Origin: Nitrososphaeria archaeon
Lineage (GTDB): Archaea; Thermoproteota; Nitrososphaeria; Nitrososphaerales; JACAEJ01
Assembly (NCBI GenBank): GCA_029775875.1
Contig: JARVKD010000008.1
Coordinates: forward strand, 1 to 40,874
Direction of reading: 5' to 3'
DNA: 40,874 bases
The first letter of the stretch is position 1. Each line of letters opens with the position of its first letter. Position numbers and translations under genes: made by a program. Shown here in pieces: positions 1 through 40,874 of this stretch. The notes under the pieces are model-generated. The model was not told the origin of the DNA and did no database searches. It saw nothing but the letters and a program-made list of their open reading frames with translations.

Positions 1-44
1 CTGTCACCGTTCTGACCCGGGTTCAAATCCCGGCCGAGGCGCCA
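1..44 (+). tRNA. tRNA-Asp (GTC), 3' part, cut by window start
   Basis: The T arm is a perfect 5-bp stem (CCGGG at 17-21, CCCGG at 29-33) closing a TTCAAAT loop. It is followed by a 7-base acceptor strand (34-40), discriminator G at 41 and an encoded CCA at 42-44. The first seven bases fit an anticodon loop CTGTCAC, placing anticodon GTC at 3-5. G as discriminator agrees with tRNA-Asp. The 5' half lies outside the window, so the anticodon stem cannot be checked. Confidence 0.78.
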
Positions 45-80
45 TTGTTCCTTTTTCTTGTTGAGCGCTTTTTCCCATTT
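45..80 (+). terminator. T-rich terminator after the tRNA
   Basis: Several T runs (TTTTTC, CTTTTTCCC, ATTTT) follow the CCA end directly, as expected for archaeal U-rich termination. No stable hairpin is evident. The rest of the stretch to 230 holds a TATA-like element (TTATAC near 198) that could serve the next gene. Confidence 0.45.
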
Positions 81-230
81 TATCCTTATTTCTTGGTTGA
101 TCAAATAATCTCTCAAAATTCTTTTATGATTCGAATCGATTTCGCTAGTAGTTTACTGCTCTCAAGACGATAAGTTAAGAATCTAAAGAGTTTTACCATT
201 ATACCGATACTTTTTTACTTCATAGGTGAA

Positions 231-506
231 GTGTATAAGCCCTTAAATGTAGTTGAAATGGAGTCAATCCAATCTTTGGCTGATATGAAAAAAGAGTTAG
301 AGGCGAGAATACAAGCATTAGAAGCTGAAAAGGCTGCGCTGCTAGAGGAGATACCAAACTTGAGGGAGAAACTTACAGTGCTAAAGTTAGAGCGCCACGC
401 TCAAGCGTTGGGAAATGAAGTCTCAAGCCTAAAAGCAGAAAGGAGCAATTTAGAGCAAGAAATTGCGAACTACACTAATCCACAACAGGCGAGCTTTACA
501 TCTTGA
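231..506 (+). CDS. Small coiled-coil protein, function unknown
   Basis: This 91-residue protein is almost entirely heptad-patterned helix, rich in Glu, Lys, Leu and Ala from about residue 15 to 80, with no Cys and no membrane segment. The chosen start is GTG at 231, shortly after an AGGTGAA Shine-Dalgarno-like run and about 30 bases after a TATA-like element; an ATG at 258 is an alternative. The C-terminal half resembles the C-terminal half of the next gene (both end in a helix followed by a short Ser/Phe tail), so the two look like paralogs. It is probably co-transcribed with that gene, 17 bases downstream. I do not recognise a family. Confidence 0.6.
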   Translation: MYKPLNVVEMESIQSLADMKKELEARIQALEAEKAALLEEIPNLREKLTVLKLERHAQALGNEVSSLKAERSNLEQEIANYTNPQQASFTS

Positions 507-523
507 ACTAAGATTGGTCGAGC

Positions 524-961
524 TTGCCTACCTGCCCTACCTGCCACTCAAAAGTAACGGAGCCTCTTAAGACATGGTCTACTGTAGAGCCTGGGAAAAA
601 TGGAAAAATCCTTGAGTGTGTGGTAGGGATCTACTGGTGTACCAATTGTAAAACGAAATTTCCTTATGTGGTAGGCAAGCGCGATCTAAAGCTAATCGAA
701 AACAGGGAGTTACAGGAGCTTCATGAGAAGATAAAGATGATGGACAAGGTTAAGCAGGAATTAACTAAAAAAATCGATCAATTGGAGAAAGAGAAGACGG
801 TAGTTGAGGGGAATCTTTTGTTAACCAGACTTGAGGATAGGGCTGAGAACCTAAAGGTTGAAGTATCTTTACTCAGAGAGGTAAAAAGAGAGATTGAGGA
901 CATGATCGATTATCTTGAGCATACCCCTTCTTTTTTTAAACTCCAGGGCAAAAAGCCCTAA
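524..961 (+). CDS. Zinc-ribbon plus coiled-coil protein, function unknown
   Basis: This 145-residue protein begins with a zinc-ribbon pattern (CPTCHS near residues 4-9 and CTNCKT near 39-44), followed by a long charged coiled coil (about 55-135). The start is a TTG at 524; the zinc ribbon begins immediately after it, so a later start would destroy the domain. It follows the preceding coiled-coil gene by 17 bases and shares its C-terminal helix pattern, suggesting duplication with gain or loss of the zinc ribbon. The architecture suggests a scaffold or nucleic-acid-associated protein, but no function can be assigned. Confidence 0.65.
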   Translation: MPTCPTCHSKVTEPLKTWSTVEPGKNGKILECVVGIYWCTNCKTKFPYVVGKRDLKLIENRELQELHEKIKMMDKVKQELTKKIDQLEKEKTVVEGNLLLTRLEDRAENLKVEVSLLREVKREIEDMIDYLEHTPSFFKLQGKKP

Positions 962-974
962 AGTAAGCATGTTG

Positions 975-1015
975 ATGAGATTATTCTAATACATGATCTC
1001 ATTTTAATTTTCTTT
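975..1015 (+). terminator. Hairpin and T-rich tail between convergent genes
   Basis: ATGAGAT at 975-981 and ATCTCAT at 996-1002 can form a 7-bp stem with a 14-base loop. It is followed by TTTTAATTTTCTTT. It lies just after the zinc-ribbon gene and before the convergent hypA, so it probably ends the plus-strand transcript. Confidence 0.5.
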
Positions 1016-1062
1016 GTTACTAATTCTCAGCAAGAAAATCTTTTCGTCCTTTATTATGATAA

Positions 1063-1479
1063 TTACTTCCTTATCTTTATTCCTTTCAGCACACACTCTT
1101 TTCCTGACAAGACATCTATCTCGTTTGAACCACAACAAGGGCAAATCATAGATGTGAAATAATTATCCATACAATGCACACAACTTAGATTTTCAAGATG
1201 ACTGATCATAGGCGATCTTGAAGATAGATCGGGTCTCCAAGAATGCTTACATTTTTTACACTCAAAGATAGACTCGGTTGCATCTATCTTTATCTTACAA
1301 TTTTTAAAAGTGGCTTCATCTTCGAATATAGTCTCAAGTGTAAATTGGAGTTGCTGGGGGCTTATCATAGTCAACTCTCCTAACTCGATTTCTAACTCTA
1401 TCACTTCTTTACCTTCCTTTTCTTCTAATATCCCCTTGACCATATCGAAAATAGCCAAGGCTAAAGATATTTCATGCAT
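1063..1479 (-). CDS. hypA: HypA-type nickel insertion / zinc protein
   Basis: HypA delivers nickel to [NiFe]-hydrogenase precursors and carries a structural zinc site. This 138-residue protein starts MHEISLA, with the N-terminal Met-His-Glu that HypA uses to bind nickel. Its zinc region begins at CKKC (about residues 74-77) and closes at CPCC (about 113-116). The extra residues between the Cys pairs match the longer HypA form known from Thermococcales. Its start overlaps the end of the upstream Cys-rich gene by 8 bases, so the two are translationally coupled. No hypB, other hyp genes or hydrogenase genes are in the window. It could serve a hydrogenase elsewhere or another nickel protein. Confidence 0.88.
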   Translation of the reverse strand: MHEISLALAIFDMVKGILEEKEGKEVIELEIELGELTMISPQQLQFTLETIFEDEATFKNCKIKIDATESIFECKKCKHSWRPDLSSRSPMISHLENLSCVHCMDNYFTSMICPCCGSNEIDVLSGKECVLKGIKIRK

Positions 1480-2536
1480 CTCTCTTCTCCCTCACATCTG
1501 GGAAATCCTTTGCTAACGATGGTTTTATGACCTCAATCCCCTTCGATCTAAGAAGCATGTTTATTGCTCCACTTAACGCGCATAAAGAGCCATATCCCTT
1601 GCCTACTATCTGAGAATCATCTTTTACGGTAACTGTTAGGAATTTTTCATAGCCCAATTCAGCTCTTAGTCCAGTTTCAGACAGTCTTTTCAAAACAACG
1701 TTTCCCATGGCGCCCATGGCCTTCCCAAGCCAGATGTCCTTGACCGGGCATTGATCGCAGTATCCCTTAAGAACCTTGCCAGCTTTCGAGCCAACTAATC
1801 CTGCGGCTACTTCTGTTCTGACTATTGCATATGCAGTACAACAACCCCAATTCTCGGCTAATTTCTTCTCTCCTTCCAAAAGTGAGACAACAACATGAAA
1901 GTTCTCCCATTTGAACACATTTTCTATATTACGCTCCCATTTTAGTTTGCCTGTATTAACTTCATTTTTGAGCTGTTCCTTCACATACCCCCCAAGTTCA
2001 GGGTCTCTGGAGGCTGCTATAACTGCAGCACATGCAGGGCAAAAGATATTTTGAGCTTCGGATATTTTTCTATTGTTTTTATCATAGAACTCGACTGTTA
2101 CTCCAATTCTATCCCTCTTAGCAAAAACTTTACCTCCTTGACTTGAAACCTTCGAGATGGCTATGGCTGCTGGTCTGACTATTCGACCGAAACCAAAGAT
2201 TTCCTTAACCTTTTTTATATCTTCTTCACTTGTAAGAACTTCTCTTAATTCACTCCTCCACGGCTCAGGCACAACTTCTCCCTCTATCATGGCCCTCAGG
2301 GTTGCTGGTGGCCATGTGATGTCTATTCCCTCTTCTATGATGCTTCCATTTGGATCGATCATTTTACTTATGGCACCTTCAGGGACCTCTTGTGAGACAA
2401 CTTTGCAACCGTACTCGCTTAAGAGCGCCAATACTTGATGATACATTCCGCATGATCCTTCAGAATGCCTAAGGTATTTTTTTAATCGATCATTGATCAC
2501 ATTTAGGTCGAGTTTATCTTTCACATATCTCACCAT
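1472..2536 (-). CDS. Unrecognised cysteine-rich protein coupled to hypA
   Basis: I do not recognise this 354-residue protein. It has nine cysteines: 29, 44, a CPAC pair at 166/169, adjacent Cys at 232/233, a CDQC pair at 260/263, and 319. That spacing suits an iron-sulfur cluster or metal site. No signal peptide or membrane segment is visible, so it is probably cytoplasmic. A Gly/Ala-rich stretch (about 243-280) looks like a cofactor or nucleotide fold. The ATG at 2536 has no Shine-Dalgarno site, but an AT-rich TATA-like element lies about 25 bases upstream, so it is probably leaderless. It is the first gene of an operon with hypA and lies 65 bases after hdrE, which suggests metal-centre assembly or redox work. 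That role is inference. Confidence 0.7.
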   Translation of the reverse strand: MVRYVKDKLDLNVINDRLKKYLRHSEGSCGMYHQVLALLSEYGCKVVSQEVPEGAISKMIDPNGSIIEEGIDITWPPATLRAMIEGEVVPEPWRSELREVLTSEEDIKKVKEIFGFGRIVRPAAIAISKVSSQGGKVFAKRDRIGVTVEFYDKNNRKISEAQNIFCPACAAVIAASRDPELGGYVKEQLKNEVNTGKLKWERNIENVFKWENFHVVVSLLEGEKKLAENWGCCTAYAIVRTEVAAGLVGSKAGKVLKGYCDQCPVKDIWLGKAMGAMGNVVLKRLSETGLRAELGYEKFLTVTVKDDSQIVGKGYGSLCALSGAINMLLRSKGIEVIKPSLAKDFPDVREKRDA

Positions 2537-2601
2537 AAAGAGGATGAATCGTTAAATTAAATCTTACTGCAGTATCTTCTCGCAATGTAAACTTTCTTAG
2601 G

Positions 2602-3429
2602 TTATTTAGAAATACCTCTTACCACTTGAGTTATAGTGAGAGAGATTATATGAATTAGTTTGCTGAAAGGAAGGTATATTAGGAGTACCTCTACAACAAA
2701 AAGATGTAACGCGAAATAAGGATTAGCTACGATTGGCATCGGATTAAGGGCAAGCATATTCAAGAAATAGGGTCTTATCTCATTGAACATCGAAACATGG
2801 GCTTCTGGGATGAATCTCATGGTCATTCCAAGAAAACCTTTAACCAACAAGAGAATCAACAAAAAATAATCGCCAAGAATTGAAATCTTTCTAATCTCTT
2901 TGACAAATATCCTTCTTAAGAGAAGAATAGTAATTCCACCAATGAAGATCACTCCAACTATTGAACCTGTTAACCCAGAGAAGGCTTCTATCTCACTCTC
3001 AGTAAAATGCAGTGCATCCCATATGGGGGTGAACTCGATAGCTAGCCTCGCATGTCCTATCAACATGCCTAGTAAAGCGATATGTGTAGGCCAAGTGATT
3101 AGCCATAACTTGAAGGAACCTCTATACACCCTTCGTAGAAAGAATATCTCCAGTATTATTCCCTTCACAAGATTTACTATCCTCCTTGGTATACTTGGCG
3201 TTTTCTTATACCCAACAGATTGAGATTGTACTTGATCTGTAGTTGAAGTTGCATAACTCGCTATACTTGATGGTTCCTTGAACTCAAGAGACTGGGATTT
3301 TTGATCAGATCTGAACCAATCGGCTATTCTATATATTATCCCACCGAAAAATATAGTTGCAGAGACGTAAGGCATGATCCCCATGACAAACAGATAGAAT
3401 AAATCCGCCAAAGTGCCTTCTGTTGGCAT
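2602..3429 (-). CDS. hdrE: HdrE-like cytochrome b (NarI/DsrM family) membrane subunit
   Basis: HdrE is the membrane cytochrome b that passes electrons from methanophenazine or another quinone-like carrier to HdrD, which reduces CoM-S-S-CoB. About five hydrophobic helices are visible. Candidate haem-ligand histidines sit in the second helix (THIALLG and GHARLA) and the last helix (ALHLF and KLIHI). A Ser/Gln-rich hydrophilic linker lies between helices 1 and 2 (about residues 35-80). The start is ATG at 3429, preceded by AGGAGG; an upstream TTG at 3453 is possible. The divergent neighbour is hdrD, 71 bases away, sharing one AT-rich promoter region. The DsrM of sulfate reducers belongs to the same family, but the methanogenesis context favours HdrE. 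Confidence 0.82.
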   Translation of the reverse strand: MPTEGTLADLFYLFVMGIMPYVSATIFFGGIIYRIADWFRSDQKSQSLEFKEPSSIASYATSTTDQVQSQSVGYKKTPSIPRRIVNLVKGIILEIFFLRRVYRGSFKLWLITWPTHIALLGMLIGHARLAIEFTPIWDALHFTESEIEAFSGLTGSIVGVIFIGGITILLLRRIFVKEIRKISILGDYFLLILLLVKGFLGMTMRFIPEAHVSMFNEIRPYFLNMLALNPMPIVANPYFALHLFVVEVLLIYLPFSKLIHIISLTITQVVRGISK

Positions 3430-3500
3430 GTTCCTCCTATCATGCCTTAACAATATTTATATTTAATGATTTACCCATATAATTTGAGGAAAGATTGAAC

Positions 3501-4676
3501 ATGGAAGTTGGAAAAATTGGAAACATCAGATCTGGGCTAAGACCCTTACTAAAGGTGCAGTTAGACTCATGCACTAGATGCGGAGTTTGCGTGAAATGGT
3601 GCCCTGCTGTTGAAGAGTTAGGAGAACTAGTCTTTTCGCCGGTAATGAAGATGGATCTTCTCAGGAAAGCTTCCAAGTCAAAGCCTACAGAAAATCTCAT
3701 TGAAGAAGCAAAGAGAGCCTTCTATGCCTGCACAGTTTGTGGAGCTTGTAGCTCTGTCTGTGGTTCTTTGATAGATACTCCAGAGCTTTGGGAGAGTATA
3801 AGAACTGGACTAGTAGAACTGGGAATAGGTCCCTATGGGAAGCAAATTGGATATGAACCAAGAGTGAAATCGAAATACAATCCGTACGACGAAGCCCCAA
3901 ATGCTAGATTGAACTGGCTTCCTAATGATGTGAAAGTTGCAGGGAAAGCAGATTTAGGTCTATACATAGGTTGTACTCAATCATACAGACAACAGAAGTA
4001 TGCCATCCTTACAGCAAGGTTGCTACAGAAACTAGGAATCAAGTTCACTCTACTTGGGAACGAAGAATGGTGTTGTGGTTCTCCTTTATTAAGAACAGGG
4101 CAAGAAGAGTTAGTACCAAGCCTAGTGAAGCACAATGTTGATGCCTTTAAGGAGAGGGGCGTAAGAAGGGTTGTTTATACCTGTGCAGGTTGTTTCAGAA
4201 CTAGCCTTATTGATTGGCCTAAGTACTATGGAGTTCCATTCGAAGTTAACCATGTGACACAGCTTATGGCTGAGCTGATCAATAAGAACTACATCAATGC
4301 TAGCAAATTGAATCCGTTTACAAAAGTGGTTACTTATCATGACCCATGCCATCTAGGTCGACACATAGGCATTTATGATGAACCTCGCTTAGTATTAACC
4401 GAAATCCCCAAAATTGACTTCATAGAGATGAAAAGAAGTAAAGAAACTGCAAGATGTTGTGGAGCTGGAGGAGGAGTCAAGGCAGGGATGCCAGATCTGG
4501 CACTAAAAATGTCCCTTAGGAGGCTAAAGGATACAATGGATACTGGAGCATCTGCCTTAGTCACTTCTTGTCCATTCTGTTTATTGAACTTCAAGGATGG
4601 TATAAAGGAGGCCAAAGTAGGTCTGGAAGTCTTTGATTTAACAGAGTTGATAGCCAGTCAGCTGGGAATAACCTGA
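3501..4676 (+). CDS. hdrD: HdrD-like heterodisulfide reductase catalytic subunit
   Basis: HdrD reduces the CoM-CoB heterodisulfide made by MCR, regenerating both thiols. In this 391-residue protein the N-terminus carries two [4Fe-4S] motifs (Cys 24, 27, 30, 34 and Cys 77, 80, 83, 87). Two CCG domains follow, the active-site [4Fe-4S] type: Cys 158, 191, 192, 228, 231 and Cys 283, 319, 320, 357, 360. This is the fused HdrC-HdrB architecture, close to the roughly 400 residues usual for HdrD. The ATG at 3501 is preceded by GAGG ten bases upstream; a TTG at 3495 is less likely. It is transcribed away from hdrE. DsrK is an alternative family member, but with mcr beside it HdrD is the better call. 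Confidence 0.88.
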   Translation: MEVGKIGNIRSGLRPLLKVQLDSCTRCGVCVKWCPAVEELGELVFSPVMKMDLLRKASKSKPTENLIEEAKRAFYACTVCGACSSVCGSLIDTPELWESIRTGLVELGIGPYGKQIGYEPRVKSKYNPYDEAPNARLNWLPNDVKVAGKADLGLYIGCTQSYRQQKYAILTARLLQKLGIKFTLLGNEEWCCGSPLLRTGQEELVPSLVKHNVDAFKERGVRRVVYTCAGCFRTSLIDWPKYYGVPFEVNHVTQLMAELINKNYINASKLNPFTKVVTYHDPCHLGRHIGIYDEPRLVLTEIPKIDFIEMKRSKETARCCGAGGGVKAGMPDLALKMSLRRLKDTMDTGASALVTSCPFCLLNFKDGIKEAKVGLEVFDLTELIASQLGIT

Positions 4677-4731
4677 AGGGTATTCCTATCGCCCTAATTA
4701 CACCTTAAGAGTAAGCGAAATCAACTATTGC

Positions 4732-5001
4732 TTATTTTTCCTGCATTTCCTCAATTCTTTGAGTGAAATATTCTACCAGACGCTGTCTTGCTTTTTCAAG
4801 AATTTCCTTTTTCTTCGATTTGAAGGCTAAGGCTTTTATCTTTGTAGGCTTCTCTTCACCAGGAGGATAGGTATAAGCATCTTTTTCGACGATTTCTAGA
4901 TTAAGTTCCTTAGTTATTTTCAATATGATAGAGAGAGGAACGCCAGGCATAATAATTAGGTGATAGGCTTCGTCTTCTTTTTCGCCACTCAACCTGGACA
5001 T
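4732..5001 (-). CDS. Small hypothetical protein
   Basis: This protein of 89 residues, counted from the ATG at 5001, has a mixed alpha/beta N-terminal half and a charged helical C-terminus (about residues 62-89). No Cys, membrane segment or known motif is visible. A TTG one codon upstream is an alternative start. The sequence before it is AT-rich with a TATA-like run near 5044, consistent with a leaderless message. It is convergent with hdrD and lies about 100 bases beyond the AbrB-type gene on the same strand. No function can be assigned. Confidence 0.5.
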   Translation of the reverse strand: MSRLSGEKEDEAYHLIIMPGVPLSIILKITKELNLEIVEKDAYTYPPGEEKPTKIKALAFKSKKKEILEKARQRLVEYFTQRIEEMQEK

Positions 5002-5102
5002 CAAGCAAAAGTTTGGTATATCTTGTTAATAATGTTTTTAAAATTGTTAAAGGACAAAACTCAAAAAACTCACAATTGTAAAGTGACATGTTAAAGCGTC
5101 AA

Positions 5103-5288
5103 CTATGTTGTAACAGGCTCATAGATTATTCTGCCCTTAGTATCTACCTTTACATACATGATCTCTCCCTTTTGGAGCTTGACCATTTCTCTTACGGTCT
5201 TTGGTATTGCAACTGTGTAGGTTGATCCACCAACTTCTTGAATCCTTACTATGCCCACTATCTTTTCCTTTGGTATATTCTTCACCAT
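5103..5288 (-). CDS. AbrB/SpoVT-type DNA-binding protein
   Basis: This 61-residue protein is essentially one swapped-hairpin AbrB domain: a short N-terminal strand (IVRIQEVG), the conserved TYTVAIPKTVRE core, the LQKGE turn, then a strand before the C-terminus. Such proteins act as dimeric DNA-binding regulators or as antitoxins. No toxin gene is adjacent, so a transcription regulator is likelier. A strong TATA box (5311-5320) lies about 25 bases before the ATG, giving a leaderless message. It diverges from mcrB and shares a 236-base intergenic region with it, so it may regulate mcrB or itself; this is inferred from position only. Confidence 0.8.
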   Translation of the reverse strand: MVKNIPKEKIVGIVRIQEVGGSTYTVAIPKTVREMVKLQKGEIMYVKVDTKGRIIYEPVTT

Positions 5289-5310
5289 AGCTTACATGTG
5301 GGGCAAGTCC

Positions 5311-5320
5311 TTTATATAAA
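5311..5320 (-). promoter_or_regulatory. TATA box for the AbrB-type gene
   Basis: The minus strand reads TTTATATAAA, a near-ideal archaeal TATA box centred about 27 bases before the ATG at 5288. The predicted transcript begins at or next to the start codon. Confidence 0.6.
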
Positions 5321-5483
5321 ACTATATTTGCCATATGGGCGACATTTTTCTTCTCATGAATTTCCCTTTTAACGCACTTTTTTAGGTCGTTGCAATCTTT
5401 ACCAAAATTATAGCTATTCTTTAGATTTACTAATCCTAAAAGCAAATAACCACGCTCAAAATGCACGAAAAATGGTAACAATA

Positions 5484-5490
5484 CTTATAA
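5484..5490 (+). promoter_or_regulatory. TATA box for mcrB
   Basis: CTTATAA lies 35-41 bases before the mcrB ATG, predicting transcription start near 5512 and a leader of about 13 bases. The leader contains GTGAT, a short Shine-Dalgarno-like match. The 5321-5480 stretch shows no further gene; CCATATGG at 5331-5338 is the only small palindrome seen. Confidence 0.55.
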
Positions 5491-5524
5491 GCTAAAAAGG
5501 AACTTTCTTGACTCGTGATAAAAA

Positions 5525-6850
5525 ATGCCAAAATACCCTGATAAGATAGACTGCTATGACGATCGAGGCAATCTAGTTGAGAAAAATGTCCCACTCGAGG
5601 CAATATCGCCTCTTTTAAATCCAGCGATAAAGAAGATAGTCTCTCTAGCGAAAAGAAGTGCTATAGTAAACTTAGAAGGCTTACAGAAGGCGCTAGCAAC
5701 TGGAGGAGTTGGGGGCGCGGGCAGTTCTGTTCCCGGGCGAGAAATCAATATACCTGTACTAGAAAATACGGATGCTATTATCGATGCCCTAAAGAAGTAT
5801 ATACAAGTGAAGCCTGGAGACGATACTGAAATAACAAAGATCGCTGGTGGAAAACAGCTTCTTGTCAAAATACCAACTTTGAGAGGCGAAGCTGGAGTAG
5901 AGTACACTACTGGTTTTACAGTTGTAGCTGCTGCTATGTGCCAAGCCCTGTTCGATATCTTTAAGCTAGATATATGGGATGCAGACATGGTCCATGCCGC
6001 TATTTGGGGAAGGTACCCACAATCTGTTAATCCAATGGGCTCTTTCGTAAGTACTCTTCTATCAGTACCTCAGATGAATGAAGGAATGGGTTATGCCCTC
6101 AGGAACATACCTTGTGCCAACATAGCCATGATCACTAAGAAAAACGCTATGAACGCAGCCGCATTAGCCTCCGTCCTCGAGCAAACAGCCATGTTTGAAA
6201 TGGGGGATGCTATCGGTTCTTTTGAGAGACTCCATCTTCTAGGACTTGCTTTTCAAGGCCTTAATGCCAACAACTTCGTCTATAGCCTTGTGAAAGAGAA
6301 CGGGAAAGGTACGGTTGGAGACGTTGTTGCCGGCACAGTGAAAAGAGCGATAGATGACAAGGTAATAAGACCTCTAAAGAAAGAGGCGAACTATACAGTC
6401 TATACAACAGATGATATGTCAAAATGGAACGCCTATGCTTGTGCAGGTATGTTGGCTGCCAATATGGTATTGTCTGGTTCTGCTAGGGCTATGCAGCATG
6501 CACCTTCTCTCATGTTGTACTTCTCAGACCTCATAGAGCGTGAGACAGGCTTGCCTGGACCTGATTTTGGCAAAATACACATGACGGCTATAGAAATGTC
6601 ATTCTTTAGTCATTCGATTTATGGAGGAGGCAATCCAGCTGTTTTCCATGGAAACCATATAGTCACAAGGCATAGCAAAGGATTCGCTATTCCATGTATA
6701 GCTGCTTCTGTAGCCTTAGACGCAGGAACAACCTATTACTCACCAGAGAAGATATCAGGAGTCACAGAAGTCTTCTCCGAAATCCCAGAGCTAAGAGAAC
6801 CAATAATTCACATTGCTAAAGCTGCTGCCGAAATCAAAGGACAAGTCTGA
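5525..6850 (+). CDS. mcrB: Methyl-coenzyme M reductase subunit beta
   Basis: McrB is one of three subunits of the (alpha-beta-gamma)2 enzyme that releases methane from methyl-CoM and CoB at nickel cofactor F430. The 441-residue length is normal. The active-site segment SIYGGGNPAVF is present, with Tyr366 matching the substrate-contacting tyrosine (Tyr367 of the Methanothermobacter enzyme). Phe360/Phe361 match the hydrophobic wall and His378 the CoB-binding histidine. The GNHIVTRHSKGFAIPC block is typical. Unusually, mcrB stands alone on the plus strand with its own promoter and faces mcrA end to end, rather than leading an mcrBDCGA operon. A T-rich terminator follows. Confidence 0.97.
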   Translation: MPKYPDKIDCYDDRGNLVEKNVPLEAISPLLNPAIKKIVSLAKRSAIVNLEGLQKALATGGVGGAGSSVPGREINIPVLENTDAIIDALKKYIQVKPGDDTEITKIAGGKQLLVKIPTLRGEAGVEYTTGFTVVAAAMCQALFDIFKLDIWDADMVHAAIWGRYPQSVNPMGSFVSTLLSVPQMNEGMGYALRNIPCANIAMITKKNAMNAAALASVLEQTAMFEMGDAIGSFERLHLLGLAFQGLNANNFVYSLVKENGKGTVGDVVAGTVKRAIDDKVIRPLKKEANYTVYTTDDMSKWNAYACAGMLAANMVLSGSARAMQHAPSLMLYFSDLIERETGLPGPDFGKIHMTAIEMSFFSHSIYGGGNPAVFHGNHIVTRHSKGFAIPCIAASVALDAGTTYYSPEKISGVTEVFSEIPELREPIIHIAKAAAEIKGQV

Positions 6851-6862
6851 TCTAAACTTCAC

Positions 6863-6880
6863 TTCTTTTTCTTTTTTCTA
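6863..6880 (+). terminator. T-rich terminator of mcrB
   Basis: The run TTCTTTTTCTTTTTTCT begins about 13 bases after the mcrB stop. It lies before the convergent mcrA end and fits archaeal intrinsic termination. Between here and 7050 no gene or clear repeat is visible. Confidence 0.5.
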
Positions 6881-7056
6881 ACAATTTGTTTTAGTAGCCT
6901 TTCTGCGTACTATGCCACCTTAGTTGATTATGACCTTAACATATTCATACAAGCCTAATACCAGATATTGAAGTTAAAGAGACTTCTAGAGATGATTCCG
7001 AGTAAAGCAATGAAGTAATAGCGGCTTATGTACTATATGTTAGATAATGAAATTTG

Positions 7057-7068
7057 CAAAAAATAAAA
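7057..7068 (-). terminator. T-rich terminator of mcrGA
   Basis: On the minus strand, CTTTTATTTTTTGC occurs about 15 bases after the mcrA stop. It would end the mcrG-mcrA transcript before it runs into mcrB. Confidence 0.45.
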
Positions 7069-7079
7069 GTGGGGAGTTA

Positions 7080-8744
7080 TTAACGAGGAGGTACGATTAC
7101 GTCTCTTCTGCCTGCTGGCATGTACTCCCTTAGTACTCCTTTGGCGAAGCACTCTCTTGGATACGTCCAGTCGAATTTAAGGCTTGGATCTGCGAACGCG
7201 ACTTTGATTAATGGATTGACACACCAAGCATCCCCTCTAGCAGCGTGTGCGGCTGCAACTATGCCTGTATAGGCACTCGTGTGCCCAACATTCATAGCAT
7301 AGTTCGGATAGTTCACTCCTCTCAACTCGATTGGTAGGCCTTCATCACTTCTCCATGACCAGAGATTGCATGGTCCCGCATGGTCCTGTGCATCGTAACC
7401 ATAGAAGCCAAGCCTGCCCATCCATTCTTTATGTATAAGCTGGCTCAAGTACCAGCATCCCATTCCTGCCTGCGCGACTCCGGTTGCAAGGGATCCTCCT
7501 ATTCCTGAAGCTGCTGCTGCTACTGCAGCCCTCTGTGATCCTCCAAAGTGAGTTTCCATGTTAGCAGGGTATTTTTCATACGAAGATAACGAGTAGTCAG
7601 TTATAGCTGTAGCTACGTCCTTTATGACATCCATCGAGGGTTTGACCTTTGCAAGCCCACCAAACTTTTTCTTTACATAATCTAGGCCCCAGTAGACATA
7701 ATCATCTAGAATGTCATCTGTGTAGACACATGATGCGTATTGAGTGAAGCCAACTCCGCCAGACATGTAGCTACCAAACCAATATTGGTCGTATATGACA
7801 GCACCACAAGCCAGCGCTTCTAAGGCATACTTGCATGGGTCCTCTGGATGTACTCTGTTGTATTGAATCATATCTGCCAAATACCCGAACGGAAGTCCTC
7901 CTGGCTCATTGGGTCCCCTAGCCCTTCTCCAAGGTGTCAGGGTTCCCATTTCAATAAGCTCAGCGTGCTTTGCTGCGAACGCAAATTCACCTACTGCTGC
8001 TTCTCCAGCCATGAGTTTGTATGATGGTATCATGGCCATCGAAATCTGCATGGCAGCCCATCTAGCCATGGTACCTCCATCCATAAGGTGCCCAACTATT
8101 GTAGGCATCCTTAAGGCTTGATAGGTTTTCTTTCCAATAGCTTTCTTCAATTTTTCGGCTTGGTCCTTAGGGAATAGTTTGTTTATGTCAATTAGGAACC
8201 TTTTGTCTATCCTGTCGGCTAATTCATCGTCTCCAGTGAATACTTTGCAATAGCAGTCCTCGGTTAAGGCTGGATGAATCTCGGCCATGTGCTCTTGAAT
8301 TGTGGCGCCTCCAGGAAGAGCATGGTTTAATACTTCAAGATAATGGTTGATCGTCTCAGGTGTTACTTCTTTTCCTAACCTCTTGGACAAGATGGTGTGG
8401 GCAGCATCAAGACCTACTATTACTGTTCTCCTGATATCATCCCAAAGTTGATGCATTGCAGCGTTATTGACAACATGGATGTCTTCAGGCATTCCATAAG
8501 TTTCAGTACCTGATATTAAGTAAGGCATGTAGGTTCTTTGACCTAAACCTACACCACCGCAACCAAAGGTTGGATTATACATTGGTATGTTCCTTTGCTT
8601 GGCAATTTTATCTGATATTTCTTTAAACTCTCTTTTCCTTGGATCTTGCGCCCAACCACCTAATGTATAGAAGGTAGTGTATCTTTCCTCAGGACTTTCC
8701 TTGAACTTCTTTCTCAAAGCCTTAATATATCTTGGTTCAGCCAT
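7080..8744 (-). CDS. mcrA: Methyl-coenzyme M reductase subunit alpha
   Basis: McrA holds most of the F430 active site. The 554-residue protein carries Gln150 (matching Gln147, the axial nickel ligand, in ATIQEHM), Tyr336 in GGVGFTQYA, and the FGGSQRA and RLGFYGYD blocks. Residues modified in known McrA are present: His260 (N-methyl-His), Arg274 in [11 protein letters not shown] (5-methyl-Arg), Gln404 (methyl-Gln) and Gly449 (thioglycine). Asp454 matches the didehydroaspartate site. The S-methylcysteine position is Ala456 (QDHAG in place of QDQCG). These features mark a methane-type enzyme rather than the divergent alkane type. GAGGTGA precedes the ATG, and mcrG lies 12 bases upstream in the same operon. 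Confidence 0.98.
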
Positions 8745-8756
8745 TCTATCTCACCT

Positions 8757-9533
8757 CTATATGCCCTTAACTCCTTCCGGGTTGAACCCGGATCTACACC
8801 TCAATTCAAAGTTTCTATGAATATAGTTAAGTAAGGGCTTGTCATCAACGAATTTGATGTGATCTATCCTGAACTGAACTGTTCTCTTCTTCAACTCATT
8901 TTCGGGTAGCGGCACCCCGATCTCCACTGGCTTGTCCAATGGGACTCCTAACTGATCTTTGACATATTCTACAACTCCCTTTGCCTTATTAAACGTGTAT
9001 CTTCTTACAGCGTCGAACATCAACCCATTTTCATCAAGCCTCAATGCATGTCCATGAACCGTGTATCCTCTAAGGGCTGTACGTGCTGGATCGAAGACTT
9101 CGGTCTCAACCAATTCTTTAGCGACCTTCTCTATGTCTCTTTCTCTTCCCTCGATAGGATTTCTTCCAGATAGGACGCCCGGATCAAGGCCTCTATATCT
9201 AGAATACATTGCCCAAGTTCTTACATATGGTGCCATGGGTGAGAAGTATACCGAATCTGTAAATTGAACAAATCTGATTCTATCGCCAGCCTTCGTTCCT
9301 GGTGTAGGCTCAACAATCTTCCTGATCGGATCCTCAGGTTCCTTCATTTCCTCAAGTGGAGGGTGCACAGTCTTGTATGCTTCTCCTGGTTTTCTATGTC
9401 CTAATACTCTAACAAGATCTTCGTCACTTACGCTTCTTAGCTTCTCATATTTGGTCTTTGGGTCTAAATACTTTCTTCTGTTAATAGAAGATTGAGACGT
9501 TCCAGGGTAGAATTGTCTAACATATGTGCTCAT
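8757..9533 (-). CDS. mcrG: Methyl-coenzyme M reductase subunit gamma
   Basis: McrG completes the MCR hexamer. The 258-residue length is normal. Family landmarks include QFYPGTS near the N-terminus, the central VHGHALRLDENGLMFDA block and RTVQFRIDHIKF near the C-terminus. The ATG at 9533 has a GAGGTA Shine-Dalgarno site (9541-9546) with 7-base spacing, and a TATA box at 9583-9592. That points to a promoter separate from mcrD, which ends 86 bases upstream. It is co-transcribed with mcrA, whose start follows 12 bases later. Confidence 0.97.
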   Translation of the reverse strand: MSTYVRQFYPGTSQSSINRRKYLDPKTKYEKLRSVSDEDLVRVLGHRKPGEAYKTVHPPLEEMKEPEDPIRKIVEPTPGTKAGDRIRFVQFTDSVYFSPMAPYVRTWAMYSRYRGLDPGVLSGRNPIEGRERDIEKVAKELVETEVFDPARTALRGYTVHGHALRLDENGLMFDAVRRYTFNKAKGVVEYVKDQLGVPLDKPVEIGVPLPENELKKRTVQFRIDHIKFVDDKPLLNYIHRNFELRCRSGFNPEGVKGI

Positions 9534-9582
9534 ATACTTTTACCTCGGATAATGATAAAGACCAACTTCTGATAAACATTGC

Positions 9583-9592
9583 GTATATATTT
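9583..9592 (-). promoter_or_regulatory. TATA box for mcrG-mcrA
   Basis: The minus strand reads AAATATATAC about 50 bases before the mcrG ATG, predicting a leader near 29 bases that contains the GAGGTA site. A second TATA-like run (TTTATAAA) lies at about 9608-9615. Confidence 0.5.
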
Positions 9593-9619
9593 TCTATTCT
9601 GTAATTTTTTATAAATTTA

Positions 9620-10039
9620 CTATAAGAGGTATTCTCTCATCGAATCGCTTATAGTAGGTTGAGTTTTGGTGAATTGCCCTACTCTAATGTCAAATCCGAA
9701 AGGCAATTGTTCGTTACACATTTCTTTCAGCCTCTCCAAAAAAACGTCCAAGTCGACACCTTTGATTGGCTGAATTATTATTCGACCAACTTTTACTGTT
9801 AGCTCTACCTCTTCACTACCAAATCTGATCTTTCTTAAATCCTCATGCCCAGTTTCCACCCTAATTCCCATAGGATGCTCCCTAGAAGGCACAACGACGT
9901 ACTTGGGAAGCTTTGGACCGTGTAGGATTATGTTCTCAACCATCCCCAGCCTGATGATAGAATTCAGAATCTTTTCTACTCTATCAGCTGAGAGTAATCT
10001 TCTAGGGAATATCTCTATCTCCATCTTTATGTGCCTCAT
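9620..10039 (-). CDS. mcrD: Methyl-coenzyme M reductase operon protein D
   Basis: McrD is a non-structural MCR protein thought to bind and help deliver F430 or to chaperone assembly. This 139-residue protein shows the family pattern: IEIFPRRLLSADRVEKIL near the N-terminus, a central VVVPSREHP segment and DLDVFLERL toward the C-terminus. It is slightly shorter than many McrD proteins. The ATG at 10039 follows a TTTATAAA box by about 30 bases, so translation is probably near-leaderless; an ATG five codons later is possible. It is 86 bases upstream of mcrG on the same strand and divergent from the DUF2098 gene. Confidence 0.88.
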   Translation of the reverse strand: MRHIKMEIEIFPRRLLSADRVEKILNSIIRLGMVENIILHGPKLPKYVVVPSREHPMGIRVETGHEDLRKIRFGSEEVELTVKVGRIIIQPIKGVDLDVFLERLKEMCNEQLPFGFDIRVGQFTKTQPTISDSMREYLL

Positions 10040-10069
10040 ATAACTTAATCTAGGTGAGGAATTTAAAGA

Positions 10070-10077
10070 TTTATAAA
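10070..10077 (-). promoter_or_regulatory. TATA box for mcrD
   Basis: TTTATAAA on the minus strand lies about 30 bases before the mcrD ATG, consistent with transcription starting next to the start codon. Confidence 0.5.
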
Positions 10078-10143
10078 TTGCTAAGACAAAGTCTAACGTT
10101 TCAGTTTAAGGGGTTCACTTTTTCCTATTGCTACGTCTTAAGA

Positions 10144-10150
10144 TTTATAA
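10144..10150 (+). promoter_or_regulatory. TATA box for the DUF2098 gene
   Basis: TTTATAA lies 22-28 bases before the ATG at 10172, predicting a leaderless message. The mcrD promoter faces the other way in the same 132-base gap. Confidence 0.5.
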
Positions 10151-10171
10151 GCTCGTTATCATATATAAATC

Positions 10172-10453
10172 ATGATGTGGAAGATAGGCAACTTTGCTAG
10201 ATACATCCTCGCAGGAACTATCGGGAAAGTAATCAATGTTGAAAGATTTGATGGTAAAGTTTGGGCTCAACTGGATAACGGACTGTACTATGACACAGAC
10301 TATCTTGAGCCAGTTTCTGAGAGTGAGTTTAAGGAGCGTAAAGAAAGAGAAGAATATGGGGAGAAAGAAACCAGCAAGATGGATGAGCGGTTAGAGAAAT
10401 TACTGAAAAAAGAAGAAATCGAGTTCAAAGGAGAGGTTTGCGGAGCCGGTTAG
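10172..10453 (+). CDS. DUF2098-like protein of methanogens
   Basis: The first 50 residues form a small beta-rich domain (YILAGTIGKVINVERFDGKV, then AQLDNGLYYDTDYLEPV). It matches my knowledge of DUF2098, a short family found mainly in methanogens whose function is unknown. The remaining 40 residues are a charged helix. The total is 93 residues. A second ATG follows one codon after the first. The gene is divergent from mcrD and 7 bases upstream of a small helical gene, with which it is probably co-transcribed. A role linked to MCR is suggested only by phylogenetic distribution and position. Confidence 0.72.
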   Translation: MMWKIGNFARYILAGTIGKVINVERFDGKVWAQLDNGLYYDTDYLEPVSESEFKERKEREEYGEKETSKMDERLEKLLKKEEIEFKGEVCGAG

Positions 10454-10460
10454 AAAGAGT

Positions 10461-10763
10461 ATGAGTAAAGATATAAGTGCTACTTTAGAGTATGCAAGAA
10501 AAAAATTAAAAGAGTATAGAAGACTTATATCAATGGACGCTATTTTGAGGTATTCTCCAACAGAAGAGGTTGAGACCTTAATGAATTCAAGCGAATCTCT
10601 AATTGAAGAACTAGAAGCTTACGGGGGTGGTTCAAGAGATAAATTACCAAAAGAGATTATTTACAAAATGAACAAACTGAAGGATAATTTGGAAAAGCTC
10701 TCAAGTGAGTTAGCAAAATCGTCTCTTTCTATCTTAAGCCCTGAAGATTTTTATTATGAATAA
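10461..10763 (+). CDS. Small helical protein, function unknown
   Basis: This 100-residue protein is predicted to be mostly alpha-helical and charged, with no Cys and no membrane segment. The ATG at 10461 lies 7 bases after the stop of the DUF2098 gene, in a likely two-gene operon. I do not recognise a family. Its position beside mcrD and DUF2098 makes it a candidate accessory factor of MCR, but the sequence itself shows no function. Confidence 0.55.
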   Translation: MSKDISATLEYARKKLKEYRRLISMDAILRYSPTEEVETLMNSSESLIEELEAYGGGSRDKLPKEIIYKMNKLKDNLEKLSSELAKSSLSILSPEDFYYE

Positions 10764-10875
10764 GATATTGGTAATCCAAAAATATCGTTCTTTTTTCAAA
10801 TATTCGACCTAAGCATTTGTTATCATTGAAAAAGTTTATTTGGTTCGACTTTGGCAATCATTAGTGAAGTCAGTG

Positions 10876-11616
10876 ATGAAGATGAGATATGTTGAATATG
10901 CTAAAAAGTTGACCGATCTTTTAGGCTTGGAATTCCCCCCACTAGGTGCAAAGTTTCTAAAACCCAACGAACCTATCCCAGAAGGATTCAATCCCCCGAC
11001 TCGCAAGATAAGATTCTGTCAAGCCGTCATGGAGGCTTCATGGGATAAGCCTTTGGTCATTAAACCAGAGGAAATTGCTTGTGGTCCAGGTCCTGCTACG
11101 TTCGGTGCTGCTATTAAGGAGAGGGTTTTACGAGGAGAGGCCCATCACGCTTTAGGATTATATGAGACGCCTGAAGCCGCAGTTAAAGCCATTTTTTCTA
11201 ATTACAGATTTCCTTTTGGTGCAGTGGCAAACATTCTAGTTGCTCCTATTGAAAAATTCCCCATTCAGTTTGACAGCGCAATCTTGAGGCTCAAACCTGA
11301 GCAGGCCATGTGGATTTTCGCTGCTAAATCCTATCGCCAAGGTTCTCATTCGAATGTTACTATAGCGCCAGATCAGTGCATTTGTTCTTATGCAGCAGTT
11401 GCTTCTTTCCTTAAGAATGACCTAACTTTGGGTTTGGGTTGCTATGGTTCTCGTATAGCCACAGATCTTAAACTGGAAGAAATGGTAGTAGGAATTCCTG
11501 AATCCATGATTGCTACTATCATAGAAGGCTTAGAAAAACTGAAGAAACCTATGGACGATGTAAGAGCTAAAAAAATATTTTACACATCATACCCCGAAAA
11601 GGCACCAACTGCTTAG
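10876..11616 (+). CDS. DUF169 family protein
   Basis: The pattern GLEFPPLGAKFL near the N-terminus, then RKIRFCQAVMEA, ACGPGPATFG and the C-terminal YGSRIATDLKLEEMVVGIP block match DUF169. That family is found in methanogens and anaerobes and has no settled function. Several Cys (in RFCQA, IACGPG, QCICSY and GLGCYG) could bind a metal or cluster. I chose the ATG at 10876, since a TATA-like TTTATTT lies about 40 bases upstream; ATG 10882 or a TTG at 10840 are possible. The product is 246 residues from 10876. It is the gene upstream of the MtaA-like methyltransferase, separated by 363 bases. Confidence 0.78.
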   Translation: MKMRYVEYAKKLTDLLGLEFPPLGAKFLKPNEPIPEGFNPPTRKIRFCQAVMEASWDKPLVIKPEEIACGPGPATFGAAIKERVLRGEAHHALGLYETPEAAVKAIFSNYRFPFGAVANILVAPIEKFPIQFDSAILRLKPEQAMWIFAAKSYRQGSHSNVTIAPDQCICSYAAVASFLKNDLTLGLGCYGSRIATDLKLEEMVVGIPESMIATIIEGLEKLKKPMDDVRAKKIFYTSYPEKAPTA

Positions 11617-11979
11617 CTTAAGTTTACATCGTTTTAGGAGCATTAGAAAGAAAGACCAAAGATAATGGAAGCGTAGGTTTAGAATTCCAATTGCTACTAT
11701 GCCTTTTTTTTGCTTTTATGAGAAACTTTGAATTAAGTCGGTTTTTAGGTATTCATAGGTGAAATTTTGGAGATTCTTTCTCAAACATATTTGATAGCCA
11801 ATTTTTCTAACAAAACTTAGATTTCTCCTATGAGCAAATAGGGGCGATGTTCTCATTTTTTAAGTCCAGAATCTTATTTTGGCAAGTAATGAAAAGATAT
11901 ATACAGAAAAGACTCTCTATCCAAAAACTTTATCTTTTCGGCTTTTTGAAATTTAACATTGGAGGTTTGAAAATAGAGA
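11617..11979 (+). other. Intergenic region before mtaA
   Basis: No coding region is seen. A run of eight T at about 11703-11711 may end the DUF169 transcript. A TATA box ATATATAC at 11897-11904 predicts a start near 11925, leaving a leader of about 55 bases. The arms GAAAAGATA (11891-11899) and TATCTTTTC (11931-11939) form a 9-bp inverted repeat around the predicted promoter; in such AT-rich DNA this may be chance. Confidence 0.5.
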
Positions 11980-12993
11980 TTGAATCCTAGGGAAAGATTC
12001 CTTCACGCGCTGTTAGGAGAACCAAAGGATCATACGCCAGCTACATGTGTAACACAAGTCGGGATAGTTGAGGTAATGGATGCTATTGATGCGAAATGGC
12101 CAGAGACCCATTTTGATTCTAAAAAGATGGCTGCTTTGGGTGCTTCTCTCTGGAACATTGCCAAAATCGAAGTCGTCAGAGTACCCTTTGACTTGACGGT
12201 AATGGCCGATGCTTTAGGTGCAAAAGTTGATCCAGGCAAAGTCAACGTACAACCTATGGTGAAGGGGCATCCTTTTACCTCTGCTGACCAGATGAAAATC
12301 CCTGATGACTTTCTTAAGCGCGGTAGAATTCCTGTTGTTTTGGAAGCCGTCAAAATCCTGAAGGAAAAATATGGTAGTACCCTACCAGTATTGGCAGGAT
12401 TTGAGGCACCCTTTACACTAGCAGGACATTTGGTTGGTACTGAGACCCTTCTAAAATGGGCGATCAAAAGCCGAGATCAAGTAAAGGAAATAACGAAGAA
12501 AACCACAGAAGCAGCTATTATGTATGCTGAAGCACTTTTAAAGGCAGGAGCGGATGTTCTATCTCCCTGTGAACCAACAGCGTCTACTAACTTGATTAGC
12601 CCGAAGGACTTTAGGGAGCTAGTGAAACCATATCTCACAGATCTTGCAAAATCCATCGACGGATACTTCATACTTCATATCTGCGGTGATGCAACACTAA
12701 TAGTGAAAGATATGGCAGAAACAGGCATGCAAGGCCTGAGCATAGAAGATAAAGTTGACATCAGATCAGCCAAACAGATGGCGGCAGGCAAATCCAGAAT
12801 CTGTGGTAACATATCGACCGCCAATACACTCATCTGGGGAACACCTGAACAGGTGAAAGAAGAAGCCAAGAAAGCCCTTGATGCAGGAGTAGACCTATTA
12901 TGCCCTGCCTGTGGCCTTGCCCCTATCACACCACTGAAAAACGTTAAAGCAATAGTCACAGCTGTCAATGAGTATTATGGACTGCCAGGCTAA
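11980..12993 (+). CDS. mtaA: MtaA/MtbA-type methylcobamide:CoM methyltransferase
   Basis: This enzyme transfers a methyl group from a methylated corrinoid protein to coenzyme M, making the substrate of MCR. The 337-residue protein belongs to the uroporphyrinogen decarboxylase-like fold. It carries the zinc site His233-X-Cys235 (HICGD) and Cys311 (CPACGLAP), the HXC...C signature of MtaA and MtbA. The start is TTG at 11980, preceded by GGAGGT 13 bases upstream; family members begin with the same NPRERFL-like segment, which supports it. No corrinoid protein or substrate methyltransferase (MtaBC, MtmBC and similar) is in the window, so the methyl donor is unknown. MtaA and MtbA cannot be separated from sequence alone. 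Confidence 0.85.
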   Translation: MNPRERFLHALLGEPKDHTPATCVTQVGIVEVMDAIDAKWPETHFDSKKMAALGASLWNIAKIEVVRVPFDLTVMADALGAKVDPGKVNVQPMVKGHPFTSADQMKIPDDFLKRGRIPVVLEAVKILKEKYGSTLPVLAGFEAPFTLAGHLVGTETLLKWAIKSRDQVKEITKKTTEAAIMYAEALLKAGADVLSPCEPTASTNLISPKDFRELVKPYLTDLAKSIDGYFILHICGDATLIVKDMAETGMQGLSIEDKVDIRSAKQMAAGKSRICGNISTANTLIWGTPEQVKEEAKKALDAGVDLLCPACGLAPITPLKNVKAIVTAVNEYYGLPG

Positions 12994-13085
12994 GGCTTCA
13001 CCCCTTTTTAATTCTGTGCTTATGCATCATGCGTAGAATCACTGTCCTAGAGTATCCTATTCGGAAGTATCTCTCTTAAGAGACT

Positions 13086-13604
13086 TTAAGATTTTTTCTT
13101 ACTCAATTCTTTAGCTACGCTTTTTGCTTCTTCCTTCAACTCTTCCCTGAGCCCTTCGAAAAAGAAATTTAGGCTTTTGAGGGTAAGTTGTGAAATCAAG
13201 CTCCCCAAACTGTATTCGCCGCCTTTACTCTCGAAAACTTTCATAATCGTCTCGTCATTTTCACTTATCGATCTTCTCAATAACCTTCTCATACCCTCTC
13301 CAACTTTCTTGGCTAACTCATCAAGCTCGTTGAACTCTTCCATTTTCATGATGTATCTTGGGACAAAGACTTTTGACTTTCCTTTCTCGACACATTCAAC
13401 CAATCCATCTTTGCACGATTTATCAAGAATTTTTTTAATCTGTTCTTCGCTTAAGGTTGTTAGAGAAGAAAGGAGGGCAGAATTCATAGGTCCCTTGGAG
13501 ATTAGGTTAAGTAGAATGAAAAGATCTGGCTCATTTACTATATTGGCAAATCTATAGAGTTCTTCGAGCTTACCGCAGAATAGAATGTCCATCTTAAATA
13601 CCAT
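13086..13604 (-). CDS. Winged-helix (ArsR-like) regulator, probable
   Basis: This 172-residue protein has an N-terminal domain (about residues 20-90) with the helix pattern of a winged helix. It includes the segment SALLSSLTTLSEEQIKKIL, followed by LVECVEKGKSKVFVP as the likely wing. The rest is helical and charged, with a Lys-rich tail. No ligand-binding motif is evident. It follows the 291-residue gene by 37 bases on the same strand and may be the last gene of the mmp8 transcription unit. It may regulate genes of this cluster; the target is unknown. Confidence 0.6.
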   Translation of the reverse strand: MVFKMDILFCGKLEELYRFANIVNEPDLFILLNLISKGPMNSALLSSLTTLSEEQIKKILDKSCKDGLVECVEKGKSKVFVPRYIMKMEEFNELDELAKKVGEGMRRLLRRSISENDETIMKVFESKGGEYSLGSLISQLTLKSLNFFFEGLREELKEEAKSVAKELSKKKS

Positions 13605-13641
13605 GGATTTTAGTTAGTGACTGAATTTAATGTTTGTGGTT

Positions 13642-14517
13642 TTAGTGATGGGTTTTGAACGATTTAATCGTGGCTGTCTCTAGCTTTATTTTGCCTAACT
13701 CTTTAATTCGATCATGATCTAGTAAAGCCCCTGATACATCGACAATATGCCCCTTGTGAGATATGATAACAATATTCTCAGATTCTGCCTTTGCCACAGG
13801 AATATCTTCTATGTATATGTCTTCCCCTGAAGAGACCCCGAACACTTTTCTATATACAAATTTGCCCTTGGTTGTTATACGCTCCTGAGGAAGAGACGAT
13901 CCATTAACAATGGTAAGGTTCAATATTGAAGAGAGAATGGATAAAATCTGAGGAGGAATCTGAGTCCATGTAATCGCCATAAATTTGTCTAATTCCTCAA
14001 CTTTGGCTATCTCCACGAAAGCGACTGGTTCTCCTAAGAGAGAACTATTGCTCAATACTGCATAGCCCATATACATGGCATTCTCCAAATTCTTCGTCTT
14101 CGTTGCGAATATTATTGCATCAACTCCTTCACTATATAACACATCCACGGCTTCGCTGGGTGTTTTGCATTCACTAAATTTTCCATAAGATTTTTCTTTT
14201 AGCTTGAGATCTTCTGAAATGAAAGCTTTTCTAATTTTGTCTAAGAACTTGTAGTCTTCGAAAGATGGTGTTTTAACCAAGCCGATGAAGAAGCCTTTGT
14301 GAATCTTGATTGGTTCATACTTGTTGATCATTACACCTGCACCAATGTTCTCGGCCTCTAGGAGCAAACTTCTCAATTTCTCAGAGATTTCCGACACGAT
14401 CCATGTCGACCTTTGGATATTAATCGCCTTTATCTTTCTTAACTCTCTTACTATTCTGACTCTTAGTCCATATGGATCAATCTTTTCATTGATATCATAA
14501 AGAAGAAGATACTTCAT
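13642..14517 (-). CDS. Unrecognised protein with Cas2/PaaX-like N-terminus
   Basis: The first 65 residues (MKYLLLYDINEK, then RIVRELRKIKAINIQRSTWIV) follow the ferredoxin-like pattern seen in Cas2 and in the PaaX middle domain. The remaining 220 residues match nothing I can name: an alpha/beta region (about 70-200) and a C-terminal part with EDIPVAKAE and IVIISHKGHIVDV segments. The total is 291 residues. No CRISPR array or other cas gene is nearby, so a CRISPR role is unlikely. It lies 79 bases after mmp8 on the same strand and may belong to the conserved methanogen-specific proteins of unknown function. Confidence 0.6.
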   Translation of the reverse strand: MKYLLLYDINEKIDPYGLRVRIVRELRKIKAINIQRSTWIVSEISEKLRSLLLEAENIGAGVMINKYEPIKIHKGFFIGLVKTPSFEDYKFLDKIRKAFISEDLKLKEKSYGKFSECKTPSEAVDVLYSEGVDAIIFATKTKNLENAMYMGYAVLSNSSLLGEPVAFVEIAKVEELDKFMAITWTQIPPQILSILSSILNLTIVNGSSLPQERITTKGKFVYRKVFGVSSGEDIYIEDIPVAKAESENIVIISHKGHIVDVSGALLDHDRIKELGKIKLETATIKSFKTHH

Positions 14518-14596
14518 GAGTACTAAACCCCGAATCCTATTTGCTTGATGCTCAAACTATTATTTAAGATTAGAGAGGAATTCCATAATCAATATA

Positions 14597-15463
14597 CTAA
14601 GTAAGCGGGTAAGGGGAATTCTCTGGGCTTAGTTTAGGTAGCTCTGCCCTCGTTACTAAAATGGGGAGGTCTGTTTTCATCAAATGATTTAAGGCAATTT
14701 TCTTACCCCTTCCAGTTAAAGCGAAAACAGGGATAGAGGAACCTATTTGCATTAAAGCTTTTGGACCAACTTTTTCCCTAACTACGCTAGACGAGCATGA
14801 CCAGACTAAATCTGATAGCAACAAAAATGGAACCTGTGAATCTTTTAGGCAAGGATTGTGAACTGATAGAATATTAAGGGTAATTTGCTCTTTATTCTCA
14901 ATTTGTCTTAATTTAGGTATCTTATCGGATTCAAAACCCGCTATTGTGACTGCTATTCTTTCATAGCCTAACTTTATGGCTTCCTTTACGCCTTTAAGTT
15001 GATTTATGTGAGCTTTATCGCTGATTATTACTGTTCTTTTTTCTTTGAGTTCATTCATAATTTCAGCTATGGGGCTTGTTCTAAGTATCCCAGTAAGCCT
15101 AGCACCTATTCCTTGGACAAGTTTAGGATCATTCACGATTACTGTTCCAGCGCCTTCACAAACAATTACGCAACAATCTATTAGCTTTGATTCTAGTGCC
15201 ATGCTAAGCATCTCTGATGCACCAAAAGTTATCAAAAAGTCACCAGAAAAAGCTCTATTCTTAGTGAAGAGATGATCTTGGATTTGTCTCTGTATTATTT
15301 CTTTGACTTTTTCTCGGTCAATTCTTTTGTATCCATAGAGATTATTATAGATAGGGCAATATCTAACCTTTGGTTCAGACAGTACTTTTACCCTGCCATT
15401 ATAAATCAACACCCTTGCTCCACAAGTTTCTATCAGGTGTTTGCCCATATCTATTTGAATCAT
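14597..15463 (-). CDS. mmp8: Methanogenesis marker protein 8 (DUF2099)
   Basis: The segments VRYCPIYNNLYG, SGDFLITFGASEML, CVIVCEGAGTVIVNDP and LVQGIGARLTGILRTSPI match methanogenesis marker protein 8, found almost only in MCR-bearing archaea. Its biochemical role is not established. The 288-residue length is normal. The ATG at 15463 (or 15448, five codons later) has no Shine-Dalgarno site. It is divergent from mcrC, and the gap holds a perfect 11-bp inverted repeat that overlaps the mcrC TATA box. Shared control with mcrC is therefore plausible. Confidence 0.88.
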   Translation of the reverse strand: MIQIDMGKHLIETCGARVLIYNGRVKVLSEPKVRYCPIYNNLYGYKRIDREKVKEIIQRQIQDHLFTKNRAFSGDFLITFGASEMLSMALESKLIDCCVIVCEGAGTVIVNDPKLVQGIGARLTGILRTSPIAEIMNELKEKRTVIISDKAHINQLKGVKEAIKLGYERIAVTIAGFESDKIPKLRQIENKEQITLNILSVHNPCLKDSQVPFLLLSDLVWSCSSSVVREKVGPKALMQIGSSIPVFALTGRGKKIALNHLMKTDLPILVTRAELPKLSPENSPYPLT

Positions 15464-15510
15464 TTTGCCAGTTTTTTAATTTGTTGTTAATTTAGCAACC
15501 ATAAATTATC

Positions 15511-15536
15511 ATTTTACTTATGTTTATAAGTAAAAT
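15511..15536. promoter_or_regulatory. Perfect 11-bp inverted repeat in the mmp8/mcrC promoter
   Basis: ATTTTACTTAT (15511-15521), a GTTT spacer, and ATAAGTAAAAT (15526-15536) are exact reverse complements. The right half covers the TATA element TTTATAAG of mcrC (start 15562). On the other strand it holds the TATA candidate CTTATAAA for mmp8. The position fits an operator that controls both genes. Confidence 0.6.
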
Positions 15537-15561
15537 AAATCATATAATTATATAGTGTGGG

Positions 15562-16194
15562 ATGCCTGTAGGAAGAAGGACTCATGTAGTAGATTGCAGA
15601 GAAACCATGGGCGTTGGCTTAGGCGGTGAACTAGCTCAAAGCGGGACGATATCTGAGTCAGAAGGCAAGGAAGTAATAGTTCTCTCCATGTCTCCTGATA
15701 GAAGGCATGTAACCAAGCCAGTTTGTGAGATAACCTATGGTTTAAGAGAAGCGAACATAGAGGTTAGCGTTATCGTTTTCAGGTCAGGCATGGGTCAACC
15801 TAGAGATTCGCCTGCTGCTGGTGCAAGAGGGACTATGTGTGAAGTAGGGTATGATGAAGTGTTCAAAGTAAGGCGCTTTAAACTAGCGATAATACATGCT
15901 GGAGCGGTTAAGCATCATGTTGCCTATAAAGTGAAATACTTACTTGGCTTAGTTGATCTCCCTTGTGTAGTCATATGCCAAGCGCCAGTAGATTTCGAGG
16001 ATTTGGCTCTAGTAGGGATTAAAACAAGGGTGGTACGGCCTCCCTCTGAGAAGACGGAAACAGTTGGGGAAGTGGTGGACATTGTCACCGACGTTGTCAG
16101 AGGGGCTACTGTGCCAATTGACAAGATGAACGAAATAATAGCTAAAGTTAGGAAATGGGCTGATTACTACTCCAACAAGACTGATAAGATCTAG
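15562..16194 (+). CDS. mcrC: McrC, component of the MCR activation complex
   Basis: McrC is not an MCR subunit but part of the ATP-dependent complex that reduces the F430 nickel to its active state. The family pattern is clear: THVVDCRETMGVG, SPDRRHVTKPVCEITYGLRE, IHAGAVKHH and PVDFEDLALVGIKTR. The 210-residue length is normal. Several Cys (in VDCRE, KPVCEI, TMCEVG and LPCVVICQ) could hold clusters. The ATG at 15562 lies about 30 bases after the TATA box, so the leader is very short. It lies apart from mcrB, mcrD, mcrG and mcrA. Its 3' end overlaps the convergent atwA-1 by 4 bases. Confidence 0.93.
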   Translation: MPVGRRTHVVDCRETMGVGLGGELAQSGTISESEGKEVIVLSMSPDRRHVTKPVCEITYGLREANIEVSVIVFRSGMGQPRDSPAAGARGTMCEVGYDEVFKVRRFKLAIIHAGAVKHHVAYKVKYLLGLVDLPCVVICQAPVDFEDLALVGIKTRVVRPPSEKTETVGEVVDIVTDVVRGATVPIDKMNEIIAKVRKWADYYSNKTDKI

Positions 16195-17795
16195 GAATAG
16201 GCGCGCAAGAATACATCAATCGCCTTGCTGGGCGTTTCTATGTTTATTATTCTTCCATCTTTCATGACTGCCACTCTATCACATGTCAATTCGGCGAACT
16301 CTATATCATGAGTGATTATGATAAACGTTTGTTTGAGCTCATCCCTTGACTTTTTAATAGAGAGGGCTGCATCAATTTTTGAAGACCGGTCCATCGTGCC
16401 TGACGGTTCATCCAGTATTACTGCCTCTGGTTCTCTAATTAATACTTGCGCCAAGGCAACTCTATGCCTCTGTCCTTCGCTAAGTTGATCTGGGTACCTG
16501 TTAAGTAACTCTCTTGCCTCCTTCTCACTTATGCCCAACGCCCTTAAAGTATAGATCGCTTTCATTTCTGCCAGTTGCATTGGCAACTCCAGCCCTATCG
16601 AACTAGTGAGATTCTCCAAGACGGTGCTATATGGATAGAGAGCGTACTCTTGATGCAAGAGGCCTATATAGGATAGAGCCAAGGCTCTGTCCGGACTCCA
16701 TTGAGTCATGTCCACAATTCGACCAGCTATCTTAATGTATAATTTACCACTCGAGGGTTCTGTTATGCCAGCGATAATTCTCGAAAGGGTGGTTTTACCT
16801 GCTCCACTGAGACCTATTATACCGAAGATCTCCTCTTGGTATACGTTGAACGAAACATCGTCTACGGCTTTGACCAAACCTCTATCAATAGAAAGGAAAT
16901 ATTTTTTTAAGTTAACGGCTTTTATGACTTCTTCTTTACGCACTGTAGGTCTTGGAATAGGCACCTTTAACTCACTGGTAATCTCTCTCATAAATTCTGG
17001 AGTTGAGAACTCCTTCACGAGTTCGCCTTTATCAAGCCATAAAACCTTTTCTACTAAGTTGGGGAAGGTCTGTGGAATATGAGAAGTTATAATCAGAGTT
17101 ATGCATTTGTCTTTTACTTCCTTTATTAGCAGCTCTTTGACCATCGCCATACTTATTGCGTCTAAGGTACCAGTGGGCTCATCTGCCAAGAAGATGATCG
17201 GCCTTATGGCCAATTGTCTAGCCAAAACCAGCCTTTGTTTTTCTCCTCCACTTAGCAGATCAGCAGGATGTAACATCCTGTGAGTTAATTTAACGGCTTT
17301 AACCAACCTTTTTGCTTCTTCTATTCTTTCATCTCCAGAGATCATCTTTACTCTTTGCAACGCCTCTAAGATATTCTCTATTGCGGTAAAGTGCCCATAT
17401 ATTCCAAAGGTCCTTTGAAACATTATGGCTATTCTAGATTTGAGTTCTCCTTGAATTTTTTCGTCACTATTCCAGAAATCTATTTCAGCATGCTCAAGGT
17501 TAGATTTATGACAAACCAGACATTCTGAACCTTCCTTACTGGGAACGTCCATCCATTTACAGGAAGGGCAGATGGAGACGTGATAGACAACTCTTCCTCC
17601 GTCAGGAGCATAGTCTTTCATCCCCCTGATCATGTGAATTAGTACTGATTTTCCTGCCCCACTTTTACCATAGAGAGCCAAGCGCTCTCCCTCTTTTATA
17701 TCAAAGCTTATTCCTCTTAGGACTTTGTTTCCATCAAAGCTCTTCTCAACATTTCGAATTTCAATTAAAATGTTTTCTTTAGTTGGAAAATCCAA
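16191..17795 (-). CDS. atwA: AtwA-type MCR activation ATPase (component A2), copy 1
   Basis: AtwA is the twin ABC ATPase (component A2) that powers reductive activation of MCR. This 534-residue protein has two ABC modules. Module 1 has Walker A GKSGAGKS (43-50), signature LSGGE (181-185) and Walker B IFLADEP (201-207). Module 2 has GLSGAGKT, LSEGQ and VILDEP. A zinc-ribbon-like insertion with CPSC and CLVC (Cys 76, 79, 92, 95) sits inside module 1. The start overlaps the end of mmp3 by 17 bases, so the two are coupled. Its stop overlaps mcrC, another activation component, by 4 bases. The second copy (20000-21691) lacks the Cys insertion. Confidence 0.9.
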   Translation of the reverse strand: MDFPTKENILIEIRNVEKSFDGNKVLRGISFDIKEGERLALYGKSGAGKSVLIHMIRGMKDYAPDGGRVVYHVSICPSCKWMDVPSKEGSECLVCHKSNLEHAEIDFWNSDEKIQGELKSRIAIMFQRTFGIYGHFTAIENILEALQRVKMISGDERIEEAKRLVKAVKLTHRMLHPADLLSGGEKQRLVLARQLAIRPIIFLADEPTGTLDAISMAMVKELLIKEVKDKCITLIITSHIPQTFPNLVEKVLWLDKGELVKEFSTPEFMREITSELKVPIPRPTVRKEEVIKAVNLKKYFLSIDRGLVKAVDDVSFNVYQEEIFGIIGLSGAGKTTLSRIIAGITEPSSGKLYIKIAGRIVDMTQWSPDRALALSYIGLLHQEYALYPYSTVLENLTSSIGLELPMQLAEMKAIYTLRALGISEKEARELLNRYPDQLSEGQRHRVALAQVLIREPEAVILDEPSGTMDRSSKIDAALSIKKSRDELKQTFIIITHDIEFAELTCDRVAVMKDGRIINIETPSKAIDVFLRAYS

Positions 17796-19332
17796 TCGAA
17801 TCTCCCCTTTCTCTTACGTATATCGTGTCTCCTTCTTTCTTGGCTTTAAGCAATTCCTGTGATGTCAACACTTTTCCCAAAATGTTACTTGACGCAAATT
17901 TTTCACCTGTTGGACCATATTCGTTGCTCACCATCAACCTTATTCCTATCAAACCAGCGAATTTACTTGATGTGTTCGTAACCCCTATTTGGTAAGAATC
18001 AACAGTCTTCATGGGAATGTTCTCTGGGAAAAGAGTTTTCGCATAAGAACTTTTTTCCTTAAAGATAAGAAGATCTGGTATTGAAAAATGTACTGTTAGT
18101 TTTCCTATTCTATCATACAATAGGCCTGCGCAAATACGGAAATATTTAACAGTCAGTGGAGCCAACTTGTCATAAAGCTCGATTTCGAATATATCCATTT
18201 TGTTAACTCCCATGGTCTCAACAGTCCTTTTTTTGTAAACTTCAAATGTGTAGTATGGGTTTTGTTCCACCACGATAGCATCATCATCCTTTACCCCCTG
18301 TCGGACCTGCTCTATTCCTAACTCACTTAAATATATTCCAGCCTCCTTTTGATTCATCCCCAACACATTGGCACGTTTGGGCGAAATCGTTATCGGAATC
18401 CGTTCTTTCTTCTTTGCTACGTCTATCAGCTCTATTCCGGAAACTATGTCCCCAACATAAGAATGGTGTTTACTTGGAAAGACCGTTTTCTTGTAAATGT
18501 AGATAGAGCCTGCATCATCGCCTTTGTTCCTTACTGTTACGTTTGCTCTTTTCCTTTCTCGAAGCTCGTACGAACCTGATGTAGGAATGCCAGCATGACG
18601 GGAATCCTTTGCGTAAACAGAAGTTGCGTCTGTAATTTCGAAATATTTTTCTCTTTGGAACAGTGCAAGGATAAGTTCACTGTTGGTAAGAGAACTCTCA
18701 GACAAAATGAGGCTTAGAGTGGTGAAGATCCTTAAAGGTTTGACTATCTTATCTTTCACGTCGGCTCTTCTTATGGGTAACTTGTATGTTCTAGGTTTGA
18801 TTTCTTCTATACTATCATTCCTGTCTAGAAGCGATAATACATTTCTTCCTGCCACAACCCTCCCAAGGATAGGGATTTTTGAGAGCGATCCGTAACTTGC
18901 TCCATGCTTCTCTTTCATAAATATGATACACCCCCTATCCGGTTCGAAGCCCAAGAAACCAATCGCTACATCTCCCTTGTTGTATTCGAATAGTGATCTG
19001 GAAATTTCCAACCCTTTTAATCCTAAACTGATATACCCAAATCCTGCACTCTTGGGCTTTGACCATATGGTCCTTAATTTCTTAGAGTTCGGAAATATCT
19101 CTCCGGCAAAATCCAAGAATCTCTCATCCACTTCTATAAATAGAGAACCTTTAGAAGTCACGATTTCATACTCCTTGACGCTTTTGGCCACCACTTCAGG
19201 CGCAGCTTCGACAACTGCTATACAATGTCCAAAGTCTTTTACACCAGCAATACTTAATGCATCTGCTATAGATGAACCACTGGCAATTAAGATTTCCTTA
19301 CCATCTACTTGGACCTTTAGGAACTTTTCCAT
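17779..19332 (-). CDS. mmp3: Methanogenesis marker protein 3 (UPF0288)
   Basis: Mmp3 belongs to the MCR activation complex. This 517-residue protein begins with a beta-grasp-like stretch (VQVDGKEILIASGSSIADAL) and contains a cyclophilin-like region about residues 90-160 (GDVAIGFLG, and RGCIIFMKEKHGASYG). It then shows the family blocks NKGDDAGSIYIY, KHHSYVGDI, NVLGMNQKEAG and FSIPDLLIFKEK. This matches UPF0288/marker protein 3. It is the first gene of the mmp3-atwA-1 operon and divergent from mmp17. The ATG at 19332 is preceded by an AT-rich promoter region. Confidence 0.88.
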   Translation of the reverse strand: MEKFLKVQVDGKEILIASGSSIADALSIAGVKDFGHCIAVVEAAPEVVAKSVKEYEIVTSKGSLFIEVDERFLDFAGEIFPNSKKLRTIWSKPKSAGFGYISLGLKGLEISRSLFEYNKGDVAIGFLGFEPDRGCIIFMKEKHGASYGSLSKIPILGRVVAGRNVLSLLDRNDSIEEIKPRTYKLPIRRADVKDKIVKPLRIFTTLSLILSESSLTNSELILALFQREKYFEITDATSVYAKDSRHAGIPTSGSYELRERKRANVTVRNKGDDAGSIYIYKKTVFPSKHHSYVGDIVSGIELIDVAKKKERIPITISPKRANVLGMNQKEAGIYLSELGIEQVRQGVKDDDAIVVEQNPYYTFEVYKKRTVETMGVNKMDIFEIELYDKLAPLTVKYFRICAGLLYDRIGKLTVHFSIPDLLIFKEKSSYAKTLFPENIPMKTVDSYQIGVTNTSSKFAGLIGIRLMVSNEYGPTGEKFASSNILGKVLTSQELLKAKKEGDTIYVRERGDSIGFSN

Positions 19333-19427
19333 TCAAATCTTACCTATCTATATATGAATTTTCATTTTTCCCAGGAGTATATTTATAGTTTATATACAAA
19401 GGAGGTTATATTTAATTTTGGTTATAC

Positions 19428-20003
19428 ATGAGCATTGTTACTGTTGAGAGTGACGATAAAGAAGCTGGATCCATCTATGAGAAGATCGTCCTTGACGTCC
19501 TGTCCGGTTTGCATTTCCAATTGATTGATCGTCTTTACGTTAAAATCAACATAAATGAAGGATATTTTATAATTTCAGCGACTATCAAAAAGAATATCAA
19601 GCCCCTTAGGTTGTCAGATATTTCAAGTTTAGATCCTATTCGATACGCCGTGGGAACAAGAATAACCATAGACCCAGTACAGGAGAGTTATTTGCCCGCC
19701 ATGATAAAGCTCCTCACATCTGTTGTAGGAAAGGAAAGAATAACTCAACCGTCAAGGTATGAGATAATAGTAAAAGATATAGAACCTTCAGAAATTAGGG
19801 ATCTGGTAGTCTTTGACTATACTACGTATGCCCAGACGATAGTTACTGAAGTACTCTTTTGGATAGCTCCTGAACAATTTAAAATCAATCACGTATTGAA
19901 CGACGGAGAGACGGTCACGATCTTGTTTTCTGAATACGATTTGAAGGAATCGTGGTTGCATGAGCAGAAAAAGGTTCATGAATCAATGAAAACTAAAGTC
20001 TAA
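19428..20003 (+). CDS. mmp17: Methanogenesis marker protein 17 (DUF2113)
   Basis: Mmp17 is a component of the MCR activation complex in studied methanogens. The 191-residue sequence, with VESDDKEAGSIYEKIVLDVL at the start, PSRYEIIV in the middle and a C-terminal NDGETVTILFSEY segment, matches this family. It contains no Cys. The ATG at 19428 lies about 30 bases after TTTATATAC; a GGAGGT at 19401-19406 is too distant to set this start. It ends in a 4-base overlap with the convergent atwA-2, mirroring the mcrC/atwA-1 arrangement. Confidence 0.8.
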   Translation: MSIVTVESDDKEAGSIYEKIVLDVLSGLHFQLIDRLYVKININEGYFIISATIKKNIKPLRLSDISSLDPIRYAVGTRITIDPVQESYLPAMIKLLTSVVGKERITQPSRYEIIVKDIEPSEIRDLVVFDYTTYAQTIVTEVLFWIAPEQFKINHVLNDGETVTILFSEYDLKESWLHEQKKVHESMKTKV

Positions 20004-21691
20004 GTCCCTTCTTTGATGAACAAATTGCAAGCTTTCTCTGGATCGCCTTGGAATATGATCTTGTAATCTTTCAACAGAATGGCTCTTTGAGCAACTTCTT
20101 TTATAAAATCTAGTTGATGACTCACTAGTACTACAGTTAAATTCATTTTCGTAACTAAGTCCTTGATAATATTTGCAATTCTTCTTAAGGTAATGGGGTC
20201 AAGGTCTCCGAAGGGTTCATCAAGTAGCAATACCTTCGGTTTACAGACGATCAATAACCCTAACCCGATCCTGATCTTCTCTCCCCACGAGAGTTCGTAT
20301 ACTCGTCTGTTAAGTATATCTTCGCTTAGTCGTAAGGTCTCAAGTAAAGGCTTAACCCTCATTACAGTTTCCTTTATCGGATATTTAGGCAAAAGTTCCT
20401 TAACGTTATTCAGAGTCAAACCAATGCTAGCAAGTCTATCCTCTGCTTCATGAGGCCGCATATCCATGATTCTATATATTAGATCGACCGTCTTGTCGCT
20501 TATCCTCTCTGACCTAGTCCTTTCTAGAGTTTTGTCTATATACTCTGATGTCTTTAAGCCTAGTCTCTCAGCAAAAAGGTCGACCACTTTTGCCCAGTAA
20601 GGAAGATCAAATTCTTGGTGGAGGATGCCTATATCTCTCCTCGCAATTATTGCTTTGTAACCTAACGTGCTGAGGTTAACCCATTCCTCGCCCATCCTGA
20701 TCTTTACATTTCCTTCATCCGGCAATTCTAGGCCAGCAAGTAATCTGATCAAAACTGTCTTGCCGACTGCTGAAGGCCCAACAATGGCTAGAACCTCTCC
20801 TTCATTTACGTGAAAGTTCATGTTCTCTATTAGAAGAGTTTGGCGTCCTGGAATAACGTAATACTCTTTTGAGATACTATTTACTTTTAAAATTGGTTTT
20901 ATTTCTTTAATTCTTGGCTTAGGTATCAAAGGGTCCATTTTAGCTTCAAATTCTTTCAAAGCCTTCTCGGGTTTACCATCATAGACTATTTTGCCCTTGC
21001 TGAGAGATATGATCCTTTCAGCCAGGTATTTGTGTACCTTAGGCATATGTGAAACGTAAATGACAGTCGTGTTTGATTCCTCGTTAGTTCTCTTTATGAT
21101 CTTCAAAAGTTCCGATCTATCTTTTTCATCAACCATAGTCCCAGGCTCGTCCAAAAGCAGTAACTGTGGGCTTCTGGCTAACTGTCTAGCAAGTAGCAAC
21201 TTTTGCTTTTCACCCCCGCTCAAAACCTCAGCCCAACAATCTGACTTGTGATCCAACTTGACCAATCTTAAAATCTCCATAGCTTCCTTTCTCAATTGCT
21301 CATACTCCGTTGATATCTGTGGTATCATCTCTTCGCCTCTCGTTTTTGAAGCTAAAGCCCTTATCACATTTTCTAGAGTTGATTCAGGCCATAAACCAAA
21401 GCATCTTTGAATATGTATGGCAGAAAATTCTTTGGCTTTTGTGTATTCTTTGGTGCTACTCTCCGGAGTTATTTTTACGTCCCCTATTGTCACTTCGCCT
21501 TCATCGAAGGGTTCGACGCCCCTTAGAATCCTGATCAAAGTCGTCTTGCCAGACCCACTTTCCCCCAATATGCCTAATATTTCTCCCTTCATAACTTCAA
21601 AATTTAGATGGTCTAACGCTCTGATCTTGATTCCAAAATCTAAATTGTAGTCCTTAACTAAATCCTTTATAATTACGAATGCATTTTTCAG
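20000..21691 (-). CDS. atwA: AtwA-type MCR activation ATPase, copy 2, probable CTG start
   Basis: This is a second twin ABC ATPase of the component A2 type. Module 1 has GESGSGKT, LSGGEKQKL and LLLLDEPGTMVD. Module 2 has GPSAVGKT, an unusual signature LSWGE and VLLLDEPFGDLD. There is no Cys-rich insertion, unlike copy 1. The first ATG (21592) lies just before Walker A and would delete the first strands of the fold. The open frame extends upstream with typical ABC residues (IIKDLVKDY, then IRALDHLNFEV) but has no ATG, GTG or TTG. A CTG at 21691 sits 6 bases after a perfect GGAGGTGA, giving 563 residues. It overlaps mmp7 by 38 bases. Confidence 0.85.
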   Translation of the reverse strand: MKNAFVIIKDLVKDYNLDFGIKIRALDHLNFEVMKGEILGILGESGSGKTTLIRILRGVEPFDEGEVTIGDVKITPESSTKEYTKAKEFSAIHIQRCFGLWPESTLENVIRALASKTRGEEMIPQISTEYEQLRKEAMEILRLVKLDHKSDCWAEVLSGGEKQKLLLARQLARSPQLLLLDEPGTMVDEKDRSELLKIIKRTNEESNTTVIYVSHMPKVHKYLAERIISLSKGKIVYDGKPEKALKEFEAKMDPLIPKPRIKEIKPILKVNSISKEYYVIPGRQTLLIENMNFHVNEGEVLAIVGPSAVGKTVLIRLLAGLELPDEGNVKIRMGEEWVNLSTLGYKAIIARRDIGILHQEFDLPYWAKVVDLFAERLGLKTSEYIDKTLERTRSERISDKTVDLIYRIMDMRPHEAEDRLASIGLTLNNVKELLPKYPIKETVMRVKPLLETLRLSEDILNRRVYELSWGEKIRIGLGLLIVCKPKVLLLDEPFGDLDPITLRRIANIIKDLVTKMNLTVVLVSHQLDFIKEVAQRAILLKDYKIIFQGDPEKACNLFIKEGT

Positions 21692-22607
21692 GTAAGCTCA
21701 CCTCCGACTCTGGAAGCACCTTAACCAAAATGTAATCAGAGAAAAAGGTTTTCTTTATCTCTGCGACTTCTTCCAAAGTTAGATCACTATTTAAGTTAAC
21801 TTTCCGAACTCTTTCTACGCATTTATCATAAGGGAGCTTTATTCTTAACCCATCAAGCTTAAGTGTTAACGGGCTAGGGGAGGGTTGTTCTAAAACTTCA
21901 GGAATCTGTTCTTTTACGCATATCATCGCCAACAGAGGGTCTATGATGAGGGGATCATGGAGTTGTTCCTCCCTTACCTTTCTGATCAAAAAGTTTACAG
22001 CCCTGCGGATTTCATCCAATTTTTTTATTTCCTCTCCTCTTCTTAATCTGTGATTGATCCTTCCAAGTCCTCCAACGTATAGATGGGGACTGGGAACTTC
22101 GATTTGTGGAGGTCCCCCTACTATTACAGATGGGATCCCAAGTTCCTCATATAAGCTTGTCTTACATTCTTGTAAACAGTATCTAAAATTCCCTAGCACT
22201 ACGACTGCTACATCATGTTCCTCGATTAATCTCTTTTCTTTCGGACTTAAGCCCCCTTTCTGTCCCGCTCCTCTTGAGAGTCCTATGACGTTAGTTTTGC
22301 CTCCGTACCTTCTTAAATGTTCAGCCACGTCACAGACAGGGTGTGGAAGATGTTTTCTTGACATGGATGGAGTCAAAACAGCTATTTCAGTTCCGATGAG
22401 AGGCGTTTTAGTTAAATTTGCTTTCAATTCCTTTGCTATCTCGTCCAGTCTTGCCTCTTCTTCTATTGGTATTGCCAAGCTGACTATTGACTCATTTAAA
22501 ACTCTATACTCTTGTACAACGAGCCCTCCAACATCTTCTAAGAAGTCGTCTAATTTCTCCTTCTTGTAAACTCCTCCCTTAAAAAGGTAATATTCATATG
22601 TTATCAA
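21654..22607 (-). CDS. mmp7: Methanogenesis marker protein 7
   Basis: Mmp7 is part of the MCR activation complex. The 317-residue sequence shows the family blocks FKGGVYKKEKLDDFLEDVGG, LIGTEIAVLTPSMSR, HLPHPVCDVAEHLRRYGGKT and IGLSRGAG. Cysteines in HPVCD, FRYCLQEC and KCIRNY are candidate cluster ligands. The start overlaps the end of mmp6 by 4 bases (ATGA type). Its 3' end contains the ribosome binding site and start of atwA-2, so mmp6, mmp7 and atwA-2 form a tightly coupled operon. Confidence 0.9.
   Translation of the reverse strand: MITYEYYLFKGGVYKKEKLDDFLEDVGGLVVQEYRVLNESIVSLAIPIEEEARLDEIAKELKANLTKTPLIGTEIAVLTPSMSRKHLPHPVCDVAEHLRRYGGKTNVIGLSRGAGQKGGLSPKEKRLIEEHDVAVVVLGNFRYCLQECKTSLYEELGIPSVIVGGPPQIEVPSPHLYVGGLGRINHRLRRGEEIKKLDEIRRAVNFLIRKVREEQLHDPLIIDPLLAMICVKEQIPEVLEQPSPSPLTLKLDGLRIKLPYDKCVERVRKVNLNSDLTLEEVAEIKKTFFSDYILVKVLPESEVSLPEKCIRNYKGFS
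21689..21705 (-). promoter_or_regulatory. Strong Shine-Dalgarno site and CTG start of atwA-2
   Basis: On the minus strand, GGAGGTGA (21705-21698), a 6-base spacer GCTTAC and CTG (21691-21689) lie inside the 3' end of mmp7. The match to the 16S rRNA tail is eight bases, and the spacing is ideal for the CTG only. An ATG ten bases further downstream is out of frame and meets a stop after three codons. Confidence 0.65.
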
Positions 22608-23059
22608 GGATTTCTCTCCGTCTTAGTTCCTGTAGGATGTTTTCGTTTCCTACCGTGTTCGATCACTTCTACTATTTCACTAGGCATGATTCTTTTTCTC
22701 TTCACCTGAGGCTTGATCTCGGGCTTGGCTACTCTTACTGCTTCTGATACTATCGGTAGAATCTCGTATTCCGCTTCCAATTGAAGAAAACCTGGTCTTG
22801 GCCCGCCTTTTTGTTTCATCCTACATATCCTTGGATCCCAGATAGGATAGCCTCTCTCCTTCACAAATATTTTATTTGGCTCTAATTCCATTGCCTTCTT
22901 GATAGCTATCTCAACCTCTTCCTTTTCGCCCTCAACAAGAATTCCAAAGCAAGTTTCCTTTATCGCTACTGGAAGACCTATTTTGACCATATTATAGAAT
23001 AAAGCTTTAGGGGTGAGCTCACTGTCGGGCGATACGACAATTAAGTAAGTCTTTTTCAA
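22604..23059 (-). CDS. mmp6: Methanogenesis marker protein 6
   Basis: The pattern IVVSPDSELTP, IKETCFGILVEGE, PNKIFVKERGYPIWDPRICR and GGPRPGFLQLEAEYEILP matches marker protein 6, a family limited to MCR-bearing archaea, with unproven function. The length is 151 residues. The start is TTG at 23059; a TATA element (GTTATAAAC on the minus strand, about 23098-23106) lies about 40 bases upstream. It leads the mmp6-mmp7-atwA-2 operon, 54 bases after the flavin-binding gene. The C-terminus has a basic RKRKHP segment. Confidence 0.88.
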   Translation of the reverse strand: MKKTYLIVVSPDSELTPKALFYNMVKIGLPVAIKETCFGILVEGEKEEVEIAIKKAMELEPNKIFVKERGYPIWDPRICRMKQKGGPRPGFLQLEAEYEILPIVSEAVRVAKPEIKPQVKRKRIMPSEIVEVIEHGRKRKHPTGTKTERNP

Positions 23060-23113
23060 CTCTTGCCTATAATAACTTGCACGCTTCTGTTTAATAAGTT
23101 TATAACTGAAGAG

Positions 23114-23536
23114 TCAGCCTATTCTCTTCCCAGCTTCTAAACCTGGCTTAATGTTGTAGATTTCTTCTATCCTTAATATGATTACGGATTTCAACGGTAA
23201 ATCGGGCCTTTTCGCTCTTATCTCCGATGTGATTCTTTCATAAAAGTCTCCTGAAGATTTGATTTCTACTGGACCTTTTACTTGGTAGCCTTCTCGTGTT
23301 TCTGGATCCCAGAATGTTAAGGATGCAAAAGGGTTCTCCTGTAAATTCTTTATTGTCTTATCAAAGTAGTTGTGAATTATAACAAACTTGTCATCATCCA
23401 TTACAGCAGGATATTGGAAACATGCCACTGGAACAGCGTTTGGATGACCCTTTTTGTCGGCAGTTCCAAGAGCAAAAGTTTTCTTTTTTATAGCTTCTAA
23501 AGCCACTTTTTTCACATTTTCAGGAATCTTTACCAT
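23114..23536 (-). CDS. Pyridoxamine-phosphate-oxidase-like FMN-binding protein
   Basis: The 140-residue sequence has the split-barrel pattern of this family: LGTADKKGHPNAVPVA, then a strand-rich KFVIIHNYF, TIKNLQENPFASLTF and VKGPVEI segments. Such proteins bind FMN or F420; the substrate is unknown. It lies upstream of mmp6 on the same strand and divergent from mmp5, whose promoter (TATA about 23588-23597) shares the gap. Its location between activation genes may be coincidental. Confidence 0.82.
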   Translation of the reverse strand: MVKIPENVKKVALEAIKKKTFALGTADKKGHPNAVPVACFQYPAVMDDDKFVIIHNYFDKTIKNLQENPFASLTFWDPETREGYQVKGPVEIKSSGDFYERITSEIRAKRPDLPLKSVIILRIEEIYNIKPGLEAGKRIG

Positions 23537-23634
23537 AATCCATCACTGCAACTTTGTCTATATGATATTTAACTTTTTTCGAATATATTATATACAAGGC
23601 TTGCTTCTATATACATAGATAGTGAAAATCTAAG

Positions 23635-24108
23635 ATGGGCAAGGGGGCAGAAAAGGAAAGATCTTTGAAAGTATTCATAAGTCCACCGAATAGCCTGATT
23701 CTTTACGATCTGGTCAAGAGATATGGTTATGAACCTCTATCTGTCATGAGAGAGATAGAAAAGAAGGTAAGGGACCCTGAGATAGATTCACCCCCAAAGA
23801 ACATAACTCCTTCAGATGTGAGGGAAGGGTTGAAATACTGTGCTGTTGAAGTGCCATCCGGCGTAAGAGGTCGCTTAAGCCTTTTGAGCAAGCTTATAGA
23901 GGAGGCTGATCTAGCCATACTAGTTGATGATCCAGACTTTGAGTTTGGATGTTCAGGTTGCGCAAGATCGAATGAATTCTTAAAGTATCTGGTTTATGAG
24001 AGAGGAATCCCCTACATAACCTTAAAGTATCCAAGGAATGAGGAAGAAGCCAAAGATTTTGTCGATACGATATTAGGTTTTCTCGAGAAATCGAGGAGGA
24101 GTTCTTAA
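23635..24108 (+). CDS. mmp5: Methanogenesis marker protein 5 (DUF2112)
   Basis: The sequence FISPPNSLILYDLVKRYGYEP, VEVPSGVRGR and FEFGCSGCARSNEFLKYL identifies marker protein 5, found in MCR-bearing archaea. The CSGC pair (about residues 108-111) is a likely metal or cluster ligand. The 157-residue length is normal. A TATA box at about 23588-23597 predicts a short leader. The stop is directly followed by the ATG of mmp15, so the two form a tight operon, an arrangement typical of methanogens. Confidence 0.9.
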   Translation: MGKGAEKERSLKVFISPPNSLILYDLVKRYGYEPLSVMREIEKKVRDPEIDSPPKNITPSDVREGLKYCAVEVPSGVRGRLSLLSKLIEEADLAILVDDPDFEFGCSGCARSNEFLKYLVYERGIPYITLKYPRNEEEAKDFVDTILGFLEKSRRSS

Positions 24109-25341
24109 ATGGTCGTAAAAATAGCTCAAATATCTTGTGGGACAGAATATAGCGGGGTTCAAAAGGAAGTTGAAAAAGCTGCTGAAATTGTAGGGGCTAA
24201 GATCTATGTTCCTGAAGTGGGCTTAGAAGATGTCAGAAGAGTGGAGGAAGAACTACCATTCGCCCCTGCAAGCAGTGGACTAAAGACGATGCTGGCGAGA
24301 ATGTTTACTATAGTCGAGGGCAAGACCAAGCCTGATGCCATTCTTCTCTTAACATGCTTCAGGTGCGCTGAGGGTGCTCTCACGAGAACGATAGTTCGAA
24401 GAATGTTACAGAAAAAGACGGACATACCGATAGTTTCCCATTCCTTCACTGAGAGAACAAAAGCAACCAACCTTCTGTTGAAGATAGAGACACTCGTAGA
24501 CATGGTCGAGAAGGAAGCTTTACTGGGAAGGAGAGAACAAAGTGGCATAACTATAGGAATAGACTCGGGCTCCACTATGACCAAAGGGGCCATCATGAAG
24601 GATAATGAAATTATTGCATACGATTGGATTCCGACCGTCGAGGTCAAGGCTCTAGCTAGCAAAGTAATGGATCGACTCTTATCAAAAGCGAACATGTCCA
24701 TTGACAAAATAGACGCTATTGGCATTACGGGATATGGGCGATTCATTTTGAAAGAACTCCATCCCGAAAAAGTAAAGTTAGCTATGGAGGAAGTTACAGT
24801 CTGTTCCAAGGGGGCTGCATATCTAGCTGAGAGACTTGATGGCGATGCAACGATAGTGGATATAGGGGGGGCTGATAACAAAGCCACGACAATGCACAAT
24901 GGATTGCCTGATAGCTTCAGCGTTGGAGGGATTTGCGCTGGTGCTTCTGGTAGATTCTTGGAGATAGTGGCAAATAGACTAGGCGTTACGTTAGACGAGC
25001 TTGGAGAAATTGCATTGAGAGGAAGGCCTGACAAAGTGATGATGAATTCTTATTGTATTGTCTTTGGAATAAGCGATCTGGTTTCTTCTCTGGCACTCGG
25101 GGTTAGCAAAGAGGATGCTGCTGCAGCATCTTGTTATAGTGTAGCTGAACAGTTCTATGAGCAACAGATGCAAGAAATCGATGTTAGAGAGCCCATAATT
25201 CAGATTGGCGGTACATCTTTGATCAAAGGTTTGAATAAAGCGCTTAAAGATATGTTGAGGGCAGAAGTCATAGTACCTCCTTTATCTCAATTTGCAGGCG
25301 CAGTAGGAGCAGCGCTATTGGTTTCAGGCTTAGTTGAATGA
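24109..25341 (+). CDS. mmp15: Methanogenesis marker protein 15 (BadF/HgdC-type ATPase)
   Basis: Mmp15 combines a marker-specific N-terminal domain (IAQISCGTEYSGVQKEVEKA, and LLTCFRCAEGALTR) with a C-terminal actin-like ATPase (from about residue 145: IGIDSGSTMTKGAIM, IVDIGGADNK). It belongs to the family of activators of 2-hydroxyacyl-CoA dehydratases. The two cluster-ligand regions of that family are visible (ICAGASGRFLE and MMNSYCIVFG), suggesting a [4Fe-4S] cluster between two subunits. Such ATPases push electrons uphill using ATP, which would suit MCR maturation, but the role is unproven. It is directly downstream of mmp5 and convergent with the radical SAM gene, 3 bases away. Confidence 0.9.
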   Translation: MVVKIAQISCGTEYSGVQKEVEKAAEIVGAKIYVPEVGLEDVRRVEEELPFAPASSGLKTMLARMFTIVEGKTKPDAILLLTCFRCAEGALTRTIVRRMLQKKTDIPIVSHSFTERTKATNLLLKIETLVDMVEKEALLGRREQSGITIGIDSGSTMTKGAIMKDNEIIAYDWIPTVEVKALASKVMDRLLSKANMSIDKIDAIGITGYGRFILKELHPEKVKLAMEEVTVCSKGAAYLAERLDGDATIVDIGGADNKATTMHNGLPDSFSVGGICAGASGRFLEIVANRLGVTLDELGEIALRGRPDKVMMNSYCIVFGISDLVSSLALGVSKEDAAAASCYSVAEQFYEQQMQEIDVREPIIQIGGTSLIKGLNKALKDMLRAEVIVPPLSQFAGAVGAALLVSGLVE

Positions 25342-25344
25342 ATT

Positions 25345-26355
25345 TTACTTAACTTTAGATTGAAGATCCCATGGTTCCCACAGCATGGCAGGGCAATGGT
25401 TTACGAGTCTACATGTGCCGCACTCCCTTGGATGATTTTTACATCCTGCCAAAATCAAGTACTTAGCAGCTAATTTTGCCTCTTCAGATACGTATTCCCT
25501 CATTTCACGTCTTGTAACAGACTTTGGGGCTCTAAAAGGATACCAAGAAGAGCAACTTACATCTTTCAAACCTTTGCTACGGGCTACCTTCGCTAACTTC
25601 CCCATTAATCGACTTGAAGGACCTGGGTGAAAATACAAAATGAAATTGGGCCTAAACGCAATAATTTTGTATGGAACAGTCTCATCTAAATCTGCAATAT
25701 AGCTCGCTATTTTTCCTATTTGACCATCATTTATACCTGGTATGACCACTGTCCTGACTACTCTTATTTTATTTCTAGCTCTTGTTATTAATTGGCTTAG
25801 ATTTCTAAGAATTGGTTCAACTGGCGCTCCAGTGATAACTTTATGAACTTCATCATCGAAAGCTTTGACTTCAAAATTGATCCAATCACACTCTTCTAAA
25901 ACTCTATGCCATGTTCTTTCGCTCGAAAAACCGTTAGTAGCCAAACCAATCTTCATTCCATCTTTTTTAAATGTTTTTATTAACTGTTCTACAAAGGGCC
26001 AATGAATTATTGGTTCTCCTCCAGTGAAACTCACAGATGAAACTTTAACCTTATTGGCAAGATTAGAATCGATTAAATTGGATATCTCAGAAACTAGCTG
26101 CTCTAAATCTAGAAAACCTTTGTAAAACCAACCAACACAAGGATACTGTGAAAGCCTATACGCGTTGCAATAAATACATCTAAAACAACAGCCTAAGAAC
26201 GTTATCGTAACGCTTTCGGTGACCTTTGAAACATTAAGGGAGGCAATTTCAGGTAAGCCCAGTCTACAAACGCCTCTCTCTCCTTCAACTCTATTCACTT
26301 TGCAATCCCATGAACAAATATTGCAAGATTTGAATTCTTCCATCCATTTAGACAT
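25345..26355 (-). CDS. Radical SAM protein (PflA/AmrS-like)
   Basis: The radical SAM cluster motif is Cys56-X3-Cys60-X2-Cys63 (CCFRCIYC), followed by SFTGGEP. An N-terminal Cys group (Cys 11, 14, 18, 30: CNICSWDC and GVCRLG) matches the pyruvate-formate-lyase-activase-like group that includes AmrS of the AMMECR1/Memo system. The C-terminus has a further Cys cluster (CKNHPRECGTCRLVNHC), probably another iron-sulfur cluster. The length is 336 residues. It begins 18 bases after the ABC ATPase of the B12/iron-type importer and is probably the last gene of that operon. The substrate is unknown; it is not the marker protein 10 type methylase. Confidence 0.8.
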   Translation of the reverse strand: MSKWMEEFKSCNICSWDCKVNRVEGERGVCRLGLPEIASLNVSKVTESVTITFLGCCFRCIYCNAYRLSQYPCVGWFYKGFLDLEQLVSEISNLIDSNLANKVKVSSVSFTGGEPIIHWPFVEQLIKTFKKDGMKIGLATNGFSSERTWHRVLEECDWINFEVKAFDDEVHKVITGAPVEPILRNLSQLITRARNKIRVVRTVVIPGINDGQIGKIASYIADLDETVPYKIIAFRPNFILYFHPGPSSRLMGKLAKVARSKGLKDVSCSSWYPFRAPKSVTRREMREYVSEEAKLAAKYLILAGCKNHPRECGTCRLVNHCPAMLWEPWDLQSKVK

Positions 26356-26373
26356 GGTTCAACACTTCGCAAA

Positions 26374-27147
26374 TCAAATAGGCTTGATCGGTATCACGTA
26401 AACGAGTCCATTACTCCTTATCACTTGAGCTTCGACTCCATATACTTGTTTTATGTTCTCACGGTTCAACACTTCCTCTACAGAACCAGCTGAATATATC
26501 TTGCCAGAATTCAGGAGGATCAATTTATCACAAAACTTTGCTGCTAAGTTCAAATCATGGGACACTAGGATCGTGGCTAGTTTTTTTTCGGCAGTCAACC
26601 TTCTTATAAGCTCCATGATTCCGAGTTGGTGACTTATGTCTAGATGAAGTGTGGGTTCATCTAGCAGTAATATGCTTGGCTCTTGAGCTAATGCCATGGC
26701 TATTATCACCCTTCTAAACTCTCCTCCACTTAACTCGTCTACTGACCTATCGGCAAGGCTAAGCACAAAAGTGGTTCTCATCGCTTCCTCGGCTATCTTC
26801 AAATCTCTCTCGCTCTCCCTTCCTAGCTTGCCTAAATGTGGAATTCTACCCATAAGCACTACATCTAGGACAGTGAATGGAAATGATGTCAAAGAATTTT
26901 GGGGTACCATTGCCACTCTCTTGGCTACTTCATCTTTTCTTAATTTCAAAATATCTTCTCCGTCAACAAGTACAGTACCCACTCTGGGCTTGAGGATCGA
27001 GTTTATGCACTTTAGCAGTGTGCTCTTCCCAGCTCCGTTAGGTCCTATTATCCCAAGCACCTCTCCCTCATTGATCTCCATGCTTACATTATCTATTGCC
27101 TTTATGCTGTCATAGCTGAAGCTCAAGTCCTTTATCCTAAGTCTCAT
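26374..27147 (-). CDS. ABC importer ATPase, B12/iron-complex type
   Basis: This 257-residue ATPase has Walker A GPNGAGKS, signature LSGGEFRRV, Walker B SILLLDEPTLHLD and switch LVSHD. The sequence MVPQNSLTSFPFTV is typical of the FecE/BtuD group that powers uptake of cobalamin, haem or iron chelates. It lies 1 base after the permease and 18 bases before the radical SAM gene. In a methylotrophic methanogen, corrinoid uptake is a reasonable guess, but substrate cannot be read from the ATPase. Confidence 0.88.
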   Translation of the reverse strand: MRLRIKDLSFSYDSIKAIDNVSMEINEGEVLGIIGPNGAGKSTLLKCINSILKPRVGTVLVDGEDILKLRKDEVAKRVAMVPQNSLTSFPFTVLDVVLMGRIPHLGKLGRESERDLKIAEEAMRTTFVLSLADRSVDELSGGEFRRVIIAMALAQEPSILLLDEPTLHLDISHQLGIMELIRRLTAEKKLATILVSHDLNLAAKFCDKLILLNSGKIYSAGSVEEVLNRENIKQVYGVEAQVIRSNGLVYVIPIKPI

Positions 27148-27148
27148 T

Positions 27149-28261
27149 CTAACTCACCAACCTTCCACCTAGCCCAATCGCCTTCTTTTTCGTGCGTAAT
27201 AGATAGATAAAGAACGGAGCCCCAATAGAGGCAGTAATTATCCCAACTGGTAGTTCCGCTGGCGCCACCACTAGTCTAGCCACTAAATCAGCCAACACCA
27301 AGAAAGTAGCACCGAATAGGCAAGAGGTAGGCAGCAGTACTCTATGATCTGGCCCGACTATCAATCTGAGCATATGGGGAATGACAAGCCCCACGAAGCC
27401 TATGGTTCCGCTTACTGCAACTGCTGATGCCACGATTAAAGCAGAGAGGACGATTAGGGCTTTTAAAGCGAAATCCACGTTGATACCTAGGCTGCTAGCA
27501 ACCTCTTCGCCCATTAACATCGCATTTAGGTGCTTGGAGAACAGCATGATCAATGCAATACCCAAGATTATAGGTGGCGCCGAAAGAGCCACATCTTCCC
27601 AACTGGCTGGCCAGAGCCCTCCCATTATCCAAAATATTACGGCTTGTAGTCTCTCTCCAGCTAAATACTGTATGAAAGAATTAATGGCCCAGAAGAAGGT
27701 GCCTACTGCAATCCCAGCCAATAATAGAGTGCTAGTTGGTACCTTCTTTCCCACCCTAGCTATGGAATAAACTAAGAAGGCGGTTAATAGTGTAAATATG
27801 AAGGCGAGGAAGGGTGTCGAATATCTTGCAAATCCAACACCCAAGCTTAAGCCCAATACCATGGACATCGATGCTCCAAACACGGCTCCAGCAGCCAGCC
27901 CAAGCACGTAGGGGTCGGCTAGAGGATTCTTAAAAGTCCCTTGCATGACTGCTCCGGAGCTGGCCAAGGCTGCCCCGACCAAGATGCCAAGCAATACCCT
28001 TGGAAGCCTTATTTCCATCACTATGACCTCGTATGAGGTTGGCCAATTATGGTTAAAGATCAAGTTAAGGGGAGGAACCTTGCTAAGCAAGATGGCAGCC
28101 GTAGTATCTGGAGGTATGCTAACTTGCCCTACACCTATTGCCAATATAGTTGCTCCAAATAGGGTAACAACTGTCACTAAGATTGCAAGGGTTCTCCACA
28201 CCCTCTTCACCATGTAGACCTCCAGTAACCCAGCGCCAGCACTCGGTTTCCTTAGCCTCAA
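27149..28261 (-). CDS. ABC importer permease, FecCD/BtuC type
   Basis: This 370-residue membrane protein has about ten hydrophobic helices. The family signatures are present: RLPRVLLGILVGAALASSGAVMQG, NPLADPYVLG and the C-terminal GFVGLVIPHMLRLIVGPDHR with a following DLVAR. It forms the channel of a type II importer for cobalamin or iron complexes. The first 20 residues may be too long, since a Met at residue 17 follows a possible short leader. It lies 2 bases after the binding-protein gene in the same operon. Confidence 0.92.
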   Translation of the reverse strand: MRLRKPSAGAGLLEVYMVKRVWRTLAILVTVVTLFGATILAIGVGQVSIPPDTTAAILLSKVPPLNLIFNHNWPTSYEVIVMEIRLPRVLLGILVGAALASSGAVMQGTFKNPLADPYVLGLAAGAVFGASMSMVLGLSLGVGFARYSTPFLAFIFTLLTAFLVYSIARVGKKVPTSTLLLAGIAVGTFFWAINSFIQYLAGERLQAVIFWIMGGLWPASWEDVALSAPPIILGIALIMLFSKHLNAMLMGEEVASSLGINVDFALKALIVLSALIVASAVAVSGTIGFVGLVIPHMLRLIVGPDHRVLLPTSCLFGATFLVLADLVARLVVAPAELPVGIITASIGAPFFIYLLRTKKKAIGLGGRLVS

Positions 28262-28263
28262 CT

Positions 28264-29853
28264 CTAGGACCTCTTCATAATCCTATACCTAAGCACTACC
28301 GCTGCCACTAGCACCATAACAACTGTGGCTGAGCCCCAAATCCATAATTGTTCCCAAATTGGAGGGGTCGGTAATGCCTCTAAGCAAGCTATCGCAAATA
28401 GCGACAACCCAAGGAATTCTGCTTCATAAAATACATGAGTTTCGTTAACCTTTACTACCTTCGTGCTCAACTTATCCCAAGATTGGGATGTCTCATCCCA
28501 TCTAAATAGCGCCACCTTAGTTTCGTTAATTTCGTGCTCATCAAGCCAAGACTTCTCCACATAGAAGTGTAATTTCGATTCGTTTACGTCTGCAGGTGGC
28601 GTAAGCCTTACCTCTAGATACTTGTAAGTATAGATCTTGAAACCTGGTACATTAAGTGAAGTAGCTTCCCAAGGTGCTAAGCTCACATCTGGCGATATTT
28701 GGTCAATCGACATGACAGTCATATTGATGCCCTTGTCATATGGCGCGGTAAAGGTAATATGAGTCAAAATTAATCCAGCTATGTCAATTGTAGTGTTATC
28801 TCCTGGGCCAATATATGGAAGTGGCTTCTCAAAACGCTCTTCGATGCCTAATACGGTTGGATGAAACCATCTCGCCATCAGCTCAACACCGATTACGAAC
28901 CTTTGATCATAAGTCTCATAATAAGCCGGTATTATGTAGACTCTTCGACTCTTTACAGCGTTGGTCTCCCTCCACTCATACCTCTCTTCCAACAATACAT
29001 CGACTATGTCCCTTGCTTCATTAAGCGCTCTCACAGCTATTGAGTTTGTGCTACTGAAGATTATTATGTCTGGGTTTGCGTTGATTATAGCCTCCTTGTT
29101 TACTACAGGAAAACCTGTCAAATTCTTGAATACATTGTCGCCTCCAGCAGCTTCTATGATCTGATTAGTGAAGGTATCGCCTCCAGCAGTTGCAAGCTGT
29201 GATGTTAACTCGTGATAGACACTGGGTCTAGGCAAGTCCTTAACGCTCTCGCTTACTTTGCCTAGCCTTGATTCTATCTCGCCAATTAAATTGTCTGCTT
29301 CTGATTCCCTATCCACAACTCTCCCAATCGATATTATCAAGTTGTGAATATCATCAAAATTCTTCGCTCCTATGGCTATCACTATTAGTCCCTTATCCTC
29401 AAGTTTTCTGATGTTCTCTTCAGTTGTACTGTAATAATACATAAAAACTACGTCCGGCTCTAGATTGACTATCATCTCAATGCTAGGTGTCCATGACGAA
29501 CCAAGATTTGGCTTGTTAGGAACTTCCTCGCATAACTTTTCATAATAACTTTGATTGCCAGGAGATCCCTTGAATGCGCTAAGACCTGCTTTAACATAAT
29601 CTATGCTATATTTATCAACTCCAATCACCTTATCCCCTGCTCCTAAAGCGTAAAGGATTATGGTGGATGGGGTTGCCAGCGAGATTATCTTATCTGGAAC
29701 CTTTGGCAATACGATATCTTTATTCCTCCAATCTTTAACTACAATCTCACTAGACGTGGAAAAACTAGGCGTAGATTTGGCTTGAGGAATCACTGAAATC
29801 ATCAATAATATGGTTAACGCCAGCGCGCCACAAACTGCCATTGCCTTATTCAT
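28264..29853 (-). CDS. Membrane-anchored B12/iron-type binding protein with PGF-pre-PGF-like domain
   Basis: The 529-residue protein starts with a signal peptide (hydrophobic residues about 7-24). A periplasmic-binding domain of the BtuF/FecB type follows (about 40-330: PDKIISLATPSTIILYALG, LEPDVVFMYYY, ANPDIIIFSS). Then comes a beta-rich region (about 350-490). Its last part (KLHFYVEKSWLDEH, VALFRWDE and FYEAEFLGLSLFAI) resembles the archaeal PGF-pre-PGF domain. A hydrophobic helix near 502-522 with a basic end anchors it outside the membrane. It leads an operon with permease, ATPase and radical SAM gene. A perfect 21-bp palindrome lies about 36 bases upstream. Confidence 0.85.
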   Translation of the reverse strand: MNKAMAVCGALALTILLMISVIPQAKSTPSFSTSSEIVVKDWRNKDIVLPKVPDKIISLATPSTIILYALGAGDKVIGVDKYSIDYVKAGLSAFKGSPGNQSYYEKLCEEVPNKPNLGSSWTPSIEMIVNLEPDVVFMYYYSTTEENIRKLEDKGLIVIAIGAKNFDDIHNLIISIGRVVDRESEADNLIGEIESRLGKVSESVKDLPRPSVYHELTSQLATAGGDTFTNQIIEAAGGDNVFKNLTGFPVVNKEAIINANPDIIIFSSTNSIAVRALNEARDIVDVLLEERYEWRETNAVKSRRVYIIPAYYETYDQRFVIGVELMARWFHPTVLGIEERFEKPLPYIGPGDNTTIDIAGLILTHITFTAPYDKGINMTVMSIDQISPDVSLAPWEATSLNVPGFKIYTYKYLEVRLTPPADVNESKLHFYVEKSWLDEHEINETKVALFRWDETSQSWDKLSTKVVKVNETHVFYEAEFLGLSLFAIACLEALPTPPIWEQLWIWGSATVVMVLVAAVVLRYRIMKRS

Positions 29854-29889
29854 AGCTATTAGGAATTCATTGAATCATGGTTATAAATA

Positions 29890-29910
29890 TTTGTTTCATA
29901 ATGAAACAAA
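29890..29910. promoter_or_regulatory. Perfect 21-bp palindrome before the B12/iron-type importer operon
   Basis: TTTGTTTCAT (29890-29899), a central A, and ATGAAACAAA (29901-29910) are exact reverse complements. On the minus strand it abuts the upstream edge of the TATA box (ATTTATAA, 29881-29888), whose predicted start lies next to the ATG at 29853. This is a classic site for a metal- or cofactor-responsive regulator. No regulator gene adjoins it. Confidence 0.65.
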
Positions 29911-30001
29911 ATATAAAAAGTCTGTGAATCCCTTTTAGCTTTAAGAATCGAATCTTTTAATGGTTTTATATCTTTTCTTTGGTGTTGTTATGTTGCATGC
30001 A

Positions 30002-30760
30002 CTATAATTCGGTGCCTACTTCATCTTTTAGAAATCCTATTATCAATTCTCTATATCTTGCGAACTCTTTACTCAGTTTGTTTCTAGGTTCTGGAAGTTC
30101 GACCGTCAAGGTCGCTTTAACAGTCGCAGGGCGCTTCGTGAAGATGATTACTTCGTCTGCCAAATATACTGCTTCTTCAACATTATGAGTTACAAATATA
30201 GTGGTCTTCCTTAGCTTTTCATGGATCGATTTGAGTTCCCTATGCATAACCCATCGAGTCTGTGCATCAAGATCTCCGAAGGGTTCATCCATCAACAAGA
30301 TTGAGGGGTTTACAGCCAAGGCTCTAGCAATGGCAACTCTCTTTCGCATACCACCTGAGATTTGATACGGATAGTACTTTTCAAAGCCGGATAGACCAAC
30401 TAGTTTTGTCATCTCCTTGACTTTGTTATCGATATCTTCACTCCTTTTCTTTATTTCCAGTCCGAACTTTATGTTGTCGTAGACATTTCTCCAAGGCAAT
30501 GAAGAATCTTCTTGAAAAACAAAGCCTATGTTGTAGTTTTCAGGCTTTGGAGGACTCCCATCCAAAAGTATGGAGCCTGAAGTAGGCGTTTCCAGTCCAG
30601 CTATGACCCTCAGAAGAGTGGTCTTCCCACAACCTGATGGACCTACTATGCATACGAACTTACCTTCGAATACATCGAAGGATACATTGTCTATCACCTG
30701 AAGGCCTCCAAAAGACTTTGAGACATTCTTGAGACTTACCTTTACATTATTCGAAATCAT
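30002..30760 (-). CDS. ABC importer ATPase, sulfonate/nitrate/taurine type
   Basis: The 252-residue ATPase shows Walker A GPSGCGKT, the typical NIGFVFQEDSSLPWRNV loop, signature ISGGMRKRVAIARA, Walker B ILLMDEPFGDLDAQTR and FVTHNVEEAVYL. These are hallmarks of the SsuB/TauB/NrtD group. The first codon overlaps the permease gene by 4 bases. With its permease and binding protein it forms an importer for small anionic sulfur or nitrogen compounds; the substrate is discussed under the binding protein. Confidence 0.9.
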   Translation of the reverse strand: MISNNVKVSLKNVSKSFGGLQVIDNVSFDVFEGKFVCIVGPSGCGKTTLLRVIAGLETPTSGSILLDGSPPKPENYNIGFVFQEDSSLPWRNVYDNIKFGLEIKKRSEDIDNKVKEMTKLVGLSGFEKYYPYQISGGMRKRVAIARALAVNPSILLMDEPFGDLDAQTRWVMHRELKSIHEKLRKTTIFVTHNVEEAVYLADEVIIFTKRPATVKATLTVELPEPRNKLSKEFARYRELIIGFLKDEVGTEL

Positions 30761-31596
30761 ACTCTGATCTCCCTACGCCATTTGAACATTCTTTTCTCAA
30801 AGGTATGAATTATCCAGTCCATTACCAATCCTACGAAACCTATGACTATCATGCCAGCAATAATTCCGTCCACTTGAAGCAATTGGCCATAATCCCATAT
30901 TAGCTTACCTATGCCTGTTACCTCTGCTCCTACGAACTCAGCAGCCATTATGCACATCCAACCTACTCCTAAGCCAATTCTCATTCCAGCAGCTATTTCT
31001 GGTAAAGAACTAGGTATTACGACCTTCGAGACTATCTGATTTTTATTTGCTCCAAAAGTGGTAGCTAACTCTATCAGAGTTGGGTTTGTTCTTTTTATCC
31101 CTGCCATAGTACTTACAAGAATAGGAAAGAAAGCGCCAAGCCATATCAAGAATACATAGCGCGAAAACCCTCTTAAAAGAAGAATCGTCAAAGGTATCCA
31201 AGCTATGGGCGGCACGAATCGAATAGGCTCAATCACAGATTTAGAGCTTTGGTAGATCTCTTCCCTCAATCCCATCAGTATCCCAAGTGGGACAGCGCTT
31301 ATAGAAGCAACGAAGAATCCCGCTAAAACTCGGACTACGCTAGCAGCGGTATGATCAACAAGGGTTATTCCCTGAGTGTCTCCATATAACGTGAGCTTTA
31401 CTAGCATTAGGGCTACATCTATTGGATTGGCTTTTCTAAGAAAGGCTGATGGATAGTTCATCGCGATTATTTGCCAAATGGATAGAAATAGCAGGAAGAA
31501 AAGGCTTCCAAGAAACAAGATTTTTCGCTTAGCTTTGAACCAACTCTTGACTCTGATACTGGGTGGAGTCTTATGTCTACCAACCATTCTGATCAT
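30757..31596 (-). CDS. ABC importer permease, SsuC/TauC type
   Basis: The 279-residue protein has about six membrane helices and the permease coupling loop (EIAAGMRIGLGVGWMCIMAAEFVG). The GILMGLREEIYQSSKSVIEPIRFVPPIAWIPL block is typical of sulfonate, taurine and nitrate permeases. It lies 28 bases after the binding-protein gene and overlaps the ATPase gene by 4 bases. The ATG at 31596 is used; a Met at residue 4 is an alternative. Confidence 0.9.
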   Translation of the reverse strand: MIRMVGRHKTPPSIRVKSWFKAKRKILFLGSLFFLLFLSIWQIIAMNYPSAFLRKANPIDVALMLVKLTLYGDTQGITLVDHTAASVVRVLAGFFVASISAVPLGILMGLREEIYQSSKSVIEPIRFVPPIAWIPLTILLLRGFSRYVFLIWLGAFFPILVSTMAGIKRTNPTLIELATTFGANKNQIVSKVVIPSSLPEIAAGMRIGLGVGWMCIMAAEFVGAEVTGIGKLIWDYGQLLQVDGIIAGMIVIGFVGLVMDWIIHTFEKRMFKWRREIRV

Positions 31597-31624
31597 CTTA
31601 AGTTGTGCTCAGTATAAGTTATAT

Positions 31625-32638
31625 TTATTGACTAATTCCCATCTCGCCCAAAACTGTATCAAGGATGTTCTCGTTGACGATTCCCATTACGAAAGTGTTT
31701 GCGTCCGGTACACCTTCTGGCAAAGTCATTTTCCCTTGAGTTATCATAGCGTTGGCGAAAGTCACCATGCTGTCAGTATTCACATGGTAGCCCCAAGCCA
31801 TCCTTGGCCAAGCGTTCTGAACAACCGCTAAGGTCCTAGCTGTTATCGTAGCAATTGACTGCTGTGCACCAGTAGAGTTCTCCTGAATATATTTTAACGC
31901 TCTCACATGGACTCTCACTAAGCTCTTTACTACGTCTGGCTTTTCGTTGTAGAGTTTCTGTGAAACCCAGAAGACACAACATTGGTGGTCGGGCAGTATA
32001 TCATGGGACGTGTATATTACATTCCCCACACCATTAACGACAGCATCAGCGCAGAAGATTTCCCAGGCTATAAAGGCATCTATGTCCCCACTATCAAGTG
32101 CAAGGGGAAGCGAAGTAACCGAGTATGAGACATGAGTGACTTTGATATTAAATTCTTCTTCAACCATTCCAAGCATAATATCTTGGATTGTGCCTATTCC
32201 TGGTGTTCCAACCTTCGTATTATTTAATTCTTCAACGCTATTTATTCCTGGCTTGGCAACTATAGCCGAACCTTCTTTGTTCGATGAAGCCAAGATCACT
32301 AATTCAGCTCCTTGACTCGCTGTAATCATGGCTGGTGAGCATCCAACATAGCCAGCATCTAATTCTCCTGCCACGAAAGCGTTCATCTGTGTGGGACCAT
32401 TAATATATTCTTTCTTTATTGGAGCAATACCTTCTTCTTGATACCATTCTTGAGCATAAGCTATGAAGAAAGGTGATTGATGTATGTCGCCTGTTAGATA
32501 TCCAATGCGTACTGGTTCGTATCCTGTGGGCTTAATAGTGAGAGAAGCATAATAGTATCCAACAGCTGTTCCCGCAAGGAAAATTGCAACCATGATTAAG
32601 GCCATTAATGGTTTTCCTATAGCGCTTCTCGAAGCCAT
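31625..32638 (-). CDS. ABC importer binding protein, SsuA/NrtA-like, membrane anchored
   Basis: This 337-residue protein has an N-terminal hydrophobic anchor (about residues 10-30) with no lipobox. The NMT1/SsuA-like domain follows (VRIGYLTGDIHQSPFFIAYA, MNAFVAGELDAGYVG, TKVGTPGIGTIQDIML). I chose ATG 32638 because GAGGGTG lies 5 bases upstream; ATG 32659 is possible. The ligand is unknown. Coenzyme M is itself a sulfonate, so import of coenzyme M, taurine or another sulfonate is a sensible hypothesis. It is first in a three-gene operon. Confidence 0.85.
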   Translation of the reverse strand: MASRSAIGKPLMALIMVAIFLAGTAVGYYYASLTIKPTGYEPVRIGYLTGDIHQSPFFIAYAQEWYQEEGIAPIKKEYINGPTQMNAFVAGELDAGYVGCSPAMITASQGAELVILASSNKEGSAIVAKPGINSVEELNNTKVGTPGIGTIQDIMLGMVEEEFNIKVTHVSYSVTSLPLALDSGDIDAFIAWEIFCADAVVNGVGNVIYTSHDILPDHQCCVFWVSQKLYNEKPDVVKSLVRVHVRALKYIQENSTGAQQSIATITARTLAVVQNAWPRMAWGYHVNTDSMVTFANAMITQGKMTLPEGVPDANTFVMGIVNENILDTVLGEMGISQ

Positions 32639-32754
32639 AAGTACACCCTCAATGTTCAACTGTTTAAGGTATTTAAATTCTTTTCCATTTATTTTTTTAA
32701 ATAACCCAAAAAGGAGAAATATTTAAGACCATTATATATGTATATATATTATAT

Positions 32755-32871
32755 ATGAAAATAGTTAATGTTTTAGAGCCAAGAGTAGAGAATGTTATAG
32801 CGATAATCGCATTAAAATTTTTACTTGACGAAATAAAACAACTGAAATTAAAATTAACAATAAAAATATAA
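32755..32871 (+). CDS. Possible 38-residue peptide
   Basis: An ATG at 32755 directly after a strongly AT-rich TATA-like tract opens a 38-codon frame (MKIVNVLEPRVENV, ending in a Lys/Leu-rich helix). No Shine-Dalgarno site is seen. It may be a real small protein, the start of a frameshifted gene continuing in the next fragment, or chance. Confidence 0.25.
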   Translation: MKIVNVLEPRVENVIAIIALKFLLDEIKQLKLKLTIKI

Positions 32872-33076
32872 AATAAGAGGATACTCCGTAAATTATGTGG
32901 AAAATTGTATAGTTTCCGTTGCCCTTGCTGAAAAAGAAGGTGCTTCGGGTATTATTTTCGCTCCGGTTCTTGCTTCAATCATAGAAAAGATTGTTGATAT
33001 GCCAGTAGTAATAATGAAGCCGAGAGTGGAAACTTTAATGGATGCTATTGAAACTGTTGCAAAAAGGATTGGTTAA
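32864..33076 (+). pseudogene. Possible gene remnant, receptor-like fragment
   Basis: A 70-codon open frame ends at 33076. From 32891 it encodes a protein-like sequence, NYVENCIVSVALAEKEGAS then GIIFAPVLASIIEKIVDMPVV, ending KRIG. Only a GTG at 32897 could start it, with no good ribosome site. The hydrophobic strand and PVV segment resemble the end of a Rossmann-like ligand-binding domain (PrpR N-terminal or racemase-like). It looks like the 3' end of a decayed or frameshifted gene. Identity is uncertain. Confidence 0.35.
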
Positions 33077-33431
33077 AAGGCGAAAACTTGAATTTCTGCC
33101 AATAACTATTGAACGCATCATGTTCATCCTAAAATCTTGAGCAGTTGGGCAAAACCGACTACATCTTCTATGAATGGTAAGATAGTAACATTGGCGTTTC
33201 AGGGCGATCATCAAGTCTATAACCTCTACAGAAAGGGTGGAGAGGCATTATTTTTGAAAAGGATGGGGCTGATATGGTATCTATCTTCACAATACAACTC
33301 CAAAGGGTAGGAGGAGCAAGATAGAGATAACTCAGCAGAATGATATACTTCAGAACAAAGGAATGGATAAAGTAATCATTATGGCTCTTTAATAACATTT
33401 TTATTAATGAGTTGAAGCATCATTCAGAAGT
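33077..33431. other. Non-coding stretch before the DUF2117 gene
   Basis: No convincing gene is present. A short open frame around 33120-33310 (with MNGKIVTLAFQGDHQVY from 33172) and a GIIFEKDG-like piece in a neighbouring frame (about 33246-33330) suggest more decayed coding sequence. A TATA-like TTTTTATTAA lies near 33400, before the next gene. Confidence 0.35.
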
Positions 33432-34544
33432 ATGAGAATAGGTGTAATCTTTCATAGACCAGAAATCATAGATTTAGGCTGGGCAAGGAAGGTTTTGAAA
33501 ATATTGGATAGGCTTGGTGAAGTAGATGCCAAGCTTTGTGGGACTATGGGGACTCTTGCTGTATTGGACAATTATATGGATGATAGGATCAAATGCGATT
33601 TCAGACCTACTATTGAATGCTTGGTTGAGATGATCAAGAAATGTGATTCTATAATCATAGCAACTTATTCAGAAAACGCACTTAAATCTCATGCTTTCTG
33701 CTGGCATCTGGTTAAGAGATTACTTTCTCCTCGTATGCCTATCATAGAGGTCGAGGCTAAAAATGGAGTAGTAATAGATTGGTGCATTAAAAGTGGTTTG
33801 AGTGCTAATCTGGCTAAAGAATTGGGATTTAGAATGATTTCACCCCCTGATTTTGGGGAAACCTCTTGGATAAGAAATGGTATCAAACATAGGAAGATAT
33901 TGGCCGTTGACTTAGGCGATTTTGTTCTTGTTAACGGTATAGTCATTGGACGAGCAATCTCTAAAGAGGTTATTCTTAAGGAATATGAGGGAAAGATAGT
34001 AGGGGGTGAAGGATTAGAATTCAAGAATCACGGTTTGACAAAACTTGATGAAATGGGAAAGTTAGATCTATTCAAAGCCAAGCTGGATACCACGAATCTC
34101 CTGAGGAGAACTCGATTTAAACGGCGGTATATAGAACCAATTAGCAAAGGAAACCTTATTGCATTCATAGAGCACAGCGTAGCGGGTTACTCTGGCGCAA
34201 ACATCTACGAGGAAATTAAAAAGGGGATATCGGGGGCAATAACTATCGGGGATGACACAACCGCCATTGCAGGAGATATACTATCAAGGTTTAAGATTCC
34301 TGTAATCGGGATAGTAGACGGGGATCGCGATGGTCTCTTGAAGAATACTTTACTTGCTGAAGGTTCAATAATTTTACAGGTTAAGAGTGATGACCAATTG
34401 GGTGAAATAATACACAATAAAATCTTTAAGGGTGAGAGACATCTTAAGCTTAAATTCGAGGAAATGAAGGATAAAGTAATAAGGCTGGCAACCAAATCAG
34501 ATCAATTGGTTAGAAAGGGCATCAGAATTGCCTCAAATTCCTAA
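33432..34544 (+). CDS. DUF2117 family protein of methanogens
   Basis: The N-terminus (MRIGVIFHRPEIIDLGWARKV, then AKLCGTMGTLAVLDNYMDDRI) matches DUF2117, a family conserved in methanogens with no known function. The 370-residue length fits. Residues about 230-330 form a second alpha/beta region with an acidic DGDRDG motif that could bind metal or phosphate. The ATG at 33432 is close behind an AT-rich promoter, so the message is probably near-leaderless. Its 3' end overlaps ycaO by 17 bases, putting it in one operon with ycaO and tfuA. That suggests a link with McrA modification. Confidence 0.82.
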   Translation: MRIGVIFHRPEIIDLGWARKVLKILDRLGEVDAKLCGTMGTLAVLDNYMDDRIKCDFRPTIECLVEMIKKCDSIIIATYSENALKSHAFCWHLVKRLLSPRMPIIEVEAKNGVVIDWCIKSGLSANLAKELGFRMISPPDFGETSWIRNGIKHRKILAVDLGDFVLVNGIVIGRAISKEVILKEYEGKIVGGEGLEFKNHGLTKLDEMGKLDLFKAKLDTTNLLRRTRFKRRYIEPISKGNLIAFIEHSVAGYSGANIYEEIKKGISGAITIGDDTTAIAGDILSRFKIPVIGIVDGDRDGLLKNTLLAEGSIILQVKSDDQLGEIIHNKIFKGERHLKLKFEEMKDKVIRLATKSDQLVRKGIRIASNS

Positions 34545-35778
34545 CAGTCTAAAATTAAAGAGTTGTCCAAAGAATTATACAATAGGGACTCATAGGGCAG
34601 TTCCCCCTGAAAAGACTCTAAACTGGATAAAACCAAAAATTCCAACTATAGGTATTACAAGGATAGCAAATATAACTGGGTTGGATAGAGTAGGAATCCC
34701 AGTTTATTCATGCGTTAGACCTAGAGCGGCAGAGGGAGCAATTTCTGTTTACTCTGGAAAAGGAATAGCAGAGATTCATGCCGAGGTTTCAGTCATCATG
34801 GAGGCTGTTGAGAGATACTCCGCTGAGGTCAAATCAGAAGATCAAAAAAGAATCATAAAAGGATCTTTTAAGGAACTATCCTCGAAATTTAATGCTTTAG
34901 ACCCTGCGGATCTTATCATACCATTCACTACTTCTTACAGTCAGGATGCACCGTTGAGGTGGATCGAAGGTTTCGACATAATTCAAGACGAAAAGATATT
35001 GGTTCCTGTAAGTGCAGTTTTTCATCCTTATCTCCCAAGCGATGATCTTCATCTATTTAGAACAACTACCAATGGGCTGGCTTCAGGAAACACTGTAGAG
35101 GAGGCTGTTCTACATGGCTTGATGGAAGTGATTGAAAGGGACGCTTGGAGCTTAACTGAACTAACAAAAGATGAGAGAGAGGTTATTCGTGCTTCAGAGG
35201 ATTGCTTTTTAGTCAAAGAATTAATAGACAAATTCGATAGAAACGAAATCAGAATCGTGCTAAAAGATATAACTTCTGACCTAGGTTTGCCAGTAATAGC
35301 AGCAGTTTCTGATGATTTTAGGCTGATGGACCCTGCCCTTCTAACCATAGGTTTTGGTGCTCATTTGGATCCTGAAATAGCAGCGATCAGAGCCTTGACT
35401 GAAGTTGCGCAAAGCAGACTAACTCAGATACAGGGCGCAAGGGAGGATACCTACAAAGCTGATTTCATGAGGATGTTTGGGTACGAGAGGATTAAGAAAA
35501 TCAATAAGCATTGGTTCTCGGATTCGAAAGACTTCAAAGAAATTCGAAGCATGCCAAATCTTTCCAGAAGAGATATTTTAGATGAGATAATGCTTGTCAT
35601 CTCAATTCTTAGGAAGAAAGGTTTTGAACATGTAATAGTTGTTGACTTGACAAGAAAAGAACTCGAAATTCCAACTTTAAGGGTAATCGTTCCTGGGCTT
35701 GAAGTATATAGTCTCGATATGGATAGGATAGGACCTAGAGGAAGAAAGCTTATGGAGGAAAAGTCTTGGAAAAAATAA
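34528..35778 (+). CDS. ycaO: YcaO-type McrA thioamidation enzyme (marker protein 1)
   Basis: YcaO proteins use ATP to activate a peptide backbone amide. In methanogens this one, with TfuA, converts a glycine of McrA into thioglycine. The 416-residue sequence carries the ATP-binding blocks EIHAEVSVIMEAVERYSAE (about residues 87-105) and GLMEVIERDAWSL (about 197-209), with ALTEVAQSRL further on. The start is TTG at 34528, 17 bases inside the DUF2117 gene. The end overlaps tfuA by 13 bases, so the two enzymes are translationally coupled. The predicted target is Gly449 of the McrA encoded here. Confidence 0.93.
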   Translation: MPQIPNSLKLKSCPKNYTIGTHRAVPPEKTLNWIKPKIPTIGITRIANITGLDRVGIPVYSCVRPRAAEGAISVYSGKGIAEIHAEVSVIMEAVERYSAEVKSEDQKRIIKGSFKELSSKFNALDPADLIIPFTTSYSQDAPLRWIEGFDIIQDEKILVPVSAVFHPYLPSDDLHLFRTTTNGLASGNTVEEAVLHGLMEVIERDAWSLTELTKDEREVIRASEDCFLVKELIDKFDRNEIRIVLKDITSDLGLPVIAAVSDDFRLMDPALLTIGFGAHLDPEIAAIRALTEVAQSRLTQIQGAREDTYKADFMRMFGYERIKKINKHWFSDSKDFKEIRSMPNLSRRDILDEIMLVISILRKKGFEHVIVVDLTRKELEIPTLRVIVPGLEVYSLDMDRIGPRGRKLMEEKSWKK

Positions 35779-36434
35779 CTATATTCACGGGACCGAGCCT
35801 CCATCCAAGGAAGGCAAGAGAAATATTCGATAAAGCCATTTATATGCCGCCCATAAAGCGTGGTGATGCTACCAAGGCTTTTGAGGAAGGAGCTAGAATC
35901 ATAGGGATAATAGACGGTATATTCTTCAAGGAGGTTGCAGTCTCCCCGAGGGAGCTTCTGGCTCTTCTGGACAAAGGAATCATACTGGTCGGAGGAAGCA
36001 GTATGGGCGCTTTGAGAGCGGCTGAGCTCGACGTTTACGGAATGATTGGAGTAGGGCATGTTTATGAAATGTATAAAAAAGAGGAGATAAATTCAGACGA
36101 CGAAGTCGCTCTCATATTCGCTCCTGATACTCTAAAGCCTTTATCAGAACCATTGGTCAACATAAGGTATAATTTGAAAGCTCTTGCAGAAAGCAATGTA
36201 ATAGATTCTGATACCGCTGAAGATCTATTAAAAATAGCTCAGGGATTGTACTATCCGTTGAGGACTTATGAGAGAATTATTGGATTAGCCATTAACAAGG
36301 GGCTGTTAACGAAGGAAGAGGGAAATATGATACTGGATTCGGTATCAAGGCATAGAACCGACCTTAAGCGACTCGACGCAATAAAAGTCATAGAAAAAAT
36401 CAAAGAAATCGCCACTCAACAGAATTTGATCTAA
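35766..36434 (+). CDS. tfuA: TfuA protein, partner of YcaO in McrA thioamidation
   Basis: The 222-residue protein matches the TfuA core: ITIFTGPSLHPRKAREIFD, YMPPIKRGDATKAFEEGARI, GIIDGIFFKEVAVSPRELL and GGSSMGALRAAEL. TfuA helps YcaO use a sulfur donor to form the thioamide. The C-terminal 80 residues are helical. The start is TTG at 35766, within the end of ycaO. The stop overlaps the convergent nifB by 4 bases. Confidence 0.92.
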   Translation: MEKITIFTGPSLHPRKAREIFDKAIYMPPIKRGDATKAFEEGARIIGIIDGIFFKEVAVSPRELLALLDKGIILVGGSSMGALRAAELDVYGMIGVGHVYEMYKKEEINSDDEVALIFAPDTLKPLSEPLVNIRYNLKALAESNVIDSDTAEDLLKIAQGLYYPLRTYERIIGLAINKGLLTKEEGNMILDSVSRHRTDLKRLDAIKVIEKIKEIATQQNLI

Positions 36435-37300
36435 GCGTGGAAGATTTCGCTCATCTCGTACCGTCTTTCTTGAAAGCCTATTTCTCGTCCAGGGATTCCA
36501 ACTGCATCCGCTCTACACATCTTGCAGAGCCTAAATTGCTTTATAATTTTCTCACATTTCATTCTAGCGTCTTGAAGCTCATCACATGTGGGTGGTCTTC
36601 TTTCCTTAAAATTACCAATTGGGATTAATGGTATTATGTTCTGAACGTATGCCCCTGCTTCTTTGATCTTTTTAGCGACCTCTTCTACATGACGATCATT
36701 TATCTCTGGTATAAGAACAGTATTCACCTTCACTATCATCCCCCTTTTAACAGCTAATTCGACCCCTTCTATTTGATTTGAAACAAGGGTCTTGGCTGCA
36801 TCTAATCCTTCTATCAACTTATTCTTATAATAAATGAAAGGATGTATCTTAGTAGTTATTTCTGGATCGATTGCATTCATTGTCACTGTAAGAAAATTAA
36901 CTCCTGCGCTAGCCAATTCATCTAACTTATCCCGAAGTAAAAGACCGTTTGTAGCGATACATAGAAACAAATGTGGATATTTCTCATGAACAAGCTTTAA
37001 TGTTTCGAAGGTTTCTCTGTTGAACAAAGGCTCACCTGGTCCAGCTATGCCAACAACCTTGAGTTCTTTGAATTCCTTGACGACTATTCCTAAATAGTCC
37101 AAAGCTTCCTTTGGTGAAAGTATTTTTGAGCTGACGCCAGGTCTAACTTCTAGAGAGTTAATCAATCTATAGCAATAATTGCATTGGATGTTACACTTTG
37201 GAGCGACGGGAATATGAACCCTGGCTATGTTAAGATGCGCTTTTGCGTTGAAGCACGGGTGGCTTTTGACTATTCTTGGTTCAGCTAACATTTCCTTCAT
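36431..37300 (-). CDS. nifB: NifB-type radical SAM iron-sulfur cluster synthase, short form
   Basis: NifB fuses two [4Fe-4S] clusters and inserts a carbide to make the [8Fe-9S-C] NifB cofactor. Seen here: the diagnostic HPCFN (14-18), AHLNIARVHIPVAPKCNIQC with the radical SAM Cys 36, 40 and 43, GIAGPGEPLFN, and the C-terminal LCKMCRADAVG. It lacks the C-terminal NifX-like domain, the usual archaeal short form (289 residues). No nifH, nifD or nifK is present; instead it adjoins the McrA modification operon. It probably supplies a complex cluster for MCR activation rather than nitrogenase. GGTTATAAC lies about 22 bases before the ATG, so the message is near-leaderless. Confidence 0.9.
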   Translation of the reverse strand: MKEMLAEPRIVKSHPCFNAKAHLNIARVHIPVAPKCNIQCNYCYRLINSLEVRPGVSSKILSPKEALDYLGIVVKEFKELKVVGIAGPGEPLFNRETFETLKLVHEKYPHLFLCIATNGLLLRDKLDELASAGVNFLTVTMNAIDPEITTKIHPFIYYKNKLIEGLDAAKTLVSNQIEGVELAVKRGMIVKVNTVLIPEINDRHVEEVAKKIKEAGAYVQNIIPLIPIGNFKERRPPTCDELQDARMKCEKIIKQFRLCKMCRADAVGIPGREIGFQERRYEMSEIFHA

Positions 37301-37400
37301 GGTTATTAGGTATGAAGTATGTTATAACCTTATGTATCAGAAATCCTTTAAGTCGAAGCGCCCTTATGTTCATGCCTTAGTTTGTCAAGATTGAAAGACA

Positions 37401-37964
37401 TTATAATTCACTCGCTAAGTTGTCCAACGCCCTAGATGAAAGGGTCTTGTTTTCCCAGAGGGTTTTGAGTACCTCAAAACTCCAACTTTCGATGACAAGC
37501 AGACTCCATGCGATCTTTTTGGTCGCTTCGTTATAGTTTTCAGAATCTAGGCTTCGTTTAAAATTTTCGTAAATACAATTCCTCGATTTTTGCATCAATA
37601 TCTTGACAAGTGAAGACAAACTCTGAACCTTTTTCTGGTCATCTGCATTTGTATCTTTAAGTAACTTGTTGGCGTATTCTAAAACTTCATATAACTCTTT
37701 GTTGATATTTCTTAGTCTGCCTGGCAGAACATAGTATTTTATCTTTTTATCTAACTCATCTCTCCAATCGATCTTCAATACACTTAACATGCAAAGCTCC
37801 TTCAAAGTTGTTGCAAGCTTCTTCTCACTCATGTCCAGTTCCTCTAGACTTTTCTTGAAATCCCTAAATCTTGCTTCTCCACCTACCTTTCTGAGGAACT
37901 CTACTACCCTATATTTGTAAGGATCCCTTATCCACTCCAAAAGAATTCCCTCTCTTTGACACAT
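37401..37964 (-). CDS. Winged-helix transcription regulator, divergent from aksA
   Basis: This 187-residue protein, counted from ATG 37964, has an N-terminal winged-helix domain (about residues 5-80: LLEWIRDPYKYRVVEFLRK, ARFRDFKKSLEEL, then a LSVLKIDWRDELDKKIKYYVL wing). A helical C-terminal domain follows. A longer frame to 38063 would run through the promoter and into aksA, so the internal ATG is preferred. It directly abuts a perfect inverted repeat (37964-37982) and a TATA box (about 37983-37989), giving a leaderless message. It is probably an autoregulator that also controls the divergent coenzyme B genes. Confidence 0.75.
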   Translation of the reverse strand: MCQREGILLEWIRDPYKYRVVEFLRKVGGEARFRDFKKSLEELDMSEKKLATTLKELCMLSVLKIDWRDELDKKIKYYVLPGRLRNINKELYEVLEYANKLLKDTNADDQKKVQSLSSLVKILMQKSRNCIYENFKRSLDSENYNEATKKIAWSLLVIESWSFEVLKTLWENKTLSSRALDNLASEL

Positions 37965-37982
37965 TGTACAGCAACTGTACAA
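37964..37982. promoter_or_regulatory. Perfect inverted repeat between regulator and aksA
   Basis: TTGTACAG (37964-37971), a CAA spacer, and CTGTACAA (37975-37982) are exact reverse complements. It lies between the regulator's TATA box and its start codon, a position where bound repressor blocks transcription. On the other side, AT-rich TATA candidates (37981-38000) serve aksA at 38018. It is the likely binding site of the adjacent winged-helix protein. Confidence 0.65.
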
Positions 37983-38017
37983 TATATAGTTTATTATATT
38001 CTCTTTGCAGTAGATAG

Positions 38018-39208
38018 ATGTGGTTGAACTTGTCAGCTGTAAGCCCTTATAATAAGTATTCAAGAGAATTTAGCCATTCAGTGACCATTTATGACACAAC
38101 TTTAAGAGATGGAGAGCAAACTCCAGGCGTCTTCTTTACTGTAGAGGAGAAACTTGAGATTGCCAGGAAGCTTGACGAGTTCGGTATCCCCCAGATTGAA
38201 GCAGGATTCCCTATTGTGTCAAAGGACGAAGCTGAATCTGTTAAGATGATAACTAATGAAGGCTTGTCAGCTGACATACTGGTTTTGGCTAGAGCTAGAA
38301 GAGGAGATATCGATGAAGCTTTGAGATGTGATGTTGATGGCGTAATAGTTTTCATACCCCTCTCTTCAACTCACTTAACCAATAAACTTGGCATGAGCTT
38401 AGACGAAGCCTTAAACGCAGCCTTAGAAACTGTGGAGTATGCTAAAATGCATGGGTTATTCACTCAACTTAGTGTTGAGGATGCCACGAGAACGCCTTTT
38501 AAATCCATTAAAGCTCTCTTTGAATCTGCCCTTAAGTTAAATGTTGATAGGCTTAGCTTGGCTGACACCACAGGTTGCATAACTCCTAGAGGAATGGCCC
38601 GATTAGTTGGTAGGGTGAAAAGGGAAATTGGTGGCAAGGTTGCAGTTCACTGCCATAATGATTTTGGGTTGGCTGTGGCAAACTCCCTAGCAGCTTATGA
38701 AGCAGGGGCTGATGCGATTTCAGTTTCAATTAACGGTTTAGGCGAAAGATGTGGTAACGCAGCTCTAGAGGAAGTTGTAGGAGCATTGTACTTCCTTTAT
38801 GGCGTTGATCTAGGCTTTAAGATGAATATGCTTAAGGATTTATCCTCCACTGTAGCAAGACTTTCAGGAGTGCCCCTTACAAAGGGGAAACCCGTAGTTG
38901 GGGAGAACGCTTTCAGGCATGAGTCAGGAATTCATGTTGCAGCAGTCCTTAAAGACCCTTTAACGTACGAGTGTTATTCTCCTGAATTCGTGGGACAAGA
39001 AAGAAGCATTGTTTTTGGGAAGAAGTCAGGCATTACTGGTATCCTTTACACGCTCAAGAAATACGGCTTAGAAGTTGATGAACACGATGCACTAATAATA
39101 CTCAACTTTTTGAAGAGTAGTGTAATGAAGAGATACCTATCTGAAAACGAGCTTCTCGATTTAGCTATGGACCTTTTAGGTAAAAAGCTTTGGCCAAAAC
39201 TGCAATAG
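38018..39208 (+). CDS. aksA: Homocitrate synthase family enzyme, probable AksA
   Basis: This enzyme condenses acetyl-CoA with a 2-oxo acid; AksA does so repeatedly to extend 2-oxoglutarate toward 2-oxosuberate, the precursor of the coenzyme B heptanoyl arm. The 396-residue sequence has IYDTTLRDGEQTPGV, the metal-binding HCHNDFG, SINGLGERCGNAALEEV and FRHESGIHVAA. The C-terminal leucine-sensing domain of LeuA is absent, as in AksA and homocitrate synthases. The ATG at 38018 is taken as start; about 20 residues precede the barrel. It overlaps aksD by 19 bases. 2-Isopropylmalate or citramalate synthase remain possible, but aksE argues for AksA. Confidence 0.8.
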   Translation: MWLNLSAVSPYNKYSREFSHSVTIYDTTLRDGEQTPGVFFTVEEKLEIARKLDEFGIPQIEAGFPIVSKDEAESVKMITNEGLSADILVLARARRGDIDEALRCDVDGVIVFIPLSSTHLTNKLGMSLDEALNAALETVEYAKMHGLFTQLSVEDATRTPFKSIKALFESALKLNVDRLSLADTTGCITPRGMARLVGRVKREIGGKVAVHCHNDFGLAVANSLAAYEAGADAISVSINGLGERCGNAALEEVVGALYFLYGVDLGFKMNMLKDLSSTVARLSGVPLTKGKPVVGENAFRHESGIHVAAVLKDPLTYECYSPEFVGQERSIVFGKKSGITGILYTLKKYGLEVDEHDALIILNFLKSSVMKRYLSENELLDLAMDLLGKKLWPKLQ

Positions 39209-40452
39209 AAAAGATATTTGAGAGGGCTTTAGGACTGGATGTTGAAGAAGGAGAACTTGTTGAGGTACCAGTAGACTTCATATATTATCACGATGGAACA
39301 GGGCCCTTGGTATTTGATCATTTGAGAGAGATGAGCGTTAATGAGATACCTTACCCTGATAAGGTTGGTGTTTGCTTTGACCATTCGGTTCCAGCTTATA
39401 ATGAGCATGTAGCAACTCTTCAAAAAATGGTTAGAGATTTCTCGCATAGATTTGGTATTAAGAATGTTTACGATCTTGGCGAGGGTATATGCCACCAAGT
39501 AATGGCTGAACGCGGTCATATAAGGCCTGGAATAATCGTGATTGGGGCTGATTCTCATACATGTACCAACGGTTGTTTTGGAACTTTCTCAACAGGACTT
39601 GGAGCTACAGATGTTGCTTACGCCCTGGCAACAGGTAAGCTATGGTTTAGAATACCTGAAACAATACTGATAAAGCTTGAAGGAAATCTTGGAAGTTTCG
39701 TAACGAGCAAAGACATTATAATTCGAGTAATTGGGGAAATAGGGGCAGATGGAGCCTTGGGAAAAGCTGTGGAGTTTTCTGGGAGCGTTGTGAATAAATT
39801 GACTGTTAGCGAAAGGATGACCATGAGTAACATGTCCGTGGAGATGGGTGCCTTGACAGGTTTCATGAAGGCAGATGAAAGAACGCTTCAATATCTGAAA
39901 CCAAGAGTTAAAGGAGAAATGTATTTTTTTGAAAGCGACGAAGGTAGTCATGTCAAGACCTATGACTTTAATGTAGACGATCTAGTCCCACAGATAGCTT
40001 GCCCATCAACAGTTGATAATGTATGTCCAGTAGATGAGGTTAAGGGAATACCGATAGACCAGGCTTTTCTTGGGGCTTGCACTAATGGGCGTATAGAGGA
40101 TTTGGAGATAGCTGCAAGGCTAGTAAAGGGTAGAAGAGTTGCGCCAGGGGTGAGGTTTATCGTTGTTCCTGCTTCAAGGGAAACCTATGTTAGAGCCATA
40201 GAAAAAGGCCTTATCGAAGTTTTCCTAAATGCAGGGGCTATTATAGGTGTACCAGGGTGTGGACCATGCCTTGGATGCCACTTTGGAGTTCTAGGGGAAA
40301 ATGAGGTCTGCATATCAAGCTCCAATAGGAATTTTACAGGCAGAATGGGTAGCCAAACAGCTAAAATATACCTAGCATCCCCAGCTACTGTTGCAGCCTC
40401 AGCCATAGAGGGAAAGATAACAGATCCTAGGGATGTTTTTCATGAAAATTAA
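39190..40452 (+). CDS. aksD: Homoaconitase large subunit, probable AksD
   Basis: The 420-residue protein is the [4Fe-4S] large subunit of the isopropylmalate/homoaconitate hydro-lyase family. Landmarks are [47 protein letters not shown] and [12 protein letters not shown], which supply the cluster cysteines. AksD with AksE isomerises homocitrate and its longer homologues in coenzyme B synthesis. The start is TTG at 39190 inside the end of aksA. The end overlaps aksE by 11 bases. LeuC is the alternative; the small subunit decides the specificity. Confidence 0.82.
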
Positions 40453-40874
40453 GGGCAAAGTATGGAAGTTTGGGGATAATGTAAACACAGACCTCATTAT
40501 TCCTGGCAAGTACCTTAGAACTCTTGATAGATCGATATGGTCTAAACATGTTCTGGAGGGAGTTGACCCAAAATTCTCTTCAAAGATTTCCTCTGGTGAT
40601 ATAATCGTTGCTGGCAGGAACTTTGGTTGTGGTTCAAGCAGAGAGCAAGCTGCTCTAGCCCTTAAATTTGCAGGCATAGCTGGGGTGGTTGCCGAGTCCT
40701 TCGGCGAAATTTTCTTTAGAAATGCGATAAACGTTGGACTAATTGCTGTGGAATGCCCTAAAATCTTGGACCATGTCAACGGAGGAGAAGACGTTGAAGT
40801 AGACCTGGAGAAGGGTTGCGTTATTGCACCAAGGGGAGTGTTAAAGATTAAGCCATACCCAAAGTTTATGGTGG
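40442..40874 (+). CDS. aksE: Homoaconitase small subunit, probable AksE, cut by window end
   Basis: The first 144 residues are visible; the family is usually about 160-170. The swivelling-domain pattern is clear: [15 protein letters not shown] and [16 protein letters not shown]. The specificity loop reads Tyr24-Leu-Arg-Thr. As I recall, YLRT is the loop of methanogen homoaconitase, whose Arg26 binds the extra carboxylate, while isopropylmalate isomerases have YLVY-like loops. That favours coenzyme B synthesis over leucine synthesis. The ATG at 40442 overlaps the aksD end. The gene continues past the window. Confidence 0.82.

Follow-up and report, generated by a model that had tools for sequence, protein, structure and literature searches.

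The protein encoded at positions 1472-2536 of the window, here called CCprot, may be an accessory protein for methyl-coenzyme M reductase (MCR) biogenesis that carries a cysteine metal site and supplies sulfur or metal, a proposal to which we give about an even chance. Its association with MCR-bearing genomes is well supported, as is the conclusion that CCprot founds an undescribed archaeal family. Nearly all biological methane is made by MCR, an enzyme whose maturation and reductive activation are only partly understood and which is still poorly produced in heterologous hosts and poorly activated in vitro. With its links to mcrC, ycaO-tfuA, mmp8 and hypA, a conserved cysteine-rich protein such as CCprot offers a concrete candidate for a missing MCR factor, and the question is directly testable because M. 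thermautotrophicus deltaH has an ortholog.

The window is the whole 40,874-nucleotide stretch that was analysed, from a genome assembly of 1,227,868 bp in 54 contigs. Within it, the CCprot gene is an intact open reading frame with an ATG start, and its product has exactly nine cysteines, at residues 29, 44, 166, 169, 232, 233, 260, 263 and 319, which include the motifs CPAC (166-169), CC (232-233) and CDQC (260-263). This reading frame and its cysteines, first pointed out in the earlier note, are real, and a relative 81% identical over the full length is present in 'Ca. Methylarchaceae' HK01M. Across 42 sequences, a set that reaches down to 34% identity, Cys29, 166, 169, 232, 233, 260, 263 and 319 are invariant, together with His33. 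Since eight of nine cysteines are invariant in these homologs, as against 20 of the 345 other residues (Fisher p 5e-9), the pattern is far from chance. Cys44 is the only cysteine not kept, so that the nine-cysteine pattern originally remarked upon comes down to eight that matter, all under extreme constraint. The features of the gene are as follows, with repeats numbered as in the predicted structure.

1472-2536, minus strand: CCprot coding sequence (354 aa, eight invariant cysteines)
2450-2452, minus strand: codon of Cys29 (invariant), four residues before the likewise invariant His33; first conserved helix
2030-2041, minus strand: C166-P-A-C169, at the predicted strand 3/helix junction of repeat 2
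1838-1843, minus strand: adjacent Cys232-Cys233, at the predicted strand 3/helix junction of repeat 3
1748-1759, minus strand: C260-D-Q-C263
1580-1582, minus strand: codon of Cys319, at the predicted strand 3/helix junction of repeat 4

An AlphaFold2 model of CCprot (14 homologs) reached a pLDDT of 86.8 and a pTM of 0.87, and residues 8-192 modelled alone reached 95 and 0.89. The predicted secondary structure consists of four alpha-beta-beta-beta-alpha repeats, and profile alignment finds an internal repeat as well (R1-R2, E 3e-7; R1-R3, E 1.5e-5; R4 weak). The model places Cys166/169, Cys232/233 and Cys319 where strands pass into helices in repeats 2-4. Foldseek searches of the PDB with the full and half models returned nothing at E below 0.001; among weaker matches, the half model hit the dsRBD of Rnt1p (probability 0.60-0.66, E 0.3-0.9). 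The likeness to DNA sliding clamps in the whole-model search, with TM-scores of ~0.09, is meaningless beyond a repeat-level resemblance. An IscU/SufE-type scaffold, suggested by the placement of strands and cysteines, was likewise set aside as lacking sequence support: hhalign against E. coli IscU/SufE sequences gave E 0.04 or worse at a probability of ~1% or less, and neither protein is among the top Foldseek matches shown for the CCprot models. No metal-binding domain or fold was recognised by family scans or Foldseek. Of the profile and structure checks advised at the outset, the latter yielded the four-repeat model, and together they gave no known family or significant fold match.

The search for a known family was equally negative. 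CCprot has no significant match in Pfam (best E 0.12) or among PDB sequences and no match in NCBIfam; together with the Foldseek result, this upholds the earlier note's claim of an unrecognised family, and the housekeeping-family match which that note had held up as a counter-indication was looked for and none exists. Family scans of 16 homologs, and of the M. thermautotrophicus, M. fervidus-like and two Halobacteriota members, revealed no consistent family. None of the members scanned matched the curated methan_mark models (best E in one set of members 0.013, to unrelated models), and one member gave an isolated Rad50 match (E 5e-4). We found no name, model or paper for the family in the libraries searched, and a literature search by guessed locus tag for the M. 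thermautotrophicus ortholog returned nothing; the family may have an arCOG or a place among the 38 markers of Borrel et al. 2019. Surveys of methanogenesis markers based on Pfam DUFs would miss CCprot, for which Pfam has no model. In-frame TGA codons in several homologs were considered as selenocysteine, and translation shows them to be terminal stops.

A single-sequence scan of the genome collection found nothing, and a seven-member alignment brought out 15 loci; the motif scan of 84,980 species found archaeal relatives only, 11 of 15 being MCR-positive. Carriers fall in the Methylarchaeales, Nezhaarchaeota, Methanomethylicota, MCR-bearing Archaeoglobi, other Halobacteriota, Methanomassiliicoccales and Methanobacteriales. 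Profile searches detected CCprot in Nezhaarchaeota-like and Methanomethylicota genomes, Archaeoglobi, Methanomassiliicoccales, Alkanophagales and Methanobacteriaceae archaeon 41_258, with 29 of 394 Halobacteriota genomes and 14 of 140 genomes of the phylum of 41_258 being positive. In a maximum-likelihood tree, the supported clades are those of Thermoproteota, Methanobacteriota, large Halobacteriota groups and a distant clade linked to tusA and hypA.

Whether homologs are confined to MCR-bearing archaea, a check that the earlier note had proposed, is answered largely in the affirmative: enrichment is strong, and a few carriers, mostly small or incomplete genomes, are MCR-negative. Among Archaeoglobi, CCprot is present in all five genomes with canonical MCR as against one of 54 others (p 1.2e-6, relatedness ignored), that one being a 1.1-Mb genome; two Archaeoglobi with only a divergent alkyl-type MCR do not have it. 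MCR is found in 5/6 Thermoproteota carriers versus 23/392 other genomes (p 7e-6) and in 27/29 Halobacteriota carriers versus 208/365 (p 4e-5), genomes being treated as independent in both comparisons. In the sixth Thermoproteota carrier, a genome 72% complete, mcrC and mmp3/6/17 still adjoin CCprot. The converse does not hold. CCprot is absent from 208 MCR-positive Halobacteriota, which are most of the MCR-bearing ones, from ~20 MCR genomes of a single Thermoproteota family (f20) and from two of the four MCR-positive genomes of the window's own family. MCR biogenesis therefore does not generally require CCprot, which would be dispensable or replaceable in this role. Two genomes of the window's genus have neither MCR nor CCprot, as if both were lost or absent together. 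Elsewhere, two Alkanophagales copies (L037 2389-3431; L038 2-660) are split over two frames at different positions, and a copy in an MCR-positive genome (L073 1501-2520) has an in-frame TAG, has lost Cys29 and has an altered CPxC; the last is probably a pseudogene. These copies suggest decay in places, in the Alkanophagales as if the gene were being lost in alkane oxidisers, although assembly error is possible.

In the window, CCprot lies among genes for MCR and its maturation; those with no curated model match are named by resemblance only.

1063-1479, minus strand: hypA, with the MHE nickel motif and zinc-ribbon CxxC motifs kept (PF01155, E 5.7e-21)
2602-3453, minus strand: hdrE-like cytochrome b gene, 65 nt upstream of CCprot (PF02665, E 2e-23)
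3510-4676, plus strand: hdrD-like Fe-S protein gene, divergent (CCG and Fer4 domains)
4732-5004, minus strand: 90-aa ORF, no family
5525-6850, plus strand: mcrB (TIGR03257)
7080-8744, minus strand: mcrA (TIGR03256)
8757-9533, minus strand: mcrG, homologous to the relatives' ORF between mcrB and mcrA
9620-10039, minus strand: mcrD, named by resemblance and position; the HK01M homolog follows mcrB
14597-15463, minus strand: mmp8 (TIGR03275); homolog directly after CCprot in Methanobacteriales
15562-16194, plus strand: mcrC (TIGR03264); homolog directly before CCprot in Nezhaarchaeota-like genomes
34528-35778, plus strand: ycaO, McrA-glycine thioamidation type (PF02624; homologs TIGR03266); homologs directly after CCprot in two clades
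35766-36434, plus strand: tfuA (PF07812)

The window also holds mmp3-like, mmp17, mmp7-like, mmp6, mmp5-like and mmp15-like genes and two AtwA-like ABC genes. HdrDE genes adjoining mcrABDG have been described, and 'Ca. Methylarchaeum tengchongensis' represents a cytochrome-b, methyl-reducing methanogen lineage (PMC9478090). Several further observations concern the neighbouring genes. The window HypA has, in common with that of HK01M, an insertion with an extra CxxC between the halves of its zinc ribbon. The 90-aa ORF, whose homolog (L022 1760-2032) sits between mcrD and CCprot in HK01M, is a second unexplained MCR-linked gene of Methylarchaeales, here near hdrD and mcrB. A 291-aa ORF with no NCBIfam match (13642-14517) lies in the MCR maturation cluster and is 63% identical in HK01M (L023 8431-9384). 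The helix-turn-helix protein at 13086-13604, a weak Lrs14-like match with homologs adjoining mmp17 in Nezhaarchaeota-like genomes (L017-L019), possibly regulates MCR maturation genes. Directly beside tfuA is a nifB-like radical SAM gene (36431-37300; TIGR01290, E 1e-89, below cut-off), in keeping with the [8Fe-9S-C]-type clusters of the MCR activation complex. At the contig edge, positions 1-43 (GGTTCAAATCC) resemble the 3' part of a tRNA gene; ARAGORN called no tRNA there, presumably because the gene is cut.

The overlap of CCprot with a nickel-insertion gene is confirmed, the neighbour being hypA by PF01155 and the overlap 8 nt. Adjacency to hdrE is not kept beyond the window: in HK01M, where the order is mcrB-mcrD-90-aa ORF-CCprot-hypA, hdrE is near CCprot and not adjacent to it, and it was unseen beside CCprot elsewhere. 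In three Nezhaarchaeota-like genomes, mcrC and CCprot are 1 nt apart or overlapping, with mmp3-mmp6-mmp17 divergent beside them, and one of these runs on into ycaO. Seven Halobacteriota genomes have CCprot-ycaO-tfuA, and ycaO (with or without tfuA) adjoins or overlaps CCprot in two separate clades. Mmp8 is directly downstream of CCprot in the six Methanobacteriota loci examined and in L027. In the Archaeoglobi the order is CCprot-hypD-hypC-hypE, accompanied by mmp11, ycaO-tfuA and a radical SAM gene, and three loci of the distant Halobacteriota clade have tusA-CCprot-hypA. Single loci place CCprot next to DUF1890-DUF1894 (L086) or to genes for a PP-loop protein, an aminotransferase-V (SufS-like), FdhD and a TtuA-like protein (L087). 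The hypA linkage that the earlier note had asked about is thus kept in Methylarchaeales and one distant Halobacteriota clade, and gives way to mcrC, mmp8, ycaO-tfuA or hypDCE elsewhere. Since hypA is swapped for other maturation genes in other clades, the common denominator appears to be MCR biogenesis and not hypA. As to possible cargo, sulfur genes are the most recurrent neighbours (ycaO-tfuA, tusA and those of L087), followed by nickel genes (hypA, hypDCE) and, third, electron supply (mcrC).

Taken together, the invariant cysteines and these recurring neighbours speak for a protein that assists MCR biogenesis and has a metal site, probably Fe-S. The eight cysteines and His33 are most likely the ligands of one or two metal centres, which would most probably be Fe-S clusters; eight cysteines would also fit zinc, nickel, disulfide or persulfide chemistry. 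The most likely role of CCprot would be to supply MCR during maturation either with sulfur, for example by way of YcaO-TfuA, which make the McrA thioglycine and whose sulfur source was undefined (PMC5589413), or, together with HypA, with a metal or cluster. That a cluster is bound by the cysteines, and that sulfur or metal and not electrons forms the cargo, is our inference; with partner genes varying from clade to clade, the evidence points to no one reaction. The earlier note's suggestion of a new maturation or redox factor gains from how strongly homologs are tied to MCR genomes and to genes for MCR or nickel maturation, and is weakened by the many MCR-bearing genomes that do without the protein. 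More tentatively, CCprot could provide a missing step towards active MCR, as an eight-cysteine metal or Fe-S protein giving the physiological sulfur for the McrA thioglycine, nickel or a cluster by way of HypA, or electrons of low potential for F430. If so, HypA in hydrogenase-poor methanogens would serve MCR rather than hydrogenase.

Two other readings we hold to be unlikely. CCprot could be a nickel-handling partner of HypA or other Hyp proteins for a nickel enzyme. The hypA overlap recurs in HK01M with the same 8 nt, hypA again adjoins CCprot in the distant Halobacteriota clade, and CCprot directly precedes hypDCE in Archaeoglobi. In addition, hypA is kept in the window's organism, from which Mvh and Vht are reported to be missing, so that MCR/F430 or CODH/ACS would be the nickel enzyme served there; both hydrogenases are described as absent, and CODH/ACS as present, in 'Ca. 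M. tengchongensis' and Methanoinsularis (PMC9478090). However, no hyp gene adjoins CCprot in the Methanobacteriota loci or the ycaO clade, and the Archaeoglobi that carry CCprot are almost only the MCR-positive ones, a distribution that disfavours a hydrogenase-only or CODH-only role. Archaeoglobus generally has CODH/ACS and hydrogenases. The other unlikely reading makes CCprot a source of electrons or complex Fe-S clusters for the McrC-Mmp3/7/17-A2 complex in the reductive activation of F430. The mcrC-CCprot arrangement with divergent mmp3-mmp6-mmp17, the eight invariant cysteines and the nifB-like gene beside ycaO-tfuA would all suit such a donor, and the MCR activation complex is said to need additional factors (PMC12176620). 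Yet linkage to mcrC occurs in a single clade of the tree, McrC, Mmp7, Mmp17, Mmp3 and A2 are the only components described for the complex purified from M. maripaludis, and many MCR genomes lack CCprot. It is improbable that CCprot is a redox or metal protein of general anaerobic metabolism merely travelling with methanogen gene clusters, as might be read from some loci with no MCR-related neighbour (L060, L069) and a second-clade Nezhaarchaeote copy (L034 7920-8972) that lies not among MCR genes but among genes for a large oxidoreductase and Fe-S, FAD-oxidase and HdrD-like proteins, given that separate clades repeatedly place it next to genes for MCR or nickel maturation and that in Archaeoglobi its presence is MCR-restricted.

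As a proposed MCR-biogenesis accessory protein, CCprot can be set beside several known systems. Its predicted repeat topology is like that of alpha-beta-beta-beta-alpha (dsRBD-like) folds and may be like that of IscU/SufE; four repeats with invariant cysteines, however, are a feature of CCprot and not of the dsRBD, and the fold matches are not significant. In its MCR restriction CCprot behaves like the Mmp series (TIGR0326x-0329x), which is archaeal, largely MCR-restricted, mostly of unexplained chemistry and clustered with mcrC, mmp8, mmp11 and ycaO; but CCprot has no sequence match to any of these, and its patchy distribution falls short of their near-universality in MCR genomes. TfuA/YcaO, which thioamidate the McrA glycine, adjoin CCprot in two clades and offer a possible sulfur connection; CCprot is a separate, cysteine-rich protein not homologous to them, and ycaO is, according to the literature, general in MCR genomes whereas CCprot is absent from many. 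HypA and HypDCE are its neighbours in two separated clades and one clade, respectively, but CCprot has neither sequence similarity to them nor a hydrogenase-specific distribution. Gene adjacency makes CCprot a candidate partner in McrA thioglycine formation, gene overlap or adjacency makes it a candidate nickel metallochaperone partner of HypA, and the eight invariant cysteines make it a putative Fe-S protein.
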